Below are positions 1-33,110 of a stretch of DNA of 33,110 nucleotides, in pieces. Each line of letters starts with the position of its first letter. Within the stretch, counting starts at the first letter, position 1. The DNA lies in IMG/VR virus record IMGVR_UViG_3300034064_001092, positions 1 through 33,110 of that record; one strand, written 5' to 3'. Source of the DNA: a virus. Below the pieces are notes generated by a model. It had not been told where the DNA came from, did no database searches, and saw only the letters and a program-made list of their open reading frames with translations. The position numbers were made by a program, and so were the translations under genes.

Positions 1-127
1 TCCCATCGGACGATGATCGAATCTTGCGGGCGGCGATGTCGCTGGCCAATGCGGAACCGACCACGGGTGGGTCGTGTCCGGCACATCAACGCCCGTGGAA
101 ACTCCGTGAAGGCGTGTCGTCCAAGAC
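1..127. repeat. Terminal direct repeat, left copy (circular overlap)
   Basis: Bases 1-127 are identical to bases 32984-33110. The reading frame entering at base 3 continues exactly the frame leaving at 33110, so removing one copy closes the circle at 32,983 bp. A 127-base exact overlap matches a common assembler k-mer size. It is therefore more likely a circular-assembly artefact than a biological direct terminal repeat. Confidence 0.95.
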
Positions 128-254
128 GGGGAAGGAATATTCATTCTGGTCGTGCGGTTCAAAAGACGACAATGCCCCGCGCGGATGGTGCGACAAGCAA
201 CCAACGGCGGAATGGAAGGCGGCAAATGAAGGGCGCAACGGGGGTGCGTTCTGA
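1..254 (+). CDS. ERF-like recombination protein, C-terminal part (continues from 32596)
   Basis: This is the 3' end of the gene that starts at 32596 and crosses the circle junction. The joined protein is 213 aa. The part here carries the tail from residue about 130: a linker and then a putative zinc-binding segment with C155, H158, C181 and C193, in the order CPAH ... WSCG ... GWCD. The N-terminal core is described under the entry at 32596. It stops at TGA 252-254, and the next gene's ATG shares the last A, so the two are probably translationally coupled. The zinc-finger tail suggests DNA binding added to an annealing core; this is inference. Confidence 0.75.
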   Translation, partial: PSDDDRILRAAMSLANAEPTTGGSCPAHQRPWKLREGVSSKTGKEYSFWSCGSKDDNAPRGWCDKQPTAEWKAANEGRNGGAF

Positions 255-766
255 TGTCGGAGGCGTGGATCAAGGTCGCCGTCAAAACGCTCCGTGATCC
301 GAAGGTGGTGACCCTATCGTCCGACGCGGTGCGTTGGGCGTGGGTCGCCATCCTTTTGGCCGCGAAGGAACAAACCCCGCCCGGACATTTTGATTCGGAA
401 CCGCATTTGCGGGCGGTTGTGTCCCCAACGGTGGGGGAGCATCTGACCGAATTGGTGGAGAAGGGGCTTTTGAATGTTGACCCGGAAGGCGGGATTGCAC
501 CCGCCCGATGGCGTCGATACCAGATTGACCCGACCGCGGCAGACCGTCAAAAGCGGGTTCGCGAACGTGACGGGCGTGACATCGCCGTGACAAAAACCGT
601 GACGGGGCGTGACATCGCCGTGACGCGTCACGCAAAAAATCGTGACGGTCACACCCTAGACATAGACAAGGACAAGGACATTGACAAGAAACTATCTATT
701 CAAAACGGGAAGACGGAATCGGTGGGCGATGTGGTTCAACGGGCATTGAAGGCGGTGACCCCGTGA
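254..766 (+). CDS. Phage replication-initiation (replisome organizer-like) HTH protein
   Basis: A 170-aa protein. The N-terminal ~95 residues (MSEAWIKVAVKTL..DPKVVTLSS.. VRWAWVAILLAAKEQ ... GH) look like the winged-helix N-terminal domain of phage replisome organizers and DnaD-like initiators. Those proteins begin with W-(I/V)-K..hPKv and read out a small HTH. Residues ~100-135 are an Arg/Asp/Thr/Val-rich stretch with two copies of RDIAVT, and they end in an IDKDKDIDKK segment. The DNA coding the repeats is iteron-like and could contain the origin, as in lambda O. ATG 254 overlaps the stop of the upstream recombinase (TGATG). The stop overlaps the next GTG. The family assignment is by pattern only. 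Confidence 0.6.
   Translation: MSEAWIKVAVKTLRDPKVVTLSSDAVRWAWVAILLAAKEQTPPGHFDSEPHLRAVVSPTVGEHLTELVEKGLLNVDPEGGIAPARWRRYQIDPTAADRQKRVRERDGRDIAVTKTVTGRDIAVTRHAKNRDGHTLDIDKDKDIDKKLSIQNGKTESVGDVVQRALKAVTP
566..652. repeat. CGTGAC iteron-like cluster, candidate origin of replication
   Basis: CGTGAC occurs at 566, 575, 586, 598, 608, 619 and 641. The inverted form GTCACG is at 627, with a partial GTCAC at 648. A 17-base unit (575-591) recurs exactly 33 bases later (608-624). All of it lies inside the coding region of the replication-initiation protein, which is where theta-replicating phages such as lambda keep initiator binding sites. The alternative is simple repeat expansion of a protein linker. 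Confidence 0.45.
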
Positions 767-1284
767 CGGAATACGCGGCACGGGGACGGATGGTGCTTCT
801 GGACGGGGCAACATTGGCGACGGCGAAGATCGTGGCCGATGGCAGAAACGCCCAGAATGTGACTTCCCCGGATCGCCCGTATTACGACCGGACATTGATG
901 CAAGACGACGCGACGGCTTCAATGGCCGCTGCGTGCGCGGAAGCGGCGGTCGCTGGGATTCTGGGATTGGTCTGGCACGCCAAGGTGTGGGACGCGTCCG
1001 AGCATCATCTGCACCGTGGTGAACCCGATGTCGGTGACAACATCGAGGTGCGGCGCATCCGTGAACCGGACAACGGGCTTGTCGTCCGGGAATCGGACAC
1101 GGGCGCGGGCAAAATCATCGTCATCGCCCACCCGCTCCCCGAATCGGGGTTTGCGGTGGTTGATGTCATCGGGTGGCTGGCCGCCGATGATGCGTGGCGC
1201 GTTGGGTCGGACTATCGTGTCCAGACACGGCGCGTCCCGCAACGGGACATTCGGCCAATTGATGAATTGATGGGGGTGATTTGA
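763..1284 (+). CDS. Hypothetical protein, possible PD-(D/E)XK-like fold
   Basis: A 173-aa protein with a GTG start that overlaps the previous stop as GTGA. The N-terminus (GRMVLLDGATLATAKIVADGR) and the middle resemble a set of actinophage hypothetical proteins. Those carry a nuclease-like pattern of G(D)N-x-EVR followed by strands and a late GW, and here GDNIEVRR lies at about residues 90-97 and the GW in DVIGWLAADDAW. A complete catalytic D-ExK set is not obvious: the position expected to be Lys is Arg. Any nuclease activity is therefore doubtful. It sits between the replication initiator and the Nmad1-like gene, so a nucleic-acid role is plausible but unproven. Confidence 0.6.
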   Translation: MTEYAARGRMVLLDGATLATAKIVADGRNAQNVTSPDRPYYDRTLMQDDATASMAAACAEAAVAGILGLVWHAKVWDASEHHLHRGEPDVGDNIEVRRIREPDNGLVVRESDTGAGKIIVIAHPLPESGFAVVDVIGWLAADDAWRVGSDYRVQTRRVPQRDIRPIDELMGVI

Positions 1285-1631
1285 TGCGACGGGTTGACAA
1301 CGGCAACCGAACATTTGAACAACGGATGCAGCCGTATTACACGGAGGCGTTCCAGATTCTCCGCGGTCGCCAGAAGGCATATGGTCCGGCGAACATCATC
1401 GCCGCGGGCGTGTGGGGCGTGGTCGAACAAGCGAACAACAAGGTCGAACGCGCACGGGCGCAATTGTTCGGCGACATCCTCGCGGGGAAAATCGTGCTTG
1501 ACGAAATGGACACCGAAACCGAAACCGTGTTCCGGGATTCGTTGATTGATTTGATGAACTACGCCGCCATCGCGTTGGCCGTCTGGGACGGCGAATGGAC
1601 GGCGGACATGAAGATGGAGGGAACCAAATGA
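1284..1631 (+). CDS. Nmad1-like (DUF1599) nucleotide-modification-associated protein
   Basis: A 115-aa protein; ATG 1284 shares its A with the preceding TGA. A TTG codon just before could add one residue. The pattern KAYGPANIIAAGVWGVVEQANNKVERARA, followed by a gap and FRDSLIDLMNYAAIALAVWDGEW, matches the family called DUF1599 or Nmad1 (Nucleotide modification associated domain 1). That family has a YG..N....G..G......K..R core and a C-terminal D(S/T)L.DL.NYA helix, and is usually found in phages with modified bases. It probably folds as an all-alpha MazG-like or dUTPase-like unit. Together with the Mom-like gene at 5531 and the C5 methyltransferase it supports a modified-DNA phage. Confidence 0.6.
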   Translation: MRRVDNGNRTFEQRMQPYYTEAFQILRGRQKAYGPANIIAAGVWGVVEQANNKVERARAQLFGDILAGKIVLDEMDTETETVFRDSLIDLMNYAAIALAVWDGEWTADMKMEGTK

Positions 1632-1828
1632 CACGACGCGAAGAAGTGCTCCACGCGATCCGTGGATTCGTGAAGACAAACGGGTATTCGCCGACCATCC
1701 GGGATCTGGCGGCGATTCTGGGGGTTGGCCATTCAACCATTCAACGGGCGTTGGAAGATCTCGTGAGGGATGGCAAAATCCAACGGGCGAATGGCGTGTC
1801 CCGCGGGATGGTTGTGAAGGGGGAATGA
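1628..1828 (+). CDS. LexA N-terminal-like helix-turn-helix protein
   Basis: A 66-aa single-domain protein. MTRREEVLHAIRGFVKTNGYSPTIRDLAAILGVG-HSTIQRALEDLVRDGKIQR is the winged HTH of LexA family N-termini (G.sPt.reIa..lg......v...l..L...G.i). It has no S24 autoprotease domain, so it cannot be a full LexA or CI. It is probably a small transcription regulator of the early operon. ATG 1628 overlaps the previous stop (ATGA) after AGGGAACC, with GGAGG just upstream. The alternative is an anti-repressor or accessory DNA-binding protein. Confidence 0.75.
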   Translation: MTRREEVLHAIRGFVKTNGYSPTIRDLAAILGVGHSTIQRALEDLVRDGKIQRANGVSRGMVVKGE

Positions 1829-1830
1829 CG

Positions 1831-2025
1831 ATGCCGATATATCAATTCCAATGCCCGCTTTGCGGCGCGGTCGAGGAACGGATGCAATCAATCAATTCGC
1901 CGTGGGCAACAACCCAAACGCCGCGGTGCGAAAAGTGTGGCCCTTGGATGGTGCGCGTCATCTCCGCACCGTCCATCGTTTACAAGGGCAAGGGATGGGC
2001 GAAGAAAGAGCGGGGGACGAAATGA
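1831..2025 (+). CDS. FmdB-like zinc ribbon protein
   Basis: A 64-aa protein beginning MPIYQFQCPLCGAVEER and with a second knuckle CEKCG, so four cysteines in two CxxC pairs. This is the FmdB/CxxC-CxxC zinc ribbon fold, whose members start MPIYEY.C..CG. I place the start at ATG 1831 because of that signature and because AAGGGGG at 1817-1823 is well spaced from it. ATG 1825 (two extra residues, ATGA overlap) is the alternative. The function of phage copies is unknown; RNA- or DNA-binding regulation is a guess. Confidence 0.75.
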   Translation: MPIYQFQCPLCGAVEERMQSINSPWATTQTPRCEKCGPWMVRVISAPSIVYKGKGWAKKERGTK

Positions 2026-2351
2026 CGGAATCAACGGTGTTCGCGTCTGGGGTGTTGCAATTCGTTTTTGACACGGATGAAACGCGGGTTGAATTTGTCC
2101 GCACCAACTACGCGACGGGCGGTCTGGCGGTGCTTGCGCGCAACGCCGAAACCCATGAACCGATTGCCCGGATGTCGGCAAATTTCGAGGGTGAAACACT
2201 CCCGCCGGACGAATTCTATTTGCGGGATTGGAGCGAGAACACGGAAATCGCTCAATTGTTGATCTTGACGGGTGCGATTCAACCCGTCGCCAATGCGGAG
2301 CCGATGGAAATGAATCACGGGATAGCGTATCGTTGGCGCATCATCGGATGA
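2022..2351 (+). CDS. Hypothetical protein, DUF4313-like
   Basis: A 109-aa protein starting at ATG 2022 (ATGA overlap with the FmdB-like stop; AGCGGGGGACGA upstream). The run NYATGGLAVLA ... EPIARMSANFEGETLPPDEFYLRDWSENTEIAQLLI..G is similar in order to DUF4313-type small phage and plasmid proteins. These have Y..ggLAv, then epia.lsvNl, then lp..eF.ikd.sEN...l..L...G.i. The function of that family is unknown. Nothing suggests a membrane segment or a metal site. Confidence 0.55.
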   Translation: MTESTVFASGVLQFVFDTDETRVEFVRTNYATGGLAVLARNAETHEPIARMSANFEGETLPPDEFYLRDWSENTEIAQLLILTGAIQPVANAEPMEMNHGIAYRWRIIG

Positions 2352-2370
2352 TGCAGAAGGGACGGGACGA

Positions 2371-2556
2371 ATGAGCAAGGCGAAGCAGCAAGGCGGAACG
2401 AAACGCGCCCCCGTGTGGCACGCCGTCCCGTGCTTTCATTGTGGCCGACCGATTCCGTCGGGGGCGGATGGGTGGCGTGTTCGATGGATCAACTTCACGG
2501 ATGGCGGTCGCCGCATGGCGATGACGTGGCAACACCGGAAATGCACGGGAGGCTGA
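2371..2556 (+). CDS. Small putative zinc-binding protein
   Basis: A 61-aa basic protein. It contains PCFHCGRPIPSG near residue 20 and WQHRKCTGG at the C-terminus. The pair CxxC plus HxxC is enough for one zinc ion in a treble-clef or LIM-like knuckle. GAAGGGACGGGACGA precedes the ATG. There is no recognised family. It lies between the DUF4313-like gene and the nuclease, in the early operon. Confidence 0.6.
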   Translation: MSKAKQQGGTKRAPVWHAVPCFHCGRPIPSGADGWRVRWINFTDGGRRMAMTWQHRKCTGG

Positions 2557-2558
2557 CG

Positions 2559-2942
2559 ATGGGAAGATTCAAGGACATTGCGATCACCGAGGAAATGCAG
2601 ATCAAATCAACACGCGGTCGCCGCGCTCGTAACCGAGGGAATGCGTTTGAACGCGAAGTCGCTGCCCGTCTGGGCGGTGGCGCAAAACGCGTGGGGATGT
2701 TTGGTTCCAAAACCGATGTGGAATCCCCGTGGTTGGCCGCGCAAACGAAAGTTGGCGGCTCGTATCCCGAACGCATTGACGGGTGGTTGCGATCAATCAA
2801 CGCCAAAGGAGATCAATTGCGCGCCGTAATTCTGGGCGATTCGCCCGGACCGGGCGCACGCCGTCGGACGCTGATCGTGTTGGATTTTGAGGACTTCTGC
2901 GCGTGGTACGCCAATGGGACGGGCAATGCAGAAGCGGAATGA
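2559..2942 (+). CDS. Holliday-junction-resolvase-like PD-(D/E)XK nuclease
   Basis: A 127-aa protein starting at ATG 2559 with GGGAGG about 10 bases upstream. RNRGNAFEREVAARLGG (E31) gives the N-terminal acidic helix, KTDVESPWL the Asp (D53) and AQTKVG the Q62-x-K64. This is the E ... D ... (E/Q)xK arrangement of Hjc-like and other small PD-(D/E)XK nucleases. The trailing strands RAVILGDSPGPG and TLIVLDFEDFCAWY match a set of actinophage nucleases of this size. It may resolve recombination or replication intermediates, in keeping with the ERF-like protein and RecB-like nuclease in the same operon. The substrate is inferred. Confidence 0.6.
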   Translation: MGRFKDIAITEEMQIKSTRGRRARNRGNAFEREVAARLGGGAKRVGMFGSKTDVESPWLAAQTKVGGSYPERIDGWLRSINAKGDQLRAVILGDSPGPGARRRTLIVLDFEDFCAWYANGTGNAEAE

Positions 2943-3132
2943 TTCGATCTTGACGCGTCGGGATCTGGTGTTGGCATTGACCGAAGCGCGAACCGTCGCG
3001 GAGCGCGCGCTCGCGTCTGCCCCGGAATATGTCCGCGGGTATCAGGACGGCATCGCCGTTGCCATTGAGATTGTGCGAGCATTGGACAACATGGATCGGG
3101 CAATCTCGCACCAAAGGATTGAACGGCGTTGA
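2926..3132 (+). CDS. Small alpha-helical hypothetical protein
   Basis: A 68-aa protein beginning MQKRNDSILTRRDLVLALTEAR. It overlaps the nuclease gene by 17 bases. ATG 2914 (MGRAMQKRN) is an alternative start; neither has a strong SD, but GGGACGGGC lies just upstream of 2926. The content is mostly charged helix (EARTVAERALASAPEYVRGYQDGIAVAIEIVRALDNMDRAI). There is no recognised family. The stop TGA 3130-3132 overlaps the TTG of the next gene, so translational coupling is likely. Confidence 0.55.
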   Translation: MQKRNDSILTRRDLVLALTEARTVAERALASAPEYVRGYQDGIAVAIEIVRALDNMDRAISHQRIERR

Positions 3133-3602
3133 CGCGCTCGGCCGTCATCTGGTTGGTGGCGGTCATCATCGCATCGAGCGCGGTGGCAATGTCGCCAACT
3201 CCGGTGATCGCGCCAACGCCCCCGCCCGCGCCGCAACCAATCATCCAGACGGAACCGAACCCAATCATCCGCGGTCGTGCGACCCACTACGACGCGGAAC
3301 GGCACGGTCAATCGGCGTGGTACACGAGGGAAGGGATCGTGCTATACGGTGCTGCTGGTCCGGCATTGCGGGAAATCATTCGGCACAAATGGGGCAACCG
3401 CTATCGCGTCATCGTGTCGTCCAAGGTCACGGGAATCGCGGTGGTCGTTTGGGTGGTTGATTTCTGCGAATGTCGCGGTGGTGACAAAAACCCAGACAAC
3501 GACCGATTGATTGATCTGGCTCCCGCCGTGTGGGATGCGCTTGGCGTGCCGTTGTCCAGAGGCGTGACGGCGGTGACGATTGAAGTGCTGCCGACACGAT
3601 GA
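3129..3602 (+). CDS. RlpA/expansin-like double-psi beta-barrel protein with signal peptide
   Basis: A 157-aa protein with a TTG start (TTGA overlap). Residues 1-20 form a signal peptide or anchor (RSAVIWLVAVIIASSAVA), followed by a proline-rich linker (TPVIAPTPPPAPQP). The rest reads as a double-psi beta barrel: GRATHYDAE near the start, VDFCECRG in the middle and DRLIDLAPAVWDALGVPLSRGVTAVTIEVLP at the end. This is the RlpA-type pattern, in which the IDLs...f..Lg...Gv..V.vevl end is diagnostic. RlpA proteins act on or bind peptidoglycan. A secreted wall-active protein in the early block, far from the lysis genes, is unusual; it could modify the cell wall during infection. Confidence 0.7.
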   Translation: MTRSAVIWLVAVIIASSAVAMSPTPVIAPTPPPAPQPIIQTEPNPIIRGRATHYDAERHGQSAWYTREGIVLYGAAGPALREIIRHKWGNRYRVIVSSKVTGIAVVVWVVDFCECRGGDKNPDNDRLIDLAPAVWDALGVPLSRGVTAVTIEVLPTR

Positions 3603-3620
3603 TTTCGTTTCGTGTATCGT
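3591..3620 (+). promoter_or_regulatory. Weak candidate promoter before 3640
   Basis: CCGACA (3591-3596), an 18-base spacer and TATCGT (3615-3620) lie at the end of the RlpA-like gene. They come just before the 37-base gap and a perfect GGAGGA SD at 3631-3636. The -10 fits TAnnnT and the -35 is weak (4 of 6). Confidence 0.35.
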
Positions 3621-3639
3621 TGCGCGTCTAGGAGGAACA

Positions 3640-4122
3640 ATGGTTCAAGAATCAAAAGCCGACCGATTGGAACGGATGCGGGTCAATCTGCAATCGCCAC
3701 AATCCAAGATCTTCACCCAAATGGTGCGAACCGCACGAGGTGATTCACGGGCATTGGCTGGTGTCGCATACGCCCACGAGCGGCTTGGTCTGCCCGCATC
3801 GTGGTTGCGCGAACGGATGGCTGGCCGCATTCGCGTCAAACCGTTGGACATTGAAATCCTCGATCGGGTCATTGACATCGCCAAATCAACCCCGAACGGT
3901 GTGGCGTTGAACATTGAGCGTGACCCCACCCAATCGGCGGAGGTCGGGGAATATCGTCGGGCGGTTGCGAAGATGTGCCGTGAATGCGCTCCCGCTCCGG
4001 CAAAAGGTCAAGACCAGCAATGCCCCGATGGACAATGCCCATTGCGCCCCGTGTCCCCGTTGGAATTGCACCCACGCGCACACCGAAACCCACCGATTGT
4101 CGGGAAGGACTGGGCGCGCTAG
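3640..4122 (+). CDS. Hypothetical protein with C-terminal cysteine motif
   Basis: A 160-aa protein. ATG 3640 has an ideal SD (GGAGGA, 4 bases away). The N-terminal two thirds are helical (ADRLERMRVNLQSPQSKIFTQMVRTARGDSRALAGVAYAHERLGLP) and could include a DNA-binding helical bundle. The C-terminal third has CREC, then CPDGQCPLRPVSPL, giving four cysteines likely to bind one zinc. A C..C ... C...CPLRPVSPL ending is familiar from other phage hypotheticals but has no assigned function. Its TAG stop also forms the first half of the -10 box (TAGAAT) of the next promoter. Confidence 0.65.
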   Translation: MVQESKADRLERMRVNLQSPQSKIFTQMVRTARGDSRALAGVAYAHERLGLPASWLRERMAGRIRVKPLDIEILDRVIDIAKSTPNGVALNIERDPTQSAEVGEYRRAVAKMCRECAPAPAKGQDQQCPDGQCPLRPVSPLELHPRAHRNPPIVGKDWAR

Positions 4123-4125
4123 AAT
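4097..4125 (+). promoter_or_regulatory. Promoter TTGTCG-17-TAGAAT
   Basis: TTGTCG (4097-4102), a 17-base spacer and TAGAAT (4120-4125) form a good sigma-70/SigA-type promoter. The -10 box begins with the TAG stop codon of the upstream gene. A start near 4132 would give a leader of about 27 bases with SD AAGGGGG before ATG 4159. Confidence 0.6.
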
Positions 4126-4158
4126 CCCCAACGCGTGTATGAACACAAGGGGGAATCA

Positions 4159-4563
4159 ATGGCCAGACCCGACAAATGGAATGCGCTGGATGCGTGGATC
4201 GCCAACGCTCAACGCGTGTTGGGGTTGTCTGGGTGGGTTGTCACCGTGTTGCGGGATGCGGCGGATGTCACGGCGTGGGCAGACATTGAACCCCATAGCC
4301 AAGCCAACACCGCGGATCTGCGATTGGCGCATGACTTTTGGCGGCAACCCGCCGTCCGGCAACGGCTGGTGTTGACCCACGAATTGATCCATTTGGTCAC
4401 ATCACGCGTGGATCGGATGGTCGACACGCTTGAAGATCCGATGGGCAAATTGGCGTTTGCCGTGTTCGAACCGCAATATTCAGACGCGACCGAACGCATG
4501 ACCGAACATCTGGCCACCGTGATCGCGCCGATGCTCCCGTTGCCATCGTTGCCAAAAGGGTGA
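4159..4563 (+). CDS. HExxH zinc-peptidase-like protein
   Basis: A 134-aa protein from ATG 4159; AAGGGGG ends 7 bases upstream. GTG 4135 would add eight residues but has no SD. LTHELIHLV puts a zincin HExxH at H74-E75-L-I-H78, preceded by the conserved drop-in helix (WRQPAVRQRLVL). A third ligand may come from the downstream ERMTEHLATVIAP segment. The size and layout match small metallopeptidase-like proteins of actinophages, whose substrates are unknown. It has no signal peptide, so it acts in the cytoplasm if it is active. Confidence 0.65.
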   Translation: MARPDKWNALDAWIANAQRVLGLSGWVVTVLRDAADVTAWADIEPHSQANTADLRLAHDFWRQPAVRQRLVLTHELIHLVTSRVDRMVDTLEDPMGKLAFAVFEPQYSDATERMTEHLATVIAPMLPLPSLPKG

Positions 4564-4856
4564 ACCCCAAACGCCCGTGCCTTGAATGCGGAGCACCCAG
4601 CCGTGGGTCACGATGTCCGGCGCACGAGATCCCAGACACCCGCAAGCGTCCGGGCTACGGGGCTGAATGGACGCGCATCTCCCGCGAAATGCGGCGGCGA
4701 AATCCCGTGTGTTCGATGTGCGCGCAAACCGGAATTCCATTGGCCGTTGACCACATCATTCCGCGGTCGCTCGGGGGGTCGGATGACCCGTGGAATCTGC
4801 GGGTGTTGTGCGGTGATTGCCACCGTCGCTACGGTCGCACACGACGATCACGATGA
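4560..4856 (+). CDS. HNH endonuclease
   Basis: A 98-aa protein; GTG 4560 overlaps the previous stop (GTGA). The N-terminus has a first zinc knuckle (CLECG ... RCPAHE). The HNH core reads MRRRNPVCSMCAQTGIPLAVDHIIPRSLGGSDDPWNLRVLCGDCHRRY. It contains CxxC, the catalytic H in VDHI, N in WNL and a final CxxCH. Phages with HK97-type terminases often keep such an HNH protein next to the terminase genes, where it supports DNA packaging and cleavage. Here about 2 kb of modification genes lies between it and terS. It is the last gene before a terminator. Confidence 0.85.
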   Translation: MNPKRPCLECGAPSRGSRCPAHEIPDTRKRPGYGAEWTRISREMRRRNPVCSMCAQTGIPLAVDHIIPRSLGGSDDPWNLRVLCGDCHRRYGRTRRSR

Positions 4857-4913
4857 CCCCCGCGTGGGGTATGGGGTCAGAATCTGGCACGGTTGGAACC
4901 GCTATATCCGACC

Positions 4914-4944
4914 CCCAATGCCGTGCGCGGTCGGTTGGGTTTTT
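4914..4944 (+). terminator. Intrinsic terminator after the HNH gene
   Basis: The outer arms CCCAA (4914-4918) and TTGGG (4935-4939) and the inner CCG/CGG (4921-4923/4932-4934) form a bulged stem, directly followed by TTTTT (4940-4944). A competing 6-bp stem CCGACC/GGTCGG (4908-4913/4929-4934) is also possible. It probably ends the early transcription unit before a new promoter starts. Confidence 0.55.
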
Positions 4945-4972
4945 CGGTTTTGGGCAGATTTCCGGTTTGGGG

Positions 4973-4988
4973 CGGTTCGGTCGAACCG
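4973..4988. promoter_or_regulatory. Palindromic operator candidate
   Basis: CGGTTCG (4973-4979), a 2-base spacer and CGAACCG (4982-4988) make a perfect 7-bp inverted repeat that overlaps the -35 region of the promoter at 4981-5010. This is a likely binding site for a dimeric regulator. Confidence 0.4.
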
Positions 4989-5010
4989 TCGCCGCGCGGT
5001 GTGCTACCAT
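4981..5010 (+). promoter_or_regulatory. Candidate promoter giving a leaderless transcript
   Basis: TCGAAC (4981-4986), 18 bases and TACCAT (5005-5010) are followed by exactly 6 bases and ATG 5017. No Shine-Dalgarno sequence precedes the ATG. The TAnnnT-N6-ATG spacing is the actinobacterial leaderless pattern. The -35 is weak. Confidence 0.5.
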
Positions 5011-5016
5011 CGGCCA

Positions 5017-5547
5017 ATGACAAACGGAGGTTTTCCAGACGCGTTTCGGTCGCGCATTGTCGCGTCCGGCGAAGAATCACCCGATCAATTGCTGGCTAAT
5101 CCAGCCAATTGGCGCGGGCATCCATCGGGTCAACGCGAGGCATTGGCGGCTGTGCTTGATGAAGTTGGCTTCGTCGCCCCCGTCATTGTCAATCGAACGA
5201 CGGGTCGTTTGATCGACGGTCACCTCCGCGTTGAACTTGCATTGGCGCGCGATGAAACGATGATCCCCGTGTCGTATGTTGAACTCACCGAAGCCGAAGA
5301 ACGATTGGTGTTGGCCACGTATGACCCGCTCGGCGATTTGGCATTTGCCGACCCCGCCCGTTTGGGTGAACTGCTCGCGGAGATCACGCCGTCGTCCGCG
5401 GAGGTGACGGAATTACTTGGCAATCTGGCACACGCGACCGGCGCAGAAGCACCGAAATTTGATGTCGGCACGGTGGGCGAACAATCACAACTTGATCAGA
5501 AAAACCCAATCAAATGTCCGGGGTGCGGATATGAATGGCGGCCATAG
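5017..5547 (+). CDS. ParB-like nuclease-domain protein
   Basis: A 176-aa protein starting at ATG 5017 without an SD (probable leaderless start). Residues ~20-95 follow the ParB/sulfiredoxin pattern: LLANPANWRGHPSGQREALAAVLDEVGFVAPVIVN, then LIDGHLRVELAL with the D-G-H-x-R box at 67-71, then IPVSYVELTEAEERL. The C-terminus ends with CPGCGYEW, a possible half zinc ribbon. In phages this domain often accompanies DNA methylases or modification genes rather than chromosome segregation. It overlaps the Mom-like gene by 17 bases, so a joint role in DNA modification or protection is a reasonable inference. Confidence 0.75.
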   Translation: MTNGGFPDAFRSRIVASGEESPDQLLANPANWRGHPSGQREALAAVLDEVGFVAPVIVNRTTGRLIDGHLRVELALARDETMIPVSYVELTEAEERLVLATYDPLGDLAFADPARLGELLAEITPSSAEVTELLGNLAHATGAEAPKFDVGTVGEQSQLDQKNPIKCPGCGYEWRP

Positions 5548-6175
5548 CGTTCGCGTTGACTGGTGTTCGCAAGAAGCGGCAAAATACGCGGTTGAAAAAT
5601 GGCACTATTCCCGATCAATGCCACGGTTCAAGATCTCCCGATTCGGCGTTTGGGAAGACGGTGAATTCGTCGGGGCGGTGATCTACGGTGGCGGGGCAAC
5701 GCCGAACCTGTTGAAGCCATACGGGTTGACCCAATTTGAAGGATGTGAATTGGTTCGCGTTTCAATGACCACGCACCGAACGCCCGTGTCCCGCGTCATC
5801 GCAATCACATTGAAGATGTTGCGAAAAGCATATCCGCGCCTCCGTCTGGTCGTTTCATTTGCAGATCCGGGCGAAGGTCACGCGGGCGGAATCTATAAAG
5901 CGGGCGGGTGGATCTATACCGGAACGATGAATGAAGCGCGCTACTACAAGATCCATGGCAAGGTCGTCCATCCCAAAACAATCAATTCGATGCGGTTGAA
6001 GCAATCGTTGGAATCGGTTCGCGCGAATCTTGACCCCAACGCCCAAACGATAATCAAGCAAGGCAAACACCGCTATTTGATGCCATTGGATGACGCGATG
6101 CGGAAGCAAGTTGCTTCGCTTGCTCAACCGTATCCCGTCAAGGTACAATCAACGCCAGACGCGCGCGAAGCATAG
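5531..6175 (+). CDS. Mom-like DNA adenine modification protein (GNAT-type)
   Basis: A 214-aa protein from ATG 5531 (GGGGTG about 7 bases upstream; the earlier in-frame codons are inside the ParB-like gene). Landmarks are VEKWHYSRSMPRFKISRFGVWEDGEFVGAVIYG, then EGCELVRVSM, SRVIAITLKMLRKAYPRLRLVVSFADP, GHAGGIYKAGGWIYTG and YYKIHGKVVHPKTI. This is the layout of Mu Mom and relatives, an acetyltransferase-like fold. Its W.H.S start, ELxR strand and SFAD..GH.G.IY..W.Y.G signature are distinctive. Mom converts adenine in DNA to a modified form that blocks many restriction enzymes. The neighbouring ParB-like gene and the Nmad1-like gene support this. The exact chemistry here is unknown. Confidence 0.75.
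   Translation: MNGGHSVRVDWCSQEAAKYAVEKWHYSRSMPRFKISRFGVWEDGEFVGAVIYGGGATPNLLKPYGLTQFEGCELVRVSMTTHRTPVSRVIAITLKMLRKAYPRLRLVVSFADPGEGHAGGIYKAGGWIYTGTMNEARYYKIHGKVVHPKTINSMRLKQSLESVRANLDPNAQTIIKQGKHRYLMPLDDAMRKQVASLAQPYPVKVQSTPDAREA
6120..6149 (+). promoter_or_regulatory. Promoter TTGCTC-18-TACAAT
   Basis: TTGCTC (6120-6125), an 18-base spacer and TACAAT (6144-6149) lie within the 3' end of the Mom-like gene, upstream of the GP88-like gene. A start near 6156 would give a leader that includes the hairpin at 6187-6203. Confidence 0.5.
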
Positions 6176-6186
6176 GGAACGATGCG

Positions 6187-6203
6187 CCCCGATTCCATCG
6201 GGG
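6187..6203 (+). other. Leader hairpin before the GP88-like start
   Basis: CCCCGAT (6187-6193), loop TCC and ATCGGGG (6197-6203) form a 7-bp stem with a tight loop, immediately followed by GAAGAGGA (SD) and ATG 6218. It has no U-tract, so it is not a terminator; it may set translation or mRNA stability. Confidence 0.4.
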
Positions 6204-6217
6204 AAGAGGACGCTGTG

Positions 6218-6934
6218 ATGCGATCCGCGCGCTCCAAATACGGGGGGCATATGACACGGCTGTTGCGGCAGAATCGCGAACTTCGGGAAATCGGTGCGTG
6301 GAATTGGACGATTCCGGCATTGGGCGCGAAATTGGACGACGGCCGAACCATCCACACTTGTCCACAAGCGGGTGCGTGCGCCGCGTTGTGCTACGCCCGA
6401 AACGGGACATTCCGGTTCAAGACGGTCAAAGCGGCACACGCTCGCAATCTGAAATTCGTGCTTGATGATCCAGACGGGTGGGAAGCGGCAATGAATGCGG
6501 AGATCACCCGATTCGTCAAGGCGGGATCATTCGTGCGGATCCACGATTCTGGCGATTTCTTCACGGATGAATATTTGATGGCGTGGATTCGGATTGCGGC
6601 AAACCATCCGTCGGTGACATTTTACGCGTACACGAAAGAAGTGTCCCGATTCAAACGGCTGGCCGTCAGTCACGCGCCCGACAATTTCCGATGGTTGTAT
6701 TCGATGGGCGGCAAGGAAGACCATTTGATTGACACGATCAACGACCGGCACGCGGAGGTTTTCCCGGATGCCGAATCGTTGGAAGCGGCGGGATATTTCA
6801 ACCAAGAAGCGTCCGACATTCTGGCGATCACCGCACCCACGAATCGGATCGGCATTGTCGCCAACAACATCCCGCATTTCAAGAAAAAGCAAGGCACATC
6901 AACATTCGGGGATCTGCAACGAGCGCGGGCGTAG
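6218..6934 (+). CDS. GP88-family protein
   Basis: A 238-aa protein from ATG 6218 (AGAGGA 7 bases upstream). ATG 6182 would add 12 residues but would place the start inside the hairpin with a poor SD. Characteristic segments are LRQNRELREIGAWNWTIPAL, DDGRTIHTCPQAGACAALCYARNGTFRF, then VRIHDSGDFFTDEYLMAW and FYAYTKE ... FRWLYSMGG. The C-terminal part has ASDILAI ... GIVANNIPHFKKK. This matches the phage 'gene product 88' family, which has conserved cysteines (three in TCPQAGACAALCYA) and a conserved HDSGDF box. Its function is unknown. The arrangement of the ParB-like, Mom-like and GP88 genes just before terS suggests one module. Confidence 0.75.
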   Translation: MRSARSKYGGHMTRLLRQNRELREIGAWNWTIPALGAKLDDGRTIHTCPQAGACAALCYARNGTFRFKTVKAAHARNLKFVLDDPDGWEAAMNAEITRFVKAGSFVRIHDSGDFFTDEYLMAWIRIAANHPSVTFYAYTKEVSRFKRLAVSHAPDNFRWLYSMGGKEDHLIDTINDRHAEVFPDAESLEAAGYFNQEASDILAITAPTNRIGIVANNIPHFKKKQGTSTFGDLQRARA

Positions 6935-6943
6935 CGTTAGACT
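6914..6943 (+). promoter_or_regulatory. Candidate promoter, leaderless terS
   Basis: CTGCAA (6914-6919, weak -35), 18 bases and TAGACT (6938-6943) are followed by 6 bases and ATG 6950. There is no SD before the ATG. The spacing is identical to the one at 5005-5017. Confidence 0.45.
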
Positions 6944-6949
6944 TGGGCA

Positions 6950-7435
6950 ATGGGAACCCGTGGACCTCAACCAAAGCCGACGCGTTTGAAGATCCTCGCT
7001 GGGGAAACGCGGCCATCCGTGATCAATTATGCGGAGCCGATCCCCGCGGGCGGGGCGTTGACCCCGCCGCCGGATTTGCGCCCAGAAGTGCGGGTCGTCT
7101 GGGATCGGGTGATCGACGCGCTCGGTCACACGGGCGTGTTGACATCGGCGGATCGGGATTTGATTCGGCTCTATTGCGAAGCGTTCACCCGATACACGGA
7201 AGCGGAAACGATGTTGGCCAAGACCGGACCTCTGGTTCGCGGACGGGAAGGGACATTCGTGAAGAATCCGTTGCACCAGATCGTCCGGGAAAACGGCGAC
7301 GCGGTGAAGAAGTACGCGCGGGAATTGGGGTTGACCCCATCATCGCGCGTTGGATTGAAGGGGGAAATCGGTGACCAAGCAAACTCGGCAACGGCAAAAC
7401 TCGACGCGCTCATCCGTGCCGCCCGTCGCGCCTGA
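6950..7435 (+). CDS. Terminase small subunit, P27 family
   Basis: A 161-aa protein. The start MGTRGPQPKPTRLKILAGE is the classic opening of P27-type small terminases. It is followed by PPDLRPEVRVVWDRVIDALGHTGVLTSADRDLIRLYCEAFTRYTEAE and a C-terminal FVKNPLHQIVRENGDAVKKYARELGLTPSSR. The latter corresponds to the N...P......a......lGltP.sR end of the family. TerS recognises phage DNA and recruits the large subunit. The ATG has no SD and follows a -10 by 6 bases, so it may be translated from a leaderless transcript. It overlaps terL by 65 bases. Confidence 0.9.
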   Translation: MGTRGPQPKPTRLKILAGETRPSVINYAEPIPAGGALTPPPDLRPEVRVVWDRVIDALGHTGVLTSADRDLIRLYCEAFTRYTEAETMLAKTGPLVRGREGTFVKNPLHQIVRENGDAVKKYARELGLTPSSRVGLKGEIGDQANSATAKLDALIRAARRA

Positions 7436-8876
7436 AGGCGAAACGGTTGCGACATTCATTGAATCATTTTGCCGTCTGACCAAGGGGGACACGGCTGGTG
7501 AATTGATCAAATTGCGGCCGTGGCAACGCGAGATTCTCAACGACATATTCGCCCACCGCGAAGATGGTCGCCGCAAATATCGTCGCGGCTTGTTGTTGAT
7601 GCCGCGCAAGCAAGGCAAAAGTCTGCTCGCTGCGGGCATCGCGTTGTTTTCGCTGTTCACGGAAATCGGAGCAGAAGTCGCCATCGTCGCGGGCGACCGC
7701 GCCCAAGCGCGCATCATCTTCCGGGAATGCGCTCGGATGGTGCAATTGGATCCCGTGTTGTCGCGCAAATTGCACGTGTTGCGGGATGTGATCGAATACG
7801 CGGAAACGGGTTCGGTGTTGCGCGTGCTGTCATCCGAAGCGTCGCGCGCGGAAGGCTACAACTTCTCAACCGTGTTGTTTGATGAAGTCCATGTGCAACC
7901 AGACGACCGATTGTGGGCGACCGTCAATCTAGGATCTGGGACGCGCAAAAACCCGCTCGTGCTCGGCATTTCAACGGCGGGTTCCAAGAGCGATTCACGC
8001 GGCCAAGATTCGTTGTGCTACAAGTTGTGGCAATACGGTCGGCGTATTGAATCCGGCGAAATCCAAGACGAGCAATTCTATTTCCGTTGGTTCACCGCCC
8101 CCGAAAATCTGGAATGGGATTCGGTGGAAGCGGCGAAAGCGGCAAATCCGGCGTGGGGTGATTTCCTTGACCCCGAAGATTTCACATCGGCCGCGCGGTC
8201 GCTGCCGCGTGACGAGTTTGAAACCAAGCGTTTGAATAGGTGGATCGCGCGTTCAACATCGTGGTTGCCAACGGGATCGTTTGAACGGTTGCAGACCGAC
8301 CGACGATTGATTCCGGGCGAGCCAATCGTTGCAGCGTTTGACGGCTCATTCGATGGTGACTGCACCGTGCTTGTTGGGGCGACGATGGACGGTCACATTG
8401 AGCCGCTGTTGTTGTTTGAGCGACCGCTAGACGACCCGCATTGGCGCGTTGACATTGGCGAAGTGGAAGCGGCGATCCTTGAAATCGCCACCAAATTCCA
8501 AATCGTTGAATTGGCGGCCGACCCGTTCCGTTGGTCACGGTCGTTGGAAGCGTTGGAAAACGCCGGATTGAATGTGGTTCATTTCCCGCAAAGTCCTTCA
8601 AGGATGGTGGCTGCCTGTCAACGCTACTTCGAGGCGGTGACCCAAGAAGAAATTCATTGGGGCGGCGAATCACATTTGACCGCGGCGATGGTCCGGCATT
8701 TCCAGAATGCCGCCGTGAAGACGGATCGGTTCGGCCCTCGCATCGTCAAAGAACATCGCGGGTCTGCCCGCAAGATTGACCTCGCCGTTGCTGCTACGAT
8801 GGCACTTGACCGGGCGCGCTATTATGCGACGGAGGCGGCAAAACCCGCCAGAAGCGTGGAGTTTCATAGCCTATGA
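7371..8876 (+). CDS. Terminase large subunit (HK97-type)
   Basis: A 501-aa protein with GTG start 7371, preceded by AAGGGGG. The N-terminal ATPase has LRPWQREILNDIFAH, a Walker A-like MPRKQGKS at residues 77-84, and Walker B with catalytic Glu in TVLFDEVH (167-174). GISTAGS follows as the coupling motif. The C-terminal nuclease reads VAAFDGSFDGDCTVLVGATMDGHIEPL with the first acidic cluster, then ELAADPFRW, and KIDLAVAATMALDRA as the final acidic strand. It packages DNA through the portal. The length is close to the usual 450-560 aa. Confidence 0.95.
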   Translation: MTKQTRQRQNSTRSSVPPVAPEGETVATFIESFCRLTKGDTAGELIKLRPWQREILNDIFAHREDGRRKYRRGLLLMPRKQGKSLLAAGIALFSLFTEIGAEVAIVAGDRAQARIIFRECARMVQLDPVLSRKLHVLRDVIEYAETGSVLRVLSSEASRAEGYNFSTVLFDEVHVQPDDRLWATVNLGSGTRKNPLVLGISTAGSKSDSRGQDSLCYKLWQYGRRIESGEIQDEQFYFRWFTAPENLEWDSVEAAKAANPAWGDFLDPEDFTSAARSLPRDEFETKRLNRWIARSTSWLPTGSFERLQTDRRLIPGEPIVAAFDGSFDGDCTVLVGATMDGHIEPLLLFERPLDDPHWRVDIGEVEAAILEIATKFQIVELAADPFRWSRSLEALENAGLNVVHFPQSPSRMVAACQRYFEAVTQEEIHWGGESHLTAAMVRHFQNAAVKTDRFGPRIVKEHRGSARKIDLAVAATMALDRARYYATEAAKPARSVEFHSL

Positions 8877-9007
8877 TTTCAACCATCGCGGAAATTGCCG
8901 GTGTCGGTCTGCTAATCTTGGCCGCGTATTTGGTGCATCCATCAATCATCATCGGTCTGGTTGGGATCGGTCTGATTGCATTCGGCTATTCGAGGGGTGA
9001 CAAGTGA
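8873..9007 (+). CDS. Small membrane protein between terL and portal
   Basis: A 44-aa protein whose ATG 8873 overlaps the terL stop (ATGA) and whose TGA overlaps the portal GTG (GTGA). The sequence is almost all hydrophobic: IAEIAGVGLLILAAYLV and then HPSIIIGLVGIGLIAFGY, two probable membrane helices, ending in SRGDK. Such short hydrophobic proteins lie between terL and portal in several actinophages, with no known role. The tight overlaps on both sides make it very likely to be translated. Confidence 0.65.
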   Translation: MISTIAEIAGVGLLILAAYLVHPSIIIGLVGIGLIAFGYSRGDK

Positions 9008-10359
9008 GCATCATTCGCCGCGTTTTGGGGACGAATCCAGAGCCACGAAATTTGAATGGCCTGGGATTGATCCCACAAGCGTTCGATCGCGTTCCGGGAA
9101 TCTCCGCCAAGCGCGTGGACGAAAACACGGTGTTCGGGCTGTCAACGGCTTGGGCTTGCGTCACGCTGCTTTCCGACCTAATCTCAACGCTCCCGATTGA
9201 TTCATATATCCGTGACAACGGTCAACGCCGTCCATATCGTCCGGGCGGCATCAAGCCGTTGTGGATGACCAACCCAATCCCCGGACAAAATGTTGGCATC
9301 AATGAAATTTTGTCGCAAATCACCGTGAGCCTTTACGTCAACGGAAACGCTTTCGTGTTTGCACCGCGTGACCCAGACACCAACGAGCCGCTGGAAGTGC
9401 GGGTGCTTGATCCACGCACGATCACCATTCACCAGCGCGGCCGTGAGGTTTTCTACACGATTCGCAACGGCGCGGAAAACATTGATTTCGGTTCCGACAC
9501 GATCTTGCACATTCCGTTGATCACGCTGCCCGGACAACTCCGCGGGATCAATCCGATCGAGGCTCTCCGCAATACGCTTGCGCTCGGAATGACGCTTGAT
9601 GATTCTGCCGCTAATTTTTTTGCGACCGGCTCCACGCCTACGGGCATCATTGAAACGCCAGACACGCTGACCGCGGATCAAGCAAAGTCATTGAAGGACG
9701 GATGGTTGCGCCATCACACGGGCGTGAACGCCCACACTCCGGGCGTATTGAGCGGCGGCGCGACATTCAAGGCATTGTCGTTCCGTCCAGAAGACGCGCA
9801 ATTGCTCGCGTCACGGGAGTTCACCGTGAACGAAGTTGCTCGCATCTTCCGTGTCCCGCCCGCGTTGTTGGCCGTCACCACTCCGGGCGCGATGTCATAT
9901 TCATCCGTCGTTGAATTGAATGCCGCTTTCGTGTCATACACGCTACGCCCGCTAGCCGAAAAGATCGAACGCGCGTTGTCGATTTTGATTCCGCGACCGG
10001 AAGCGTTCACCCGATTGTCCATGGACGCGCTGCTCCGCGGTTCAACCCGCGAACGGTTTGAAGCCTATCGGATCGGGCTATCCGAAGGGTGGATCAATGT
10101 GGCAGAAATCAGGCGGCTAGAAGACCTCGCGCCCGTTGATGATTCTGCGGCCAACGCATATCGGCAACCATTGAATCAAGCGGATGCCGCGCTCGCCGGA
10201 GCGCGTCAAAAAGCCGAAGTCGTTGGCGTGTTGGTTCGCGCCGGATATGACCCAGATGACGCTGCTCGCCTTGTCGGGCTGACGAAGTTGAAGCACCTTG
10301 GCGCGCCACCTGTGACGCTGCAAGCGGAACCAACACCGCCCGCGGATCCATTGCCGTGA
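9004..10359 (+). CDS. Portal protein, HK97 family
   Basis: A 451-aa protein with a GTG start. It has typical segments: TVFGLSTAWACVTLLSDLISTLPI at the start, SLYVNGNAFVFAPRD, VLDPRTITIHQ, DTILHIPLI, GINPIEALRNTLALGMTLDDSAANFFATGSTPTG and EDAQLLASREFTVNEVARIFRVPPALLA. The last box (ARIFRVPP.LL) is the family hallmark. It forms the dodecameric ring at the vertex for DNA entry. The C-terminus ends in a proline- and Ala-rich tail. The stop overlaps the next GTG. Confidence 0.93.
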   Translation: MSIIRRVLGTNPEPRNLNGLGLIPQAFDRVPGISAKRVDENTVFGLSTAWACVTLLSDLISTLPIDSYIRDNGQRRPYRPGGIKPLWMTNPIPGQNVGINEILSQITVSLYVNGNAFVFAPRDPDTNEPLEVRVLDPRTITIHQRGREVFYTIRNGAENIDFGSDTILHIPLITLPGQLRGINPIEALRNTLALGMTLDDSAANFFATGSTPTGIIETPDTLTADQAKSLKDGWLRHHTGVNAHTPGVLSGGATFKALSFRPEDAQLLASREFTVNEVARIFRVPPALLAVTTPGAMSYSSVVELNAAFVSYTLRPLAEKIERALSILIPRPEAFTRLSMDALLRGSTRERFEAYRIGLSEGWINVAEIRRLEDLAPVDDSAANAYRQPLNQADAALAGARQKAEVVGVLVRAGYDPDDAARLVGLTKLKHLGAPPVTLQAEPTPPADPLP

Positions 10360-10625
10360 CATTCACCGCGCGAGAAATTTCCATCGGCACGGCGGCCACG
10401 CCAATCGGAACGGCGACCGCAAAAAACACCCACGAATTGACGCTCGGCAACGACTACAACAAAACCATTTATGTCGGGGGTTCGGATGTCACGGTTGGCA
10501 ACGGGTACGCCGTTCCGAAAAATGAACACATCACATTGAAGATCGCCAACGGCGATGTGTTGTTTGGCATTTCTGACACCGCCGATTCCAACCTCCACGT
10601 GTTTGATTTTCAGGTTGATCCATAA
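10356..10625 (+). CDS. Small beta-rich virion-associated hypothetical
   Basis: An 89-aa protein with a GTG start (GTGA overlap with portal). The sequence is beta-strand rich: NTHELTLGNDYNKTIYVGGSDVTVGNGYAVPKNEHITLKIANGDVLFGISDTADSNLHVFDFQV. The run IYVGGsdVTvgnGyav....hi.lki.nGd.lfgi resembles small beta-sandwich proteins found in many phage structural clusters. A virion role is suggested by position between portal and protease. Decoration or fibre-attachment functions are guesses. Confidence 0.6.
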   Translation: MTFTAREISIGTAATPIGTATAKNTHELTLGNDYNKTIYVGGSDVTVGNGYAVPKNEHITLKIANGDVLFGISDTADSNLHVFDFQVDP

Positions 10626-11830
10626 TGCCAATCAATCCAGACGGCTACGAGCCGACCGCGGCAATGCGGGAAGAAGCGGAACGCGGCTTGGAATGGCGGC
10701 GCGAATACGGTCGCGGCGGCACGGAGGTTGGGGTTGCGCGTGCGCGCGACATTTCCAATGGCAAGCGTCTGCCCTATGAAACGGTCGTTCGGATGAATTC
10801 ATATTTCGCACGCCACACGGTTGACAAGCAAGCCGAAGGTTTCCGTCCGGGCGAAGACGGCTTCCCGTCCGCGGGTCGGGTCGCGTGGGCGTTATGGGGT
10901 GGCGACGCTGGCGAACGCTGGGCTGCGGCTATCATTGACGCGGCCGATGAAAACGGCGATCGAATGAGAAGCAAAGGGGATGACATGGCAATCGAATTCC
11001 GAACCGCTGCGGTCGAACTCCGCGCTGTTGATGAAACGGGAATGACATTTGAAGGATATGCCGCGCTGTACGATTCGCCGTCTGACACGGGGGTCGCGCC
11101 AGAAATCATCAAGCCCGGAGCATTCCGCCGATCATTGGCCGCCGCCGAACGCGGTGAATGGGATGTGAAGGCATATCAAGACCACAACCCAGAATTGCTA
11201 CTTGGCACAACCAAGTCCGGCACGCTAACGCTTGACGACGATGGCAAAGGGTTGCGCGCACGGGTGTCATTGAACCCGAACATTTCGTTCCATCGTGACC
11301 TTGCGGAAATCGTGAAGACGATGGGCAAGTCGCTCGGGATGTCATTCGGCTTCTTCTCAACCAATGCCAACAAGGTGAATGATGAAGGGGTGCGCGAATT
11401 GCGTGATGTCAAGTTGGTCGAGGTGTCCGCGTTGACGGGGCTTGCCCCGTATTATCCCGGAACGATTTCCACCGTTGCCGTCCGGTCGCTTGCATCCGAT
11501 AGCGGGATTGATGTGGCCGCGCTTCGTGAAGCGGTGGTCGCGCTACTCGCCGGAAATATGAATCCAGACCAAGCGAAGGTCATCGCCGATGCGGTCAACG
11601 CCGTCATCGCAGACGACGAATCCGACGCGGCAGAAGGCGAAGCGGAACCAACCGACGAGCCGATGGCGGGCGAAGAAGTCGCCCCAGAAGCCGAGCCGAT
11701 GGACGAGCCAACGGCAGAAGCGGAAACGGAATCGGGCGTGAAGGTGGAAATTGAAATCACGATTCCGCGTGCCGTACCACGAAGCATCCGCGAACGCCAA
11801 ATTGAATTGGCGCGTCGCGCCCTAGACTAA
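10625..11830 (+). CDS. Prohead protease with N-terminal helical domain and acidic tail
   Basis: A 401-aa protein with three parts. Residues 1-~115 form a helical domain (AAMREEAERGLEWRREYGRGGTEVGVARARDISNGKRLP ... FPSAGRVAWALWGGDAGERWA) known from other phage structural proteins. Residues ~121-305 are the HK97 gp4-like U35 serine protease: EFRTAAVELRAV, GYAALYDSPSD, His187 in DHNPELLLGTT, Ser240 in SLGMSFGFF and VSALTGLAPYYPGT. Residues ~340-375 are very acidic (Glu/Asp/Pro/Ala), then a basic ERQIELARRALD end. A strong internal SD and ATG at 10985 could yield the protease alone. It matures the capsid; the acidic tail may help scaffold. Confidence 0.88.
   Translation: MPINPDGYEPTAAMREEAERGLEWRREYGRGGTEVGVARARDISNGKRLPYETVVRMNSYFARHTVDKQAEGFRPGEDGFPSAGRVAWALWGGDAGERWAAAIIDAADENGDRMRSKGDDMAIEFRTAAVELRAVDETGMTFEGYAALYDSPSDTGVAPEIIKPGAFRRSLAAAERGEWDVKAYQDHNPELLLGTTKSGTLTLDDDGKGLRARVSLNPNISFHRDLAEIVKTMGKSLGMSFGFFSTNANKVNDEGVRELRDVKLVEVSALTGLAPYYPGTISTVAVRSLASDSGIDVAALREAVVALLAGNMNPDQAKVIADAVNAVIADDESDAAEGEAEPTDEPMAGEEVAPEAEPMDEPTAEAETESGVKVEIEITIPRAVPRSIRERQIELARRALD
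10974..10987 (+). promoter_or_regulatory. Internal ribosome binding site and in-frame start for protease-only form
   Basis: AAAGGGGA (10974-10981) sits a few bases before ATG 10985, in frame at codon 121 exactly between the N-terminal domain and the protease domain. Initiation here would make a 281-aa protein starting MAIEFRTAAVELR, the usual start of a stand-alone prohead protease. Confidence 0.45.
11802..11828 (+). promoter_or_regulatory. Weak candidate promoter before capsid gene
   Basis: TTGAAT (11802-11807), 15 bases and TAGACT (11823-11828) overlap the protease stop codon. The spacer is shorter than ideal. It would give a capsid leader of about 100 bases (11831-11936) that holds no gene and only weak stems. 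Confidence 0.3.
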
Positions 11831-11936
11831 AAAAACCGAAGCGCAAGGGCAGATCCGCAAAGGGCGAAAGCACCGCCGGACGCGTACCACCGCGATGGTG
11901 ATTGATAAAAAACCGAATAGCGAAAGGGGAATCATC

Positions 11937-13127
11937 GTGTCAAATGAACTGATGAACCGCCTCCATTCTGCATATCGGACGGATTTTGAGGCTGCAAAGG
12001 GTCTAATCACCCGCGCCGCTGATGAGGCTCGCGAACTTTCCGCAGAGGAAAGCGTGACCTATGACCGTCTGAACGAGCAGATGGATGCAAAGTTGGAGCA
12101 GATTAACGATTTGAAGAAGGGCGAAGAGCGTGCCGCAAAGTTGGCCACGATCATCGGCGATCTTGAAGTCACATCTGCAAAGCCATTGAACAATGATGCG
12201 GATGTTCTCCGCGCCATCATCAACGGCGAGAAGCGTTCCGCGAATTTTGAAGTTCGTGCGCTTGCGACGGCAACGGCAACAACGCCTGTCACATTCGCCG
12301 ACTTCCTCGTGGAGCAGTTGGTCGAGGGGAACCCTGTCTATGAGGGCGCATCCAAGATCCGCACAACCGACATCCGAAATATCACCGTTCCTGTCATGGC
12401 GGGAACCGCACCAAGCGCGGCTTTCGTTTCGCAGGGCGGAACGATTTCGGCTTCGGATCCGGTCTTCACCAGCATCACGCTCGGCGCATACGCCGCGGCA
12501 ACCTTGACGCTCGCGTCACGGGAGTTGGTTGATTCGGCTGGCTTCAATCTGGTGGAATATGTTGGCCGCGCGGCGGGCAACCAGATCGCATATCTCGCGG
12601 GTTCGGCGTGTACGCTCGGAACCGGAACGGTGCAGCCAACGGGCTTCGTGTCCGCGCTGACCACGGCTGGTGCGCTCACGACGGCAACGAAGTCGGGGAC
12701 GGTCACATCGACCTTCTTCGATGTCCTTGACCTGAACGCTGCGCTATATGCGCTCACTCCAAAATATAGGAACGCCAACACCGTGTGGCAGATCTCAACG
12801 GGCGCGGCTCGCAAGGTTCGCGGTCTTCAAGATCTGAACGGGCAGTTCATTTGGCAGCCAGCCGTCGCGGCCGGTGCGCCAGAAACCCTGCTCGGCTACC
12901 GCGTCAAGGAGAATGTGCATATGGCGGCGGTGGCTTCGGCTTCCAAGTCCGTTGCAATCATTCACGAGCCGTCGTTCTATATCCGCGAAGCGGGTGGTGT
13001 TGAAGTGGCCACATCGAGCGAACGCTACTTCGAGATCAATAGCATCGGCATTCGCACGATCTACCATTTTGATTCGGCGCTGCCGGACGGATTGGCTGGT
13101 CGGGTGCTCGTTTCCGCCAACTCATAA
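11937..13127 (+). CDS. Major capsid protein, HK97 fold
   Basis: A 396-aa protein. I chose GTG 11937 because AAAGGGGA lies 6 bases upstream; the ATG at 11895 has no SD. Residues 1-~85 are a coiled-coil delta-type scaffold domain (LITRAADEARELSAEESVTYDRLNEQMDAKLEQINDLKKGEERAAKL). The HK97 fold follows: VTFADFLVEQLVEGNPVYEGASKIRTTDIRNITVPVMAGT, ATLTLASRELVDSAGFNLVEYVGRAAGNQIAYLAGSA and ERYFEINSIGIRTIYHFDS. The protease at 10625 probably removes the delta domain. By eye it uses CTC/CTT/CTG leucine codons more than its neighbours, which prefer TTG, as expected for the most expressed gene. A strong terminator follows. Confidence 0.93.
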   Translation: MSNELMNRLHSAYRTDFEAAKGLITRAADEARELSAEESVTYDRLNEQMDAKLEQINDLKKGEERAAKLATIIGDLEVTSAKPLNNDADVLRAIINGEKRSANFEVRALATATATTPVTFADFLVEQLVEGNPVYEGASKIRTTDIRNITVPVMAGTAPSAAFVSQGGTISASDPVFTSITLGAYAAATLTLASRELVDSAGFNLVEYVGRAAGNQIAYLAGSACTLGTGTVQPTGFVSALTTAGALTTATKSGTVTSTFFDVLDLNAALYALTPKYRNANTVWQISTGAARKVRGLQDLNGQFIWQPAVAAGAPETLLGYRVKENVHMAAVASASKSVAIIHEPSFYIREAGGVEVATSSERYFEINSIGIRTIYHFDSALPDGLAGRVLVSANS

Positions 13128-13156
13128 TTGGCAATCTTCCTCGGGTGAGGTAGAAT
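13128..13156 (+). promoter_or_regulatory. Promoter TTGGCA-17-TAGAAT overlapping a terminator
   Basis: TTGGCA (13128-13133), a 17-base spacer and TAGAAT (13151-13156) follow the capsid stop codon directly. The expected start (about 13163) lies inside the left arm of the terminator hairpin at 13158-13191. Confidence 0.75.
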
Positions 13157-13157
13157 C

Positions 13158-13199
13158 GTCCGAGCGTCGCCCATCTGGGTGACGCTCGGACTTTTATTT
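13158..13199 (+). terminator. Strong intrinsic terminator after capsid
   Basis: GTCCGAGCGTC (13158-13168) pairs perfectly with GACGCTCGGAC (13181-13191). The stem continues inward through GCCC/GGGT (one G-U pair) to a 4-base loop, about 15 bp in all. TTTTATTT (13192-13199) follows. It is the strongest terminator in the window. Confidence 0.88.
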
Positions 13200-13212
13200 G
13201 GAGGGTGAGGCA

Positions 13213-14454
13213 ATGACGCTCCGCATCGCTTGGTCAAGCAATGCCCCTTGGACGGGCTCGGGATATGGCGTGCAGACCGCCGAAATTGTTCCGCGCTTGG
13301 TTGCAGACGGCCACGAAGTCGCGATTCTCGCAAATCACGGGCTTGCGGGTTCAATCATCAATTGGGGCAATCCGCCCGTCCCCGTATTCCCGCAAGGGAT
13401 TGACGCGTATTCAAACGATGTCCACCCCGCGCAGATTGCAAACCACATCGGTGACCAGCAGCATCGCGGGCTGGGGGTCACATTGTTTGATGTCTGGGTT
13501 TTCAAAGCCCCGCAATGGGACGAAGTTCCGTTGCTGTGTTGGACACCGATTGACCACAATCCCGTGACACCGGAAGTGTCTGCATTCTTCAATCGTCCGG
13601 GTCGCAAATGGGCGTTGGCGATGTCGAAGTTTGGCGAACAAGCGTTGCTTGATTCTGGCGTTTCGCGCGAACGCGTATTCTACGCGCCGCATTCATACGA
13701 CCCGAACATCTTCAAGCCAGAAGGCGAAACGATGCGGGAGAAAATGCAGATCCCCGCGGATGCACATGTGACGATGATGAATGCCGCGAACAAGGGAAAC
13801 ACCCCTATTCGGAAGTGCTTCCCGGAGAATCTGGCCGCGTGGTCGGAATTCGCACGGCGACACGACGACGCGTTCCTATACCTTCACACCGAAGCGTCCG
13901 GGATCGCCAATGGCGTGAACATCCATCGGTTGTTGAAAGCGGTGGGAGCGCCAGAAAAGCAAGTCCGCATCGTTCCGCAATTTGAATATCGAATGGGCAT
14001 TTCCGCGCAGACGGTCGCGGCATTGATTCGATCAAGCGATGTGCTGCTGGCCACCGCACGCGGGGAAGGCTTCGGCGTGCCAACGCTTGAAGCCCAAGCC
14101 ACGGGCGTTCCGGTCATCGTCACGAATTGGACGGCATCCCCGGAATTGGTCGGTCACGGGTGGATCGTTGACGGTCAAAAAGAATGGGACGAATTCCAAG
14201 CGTCGTTCTGGAAGTTGCCATCGGTTGACGGCATCATTGACGCGCTTGAACAATCGTATGCATTGAAGGGTGACACGGCACGGCTGGCAGAAGCCCGCGC
14301 CGCATCCATCAAATTCGCGGAACCATACCAGACCGACAATGTGTTTGCGACCCATTGGCGACCAATCTTGGGTTCAATGGAAACCATATTGGCCGAAGGC
14401 ATCAAACCGATCAATCGTGAACAACGGCGTGCCGCCGTAAGGGGGAAGCGATGA
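13213..14454 (+). CDS. Glycosyltransferase, GT4-like (GT-B fold)
   Basis: A 413-aa protein from ATG 13213 with SD GGAGGGTGAGG. The N-terminus MTLRIAWSSNAPWTGSGYGVQTAEIVPRLVADGHEVAIL is the nucleotide-sugar GT-B start, with a glycine-rich GSGYG loop. The C-terminal half has VRIVPQFEYRMGISAQTVAALIRSSDVLLATARGEGFGVPTLEAQATGVPVIVTNWTASPELVG. This carries the GT4 hallmark GEGFG.P.lEAqA.G.PVi. It probably transfers a sugar to a phage component or to modified DNA. It is the first gene of a three-gene sugar cassette under the promoter at 13128-13156, between capsid and connector genes. Confidence 0.85.
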   Translation: MTLRIAWSSNAPWTGSGYGVQTAEIVPRLVADGHEVAILANHGLAGSIINWGNPPVPVFPQGIDAYSNDVHPAQIANHIGDQQHRGLGVTLFDVWVFKAPQWDEVPLLCWTPIDHNPVTPEVSAFFNRPGRKWALAMSKFGEQALLDSGVSRERVFYAPHSYDPNIFKPEGETMREKMQIPADAHVTMMNAANKGNTPIRKCFPENLAAWSEFARRHDDAFLYLHTEASGIANGVNIHRLLKAVGAPEKQVRIVPQFEYRMGISAQTVAALIRSSDVLLATARGEGFGVPTLEAQATGVPVIVTNWTASPELVGHGWIVDGQKEWDEFQASFWKLPSVDGIIDALEQSYALKGDTARLAEARAASIKFAEPYQTDNVFATHWRPILGSMETILAEGIKPINREQRRAAVRGKR

Positions 14455-14993
14455 ACGATGTGACCGTGATCACGGCAAGTCTGCCCGACCGCGGGCGGCT
14501 ACGCGAAGACGCGATTCAATCGGTCGCATCCCAGACGATGCCACCGTCGGATCATTTGATCGGCATTGACTATCAACGAATCGGCGGATGGCGCGTGCGG
14601 AATCTGCTCGTTTCGCAAGTGGAAACCAAATGGGTTCAGATCCTCGACGACGACGATCTATTGCTCCCCAACCATATTTCAACGATGTTGGACTATTCCG
14701 GCGCGGGCGCGGACATCGTGTATTCATACGCCGATGTCGTTGGCGACAAATCGTTTGATCTATACAACCGACCGTTTGATGGCAACCTATTGCGAACATC
14801 ATCCATCGTTTCCCACGCGGCATTCGTGCGAACCGAATTGATTCTTGATCTGGGCGGGTGGGACAACCAGAAGGGATACGATTGGACATTCTGGGTCAAG
14901 GCATTGGACGCGGGGGCGCAATTCGTTTCCGTCCCAGAAAAGACGTGGATCTATCGGTTGACACCCGAATGGAATCACGAATCGCGACCGTGA
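14451..14993 (+). CDS. Glycosyltransferase, GT2-like (GT-A fold)
   Basis: A 180-aa protein; ATG 14451 overlaps the previous stop (ATGA). The N-terminus reads MNDVTVITASLPDRGRLREDAIQSVASQTMPPSDHLIGID, and a DxD motif lies in VQILDDDDLLLPNHISTM (D66-D69). GGWDNQKGYDWTFWVKALDAGAQFVSVPEKTWIYRL corresponds to the acceptor side of GT2 enzymes (the xxDW/ED.dl.lR.l..G segment). It is shorter than usual bacterial GT2 enzymes but has the essential parts. With the GT4-like and nucleotidyltransferase genes it forms a glycosylation cassette. Confidence 0.82.
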   Translation: MNDVTVITASLPDRGRLREDAIQSVASQTMPPSDHLIGIDYQRIGGWRVRNLLVSQVETKWVQILDDDDLLLPNHISTMLDYSGAGADIVYSYADVVGDKSFDLYNRPFDGNLLRTSSIVSHAAFVRTELILDLGGWDNQKGYDWTFWVKALDAGAQFVSVPEKTWIYRLTPEWNHESRP

Positions 14994-15682
14994 AGCCGGT
15001 CGTCATTCTGGCCGCGGGACGCGCGACCCGTCTTGGCGGCGTGAACAAATTGCTCGTCACGGCGGGCGGTCTGCCCGTCCACGAATGGCATCGTCGGGCG
15101 TTCGCCGGATCGGACATCTCGATCGTCGTCCACGACCATTCGATTCGTGCGATCGAAGACGAAATCCCGTGGTCGAATGCGGTCATCGGAACCACCAAAT
15201 TCAACGGTCCGGTTGGGGCGTTGGACGCGTATTTGGCGCAGACCAATCAGCGGGACGGCGTGACCGTCGTGTTCGCGGACACGCTTATTCCGCCACAACC
15301 GTTGTCGGCTGGCGATTGGGTGGGCGTTGCGGCCGCCCCAGCCCGTCGGTGGGATATGCCATCGTCACGCGGCCATTGGGTTCGGGGCGTTCCGAAAATC
15401 CCGGTGTGCGTGGGGATCTATTCGTTCGCCGATATGGACGCGCTCCGGGAAGCGGCATTGGCCGCCCATGCGGACGCTGCGAAAATGGGTGACAAGGAAA
15501 CCCCAATGACAATGCTGTTGAACCGATACGGCGCAGACCTCCCGTGGTTCAAAGTGCGCGGATGGCACGACGCGGGTGATCCCGCCGCCGTCGCTTCCGT
15601 CCCAGATTGGGAATCGGTTGTCGCCGCACGCGATCAGATCGCAAGTGTGGAGGGGACGCTTGATGCGCGTTGGACGCGCTAG
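14990..15682 (+). CDS. Sugar nucleotidyltransferase (NTP-transferase fold)
   Basis: A 230-aa protein. GTG 14990 overlaps the previous stop (GTGA), as in many genes here, and gives MKPVVILAAGRATRLGGVNKLLVTAGGLPV. That is the nucleotide-binding signature LAAG.gtRlg...K.l of sugar-nucleotidyltransferases and MobA-like enzymes. ATG 14969 would add seven residues. Later segments include NGPVGALDAYLA, VVFADTLI (the metal-binding D), VPVCVGIYSF and KVRGWHDAGDPAAVASV (D near the product site). It probably makes the activated sugar for the two upstream glycosyltransferases. Its TAG stop forms the start of a TAGAAT box. Confidence 0.8.
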   Translation: MKPVVILAAGRATRLGGVNKLLVTAGGLPVHEWHRRAFAGSDISIVVHDHSIRAIEDEIPWSNAVIGTTKFNGPVGALDAYLAQTNQRDGVTVVFADTLIPPQPLSAGDWVGVAAAPARRWDMPSSRGHWVRGVPKIPVCVGIYSFADMDALREAALAAHADAAKMGDKETPMTMLLNRYGADLPWFKVRGWHDAGDPAAVASVPDWESVVAARDQIASVEGTLDARWTR

Positions 15683-15685
15683 AAT
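15659..15685 (+). promoter_or_regulatory. Candidate promoter with -10 TAGAAT before the connector genes
   Basis: TAGAAT (15680-15685) begins with the stop codon of the nucleotidyltransferase, in the same gcgcTAGAATc context as at 4120. CTTGAT (15659-15664) with a 15-base spacer is the only -35-like sequence, so recognition may rely on the -10. Confidence 0.4.
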
Positions 15686-15721
15686 CACCGAGCAACCAAT
15701 CCGCCGCATAGGAGAAACCCA

Positions 15722-16327
15722 ATGGCAATTGTGAACGGATATGTCACCCGCGCAGAAGTCCAGAATGCGCTCGGGCTTGGGACGGCAACGATTGTCCCCG
15801 ATTCCGACGAAATCGATCAGGTCGTCACCGCCGTTTCCCGTGCCGTTGACGATTATTGCGGACGGTTTTTCTACTCTGTCGCCGGAACGGTTGTGTTCAC
15901 GGCGAACGACTATATGTTCCTCCCGATTGGGGATTGGGTTTCGGTCACGACCATCAAAACCGATGAGGACAATTCTGGAACGGTTCACAAGACATTGACC
16001 CCGAACATGGACTATCGGTTGCAGCAAAACACGACATTCCCCGGATGGCCGTTCACGGCAATCCAGATCACATCATTCGGTTCCAACACGCTTCCGGTCG
16101 GTGTGACCCAAGGCGTTGAAGTGGTCGGGACACGAGGGTGGTCTGCCGTCCCCGAACCGATCCGTGCCGCTGCATTGATCCAGAGCGTTCGCGTACACGC
16201 GCGCCGTGCTACTCCGTTCGGAGTGGCGGGGTCACCTGAAGGCGGGATTGTGCGGTTGCTTTCTCGATTGGATCCAGATGTCGAATTGATGGTTCGACCG
16301 TATCGTGCGCCGCGGGAGGCGATCTAG
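15722..16327 (+). CDS. Head-tail adaptor (gp6-like connector)
   Basis: A 201-aa protein with SD AGGAG. YVTRAEVQNALGLG ... DSDEIDQVVTAVSRAVDDYCGRFFY is the typical helical start of gp6/HK97-type head-tail connector proteins. A beta-rich middle (DYMFLPIGDWVSVTTIKTDED) and RGWSAVPEPIRAAALIQSVRVHARR follow. In that family the P..v..A.l.la.rl..R..sP.gv motif is diagnostic. It stacks below the portal. Confidence 0.8.
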   Translation: MAIVNGYVTRAEVQNALGLGTATIVPDSDEIDQVVTAVSRAVDDYCGRFFYSVAGTVVFTANDYMFLPIGDWVSVTTIKTDEDNSGTVHKTLTPNMDYRLQQNTTFPGWPFTAIQITSFGSNTLPVGVTQGVEVVGTRGWSAVPEPIRAAALIQSVRVHARRATPFGVAGSPEGGIVRLLSRLDPDVELMVRPYRAPREAI

Positions 16328-16764
16328 TGGATGACGCGACCGTGTTGGCCGCAATCGGAAACCATCTTCGCAATCTGACCCCACCATCGGGGCAGACGCT
16401 AAAAGTGGTTTATGACTACCCGCCGGAATCATTGGGGGCAACGCCCGCGGTCGTGTTGTATCCGGGCAGCGATTCCGTTTCATACGGTGCGGCAAACCGG
16501 ACGACGGCGTTGACGGTTTCCGCGGTGTTGTATTTGCCACAGGTGGAATACGCTCGGAATTTCGCGGGGCTAGCCGTCTGGCGCGCGTGGATGCGCGATT
16601 CGCTTATCACCGCCGTGCTTCTAAACTCCACCGACGGGGTTGCCCAAGCGTCGGTCACATCAACCACGGTTGACGGTGGCACGGAGTATGGCGACATCCC
16701 TTTCATGACCGTCACGGCTACAATGGACATCATCGGGGTCGAGCCGATCTCGGCATCCGCATAG
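16327..16764 (+). CDS. Tail-terminator/head-tail joining-like protein
   Basis: A 145-aa protein; GTG 16327 shares its G with the TAG stop of the adaptor. The sequence MDDATVLAAIGNHLRNLTPPSGQTLKVVYDYPPESLGATPAVVLYPG ... VEYARNFAGLAVWRAWMRDSL ... FMTVTATMDIIGVE has a helix-beta arrangement like tail-completion proteins of siphoviruses. The assignment rests on position, directly before the major tail protein, and on size. Confidence 0.6.
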   Translation: MDDATVLAAIGNHLRNLTPPSGQTLKVVYDYPPESLGATPAVVLYPGSDSVSYGAANRTTALTVSAVLYLPQVEYARNFAGLAVWRAWMRDSLITAVLLNSTDGVAQASVTSTTVDGGTEYGDIPFMTVTATMDIIGVEPISASA

Positions 16765-16779
16765 CGAAGGAGAAACATC

Positions 16780-17805
16780 GTGCCAGCAGCGTCATCAGGA
16801 AACATCCTATTCAGCGCCCTCGTCGGAAAAGCAGAGGGGACGGCTGGGACATCACCTTCGTTCGCGTCCGGCGGCAGAAAATTCCTCGTTGAGCCTACTG
16901 GTCTGATCACGCTTGGTCGATCTTGGGAAATCGGCGAAGAGCGCAGCGTAGCCCTCCGCAATCCAATCATCGCAACCACGGCAACGCTCACGGCCAACGA
17001 ACCAGAATTGTCCGTGTCCGTTCCGGCGGTGTCCATTGATGAAATGTCCGTGTGGCTCGGAATGGCATTTTCGCCAACGATCACGGGAACGGCCGCACCG
17101 TACAACTGGACATTCCAGCCATCAATGGGAACGGCATCCAATTCGCCAACATCCTATTCATTCATTTCAATGGACGCGCAGGGCGGAACCGCTGCGGGCG
17201 GCAATGCCTACTTGCTCAACTATTGCCTCCCGACGGAAATCTCGATCACGGCAGACCGAAGCGGCTTGACCGCATTGAGCGCAACGCTGTTCGCGCAGAA
17301 TGTTGCAGAAACCACCACGAATCCGGCGGCAGCAACCGCCGTTCCAACGAGCAAGTTCCTTTCGGGTCGGCTCTGGAATGTTGCGACCGGAACGGCTCTG
17401 GCCACGGGGACATTCACCGACTTCCAATATGCGCTTGACTTCTCATTGACGATGCAAACGGGCATCGTTCGACAAGCCTACTTGGCCGGAACCACATCGT
17501 TTAGCACGCACGCAGAATCCGCCGCCATCGGTGGGGAATTGTCAATGACGATCCAGAGCAACGCGAACGCATCCGCGAAGTGGTTCCAGAAGTTGGGTCA
17601 GCAGCAATTCGTGAAGTTGGCTTGGACGGATGGAACCTACTCGGCGACGATCAACACATCCATCATCGTCACCGAGGTCGTGCCTATCGCCGGAAGCGAA
17701 GATGGTTTGACTACGATGACCGTGACGGGTCGGTTGGCGTATGATCCGGTCAGCGCATCATCCATCAAAATTGTTGTGGAGAATGCGATCAGCGCGCTCC
17801 CGTAA
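16780..17805 (+). CDS. Major tail protein
   Basis: A 341-aa protein, GTG start with SD AAGGAG. It starts GNILFSALVGKAEGTAGTSPSF and is beta-rich throughout. It has repeated small hydrophobic/Ser/Thr/Ala strands (ATLTANEPELSVSVPAVSIDEMSVWLGMAF; LSMTIQSNANASAKWFQKL) and ends DGLTTMTVTGRLAYDP. This is the composition and location (before tail chaperones and tape measure) expected of a phage tail-tube protein. It forms the stacked hexameric tube. Confidence 0.78.
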   Translation: MPAASSGNILFSALVGKAEGTAGTSPSFASGGRKFLVEPTGLITLGRSWEIGEERSVALRNPIIATTATLTANEPELSVSVPAVSIDEMSVWLGMAFSPTITGTAAPYNWTFQPSMGTASNSPTSYSFISMDAQGGTAAGGNAYLLNYCLPTEISITADRSGLTALSATLFAQNVAETTTNPAAATAVPTSKFLSGRLWNVATGTALATGTFTDFQYALDFSLTMQTGIVRQAYLAGTTSFSTHAESAAIGGELSMTIQSNANASAKWFQKLGQQQFVKLAWTDGTYSATINTSIIVTEVVPIAGSEDGLTTMTVTGRLAYDPVSASSIKIVVENAISALP

Positions 17806-17832
17806 GTTCACGGGGGGCAGAAGGAGGACGGA

Positions 17833-18123
17833 ATGACGGAATTGCGAGCGGATCGGAAAATCCGAATTGAATTGACCGCACCATTTGAAGGGTGGTGGGC
17901 GGATATGCGATTGCATGTCCCGTTCCGTCTGGCCGTTCAATTGGAATCAGACAAGCCAGAAGATCGCGTCAACGCAATTCGGTCGTTGGTCGTCGATCAC
18001 AACTTCCGCGAAGAAGTGGGATTCGATGATGTGTTGGGCGACCCAACCGATGCGCCAGACGATGCCATCGCGCAACTACTTGAAAAGTGGGGAGCAATCA
18101 AAACCGCCGTCCCAAACGCGTAA
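17833..18123 (+). CDS. Tail assembly chaperone, short form (gpG-like)
   Basis: A 96-aa protein with SD GGAGG. RKIRIELTAPFEGWWADMRLHVPFRLAVQLESDKPEDRVNAIRSLVVDHNF, then DDAIAQLLEKWGAIK, resembles the short chaperone of siphoviruses. The zero-frame stop (TAA 18121-18123) comes four bases after a CCCAAAC slippery site. Most ribosomes are expected to stop here, and a minority shift -1 to make the long form at 17833-18329. Confidence 0.78.
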   Translation: MTELRADRKIRIELTAPFEGWWADMRLHVPFRLAVQLESDKPEDRVNAIRSLVVDHNFREEVGFDDVLGDPTDAPDDAIAQLLEKWGAIKTAVPNA

Positions 18124-18329
18124 GGCGGGCGGCTCAAATGATCGCGCTCGGGCGACCGGGCGTGAAGCCTCCCGCCGATGTCGTTGCGGTGATCCTTGCC
18201 GAACGCTGGGGCGTTATGCCATCGGCTATCCTTGACGCGGATTTCGGTGATGTGATTCGTTGGTGGACGATCATGTCGGATCTTGAAACGAAGAAAGGCG
18301 GACATCGTGGCGGCTCAATCACGGGTTGA
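17833..18329 (+). CDS. Tail assembly chaperone, -1 frameshift fusion (gpGT-like)
   Basis: Frameshifting at CCCAAAC (18111-18117) joins residues 1-95 of the short chaperone to a 70-residue extension read from 18117 to TGA 18327-18329. The total is about 165 aa. The extension begins RVRRAAQMIALGRPGVKPPADVVAVILAERWGVMPSAILDADFGDVIRWWTIMSDLETKK, and its helical D......W motif is common in the T domains of these chaperones. The downstream frame has no independent start until ATG 18138, which lacks a good SD. This is the conserved lambda G/GT logic and places the tape measure nearby. Only one intervening gene (18307) separates them. Confidence 0.75.
18111..18117 (+). promoter_or_regulatory. -1 programmed frameshift slippery heptamer CCCAAAC
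   Basis: It reads C CCA AAC in the zero frame, a perfect X-XXY-YYZ site. The P-site CCA re-pairs as CCC and the A-site AAC as AAA. It lies one codon before the stop of the short chaperone, and the shifted frame is open for 70 more codons. Confidence 0.8.
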
Positions 18330-18876
18330 TGTGTCAATTGATCCCCAGACATTGAAAGACATCAATGATCTGGCGTTGGCCGTCGCCGCCGGATTTGACA
18401 ACAAGCAGATTGATCGCGCGTTGAATGCCGCCGCGCTCTACACGGCGAAGCAAATGGTGAACCCCGTGAAGCGCGCCGCGGTCGGATCAAAAGGCGGTGG
18501 ATCGGGTCGGCTACGACGCGCAATCTGGGCGAAGCCCGCGATGCGCGACAAGCCCGGAGCGTATGTCGGCATCCGTGCGGGTGCAAGCCGTGCCGACACC
18601 CGCGGTGCTTACTATCGTTGGATCATCACAAGCGGCGTGCGTGCGGTTCCATATGTCATCAAACCAAAAAACGGTGGCGGGTTGAGGTTCGGCGACAAGG
18701 TTCGATCAAGCGTCACGCGGCGCGTCGCCATTCCGGGAAACCCCTTCGTGTCGCGCACCGTGGAGCAGAACATTGACAATGTGAAAAAGATGTTTGGGGA
18801 TGCGTTGGCGAGTATCATTGAAAAAGGGATTCCGAAGCGTGGCCGCATTCGCGTCACCATCCCAAAGCCGAGGTGA
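18307..18876 (+). CDS. HK97 gp10-like protein (minor tail/connector)
   Basis: A 189-aa basic protein. GTG 18307 follows AAAGGCGG; an in-frame TTG at 18283 is a weaker choice. MAAQSRVDVSIDPQTLKDINDLALAVAAGFDNKQIDRALNAAALYTAKQMVNPVKRAA ... SGRLRRAIW ... GAYYRWIITSG and the C-terminal GNPFVSRTVEQNIDNVKKMF follow the gp10 pattern. That is helical N-terminus, sgrLrksi, H/Y..f.e.Gt, paRPFl.pa...n. Such proteins usually sit among the connectors, but here it lies between the chaperone fusion and the tape measure. Its start overlaps the end of the T frame. Confidence 0.65.
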   Translation: MAAQSRVDVSIDPQTLKDINDLALAVAAGFDNKQIDRALNAAALYTAKQMVNPVKRAAVGSKGGGSGRLRRAIWAKPAMRDKPGAYVGIRAGASRADTRGAYYRWIITSGVRAVPYVIKPKNGGGLRFGDKVRSSVTRRVAIPGNPFVSRTVEQNIDNVKKMFGDALASIIEKGIPKRGRIRVTIPKPR

Positions 18877-18879
18877 TTG

Positions 18880-20418
18880 ATGGCAAGTAGCGCGCAGATT
18901 TCGTTCGCATTCATTGCCAAAGACGCGGCATCGGCGACCATCCGCGGGTTGTCGTCCACGATTTCCGGGCTTGGAACGGTTGCGGGCAAGGTTGGCGGCT
19001 TCTTGAAAGCGGGATTGAAGGTCGGCATCGCCGCCATTGGCGGCGCGATTGCCGGAGCGACCGCCGCGCTCTATAAGTTCACGCAAGCCGCGATCGAAGA
19101 TGAAGCGGCGCAAGCCAAATTGGTGTCAATCCTAAAACAACGCGGGCTTGCCACCAAGGAAAACCTTGCTGCCACCGAAGAAATGATCAAATCTGGTCAA
19201 CGCCTTGCATTCACGGACGATCAGATTCGCGAAAGCCTTGCGACGGCAACCCAGTTCACGCGTAATTTTGCCAAAGCGCAGCAGATCGCAACGGTCGCGC
19301 AAGATGTCGCGCGCGCAAAAAACATTTCGTTGGAAGCCGCAACCAAGTTGGTGGGGAAAGCGTTTTCCGGTAATGGTCGCGCGTTGAAAGCATACGGCAT
19401 CGAATTGTCCAAAACCGTGACGATTTCCAAGGATGTTGAAAAGTTCGCCAAAGACGGAACGCCCATCATTGAAAAGCAGATCTCGCAGCAAAAGCAATTG
19501 ATCAAGGGAACGGCCGCGCTCAACGCCATCACCAAGCAATTCGGCGGATCTGCCAAAACATATGCAACCACCACCGCGGGTGCAATTGACGCGGTGAAGA
19601 TCGCCGTCGGTGAAGCGGGCGAAACGGTTGGTGCGGCGTTCTTGCCAATCATCAATCAACTCATCGGGGTGTTTTATGAGCGCGGGCTTCCGGTGCTTGA
19701 AGCGATGGCGAACGGGATTGCCAAATTCGTTGAAGAAAACAAGCAATTGATTTCAACGGTGATCACGACGGTTGTTGAAATCGCTGGAAACCTTCTGCCC
19801 GTATTCGTCAAAATCGGCGAATTTATTTTTGGTCAAGTCATCCCCGCAATCGTTGGGCTTGTCCAGACGCTAACGGCTCCGGGCGGTGTCACGGATTCGA
19901 TCGGCAAGGTTATCGGGGGCATTATGGAAAACCTTGTCCCCGCGTTCCAGACATTCATGACGGGCGTTGGGCAACTTATTGGCAAAGTATTTGAATTGAT
20001 CGGCGTGCTATGGGGCGACGGAACCGGACCTCTGGCCATTGCGGTCGGGGCAATCGGCAACGCATTTTCAATCGTGCTGTCAATCATCGGCAACATCGGC
20101 GGGGCAATTGCAACGGCGATTGATTTCATTATGGATCTTGGCAAAGCGATCATGGATTCACCGATTGGGTTCTTGATCAAAGCCATTGCCGGAATCGTCG
20201 GCGGTGTTGGCGGTGCGGCGTTGGATGCGTTCGGGATCGGCGGTGGCGTGACCCCCGCAGCGGTCACATCTGGCAATGGTCGGGATGCCGTTGGCGGGCA
20301 ATACGCCGTGACCAACAACATCACATTCGGGAGCGATGCATATTCATCAATCAACACGAGCATCGGGCAGACCACCCGAACATCGAATGGATCGCGAACG
20401 ACCGGACGGAACACCTAG
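18880..20418 (+). CDS. Tape measure protein
   Basis: A 512-aa protein from ATG 18880. It begins ASSAQISFAFIAKDAASATIRGLSSTISGLG, then glycine/alanine-rich helices (LKVGIAAIGGAIAGATAALYKFTQAAIEDE). Long helical and hydrophobic repeats follow (LLPVFVKIGEFIFGQVIPAIVGLVQTL; GGAIATAIDFIMDLGKAI). It is short for a tape measure. At about 0.15 nm per residue it predicts a tail near 75-80 nm. It follows the chaperones with one gp10-like gene between. Confidence 0.85.
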   Translation: MASSAQISFAFIAKDAASATIRGLSSTISGLGTVAGKVGGFLKAGLKVGIAAIGGAIAGATAALYKFTQAAIEDEAAQAKLVSILKQRGLATKENLAATEEMIKSGQRLAFTDDQIRESLATATQFTRNFAKAQQIATVAQDVARAKNISLEAATKLVGKAFSGNGRALKAYGIELSKTVTISKDVEKFAKDGTPIIEKQISQQKQLIKGTAALNAITKQFGGSAKTYATTTAGAIDAVKIAVGEAGETVGAAFLPIINQLIGVFYERGLPVLEAMANGIAKFVEENKQLISTVITTVVEIAGNLLPVFVKIGEFIFGQVIPAIVGLVQTLTAPGGVTDSIGKVIGGIMENLVPAFQTFMTGVGQLIGKVFELIGVLWGDGTGPLAIAVGAIGNAFSIVLSIIGNIGGAIATAIDFIMDLGKAIMDSPIGFLIKAIAGIVGGVGGAALDAFGIGGGVTPAAVTSGNGRDAVGGQYAVTNNITFGSDAYSSINTSIGQTTRTSNGSRTTGRNT

Positions 20419-20421
20419 CCG

Positions 20422-22533
20422 ATGGCCGTTGCCCCGTTCCAGTTGTGGCTTGACATTGCCAACATCGCGTCCGCGGTGCGCGTGTCTGGAACCGTCACGG
20501 TCACGACTTCATCACCGCACGGGTTGACGACGGGCGCATATATTCAACTCGGCAACACGACGGGGGCAGCGGGGACATCAATGGTGGGCGTGTATCCCAT
20601 CACCGTGTCCAATGGATCCGCGTTCACATTCGCATCGTCTGGCACGGCTGGAACCGCCGTGGTCACATCGGCATTCGCGTCGGTGGATCTCCTCAACCCG
20701 CCGATCAATTATTCATCGGGCGCAGACCGTAGCGGCGCGATGGTCGCCCCGCCCGGACAATTGCAAATGTCCGCCAACGGTGACGGCACGGGTTCGGAAA
20801 TGTCATTCGTTGTGCTGCAAGACATCACGCCGTCGGGTGGCCCTTGGTTCAATCTGATCCCCGACAATGCGCGGGTCCGGCTCTGCCAGAAAGACACGGG
20901 ATCAACCCCCGCATCGGGCGACATTCGATTCCTTGGTGTCATCGCGTCGTTGTCGTCTGGGCTGAATGCGTCTGGCCAAGGCACGGAAACGACCGTGACG
21001 ATGGCGGATGCAAACTATCTGCTTGACCGCGTTGGCGTGTTCGGGAAAAATGGTGCGGCGCGCACCGTTGCGGGAAGCAGATTCACGGTGACCGGCACAA
21101 CGGCAACCGTCACATTTAGTCAGGAACACGGATTCGTCCAAGGTCAACCGATCAAGGTTGGTGGCGTGTTGCAAGGCGGAACCGCGGGCGGGTTCACGGG
21201 AATCCGCCGCGTCACATCGGTTCCAACCACGAAAAGTCTGACCTATTCGGTTGATTCCGGGACGACAAACACGGCACAACGCAGCACCCAAGTTTCATAT
21301 TCGCGAATCGGAAGCGCGAACGACCGCATCGGTGTGACCGGACGATATCCAAATTTGAATTTGCTTGACGGGGACACGATCACATTGAGTCCGTCCGCGG
21401 GATTCACGACCGAATTGGCGGCGTTGGTTCGCGGTGTCGTGTATAGCGGAATCGCGGTTCAACGCACGGGCGCGAACACATTGACGGTTTTGCTCCATGC
21501 GCCCTACACGGGAGTATGGCCAACATTTTCTGGATATGGAACGCTGAACGCGACGGGATACGTTTCCGACGTGAACACGGGCGGTCAATTGATTGTGACG
21601 ATTCCGGGCGGATCAACCGAAGACGATGCCGTGACAAACTTGCTTGGAATCACCAACGCATTCCACGACACCGACTATTCGTTGCAGCGGACATTCAACA
21701 CATCCGGCACGGCGGGCATCGTCGGAGGAACCGCAACGCGCAACGGCGACGCGATCCAATTCCCAAGCACAAATCTGCGATCCGCATTGGACACGGTTGT
21801 CGAAACCTATATGGGCGACGGCAAGGAACGCCGCTATTTCATCGGGTTGGACGGGTCGTTGAACTATCTGCTCATTGACCCATCAAGCCGCCCGACATAT
21901 GCGACCGCTCCATATACGGTGACGACCGACGCGGGGGCTGGAAATCCGAATGTCGCGTCGGGGACGGCCAAATCAACCGTCGCCCCATTTTCGTTGTCGG
22001 TCAACTGGGATCACGAAACGACGAAAAATGTGATGGTCACCATTCCGGCATTGTCTGGCGCACCCGTCACATCGGTGTTTGAATATGACGACCTCGTTGA
22101 TCCCGACGGTTCGGCATTGTTCGCGACCCGTAGTGGCCCGAAATTTGACGATGTGGTTGATTACCCGACGGGCGTGCGAAATCCGGCAGCGCAAGTCCAG
22201 CGGGCGGCGACCGCGTTTCTGACCGAGCGGCACAAGCCGATGTTGTCTGGCGAATTCACGCTCCGCGGTGCTGGAACCGTTGCCCACAACCAATTCGGAT
22301 TTTCGTCGGGATACGCGCAAACGGGCGTTTCGTCCTATGCTCTGGTCGAACGATGGCAACCCGGACAATGGGTTGAAGTGAATAGCGTCGGCTTGGGCTT
22401 GTCTGGGCTATATCGGGTGGAACAAGTTGAATGGACGCTTGAACCGTCGTCGTATATGCAAAACATCTCCGTGAAATTCAATAGGAAGAATCCGTCCGAC
22501 CTTGCGAATCTCATCGCAAGCCAGACGAAATAG
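20422..22533 (+). CDS. Large minor tail protein / tail hub with two SPRY-like beta modules
   Basis: A 703-aa protein following tape measure. The N-terminus PFQLWLDIANIASAVRVSG is followed by an inserted module with PHGLTTGAYIQLGN...GVYPITVSNGSAFTF (residues ~32-70). A second related module lies at ~217-280 (TFSQEHGFVQGQPIKVGG...FTGIRRVTS). Both fit the FCCH-like 'HGl.tG..v.v.g......G...v' pattern seen in tail fibres. Between and after these modules lies a beta-rich hub-like body (VRLCQKDTGSTPASGDIRFLGVI; GVYRVEQVEWTLEP-like end). It probably forms the tail tip ring and bears fibres. Confidence 0.72.
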   Translation: MAVAPFQLWLDIANIASAVRVSGTVTVTTSSPHGLTTGAYIQLGNTTGAAGTSMVGVYPITVSNGSAFTFASSGTAGTAVVTSAFASVDLLNPPINYSSGADRSGAMVAPPGQLQMSANGDGTGSEMSFVVLQDITPSGGPWFNLIPDNARVRLCQKDTGSTPASGDIRFLGVIASLSSGLNASGQGTETTVTMADANYLLDRVGVFGKNGAARTVAGSRFTVTGTTATVTFSQEHGFVQGQPIKVGGVLQGGTAGGFTGIRRVTSVPTTKSLTYSVDSGTTNTAQRSTQVSYSRIGSANDRIGVTGRYPNLNLLDGDTITLSPSAGFTTELAALVRGVVYSGIAVQRTGANTLTVLLHAPYTGVWPTFSGYGTLNATGYVSDVNTGGQLIVTIPGGSTEDDAVTNLLGITNAFHDTDYSLQRTFNTSGTAGIVGGTATRNGDAIQFPSTNLRSALDTVVETYMGDGKERRYFIGLDGSLNYLLIDPSSRPTYATAPYTVTTDAGAGNPNVASGTAKSTVAPFSLSVNWDHETTKNVMVTIPALSGAPVTSVFEYDDLVDPDGSALFATRSGPKFDDVVDYPTGVRNPAAQVQRAATAFLTERHKPMLSGEFTLRGAGTVAHNQFGFSSGYAQTGVSSYALVERWQPGQWVEVNSVGLGLSGLYRVEQVEWTLEPSSYMQNISVKFNRKNPSDLANLIASQTK

Positions 22534-22542
22534 GGGGAAGCC

Positions 22543-24219
22543 GTGGCGCAATTTGGATCCGACCGGAACATCGCTTCGCAAAATATGTCGGTGGTCACCG
22601 ACCCGAACGGCAATTTGATCGTGTCGGCAGACAATTCGTTTGGCGCGTCACCGCTCGGCGTGGCCGCATTGACCCAATCGTTCATTGGTGTGCCGAACGG
22701 AACATTCAATTTGTTGCCGTTTGATCCCCAGTCCGCAATCACCGTTTCAAACCCGCTCCCGTATTGGGACATCAGTGCGGATGACGGGTTCACTTCAACG
22801 ATGGATTTTGATGACACGCTTCAAGCGTGGAGCGTGCAGATTGATCCGACCGCGGTTGGGACGGCACTAGGAACGGCGGTGCTAAAAACCAAAATTCCGA
22901 TTGTCAACGACGAAGGATTGTTGGTTCGGCATTTCGTTAGCAGCACGCTCATCAACGCCGCGAAAGCGGCTGGAACCGACAAATGGACAATGACATTGAC
23001 GAGCCAGTACTACGACACGACAAACACGGCAATTGGGACGGCGTGGGTCATTGGCTCGATTGGGGAGCGCGGAACCGCAACAAACATTTCCGGATACACG
23101 AATGCATCTGGCGCAATCCCTGCATCCGCGGGTTCGCTTGAAATTGCATATTCAATGGTCGTCGGAACGGCGAGTCCAACATATGTCCAGAAAATCAAAA
23201 GCATCACGGTCGCGACGGAATATGGGGTGATTGGTGGCGGTGGCGGCGGCACGACAACGATCGACACGTTCACGGAAAGCGGCACTTGGACGCGCCCAGC
23301 GGGTGTCGAATATGTCACCGTCGTCGCGTGGGCTGGCGGGCAAGGCGGTCAAGGCGGCGGCTGCGTGACCGGACGAGCAATCTTGCCGCCCGTATTCACG
23401 GCCAATGGTGGGGTTGGCGGAGCGACGGGATATTGGGCAATCGTGAAAGATGTCTATGTTGGCGGAACGGCAACGGCAACCGTAAGCGTTGGCATCGGGG
23501 CTGGGGGATCGGGCGGAACGGCGTTTTCGCTGACCAAACCTGTCGGCAACACAACGACAATTTCCCAGACCAACGGCGCGAATGGATCAAGCGGTGGCAA
23601 TACAACGTTCGGATCATTGCTTGTCGTTCCGGGAGCGCGAACCGCGCCGACCGGATATTTCGGCATTGATTCGGCCGCGGGCACGACGGGCGGAACGCAA
23701 GGCGCGGGCGCAAGCGGCGGCGCGGGCGGCGGCGGTGCAACGCATTTGATTGGTGGCACTTATGTTGGCGCGCCATACACGACGCTCGTGAAAGCGGGGG
23801 CGCAGGGGCTACCCGGAACGGCGAGCGGGGGTCAATCTCGATCAACGGGGAACTTCGGCGCAGAAAGCGCGAGCAACGGATTGCTCGGCGGCGGCGGGGG
23901 TGGCGGCGGTGGGTCTGCTGCGGCTACCGCGCTTGCGGGGAATGGCGGTCAGGCTGCGCCAACGGGCGGGGGTGGCGGTGGCGGGGTTGCCGTGTATTGG
24001 CCAACGACCGCGACCGTGACCGGAACCGCTGGAAACGGGGGTTCGGCGGGAGCGAACACGGGCGGTGGCGGCGGCGGCGGGGGCGCGATTGTCACATCAA
24101 CGGCCGGAACGACGTCTGGCGCTTCGCAGACCAACTACAGCAATTCATCAATCACCATCGTTTCGGGGGCGGGAGGAAACGGAGGCAGCGGGTTGTTGAA
24201 AGTCATTTATGTTGCCTAG
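22543..24219 (+). CDS. Glycine-rich tail tip adhesin
   Basis: A 558-aa protein; GTG 22543 with SD GGGGGAAG. Residues 1-~225 are a non-glycine-rich attachment domain. From ~230 it is a TFTESGTWTRPAGVEYVTVVAWAGGQGGQGG-type beta prism head, followed by at least seven glycine tracts of 5-9 residues (for example LLGGGGGGGGG and NTGGGGGGGGA). These alternate with Ala/Thr/Asn runs. Such packing is known from glycine-rich (polyglycine-II) adhesins of T-even-like phages. The final VSGAGGNGGSGLLKVIYVA repeats the prism edge. It is the leading receptor-binding candidate. The exact host receptor is unknown. Confidence 0.75.
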   Translation: MAQFGSDRNIASQNMSVVTDPNGNLIVSADNSFGASPLGVAALTQSFIGVPNGTFNLLPFDPQSAITVSNPLPYWDISADDGFTSTMDFDDTLQAWSVQIDPTAVGTALGTAVLKTKIPIVNDEGLLVRHFVSSTLINAAKAAGTDKWTMTLTSQYYDTTNTAIGTAWVIGSIGERGTATNISGYTNASGAIPASAGSLEIAYSMVVGTASPTYVQKIKSITVATEYGVIGGGGGGTTTIDTFTESGTWTRPAGVEYVTVVAWAGGQGGQGGGCVTGRAILPPVFTANGGVGGATGYWAIVKDVYVGGTATATVSVGIGAGGSGGTAFSLTKPVGNTTTISQTNGANGSSGGNTTFGSLLVVPGARTAPTGYFGIDSAAGTTGGTQGAGASGGAGGGGATHLIGGTYVGAPYTTLVKAGAQGLPGTASGGQSRSTGNFGAESASNGLLGGGGGGGGGSAAATALAGNGGQAAPTGGGGGGGVAVYWPTTATVTGTAGNGGSAGANTGGGGGGGGAIVTSTAGTTSGASQTNYSNSSITIVSGAGGNGGSGLLKVIYVA

Positions 24220-24472
24220 GCACGCTTATCTGAACGCCGATGGAATCGTGGTGCAAGTCATTGACGGCGCGGTTGATGGATTTGCACACGACGCGCTCCT
24301 GCGCGACTACGGCGTCCTCTTCGGCGCAGTGCGCTGCGTTCGCGTGGAAAGCGATGTCGCCATTTGGATCGGCGGAACCTATGATTCAACGGTCGGGTTC
24401 GCCCCACCGCCAGAGCAAATCATTGAACAACCAACGGAAGGAACGACCGATGGCATCCCAGTCCTCGAATAA
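24209..24472 (+). CDS. Small tail-associated hypothetical
   Basis: An 87-aa protein; ATG 24209 overlaps the adhesin stop by 11 bases. The sequence HAYLNADGIVVQVIDGAVD ... WIGGTYDSTVGFAPPPEQ follows the pattern of small proteins after tail fibres (v.dg.V.nVI ... niGg.yD.....F.pP). Some of these act as chaperones or caps. The function is unproven. Confidence 0.6.
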   Translation: MLPRHAYLNADGIVVQVIDGAVDGFAHDALLRDYGVLFGAVRCVRVESDVAIWIGGTYDSTVGFAPPPEQIIEQPTEGTTDGIPVLE

Positions 24473-24641
24473 TGCGGAGATTCTCGCCCGTCTGGATCGC
24501 ATCGAACGCGACCTCGGGACGATCAAATTGGAGTTGGCCGAAACCCGCGGAGCGTATCGGCTCGCCAAATTCGTCGTTGCCCTTTTGGGCGTTTCCGGTC
24601 TAGGTGGATTGACGGCGTGGTTTGTCGGACAAGGAAAATGA
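24450..24641 (+). CDS. XhlA-like holin-associated membrane protein
   Basis: A 63-aa protein from ATG 24450 with SD GGAAGGAA. NAEILARLDRIERDLGTIKLELAETRGAYRLAKFVVALLGVSGLGGLTAWFVGQGK has a heptad-like coiled coil and then one C-terminal membrane helix. This is the layout of XhlA/hemolysin-type proteins that partner holins. The next gene is a peptidase endolysin candidate and the one after that an LL-H holin, so it is part of the lysis set. Confidence 0.65.
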   Translation: MASQSSNNAEILARLDRIERDLGTIKLELAETRGAYRLAKFVVALLGVSGLGGLTAWFVGQGK

Positions 24642-25213
24642 TGATCGTCGTTCGGTCGCAATTGGGGCTTGCGGAACGGCTAGGTGTCAAAGCGATGGAC
24701 GACTGTGGACCGGCATCGTTGGCAACGGCGGCAACCCACCTCGGATTGAATACCACCACCAAGCAAGCGCATAAAGCGTGCGAACAAGCGGGTCGTCACG
24801 ACACCGCAACGGGCGCAGAAGGAACAAGCGCGCGCGAGATTCGCGACGCGGCCAAGATCCTCGGGCTGAAATCACGCATCGTCTACGATTGGAGCGATGC
24901 ATCGAATTCGGTGAAATCTGGCGATGTGTTGATTCTCAATATCCAAGCGTCACAACGATCCGTCGCCGATCATTTGCGATCCGCGTGGCAGCGCGGCTAC
25001 TGGAAGAAGCAGCCGCTCGCAACATACGGGCATTGGGTCGTGTTGGCATATGACGCGCAAGGGTGGATGTACGCTTGCCCGACGATGAAGGAAGGCAATC
25101 CCGGACGGCGACCAACGCCCGCCGAGGTGAAGACGCTCCGTGATTCAAAGGGTGACGCGGGATTTCCCACGCCCCCAGCAATGGTCGTGATTGCGGCCAG
25201 AAAGGTCGGCTGA
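24638..25213 (+). CDS. C39-like cysteine peptidase (candidate endolysin)
   Basis: A 191-aa protein; ATG 24638 gives an ATGA overlap, and ATG 24641 is one codon later. MDDCGPASLATAATHLG holds the catalytic Cys23 in the DCGpa.la pattern. YGHWVVLAYDAQGW supplies His132 with the Gly-His-Trp-Val box, and an Asp follows in YD. EGTSAREIRDAAKILGLKSRIV between them fits the papain-like C39 fold. Position in the lysis set suggests an endolysin that cuts peptide cross-links. It carries no obvious wall-binding domain. Confidence 0.72.
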   Translation: MMIVVRSQLGLAERLGVKAMDDCGPASLATAATHLGLNTTTKQAHKACEQAGRHDTATGAEGTSAREIRDAAKILGLKSRIVYDWSDASNSVKSGDVLILNIQASQRSVADHLRSAWQRGYWKKQPLATYGHWVVLAYDAQGWMYACPTMKEGNPGRRPTPAEVKTLRDSKGDAGFPTPPAMVVIAARKVG

Positions 25214-25214
25214 C

Positions 25215-25556
25215 ATGACATTCGATCCATTCGCGTCCGAACTTGCAACGGCGGTCATCGTTGCGCTCGTCCCCGTTGTCATCGGTGGTCTGGGCTATCT
25301 CGCCCGTGCCGCCGTCGGGTATCTCCGCGCACGGGTATCCGCCGAGCATTTCACGATGGTTGAGCAGATCGCCGCGTCGGTTGTGGCGGGCGTTGAAATG
25401 ACGCTTCGCGGCAAGGCGGGCGAGGAGAAGCGCGCCGCCGCGCTCGCGCTCGTCCGGTCTGAATGTGCCAAGCGTGGGATCGTCCTTGATGAAGCCCAGA
25501 TCGTGACCGCCATTGAAGCCGCCGTCTATCGGGAGCGAATCGCCGCGTCCAAGTAG
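25215..25556 (+). CDS. Holin, LL-H family
   Basis: A 113-aa protein from ATG 25215. A single hydrophobic N-terminal segment (LATAVIVALVPVVIGGLGYLA) is followed by a charged helical domain: HFTMVEQIAASVVAGVEMTLRGKAGEEKRAAALALVRSECAKRGIVLDEAQIVTAIEAAVYRER. The run v.a.E....g..eK...a...v...l...gi.ld...i...iEaav is the LL-H holin pattern. It would make the inner-membrane lesion that lets the peptidase reach the wall. Confidence 0.75.
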   Translation: MTFDPFASELATAVIVALVPVVIGGLGYLARAAVGYLRARVSAEHFTMVEQIAASVVAGVEMTLRGKAGEEKRAAALALVRSECAKRGIVLDEAQIVTAIEAAVYRERIAASK

Positions 25557-25582
25557 ACGCGCACCCCGTGTTGAGGTATTGT
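25554..25582 (+). promoter_or_regulatory. Candidate promoter TAGACG-17-TATTGT
   Basis: TAGACG (25554-25559), 17 bases and TATTGT (25577-25582) lie between the holin and the HTH-like gene. The -35 differs from TTGACA at two positions and starts within the holin stop codon. Confidence 0.5.
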
Positions 25583-25588
25583 CACGGG
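25565..25588. promoter_or_regulatory. Inverted repeat around the -10 box, operator candidate
   Basis: CCCGTG (25565-25570) and CACGGG (25583-25588) are perfect arms 12 bases apart and flank TATTGT. There is no U-tract, so it is not a terminator. It could bind the HTH-like protein encoded next. Confidence 0.4.
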
Positions 25589-25627
25589 AGCGGCGCGTAG
25601 CCCGTCGCACAATTGGAGGTGGAACGG

Positions 25628-25888
25628 ATGTCAAAACTCGCAACGGCATTGGCCGCAATTGCGCCCCGACGGAAAGGTCCGGCGTGCGCGGTGAAACGAT
25701 TGCTTGAACTCTTGGAACCGTCCGAGCGGGCGGCGTTGGAATCGGCAATTTCCGACACGACCGAAAACCGACCGACCGGGAAAGCGTTGGTCATCGCGAT
25801 CGAATCCGCGTATGACGCGCAGATTCATCGCGCATCCATTGAGCGTCACCGCCGCGGTGATTGCCTATGTTCACGGGAGGCACGATGA
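25628..25888 (+). CDS. Small HTH-like regulator
   Basis: An 86-aa protein from ATG 25628 with SD GGAGGTGG. LLELLEPSERAALESAISDTTENRPTGKALVIAIESAYDAQIHRASIERHRRGDCLC has a P.eR.al..al.d....ta..la.aL......is..si.RHRrG.C.C pattern, seen in actinophage HTH proteins. The final helix plus RHRRG would contact DNA. It overlaps the phosphoesterase by four bases (ATGA). Confidence 0.6.
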   Translation: MSKLATALAAIAPRRKGPACAVKRLLELLEPSERAALESAISDTTENRPTGKALVIAIESAYDAQIHRASIERHRRGDCLCSREAR

Positions 25889-26931
25889 CGAAGTTTGATG
25901 ACGCGTTGGAAGACGCGAAGATGGCCGATCAATTGTCCGATCTGAAAACCGCCCACATGCGGACGCTGCGCCAATTGGAAAAATCCAAACGGTCGCAAGA
26001 CGAATTGGTGGAAGCCGTCTATCAAGCGGCAAAGGATGCCGCGATGGGAATGAACATCACGCCCGTCCCAACACCGAAACCGGACAAGCGCAAACTTGCG
26101 CCAGAAGCGGCCATCCTGCTGCTCGCTGATTGGCAAGTGGGGAAAGTGACCCCGACATATTCGTCCGATGTTGCCGCCGAACGCGTCAAAATCTTGGCGA
26201 AGAAGGTTCAAAAGTTGGTGGCGATTCAACGCGCGGATCATCCCGTTCGCGAATTGCACATTTTTTTGTTGGGCGATTTGGTCGAAGGTGAGGACATCTT
26301 CCCCGGTCAAGCGCATTTGATTGATGGCGGATTGTATTCGCAGATCTTCCAGACCGCGGAGATGTTGGCAGGGTTGGTGCGAACGCTGGCCGCAGAATTT
26401 GAAACGGTCAATGTCGTTGGTGTCATTGGCAATCATGGACGAATGGGGCGATTCGGTTCCGTTCGACCTGAAAGCAATGCCGATGCCATCGCATACCGGA
26501 CGGCATCAATGATCGTGGCGAACGAGCCGCGAATCAAATGGAAGGAAACCTTCACCAAGGGCGAACGCCATTGGCACGAATACGTGAATGTGCTTGGCCG
26601 TAAGTGGTTGCTATTCCACGGGGAGCAATTGAAGGGCGGGTCGTTCGGGTTTCCGTGGTATTCGCTCGCCAAGCGTTTGTCGGGATGGGCGCTGGCATTG
26701 GATGGCGGGAAACCTGACTATGCAGCCTTCGGCCATTGGCACACGCCCGTTCGGGTCGTTGCCGCGGATGGACGGATCACCGCATTCGGTTGTGGTTCCA
26801 TTGAATCCTCGAACACATATGCGCAGGAGTGGGTGGCTGCGTCCGGCGAGCCAGCCCAATGGCTGCTTTTCCAAACGCCATCTGGTTTGTCTGCGGAGTA
26901 CCTCATCCGTTTGGAAGATCCGACCAAGTAA
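25885..26931 (+). CDS. Metallophosphoesterase (calcineurin-like)
   Basis: A 348-aa protein from ATG 25885 with GGGAGG upstream. Residues 1-60 are a helical, charged N-terminus (DALEDAKMADQLSDLKTAHMRTLRQLEKS). The catalytic part has LLLADWQVGKVTP as the D-x-Q/H entry, HIFLLGDLVEGE for GD..d, VIGNHGRMGR for GNH(D/E), WLLFHGEQ for the second His and FGHWHTPVR for the GHxH. It is related to Mre11/SbcD-type phosphoesterases, but shorter and without the capping domains. A role in DNA end or nucleotide processing is inferred. It is the last gene before the structured hub. Confidence 0.8.
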   Translation: MTKFDDALEDAKMADQLSDLKTAHMRTLRQLEKSKRSQDELVEAVYQAAKDAAMGMNITPVPTPKPDKRKLAPEAAILLLADWQVGKVTPTYSSDVAAERVKILAKKVQKLVAIQRADHPVRELHIFLLGDLVEGEDIFPGQAHLIDGGLYSQIFQTAEMLAGLVRTLAAEFETVNVVGVIGNHGRMGRFGSVRPESNADAIAYRTASMIVANEPRIKWKETFTKGERHWHEYVNVLGRKWLLFHGEQLKGGSFGFPWYSLAKRLSGWALALDGGKPDYAAFGHWHTPVRVVAADGRITAFGCGSIESSNTYAQEWVAASGEPAQWLLFQTPSGLSAEYLIRLEDPTK

Positions 26932-26942
26932 ACTTTGCAATC

Positions 26943-26971
26943 TGCCGCTGGGGTGCCTCCCCCCAGCGGCA
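26943..26971. other. Perfect 11-bp hairpin after the phosphoesterase
   Basis: TGCCGCTGGGG (26943-26953) and CCCCAGCGGCA (26961-26971) with a 7-base loop lie 11 bases after the stop codon. No U-tract follows (AACCCATC), so it may be an mRNA 3' end stabiliser or part of a terminator pair with 26993-27014. Confidence 0.55.
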
Positions 26972-26992
26972 ACCCATCACCAAAATGTGCGA

Positions 26993-27014
26993 CCTCGCGC
27001 TGCGGGGCGTTTTT
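26993..27014 (+). terminator. Terminator candidate closing the late unit
   Basis: CCTCG (26993-26997) and CGGGG (27003-27007) form a 5-bp stem with one G-U pair, followed after two bases by TTTTT (27010-27014). It is weak on its own but lies just after the 11-bp hairpin. Confidence 0.4.
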
Positions 27015-27057
27015 CCCGTGGGGTCATATCACCCCACCCGACCGCTTATCACGCCCC
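27004..27057. other. Nested hairpin structure
   Basis: Outer arms GGGGCGT (27004-27010) and ACGCCCC (27051-27057) enclose a perfect inner hairpin GTGGGGT-CATATC-ACCCCAC (27018-27037). The outer arm competes with the terminator stem at 26993-27007, so alternative folds are possible. Confidence 0.4.
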
Positions 27058-27302
27058 AGAAGCCCGCAAATGGGCAAATGCGGGGATTCAGCGTGAGCGG
27101 CTCGGAGCCTAGCGTTTAGCGTTTCCCGACCGTATTGACCCCGCCCACGGGGGGTCGCTGCTCTGGCAGCCGTTTCAGACGGGCTGGGCTGGCATCGGGT
27201 TTTGTCAAGCGGTCGCGGCGGCGACCGGAAATGGGGTTGCCCACATCGAGGTTTGACCGTCTGGCTGCCCGCCCCCGACACCCGCGAAATCTGGAACACC
27301 CC

Positions 27303-27331
27303 TTGCATCCCTTATGGGACGGGCGTACCAT
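27303..27331 (+). promoter_or_regulatory. Early promoter TTGCAT-17-TACCAT
   Basis: TTGCAT (27303-27308), a 17-base spacer and TACCAT (27326-27331) form a good promoter that starts the early operon. The start is expected near 27338, followed by a hairpin (27340-27356), a GGAGG SD and ATG 27380. It probably drives the block that runs through the circle junction to 4856. Confidence 0.7.
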
Positions 27332-27339
27332 TGGGGCAG

Positions 27340-27356
27340 ACGGGGGACTTCCCCGT
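27340..27356 (+). other. 5' hairpin of the early transcript
   Basis: ACGGGG (27340-27345) and CCCCGT (27351-27356) with a 5-base loop would cap the very 5' end of the early mRNA, just before the SD. It may protect the transcript from decay. Confidence 0.45.
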
Positions 27357-27379
27357 GAACAAAGCATTGGAGGTACACG

Positions 27380-27805
27380 ATGGCACGGACGGCCAAAACG
27401 GTGGAACACAAGGTGACCCGCGAAATGTCGCAGACGATCACCGGCGAAATCAAAACCGCCGTGGATTCGATCTTGGCGAAGCACGGTTTGGTTGCGGGCA
27501 AAATGGCAACGGGGTTCGGTGAATTCTACGATTTCAAGATCACCGCATACGCCAATGAAACGGGTCGCAACGGTGTGAATTTGGCGGCAAAAGAAGCATT
27601 GCTTTTCCCCGCGTTCGGCGCGATGCACGGTCTGACCGCCGATGACCTTGGTTTGGAATTCAATCACGCGGGTCAACGATGGGTGTTGGTCGGGGCAAAG
27701 AACTCCGCCAAATTGCCAATCGTCGCCCGCAAAATTTCGGACGGTCGGTTGTATTCAATGCCAGAATCCCCATTCGTGATCGCGGCGATCAAGGCGGCAC
27801 GATAA
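27380..27805 (+). CDS. First early protein, conserved phage hypothetical
   Basis: A 141-aa protein with SD GGAGG 5-6 bases upstream. It starts MARTAKTVEHKVTREMSQTITGEIKTAVDSILAKHGL. It then reads FGEFYDFKITAYAN ... NLAAKEALLFPAFGAMHGLTADDLGLEFNHAGQRWVLVGAKNSAKLPIVARKISDGRLYSM. The last part (GL..ddLG..f...G..y..vG...r..k.Pi.a....dG..y) occurs in many phage hypothetical proteins, often in early blocks. No enzyme motif is visible. Confidence 0.75.
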   Translation: MARTAKTVEHKVTREMSQTITGEIKTAVDSILAKHGLVAGKMATGFGEFYDFKITAYANETGRNGVNLAAKEALLFPAFGAMHGLTADDLGLEFNHAGQRWVLVGAKNSAKLPIVARKISDGRLYSMPESPFVIAAIKAAR

Positions 27806-28026
27806 TGGCGCACCGATTCACGGTCATCATTGAAGTGGAATTGGAACGCACCGAAGGCAAATTTGCATCCCGTGACGAGATGGCGGAAGCCATCCAAGAA
27901 GCGTTCGCGGGCGCGTGTGAAGGGGAAGCGCTTTCGGGTCTGGGTGCAGACGGTGCATCCGAATATGAAATCATTTCGTCCGTGGTCGTGGAGGTCGCAG
28001 ACGAACCAACCAAAAAGGGGGCGTGA
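27805..28026 (+). CDS. Small acidic hypothetical
   Basis: A 73-aa protein; ATG 27805 shares its A with the TAA stop of the previous gene. It has a beta-alpha-beta look: MAHRFTVIIEVELERTEGKFASRDEMAEAIQEAFAG ... YEIISSVVVEVADEP. There is no recognised family. The low pI and the regular fold suggest a protein-binding (for example anti-host) factor, which is a guess. Confidence 0.6.
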   Translation: MAHRFTVIIEVELERTEGKFASRDEMAEAIQEAFAGACEGEALSGLGADGASEYEIISSVVVEVADEPTKKGA

Positions 28027-28454
28027 TGAACAAGGCGGAACACTTCCCGAAGGGGGCAATCGTTTCCCGCAATGTCACCGATGCGAACGGTGACCCATTG
28101 GATCGCGTGCAATATGGACGGGTCATTCGGGTCACCGAACACGACCGCGTTCATATGTGGTGCGTGTATGAAGTGGACTTCGCCGCGGTCGAGGATTTGA
28201 AAATTCCGGCGGCGGTTGAAGAAATCTATCAGCCAGAATTGCGATGGGAAGACGAACCCGAAGCGTTCTATTGGGACGGCGTTGATCACGAAACGCTTCA
28301 TTGCGTTTGTGGCACGCCACACCCCGAACAAATTTTTGAAGATGCATTCCCATCGCGGGTCATCCGCCGATGCGGTCAATGCGGTGCGGTCGCGGATCTG
28401 AACGAATCCACGGGCGCGTGGCTCGTCCGAACGGGGGTGGCGACCAATGCGTGA
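28026..28454 (+). CDS. Hypothetical with C-terminal zinc ribbon
   Basis: A 142-aa protein from ATG 28026 (TGATG); GTG 28023 is one codon earlier. The N-terminal half is beta-rich: HFPKGAIVSRNVTDANGDPLDRVQYGRVIRVTEHDRVHMWCVYEVDF. The C-terminal half has HCVCGTPHPEQIF ... RRCGQCGAVADLNESTGAW, two CxxC pairs of a zinc ribbon. Possible role in nucleic-acid or protein binding; no family recognised. Confidence 0.65.
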   Translation: MNKAEHFPKGAIVSRNVTDANGDPLDRVQYGRVIRVTEHDRVHMWCVYEVDFAAVEDLKIPAAVEEIYQPELRWEDEPEAFYWDGVDHETLHCVCGTPHPEQIFEDAFPSRVIRRCGQCGAVADLNESTGAWLVRTGVATNA

Positions 28455-28701
28455 ATTGATGTTCATCCCGCACATCGCACCGTTGCCCGATGAGGTGACG
28501 GATCTGCTCAACGAATGTTCAATGACCGAAGAAATCGCCCCGAACATCGCAATGGCACTTGCACCATCTGGCAAATGGCTCGTGTGCTTCAACGACGGGG
28601 CGGGGATTCGGGTGTTCGGGGCGGGGCGGCGGAAGCCAACCCCGCGCCAGATTGCGCGTCACATTGCGAAGGAGGTGTTGTCGTGCGACAAGAACCATTG
28701 A
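28447..28701 (+). CDS. Small hypothetical
   Basis: An 84-aa protein; ATG 28447 overlaps the previous stop by 8 bases. MRELMFIPHIAPLPDEVTDLLNECSMTEEIAPNIAMALAPSGKWLVCFNDGAGIRVFGAG ... ARHIAKEVLSC. There is no recognised family. It has no membrane segment. Confidence 0.5.
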   Translation: MRELMFIPHIAPLPDEVTDLLNECSMTEEIAPNIAMALAPSGKWLVCFNDGAGIRVFGAGRRKPTPRQIARHIAKEVLSCDKNH

Positions 28702-28841
28702 TGGATTGGGGCGATGCGGATGAACACGGTGAATGCACCGTGTGCGGCCAACATCGCGAAAAGATCAATTCCGGGCAAATGAAACCGTGCTATGCGTGGG
28801 AACGCATCGCGGAAAAAGAAACGGAGGACGGCAATGAATGA
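28683..28841 (+). CDS. Very small zinc-knuckle protein
   Basis: A 52-aa acidic protein starting at GTG 28683 (GGAGG 6 bases upstream). EHGECTVCGQHREKINSGQMKPCYAWE has C-x2-C and a later C, with a His nearby. It overlaps both neighbours. Its size and SD support translation. Confidence 0.5.
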   Translation: MRQEPLMDWGDADEHGECTVCGQHREKINSGQMKPCYAWERIAEKETEDGNE

Positions 28842-28929
28842 CATTCGGACGATGATCTTGGACGCTCTGGCATTGGCGGCATTCATCGGGGCGATGGTGT
28901 TGCTGCTCGCATTGGGGGCAATGCGATGA
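28834..28929 (+). CDS. 31-aa single-pass membrane peptide
   Basis: MNDIRTMILDALALAAFIGAMVLLLALGAMR has one hydrophobic helix. ATG 28834 has an SD (GGAGG at 28823) and overlaps the previous gene; its stop overlaps the next ATG (ATGA). The role is unknown. Early single-pass peptides in phages often modify host membranes or block superinfection; this is speculation. Confidence 0.55.
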   Translation: MNDIRTMILDALALAAFIGAMVLLLALGAMR

Positions 28930-29402
28930 TCGCCGTGACATATCCGTCGCTGTTCAAGACGACACCCGATGCGAAGGTCGAATCTTGGGACGCGCTGGTT
29001 GATTTGTTGTCCACGCACCGTGAAAACGCAGACAAGGAACGCGCGCCGATGTGGTCGCCCGTGACCCTTGCCGATGGTGGGAGGCGGTGCAATGCGGCGG
29101 TGGTCGCCGTCAACGCGATGGTCGTTGATGTGGACGGCGGCACGGCGTTCGAGGTGGCAAAGCAACGCGTCGCGGGGCGTGATTGGGTGGCGTATTCCAC
29201 CCATTCCCACACCCCGGAAACGCCGCGATTTCACTTGGTCGTTCGGTTGGATCAACCGATTTCCGGCGAACGATGGGCGAAGGAATACGACCGCATCCGT
29301 GGCGAAATCGGGTGCGGGGATGTGTTGCGCGCCCCGTGCCACTCGTATTTTCTGCCGCAACACCGTCCGAATGCGGAATGGTTTGTTGAGGTGGGGCGAT
29401 GA
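28926..29402 (+). CDS. AEP-like primase/RepB-type domain protein
   Basis: A 158-aa protein. AVNAMVVDVDGG puts D68-x-D70 at the catalytic position. WVAYSTHSHTPETPRFHLVVRLDQPISGERW follows with H93, H95 and R101-F-H103, and LRAPCHSYFLPQHRPNAEWFV at the end. The order D.D ... YSTxSHt...PRfHlv.rld.Pi ... fflP is that of archaeo-eukaryotic-type primase domains in plasmid and phage replication proteins. Here it is a stand-alone unit without an adjacent helicase or polymerase. It may prime DNA synthesis for host polymerases. The ATG overlaps both neighbours (ATGA). Confidence 0.6.
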   Translation: MIAVTYPSLFKTTPDAKVESWDALVDLLSTHRENADKERAPMWSPVTLADGGRRCNAAVVAVNAMVVDVDGGTAFEVAKQRVAGRDWVAYSTHSHTPETPRFHLVVRLDQPISGERWAKEYDRIRGEIGCGDVLRAPCHSYFLPQHRPNAEWFVEVGR

Positions 29403-30841
29403 CATTGCGACACGCATCGTTTTTTTCTGGCGCGGGTGGATTGGACATCGGGTTTGAACGGGCGGGAATCCGCACCGTGTCGCATTCCGAGATTGATCCA
29501 TACGCGTCCGCGGTCTTGAAACGCCATTGGCCGGAAACGCCAAACCTTGGCGACATCACGGCAATCAAATCGGAGGACATCCCAAATGCAGAAATCTGGT
29601 CGGGGGGATTCCCGTGCCAAGACCTCAGCGTCGCCGGAAAACGCGCTGGGTTCGGCGGTGAACGGTCATCCCTCGCATTCACATTCCTCGACCTTGTGGA
29701 ACAGCGACGACCTCGGTGGCTCGTGCTGGAAAATGTCGCGGGACTTTTCACATCCAACAATGGTGCAGATTTCAGACGGCTCATTGGGGAGATTGCCCAA
29801 CTCGGGTATGGCGTGGCGTGGCGCGTCCTCGACGCTCGCCATTTCGGTGTTGCACAACGACGAAGGCGCGTCTTCATCGTCTGCAACCGTGACGACGCTT
29901 TCAATGGTGTTGGAGCGCAACGCGCCGCGGAGGTTCTCGTTGAGTGCGAAGGCGGCTGCGGGCATATTGCGGCGGGCGGATCGTCGCGGGAAAACGCTGC
30001 CGGAATCGTTGCGGATGGCGTTGGAACAATTGGAACAATCATCGCGGGAATTGATCGCGGAACCGGAACCACCCAAGACGAACTTTTCGTCGGGTACGGT
30101 GACCGAAAACCCGCCGTCATCAATTCGTCGGTTGACACCCGTGGAAACGGAACGGTTGATGGGCTGGCCCGACGGCTGGACAATCGTGGAGTCGTGGGGC
30201 AAACCGAAAATGGGATTGTTCAATCGGAAACGGAAGTGACCGCGTATCAAACACGCGTGGATGAAAAACACGGCAACTTCACCTTGGCGAAGGTTGATGT
30301 CGCAAATTCGATTTCGGCGTTGTGGGCGGCAGACACGTCGCACCGGTCAATGACGCTGGTGAATGCGGTTGATCACAAACGGGTTGGCAATTTTGAATTG
30401 TGGGATTTCCCGACCGATGCGGTCAACCCGACGCTAAATGCCAGACGCGCACGGGATCAAATCGCGTATTCGGAAACTCCCGTGTTGTCATTCCCGTCAC
30501 GCTTCGGGTCAAATGCGAATGTCACCGAAGACCAAGCGCAATCATTCGCCCACAATGCGGGCGCTCCCGCGGTCATGGTTGGCGCGTCGTATGACGGGAT
30601 CAACCAGAAATTTGATGGCGATGGCGCACATCGAACGCTTCGCGTCGGGCGTGATTCGTCGGATTTCGTGGTCGCGGAACCGAACACGGTGGACAACGAT
30701 GCGATGTTGCCCGTCGGTTTGGACGGTCACCGCTATCGGTGCTGCGGGAATGGCGTTGTCGCTCCCGTGGCGGAATGGATTGGCCGCCGCATTGTTGCGG
30801 TGGATGCCAAATATTGGGCAGAAGGAGGCGCAAATGGCTGA
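29399..30841 (+). CDS. Cytosine-C5 DNA methyltransferase with a large variable domain
   Basis: A 480-aa protein. Motif I is HASFFSGAGGLDIGFERAG (residues ~5-23), motif IV GGFPCQDLSVAGKR with catalytic C73, motif VI LVLENVAGL (E111-N-V), and motif VIII QRRRRVFIV (~153-161). The C-terminus has motif X (RCCGNGVVAPVAEWIGRRI). Between ~175 and ~440 lies a variable target-recognition region (TAYQTRVDEKHGNF, ALWAADTSHRSM, NPTLNARRA). The usual RRLTP.E..rLqGfPdgwT (motif IX) is missing from this frame and appears in another frame at 30126-30182. It probably methylates phage DNA against host restriction; no restriction partner is nearby. The target sequence cannot be told. Confidence 0.85.
   Translation: MTLRHASFFSGAGGLDIGFERAGIRTVSHSEIDPYASAVLKRHWPETPNLGDITAIKSEDIPNAEIWSGGFPCQDLSVAGKRAGFGGERSSLAFTFLDLVEQRRPRWLVLENVAGLFTSNNGADFRRLIGEIAQLGYGVAWRVLDARHFGVAQRRRRVFIVCNRDDAFNGVGAQRAAEVLVECEGGCGHIAAGGSSRENAAGIVADGVGTIGTIIAGIDRGTGTTQDELFVGYGDRKPAVINSSVDTRGNGTVDGLARRLDNRGVVGQTENGIVQSETEVTAYQTRVDEKHGNFTLAKVDVANSISALWAADTSHRSMTLVNAVDHKRVGNFELWDFPTDAVNPTLNARRARDQIAYSETPVLSFPSRFGSNANVTEDQAQSFAHNAGAPAVMVGASYDGINQKFDGDGAHRTLRVGRDSSDFVVAEPNTVDNDAMLPVGLDGHRYRCCGNGVVAPVAEWIGRRIVAVDAKYWAEGGANG
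29586..30239 (+). CDS. Overlapping gene in a second frame inside the methyltransferase
   Basis: Up to 217 aa from ATG 29586; GGAGG lies at 29572-29576 (9 bases away). A TTG at 29547 would be 13 codons earlier. The C-terminal half is not random shadow: NSGMAWRGASSTLAISVLHNDEG is followed by RRFSLSAKAAAGILRRADRRGKTLPESLRMALE. It then has SSIRRLTPVETERLMGWPDGWT, which is motif IX of C5 methyltransferases. I recall this 'SLSaKA..GILRRAe.RGK.LP' segment from phage methyltransferase-linked proteins. It ends KMGLFNRKRK. It may be a separate methyltransferase subunit or result from a frameshift. This region would then be dual-coding. Confidence 0.5.
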   Translation: MQKSGRGDSRAKTSASPENALGSAVNGHPSHSHSSTLWNSDDLGGSCWKMSRDFSHPTMVQISDGSLGRLPNSGMAWRGASSTLAISVLHNDEGASSSSATVTTLSMVLERNAPRRFSLSAKAAAGILRRADRRGKTLPESLRMALEQLEQSSRELIAEPEPPKTNFSSGTVTENPPSSIRRLTPVETERLMGWPDGWTIVESWGKPKMGLFNRKRK

Positions 30842-31139
30842 TGGATGGACGGTCGCCGGAAATGTTCGGGTGGAACTTGAATCAGATGGCGACGGGATGT
30901 TGTTCACATATCAGGAAACGGCGGACGAAACCAACCGTTTCGGATTCATATGGACACCATCGTCAACGGGCATCGAGGTTGTGACCGTGACCGAAGAATC
31001 GGACGGGACGCGGACGGAATCGTCAATTGATTCCATCCAGATCCCGGACGAATCGGACAATCAATCTGGCCAGATCCTCGCGGCGTTGCCGTGGCTGGCG
31101 CGGAATTGGATAGAAGAAAACGGAGGAGGCGAACGATGA
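30834..31139 (+). CDS. Small hypothetical after the methyltransferase
   Basis: A 101-aa acidic protein from ATG 30834 with SD AAGGAGG. It overlaps the methyltransferase stop by 8 bases. MADGWTVAGNVRVELESDGDGMLFTYQETADETNRFGFIWTPSSTGIEVVTVTEESDG looks like a beta-barrel, and QILAALPWLARNWIEENGGGER is a terminal helix. There is no family. No catalytic residues are visible. Confidence 0.6.
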   Translation: MADGWTVAGNVRVELESDGDGMLFTYQETADETNRFGFIWTPSSTGIEVVTVTEESDGTRTESSIDSIQIPDESDNQSGQILAALPWLARNWIEENGGGER

Positions 31140-31285
31140 AACTTGATCGGCGAAACGATCCCGTGACGATCACGGATTTCCGGCGGACGCGTTCACACGA
31201 TTCGGGTGAACGGGCAACGATGACGGTGTGGTTGATGTTCTTCGTGATCATCACCGCGTTGGTCGTCGGGGCGGTGGTCGAATGA
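31136..31285 (+). CDS. Small membrane protein
   Basis: A 49-aa protein; ATG 31136 overlaps the previous stop (ATGA) after GGAGGAGG. The N-terminus is charged (KLDRRNDPVTITDFRRTRSHD) and the C-terminus is a single membrane helix (VWLMFFVIITALVVGAVVE). An ATG at 31220 would leave only the helix. The role is unknown. Confidence 0.55.
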   Translation: MKLDRRNDPVTITDFRRTRSHDSGERATMTVWLMFFVIITALVVGAVVE

Positions 31286-32160
31286 CCACGATTTCCAAGG
31301 CGATTGATCCGAAGCGGGTTGGCATTTCCAAATCGTTGGTCACATCAACGGCGTTGTGCAACCGAAAAGGTTGGTTCAATGAACACATCCGCACGGCGGA
31401 CGGTTCGCGTCTGCCGTTGATCGCCCCGGAACGGGTCGCGTTCGGGTCGGCGTTGGACGAGGCGATTCTATTCATCGCGTGGCACATCCGCGAAGGTCTG
31501 CCGTGGCGTGAATCGGATGCCGTGGCCGAAGGATTGAAGGCCGCGTTGGGTCGCAAACACCAACCGAACATCAATTGGGATGTGTTCGAGGTGCAATTGC
31601 GAACGGCGGTGTCGTTGTTCCGGGTGGATGTCTTGAATGACAACATCCCAGACGGGCGACCGACGGTTGATTTCCGCGGTGCGCTGCTCCAAGGTCTGGA
31701 CGGCGAATCGTTGCGCGTTGGTGATCTGATCGGGACACCCGATTTCATCATCAACGGCGACACCCGACCAAACGGGCGCACGCTGATTCTGGATTTGAAG
31801 GCGTCGTCGCGGGCGAAATCCGAACGGGATTTGCGGTCGGCAGAATTGGCGTTCTATGCGTGGCTGTGGTCGGTTCACACGGGTGGCGAATTGCCGGATG
31901 TCGGCTATTTGACCTTCACGCGAACGGCGAAACCGCGCTATCAATTGCTCGTCGGGTCGGCGGATGTTGGGCATTTGCTGCTCGCGGATGAATTCGTGAA
32001 GACCACACGGGCGGTCATTGCGGCCAGACGACAAGAAGATGTCGGATTCTCCACATCATTTTGCGCGTCATGTGAATGGCGAAAACCGAATCCAGAAGTG
32101 GGATTCGATGGATGTTCCATCGGGCTGCTTGTGGCGGCAGAAGAAACGGAGGTGGATTGA
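31282..32160 (+). CDS. RecB/Cas4-like PD-(D/E)XK nuclease with Fe-S staple
   Basis: A 292-aa protein. TSTALCNRKGWF carries C26, and the C-terminus has FCASCEWRKPNPEVGFDGC. Together these are four cysteines in the 1+3 arrangement that holds a [4Fe-4S] staple in Cas4, AddB and Dna2-like enzymes. The nuclease core has GTPDFII (D154), LILDLKAS (D171-x-K173) and SAELAFYAWL (the QaelY helix). In phages a RecB-like exonuclease paired with an annealing protein (here the ERF-like gene two genes downstream) acts in recombination. ATG 31282 overlaps the previous stop. Confidence 0.75.
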   Translation: MTTISKAIDPKRVGISKSLVTSTALCNRKGWFNEHIRTADGSRLPLIAPERVAFGSALDEAILFIAWHIREGLPWRESDAVAEGLKAALGRKHQPNINWDVFEVQLRTAVSLFRVDVLNDNIPDGRPTVDFRGALLQGLDGESLRVGDLIGTPDFIINGDTRPNGRTLILDLKASSRAKSERDLRSAELAFYAWLWSVHTGGELPDVGYLTFTRTAKPRYQLLVGSADVGHLLLADEFVKTTRAVIAARRQEDVGFSTSFCASCEWRKPNPEVGFDGCSIGLLVAAEETEVD

Positions 32161-32606
32161 TGGCGTGGATTGGAACGGGTGACTCCACATCGGAAGCGTG
32201 GCGACCGGGCGTGGTGAAATTGGTTGAAGATGTCCGCGCGGCGTTGTCGGATGACCTCCGGCGCGCACCGTGGAAGGGGGCAACCAATCCGTTTGCGGGT
32301 CATTGCTATGTCGCATCGGAAACGGTGTTCCATATCCTTGGCGGTCGTGCGGCGGGGATCACCCCGATCCATATGAAGCACGAGGCGCAACCACATTGGG
32401 CGTTGCGGTTTTCGGACGGTTCAATTGTTGACCCAACGGGGGATCAATTTGCGACCCGACCGAATTATTCGATGGCGCGCAATGCAACATTCTTGACGGT
32501 CGCACCGTCGCAACGGGCGGTCACATTGATCGCACGGGTCAAATCGGGTTGGGTTCGGCCGGAAATTCGGTCGGCCAGAAATGGAGGCGATTCAAATGGC
32601 GTTTGA
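32160..32606 (+). CDS. Papain-like fold protein (YunG-like)
   Basis: A 148-aa protein; ATG 32160 shares its A with the previous stop. FAGHCYVASETVFHILGG holds a Cys at the start of a helix. HEAQPHWALRFSDGSIVDPTGDQFATRPNY supplies a His and then an Asp in D-P-T. This Cys-His-Asp order fits a papain-like fold. The pattern GhCYvAsEa.yhllgg ... HWfL....g.iDpTa.QF ... FLT..PS.Ra is common in phage and prophage hypotheticals related to YunG. Its activity is unknown. Confidence 0.65.
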   Translation: MAWIGTGDSTSEAWRPGVVKLVEDVRAALSDDLRRAPWKGATNPFAGHCYVASETVFHILGGRAAGITPIHMKHEAQPHWALRFSDGSIVDPTGDQFATRPNYSMARNATFLTVAPSQRAVTLIARVKSGWVRPEIRSARNGGDSNGV

Positions 32607-33110
32607 TTTGAAGGACTATGTGGATGTCGCGGAACGGCTCCGTGAATTCTATGAAAAGCACCCGTCGGGTCGGGTGACCACCGCCATCGTGGAGATGACG
32701 GACAAATTGGTGGTCGTTCGGGCGGAGGCATTCCGCGCCGCGGATGCCGCCGTCCCTGCGGGCGTGGGTCATTCCGGTCTGGCGATTCCGGGGGTGACCC
32801 CGTACACGCGCGGTTCGGAATTGGAGAATGCGGAAACCTCCGCCATCGGGCGGGCATTGGTTGCGGCGGGGCTGGCATCCAAGCGGGTGGCATCTGCCGA
32901 TGAGGTGATGTCCAAGCGGGTGGACGGCGTGACACCCGTGACGGTCACGGTCGGTCAACACGCACCCGTGGAAACGGTCACGATCCCATCGGACGATGAT
33001 CGAATCTTGCGGGCGGCGATGTCGCTGGCCAATGCGGAACCGACCACGGGTGGGTCGTGTCCGGCACATCAACGCCCGTGGAAACTCCGTGAAGGCGTGT
33101 CGTCCAAGAC
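32596..33110 (+). CDS. ERF-like single-strand annealing protein (N-terminal part; continues at 1)
   Basis: Joined across the junction to 1-254 this is 213 aa. I chose ATG 32596 because GGAGG lies at 32583-32587; an ATG at 32581 is the alternative. Residues ~1-60 (DLKDYVDVAERLREFYEKHPSGRVTTAIVEMTDKLVVVRAEAF) and ~70-100 (YTRGSELENAETSAIGRALVAAGLASKRVASADEVMSKR) match the ERF-like pattern, especially ENaETSAiGRALa.aGi..... .AS.eEv. Such proteins anneal single strands for phage recombination and replication and pair with exonucleases such as that at 31282. The C-terminal zinc knuckle is described at 1-254. Confidence 0.75.
   Translation, partial: MAFDLKDYVDVAERLREFYEKHPSGRVTTAIVEMTDKLVVVRAEAFRAADAAVPAGVGHSGLAIPGVTPYTRGSELENAETSAIGRALVAAGLASKRVASADEVMSKRVDGVTPVTVTVGQHAPVETVTIPSDDDRILRAAMSLANAEPTTGGSCPAHQRPWKLREGVSSK
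32984..33110. repeat. Terminal direct repeat, right copy (circular overlap)
   Basis: Identical to 1-127. The base after 33110 should be base 128 of this window, and the ERF-like reading frame is kept across the join. Confidence 0.95.

Follow-up and report, generated by a model that had tools for sequence, protein, structure and literature searches.

The window, by which we mean the whole stretch of DNA that was analysed, is a single environmental virus record of 33,110 bases. The junction considered here lies between the major capsid protein (MCP) gene and a glycosyltransferase gene, which are separated by 85 bases comprising TTGGCA-17-TAGAAT, one C, a hairpin of 15 pairs, the T-tract TTTTATTT and GGAGG. 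The features are as follows.

11895-13127, plus strand: MCP gene, HK97 type, in the upstream transcription unit (PF05065, E 7.9e-42; phrog_10, E 1.1e-48)
13128-13133, plus strand: -35-like hexamer TTGGCA, immediately 3' of the MCP stop codon (unchanged in L005 and L006, unrecognisable in most other relatives)
13149-13156, plus strand: GG and the -10-like hexamer TAGAAT (GGTAGAAT), the hexamer itself at 13151-13156 (14-sequence junction alignment)
13158-13172, plus strand: left arm of the hairpin, of which 13158-13162 would be absent from an RNA begun at 13163 (sequence and fold)
13163, plus strand: predicted transcription start, an A, the seventh base past the -10 box (spacing as in the TAnnnT-N6-ATG of clade V)
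13163-13186, plus strand: shortened 10-bp hairpin, expected 5' end of the glycosyltransferase mRNA (fold, -18.5 kcal/mol)
13177-13191, plus strand: right arm of the hairpin (sequence and fold)
13192-13199, plus strand: T-tract TTTTATTT (sequence)
13200-13204, plus strand: ribosome-binding site GGAGG, just 3' of the expected end of a terminated capsid RNA (sequence)
13213-14454, plus strand: glycosyltransferase (GT4) gene, the first gene of a sugar cassette (phrog_2170, E 6.6e-33; PF13692)

As stated in a preliminary description of this DNA, TTGGCA-17-TAGAAT (13128-13156) is present and ends one base before the hairpin (13158-13191). No other sequence in the whole 33,110-base window, whichever strand is read, reaches 10/12 against TTGACA/TATAAT at a spacing of 16-18. 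Looser 9/12 matches were not enriched between positions 8000 and 20000 (8 versus 5.8 +/- 2.3 in shuffles), and hence the hexamer match is weak by itself and the case for a promoter rests on conservation. TAGAAT fits the TAnnnT form of the -10 element of promoters read by the housekeeping sigma factor (sigma70/SigA), and the -10 consensus for SigA of M. smegmatis is given as TANNNT in one report (PMC6448022). The closest isolates to the window, as judged by the terminase, are actinobacterial phages. The possibility that further copies of the box act as general phage promoters was considered and rejected, as 18 records yielded few copies of GTAGANTC (0-6 per contig) and the window includes few plus-strand copies of TAGAAT. 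The other two (4120-4125 and 15680-15685) share bases with the TAG stop codons of genes ending there and have similar contexts (GCGCGCTAGAATC and ACGCGCTAGAATC).

The hairpin has a GC-rich stem and the loop ATCT. It had been described as perfect over approximately 15 bp with a T-rich tail, and the 15 pairs and the tail TTTTATTT are there, but 14 of the pairs are Watson-Crick and one is G-T, making it nearly perfect. The complete structure folds with -32.8 kcal/mol (z -9.1), a value equalled by none of 200 shuffles, and so has the stability and GC content of an intrinsic terminator. The U-tract that should directly follow the stem of such a terminator is found in the window, and in many relatives it is weak or missing. 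By our own score this is the top-scoring hairpin in the window (39.5), yet one of ten shuffled 33-kb windows reached 40. A search of Rfam at gathering thresholds did not assign it to a known RNA family. A bidirectional terminator, with the box serving as the A-tract partner of the T-tail, was rejected because the box is retained in relatives that lack such pairing and because the minus strand has no T-run past the hairpin.

In order to examine conservation, viral contigs were collected using the MCP as query, which gave 39, and then the MCP alignment as query, which gave 80 of 106, and 58 distinct MCP-glycosyltransferase junctions were compared. The two relatives at 94 % (L005 and L006) differ from the window at five and three positions, respectively, all of them in the loop of the hairpin or between the -35 and -10 hexamers, and there is no difference in the hexamers, the stem, the T-tract or the ribosome-binding site. 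In clade I, which includes the window (MCP 64-100 %), a TAGACT/TAGAAT-like box and a hairpin are -1 to 6 nt apart in 26 of 26 distinct junctions when outer pairs are counted, with TAnnnT in 24 and TAGACG in two. The hairpin sequences turn over between lineages and the box stays. When 14 clade I junctions were aligned with MAFFT, three positions alone were invariant, a T and an A in the box and a single T in the tail region. Four more bases of the box (G, G, A and T) were nearly so. Within this 14-sequence alignment, no part of the junction is better conserved than the -10-like box. Variants of the box (TAGTAT, TAAACT, TAGAGT, TAGCCT and TACCAT) share just the TAnnnT skeleton. At 16-18 nt from the box, TTGGCA matches the -35 consensus at five of six positions in the window, L005 and L006, and the other relatives match at two to four of six.

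Beyond clade I the arrangement is found again in clade IV (MCP 31-33 %), where TAACCT, TAGCCT, TACCAT, TAGCAT or TAGTAT stands at the foot of a different hairpin in all ten junctions. In clade II (MCP 59 %), TAGAGT is set against a hairpin that has no T-tract in three of four junctions, and the fourth (L084) has TAGGTT. The six distinct junctions of clade III (L085-L096; MCP 52-54 %) have a hairpin with neither T-tract nor box. Since the T-tract is missing, the hairpin of clades II and III is probably not a classical terminator. Seven further distinct junctions have a hairpin and no box. The preliminary description had proposed looking for the same overlap in related phages, and a box stands next to the hairpin in clades I and IV (26/26 and 10/10) and is missing from L085-L096 and the seven other junctions. 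It had also named the absence of the promoter from relatives that keep the hairpin as evidence against the proposal, and for those clades this is what was found. Clade V, which includes the Pontimonas phage phiPsal1, has a terminator followed by TAnnnT-N6-ATG at the start of the glycosyltransferase gene in five of five junctions, a combination seen in none of the 53 others. This would be a leaderless promoter that replaces the box in the arm, and a promoter for the glycosyltransferase would thus recur at the MCP-glycosyltransferase junction. Clade V and the window share the junction, the gene pair and the requirement that the capsid gene be insulated and transcription of the glycosyltransferase be started, but in clade V the terminator comes first and the promoter second, and no overlap with an arm is needed.

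Adjacency of box and hairpin was found in 12 of 24 lineage clusters versus 3.1 expected from dinucleotide shuffles of the spacers, and none of 20,000 simulations was as high, though the lineages share ancestry. The deepest split of the MCP tree has the box-in-arm arrangement on either side of it, this arrangement requires four changes, and the layout of terminator followed by leaderless promoter forms one clade. Hence, the geometry is not a one-off. The retained TAnnnT skeleton, the SigA consensus, the actinobacterial affinity of the nearest phages and the predicted leaderless promoter of clade V together argue for a candidate housekeeping-sigma promoter, and the poor -35 (2-4 of 6) beyond the near relatives of the window argues against one. 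Further relatives were sought by megablast of a phage collection, which returned no related phage DNA, and by a scan of genome contigs with the MCP alignment for a host prophage, which returned no relative. Microcystis phage Mae-JY09 has a related glycosyltransferase and, on inspection by eye, no such hairpin upstream of it. In L076-L083, a stretch that looks non-coding and includes several short inverted repeats, approximately 75-165 nt past the MCP stop codon, replaces the glycosyltransferase start.

The central claim of the preliminary description was that an RNA arriving from the capsid gene would terminate at the hairpin and an RNA started at the overlapping promoter would read through. 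The folding energies it called for behave as predicted, being -32.8, -23.0, -18.5, -18.0 and -13.8 kcal/mol for RNAs starting at 13158, 13162, 13163, 13164 and 13165, respectively. Starts at 13162-13165 cost four to seven basal pairs, and a start at 13163 costs five of the 15, moving the end of the stem to 13186 and leaving five unpaired bases before the T-tract. According to what is established about termination, a hairpin with its base approximately 11 nt away from the 3' end of the RNA would make the polymerase pause and would not release it. Using the published terminator score of d'Aubenton-Carafa, which was fitted to E. coli, the window falls from +46.8 for the full hairpin to -37.1 for the initiated RNA. 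Among the 39 boxed junctions that were scored (of 58), the score flips from positive to negative in 19, stays positive in 12 and is negative both ways in eight. Those that flip include the group of the window, L009, L010, L011, L012, L015, L021, L033, L074 and eight of the ten in clade IV, where the full-hairpin score is +9.8 to +32.1 in 8/10. In five junctions (L018, L020, L022, L025 and L026), the predicted start is at the edge of the stem, so that the hairpin would lose at most one pair and the score is practically unchanged by initiation; hence, nothing is disarmed there. Start-dependent read-through is therefore predicted by the energies and scores of the window and by most of clade IV, but not by the 20 of 39 boxed junctions where there is no flip. 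In silico support for the switch extends to the window and its distant cousins and does not extend to the family as a whole.

From the parts, their geometry, the energies and the conservation, we infer promoter activity, a start site, termination and read-through as follows. The TTGGCA-17-TAGAAT promoter would fill the approximately 30 nt that separate the hairpin from the end of the capsid gene. Judging by the spacing, RNA synthesis would begin at about 13163, within the left arm. RNA derived from the capsid gene would carry the full 15-bp hairpin flush with TTTTATTT and would stop at about 13195-13199, just before the ribosome-binding site of the glycosyltransferase. RNA from about 13163 would have its 5' nucleotide paired in the stem and would keep a 10-bp hairpin with its base 5 nt ahead of the T-tract, at which the polymerase would at most pause before reading into the sugar cassette. 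Where an RNA began would thus decide whether it stops. We give roughly even chances to this reading of the 72-bp junction as a compact insulator with origin-dependent termination and a promoter start inside the left arm. In E. coli, termination is reported to be maximal only when more than 27 nt separate the stop codon from the stem (PMC4824070). This spacing is 30 nt in the window. Across clade I it is 27-44 nt, against 9-17 nt for clade V, so the clade I promoter may occupy a gap that the terminator needed anyway.

The junction resembles an intrinsic (Rho-independent) terminator in its GC-rich 15-bp stem, tetraloop, TTTTATTT and position 30 nt past a stop codon, and differs in that the -10 box abuts the left arm, the predicted start is inside that arm and many relatives have no good T-tract. 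The closest known logic appears to be the protection of IS10 and IS50 from read-through. There, transcripts entering from outside include the whole inverted repeat, in a hairpin that hides the transposase start codon and so acts on translation, and transcripts from the inner promoter start within the repeat and escape. The window would share this dependence on RNA origin, with its predicted start at 13163 within the left arm (13158-13172), but the step controlled would be transcription termination, and the setting is the boundary of two phage units. The GGAGG (13200) and ATG (13213) of the glycosyltransferase lie outside the hairpin, which ends at 13191, and as no translation start is sequestered the window would work alike but is not a member of that group. 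Ingham, Hunter and Smith (1995) reportedly found terminators without poly-U tails in the early region of phiC31. Both those and the present family are intergenic hairpins of actinophage type, some without T-tracts; the window, which has a T-tract, is unlike them, and clades II and III would fit. A scan of the 14 intergenic phiC31 hairpins found a TAnnnT box near the stem in none. A phrase-based search of a collection of open-access papers for promoter-terminator overlap did not find this arrangement described.

The most serious alternative, which we nevertheless consider rather unlikely, is that the promoter is real and the selected feature is a glycosyltransferase mRNA whose 5' end is in or at a stable stem and shielded from decay, with termination of the capsid transcript partial or secondary. 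This would fit the boxed junctions where the switch fails, as gaps of up to 6 nt place the predicted 5' base in or at the stem, including in the five where the start is at the stem edge, and would need no T-tract and so fit clade II. It leaves unexplained the box-less hairpins, and why the junctions that would lose much of the stem, namely the window and the clade IV junctions that score +9.8 or more, have such good T-tracts and score so highly as terminators. Origin-dependent termination is the best account of the window and clade IV; protection of the 5' end fits a larger share of the family, and both may operate together.

An ordinary terminator, or a 3'-protecting hairpin, of the capsid mRNA, with a box that is no promoter and a cassette reached by leaky read-through, is less probable again. 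Nearly all relatives do have a hairpin past the end of the MCP gene, boxed or not, and the -35 is weak in most of them. However, this would not explain why the GGTAGACT block is constant amid changing surroundings, the excess of adjacency over expectation (12/24 lineages), or the TAnnnT-type box and ATG at fixed spacing in clade V, and pairing of the box with the T-tail was found by folding in the group of the window and is absent from most relatives. That the box is half of an operator or some other protein or RNA site, and not a -10 element, is very improbable, as the inverted repeats seen around it by eye in L010, L031 and L074 (GTCTAC-N5-GTAGAC in L010 and L031) are not found in the window and most relatives, and the variants from TAGTAT to TACCAT retain only the -10 TAnnnT skeleton. 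The short inverted repeat in those three relatives might serve as an operator or form another small hairpin.

More tentatively, and with somewhat less confidence than for the window itself, we suggest that this phage family evolved, possibly twice, a terminator that senses RNA origin, stopping capsid RNA and passing RNAs started in the left arm, with the promoter in the ribosome-clearance gap and the hairpin also capping the 5' end of the new mRNA. If so, approximately 70 bp would insulate two transcription units and start the second with the origin of the RNA as the sole signal, a natural protein-free one-way transcription valve that would be useful as a compact part and would illustrate how phages with tightly packed genomes find room for a promoter in the spacing that a terminator requires after a stop codon. 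The natural variants across the family, with a predicted stem loss of 0 to 7 pairs, for example five in L102 and L108, three in L009, one in L027 and none in L022, form a ready test series.

Other hairpins and boxes were seen in these phages. Just ahead of the capsid gene, a 5-bp GC hairpin at 11809-11828 is followed by TAGACT, which is kept in L005 and L006 and not clearly in more distant relatives. A second conserved hairpin (26929-26971; also in G001 and G003-G008) lies directly past the stop codon of a gene ending at 26931. It has no T-tract, and no Rfam match was found for it in the window at the gathering threshold. The stems differ and the loop, GCCTCC, is identical in all eight aligned contigs, and its CCUCC could pair with Shine-Dalgarno sequences. 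TAAACT, TAGAAT or TAAGAT is found 8-9 nt upstream of this second hairpin. Inspection by eye of L009, L016, L022, L025, L027, L031 and L074 revealed good sigma70-like promoters (e.g. TTGACG-17-TAAGAT) 100-250 nt past this hairpin and before the next gene, followed by a conserved GATC[GC]GGGA...CCC[CG]GTGAA-like stretch.

Follow-up and report, generated by a model that had tools for sequence, protein, structure and literature searches.

Motif IX in a second, overlapping frame of a viral C5-cytosine DNA methyltransferase gene, and a probable hidden partner-domain gene in complete phage enzymes

The window analysed here, a stretch of 33,110 nt, is an entire IMG/VR virus record whose terminase, portal, protease and head genes are of the tailed-phage type. 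Right after the head genes, at 13198-14454, lies a gene for a predicted glycosyltransferase (PHROG 2170, moron/host takeover category). The gene located directly 5' of the methyltransferase studied here (28926-29402) matches phage primase/helicase families (best E 6e-8). Its stop codon overlaps the start of the main methyltransferase frame (frame A) within an ATGA, an arrangement that suggests translational coupling of the two genes.

Frame A, the alpha chain of a C5-cytosine DNA methyltransferase, is open from its ATG to its TGA (Table 1). The motifs that define the catalytic domain of this family (I, IV with PCQ, VI with ENV, and VIII) are all found within the first 165 residues of its translation. 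Residues 4-167 match Pfam DNA_methylase (PF00145) with an E value of 3e-55, a match that covers motifs I-VIII only, and TIGR00675 (NCBIfam) is matched with 188 bits for a cutoff of 100.65, here also over the N-terminal part only. Motif IX was sought in the translation of frame A and is absent from it, while motif X (HRYRCCGNGVVAPVAEWIGRRI) lies close to the C-terminus. Translation and Pfam match thus bear out the sequence-only reading, according to which the main frame has motifs I, IV, VI, VIII and X and lacks IX. The variable segment that precedes motif X is presumed, from its position, to be the target-recognition region, although its structure is modelled with low confidence.

The missing motif is carried by frame B, the putative beta chain, which lies wholly inside A. 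Frame B matches profile positions 252-297 of PF00145 (E 7e-4), and its translation places motif IX exactly where the sequence-only reading had put it; the family profile of frame B (A5) also matches the motif IX region of M.HhaI. Motifs IX and X of the C5-cytosine DNA methyltransferases are therefore both present at the locus, but across two chains, IX in B and X in A. The ATG of frame B follows a GGAGG by 9 nt, as had been noticed earlier, and every coordinate given in the sequence-only reading proved correct. A TTG located 39 nt before this ATG (29547) is also open in frame B. Upstream of motif IX, frame B encodes a small helical domain, named the B domain hereafter. No family corresponding to this domain was found in PHROGs, Pfam or NCBIfam, where the only matches of frame B are to methyltransferase models and, weakly, to a few PHROGs without a name, all of which span motif IX. 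A sequence search of the PDB with frame B alone gave no match up to E 1. The possibility that B is a duplicate of A was rejected, as profile-profile comparison of B with A showed no similarity.

Table 1. Position of the features of the studied methyltransferase locus and of the loci compared with it
Feature	Position	Strand	Description and evidence
Frame A (alpha chain)	29399..30841	+	480 aa; carries motifs I-VIII and X of a C5-cytosine DNA methyltransferase
Motif I, FFSGAGGLDIGF	29420..29455	+	Frame A translation; mostly invariant in alignment A4
Shine-Dalgarno of frame B, GGAGG	29572..29576	+	Sequence; ATG at 29586
Frame B (beta chain)	29586..30239	+	217 aa; ORF in +1 relative to A
Motif IV with catalytic Cys, GGFPCQDLS	29603..29629	+	Frame A translation; invariant in A4 except one position
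Motif VI, ENV	29729..29737	+	Frame A translation; invariant in A4
Motif VIII, QRRRRVF	29855..29875	+	Frame A translation; near invariant in A4
B domain, LSMVLERNAPRRFSLSAKAAAGILRRADRRGKTLPESLRMALEQL...	29898..30056	+	Small helical domain, frame B; AlphaFold2 helices, B-frame codon periodicity, profile score
Motif IX, RRLTPVETERLMGWPDGWT	30126..30182	+	Frame B only; profile A5 against M.HhaI 270-298
Variable segment	30240..30700	+	Frame A alone; presumed target-recognition region; A-frame codon periodicity restored
Motif X, LDGHRYRCCGNGVVAPVAEWIGRRI	30719..30793	+	Frame A translation; GNGVV invariant in A4; differences at codon positions 1/2/3 of.320/.234/.643
Hidden +1 ORF in P1 dmt, gut isolate	L097:2141-2635		B domain
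Hidden +1 ORF in P1 dmt, reference P1 genome	L337:499-987		B domain
Complete methyltransferase with C-terminal in-frame B domain	L353:1480-2706	-	Sequence
Gammaproteobacterial chromosomal locus	L351:1308-3185		Overlapping alpha and beta methyltransferase genes

Searching IMG/VR with frame B led to 80 loci sharing 42-80% identity with it, nearly all over B residues 2 to about 204. Once duplicates were removed, 61 loci, including the studied one, have motif IX in B but lack it in A. B is offset by +1 relative to A in all of these split loci (61/61), A is open across the entire overlap, and most of them have a recognisable motif X in A. The length of the alpha chain ranges from about 320 to 630 aa in relatives. 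It should be kept in mind that the set was gathered partly via the motif IX pattern in B, so that the constraint on motif IX is partly ascertained, which is not the case of the other segments.

The sequence-only reading had also considered the relic of a domain rearrangement; a recent frameshift or rearrangement would have left a broken methyltransferase, with B as its remnant. The unusual order of the motifs in the DNA, where IX stands ahead of (5' to) the presumed target-recognition segment, would agree with such an accident. However, 61 distinct loci keep both frames open, with B identity as low as 42%, and the 32 non-redundant viral split members form one supported clade (98/93) in a tree of motifs I-VIII. 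The relic is hardly credible and was rejected.

The mere length of the B reading frame was dropped as evidence for the studied locus, since B is left open in 20% of the synonymous-codon permutations of A. The profile score of the B domain is far more discriminating. For 14 of 14 correctly parsed loci (L002, read from a wrong ORF, being left out), it exceeds those of all 200 synonymous permutations of A made for each locus; at the studied locus, a leave-one-out profile gives 80.1 vs 14.2 +/- 7.6 for the permuted sequences. Furthermore, third-position identity was compared at four-fold A codons having the same first two bases, in pairs of loci with less than 75% A identity. It amounts to.303 before the overlap and.296/.253 after it, whereas the overlap, cut into four consecutive parts, gives.514/.490/.663/.943, the last value (94%, motif IX part) being partly ascertained because motif IX in B served as a search pattern. 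Synonymous variation of A is thus strongly suppressed inside the overlap and saturated outside.

The same contrast is seen in the periodicity of substitutions. At positions 1/2/3 of the A codons, differences amount to.272/.216/.614 before the overlap; they are.516/.346/.315 over the B domain,.494/.242/.159 over motif IX and.440/.415/.684 after the overlap (30240..30700). In the B domain and in motif IX, the most variable site is therefore A position 1, i.e., B position 3, whereas A position 3, i.e., B position 2, varies least. The return of the normal A periodicity after the overlap suggests that A is also translated through to motif X. Over 29883-30237, B identity is higher than A identity in 98% of the pairs of loci.

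The motif IV-VIII part of the overlap behaves differently, B identity being.49 there vs.79 for A, and the conservation of B residues 1-104 is in part a by-product of the conserved motifs of A. As B identity is mostly imposed by A in this part, B could be regarded as a shadow of A or as a nucleotide-level element (RNA structure, homing site) rather than as a protein. This is nevertheless very improbable: the B domain and motif IX are more conserved in B than in A, their variable site is the third base of B codons, synonymous permutations of A never attain the observed B profile score, and a copy of the domain occurs in frame, without any overlap (see below). Conservation across relatives is decisive between dual coding and chance. 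These comparisons show both frames to be conserved as protein-coding sequence, with the motifs divided between A and B; the true dual coding put forward in the sequence-only reading is supported by synonymous constraint and by the flip of periodicity across relatives.

Structure predictions by AlphaFold2 are in line with this division. In frame A, residues 1-182 form a confident catalytic domain, whose best PDB match in a fold search is M.HhaI, and the helix of motif X is well modelled. By contrast, residues 183-287 of A, whose coding sequence covers the greater part of the conserved B domain and motif IX, are predicted to be disordered. In frame B, residues 1-104 are disordered and helices are predicted at 105-108, 121-134 and 140-157 (pLDDT about 96 over residues 121-150), as well as at motif IX. 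A being disordered where B is helical, the DNA that is most conserved in frame B would encode a linker in frame A. A fold search with the frame B model found nothing meaningful (best Z 3.9), which gives no ground to call the B fold new.

How B is reached by ribosomes may be approached from its start site. A 5-base Shine-Dalgarno followed by a B-frame ATG occurs in 41 of the 61 split loci, with a spacing of 9 nt (6 nt in two of them); the 5-base sequence is absent before B in about 20 of the 61, so the start is not uniform. This unit stands 38 nt before the PCQ codons in most relatives and 26 nt before them in the studied locus and a few others. Its spacing is fixed while its position differs by 12 nt between clades, which suggests that the unit moved as a whole. 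The conservation of such a moving unit at the start of B favours independent initiation over frameshifting.

Ribosomal frameshifting from A would produce an A(I-VIII)-B(IX) fusion, besides or in place of a free beta chain. Such a fusion would unite motifs I-VIII and IX on one chain, the offset is +1 throughout, and homopolymer runs are located at frame changes in L005, L006 and L129, a few relatives that do not belong to the split family. However, homopolymers of this kind were sought in the split family and none was found, and the fusion product would be devoid of motif X. Considering also the Shine-Dalgarno-ATG unit described above, frameshifting is unlikely. Thus, among the origins proposed in the sequence-only reading, the comparative data favour the separate subunit, a frameshift product being less likely.

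A two-chain organisation of this type is not without precedent. M.EcoHK31I (YGGCCR) was reportedly described by Lee et al. in 1995 as having a small chain (about 176 aa) read in an alternative frame within the gene of the large chain (about 309 aa). The location of B, wholly inside A in +1, corresponds to this alternative-frame arrangement. In M.EcoHK31I, motifs I-VIII and X and the TRD are borne by the large subunit and motif IX by the small one (PMC3404938), and the studied locus shows the same partition, I-VIII and X on the large chain and IX on the small one. The likeness concerns the motif layout and the overlap of the two frames. Unlike M.EcoHK31I, the studied locus is viral, no restriction enzyme was identified beside it, and its alpha chain is longer and more variable. 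M.AquI (CYCGRG) is also a C5 methyltransferase made of two polypeptides with motif IX on the small one (PMC3404938), as in the studied locus. However, the beta chain of AquI holds both IX and X, whereas X is on alpha in the studied locus and its relatives, which therefore are not of the AquI type.

A second protein concealed in another frame of a phage methylase gene is known from ShiLan, but there the hidden protein is an HNH endonuclease encoded by a mobile insertion of 202 codons, whereas frame B carries a methyltransferase motif. A hidden HNH of this type was rejected for frame B, which matches no HNH family in Pfam, NCBIfam or PHROGs. Another methylase pair overlapping in +1 is found in the mycobacteriophage Phanphagia (gp65/gp66; L007:2501-3527). 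It was rejected as an instance of the same arrangement, gp66 being a different methyltransferase C-terminus without B domain.

Taken together, the motif partition and the published work on M.EcoHK31I (PMC3404938) lead to a heterodimer model, in which the locus very probably encodes an M.EcoHK31I-like, two-polypeptide C5-cytosine methyltransferase, A being the catalytic alpha chain and B a beta chain with motif IX made from an internal start. The alpha chain would hold motifs I-VIII (AdoMet and catalysis) along with motif X and the presumed target-recognition region. For the beta chain, translation would start independently at the internal ATG and read that mRNA in +1, giving a product with the small helical domain and motif IX. 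In single-chain enzymes, motif IX organises the DNA-binding small domain. Alpha would be inactive by itself; together with beta, it would form a complex on DNA and methylate the genome of the phage, which would most likely be hidden from host restriction in this way. From these comparisons we infer the translation of B, the assembly of the heterodimer, its activity, its site specificity and its anti-restriction role.

The B domain is not confined to the studied overlap. Homologues of the second frame, for which the sequence-only reading had recommended a search, are present in hundreds of other loci, in one of which the domain is in frame and non-overlapping. In complete methyltransferases of phages and prophages, a B domain devoid of motif IX lies in the +1 frame and is covered by A. 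The domain is in +1 in 80/80 of the IMG/VR loci fetched with the B alignment and in 78/80 of those from bacterial genomes, and, where motifs could be placed in these loci, IX is in A in most. A set picked by A motifs IV and VI alone has the B domain in 73/80, the alignment of these A motifs having itself been built from B-bearing genes. For the 57 members of this set with a B domain lacking motif IX, identity over the domain is.59 in B vs.315 in A, and position 3 of the B codons is the most variable (.625).

The dmt gene of phage P1 is among these complete methyltransferases. It contains, after motif VIII and at the same place, a hidden +1 ORF with a B domain, found in a gut isolate and in the reference genome; in the reference P1 and in a Providencia phage, the hidden frame was read from translations. 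P1 Dmt and other complete phage C5 methyltransferases thus resemble the studied locus by the B domain in +1 after motif VIII, but their main frame contains motif IX as well as motif X, the enzyme being complete on one chain and the overlapping ORF having no motif IX. In P1 dmt, the stretch between about 531 and 750 is the sole part that aligns at the DNA level with several Vibrio/Pseudomonas phage methyltransferases.

The genome of the planctomycete Zavarzinella formosa (L117, G004) gives several separate matches to the B profile and thus has several such methyltransferases. Runs of nine G or C are located between motifs VI and VIII in Faecalibacterium phage Toutatis (L005, near 2448), Curvibacter phage PCA1 (L006, near 2348) and an Eubacteriales MAG (L129, near 3023), which are precisely the loci having motifs VI and VIII in different frames. 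Of the other fetched loci in which a B domain was recognised, L155 alone has such a run within 400 nt upstream (C7, near another frame change). These runs of nine could correspond to slippage, to a phase-variable switch or to sequencing indels.

In one bacterial genome, a complete single-frame C5 methyltransferase has a B domain in frame after motif X. Other in-frame B domains were sought across the order to which this genome (G298) belongs, and only that one genome has one. Although a single case, this fusion argues that the domain works with the methyltransferase. Together with the fixed association of the B domain with methyltransferases, it suggests that the domain would act as a partner subunit even in enzymes that already have motif IX. 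B could otherwise be a separate accessory protein, such as a regulator or an anti-restriction factor, with a motif IX that is of no use to the methyltransferase of A. Indeed, as IX-less domains overlap methyltransferases already endowed with IX, supplying this motif need not be the basic role of B. An accessory protein is however quite unlikely, since motif IX is missing from A and present in B in the split family, and since nearly all copies of the domain are encoded within a methyltransferase gene, one being fused to the enzyme in frame, which points to a partner function.

A counterpart of the two-polypeptide methyltransferase proposed here was found on a gammaproteobacterial chromosome. 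Its alpha chain (302 aa) has motifs I-VIII and X and its beta chain, in +1, has motif IX; the chain sizes resemble those of M.EcoHK31I, and an alignment of this locus with frame B over 177 columns gives 32%. The pair adjoins a convergent ORF with no family match, which could be a restriction enzyme and make the locus R-M-like, of the EcoHK31I type. In the tree of motifs I-VIII, this split locus sits elsewhere than the viral split clade, among complete enzymes, on a long branch and in a tree whose bootstrap had not fully settled. Its position outside the viral clade implies at least two changes. It is probable that a hidden same-strand +1 gene for a partner domain is ancient and widespread in C5 methyltransferases of phages and prophages, P1 dmt included, and went unrecognised as gene callers suppress long overlaps, and that two-subunit enzymes of the EcoHK31I type appeared on two occasions or more according to the present tree, through the takeover of motif IX by the hidden gene.

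The split architecture is itself of a known kind. For the large viral split clade and for a hidden beta-like gene in complete phage methyltransferases, no report was found in a limited literature search. Long same-strand overlaps with protein-level selection on both frames are rare and usually hard to prove; the codon statistics of dozens of loci back the one studied here, in which an essential motif is divided between the frames. Recognition of the hidden gene would correct the annotation of many phages, prophages and P1-like plasmids. Its family would also be a natural source of split methyltransferases, akin to the EcoHK31I parts already in use for targeted methylation (PMC3439449). The hidden gene in P1 dmt makes its function testable in a standard laboratory phage. 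Finally, such a gene would explain the unusual conservation, at the DNA level, of the strip that follows motif VIII in phage methyltransferases.
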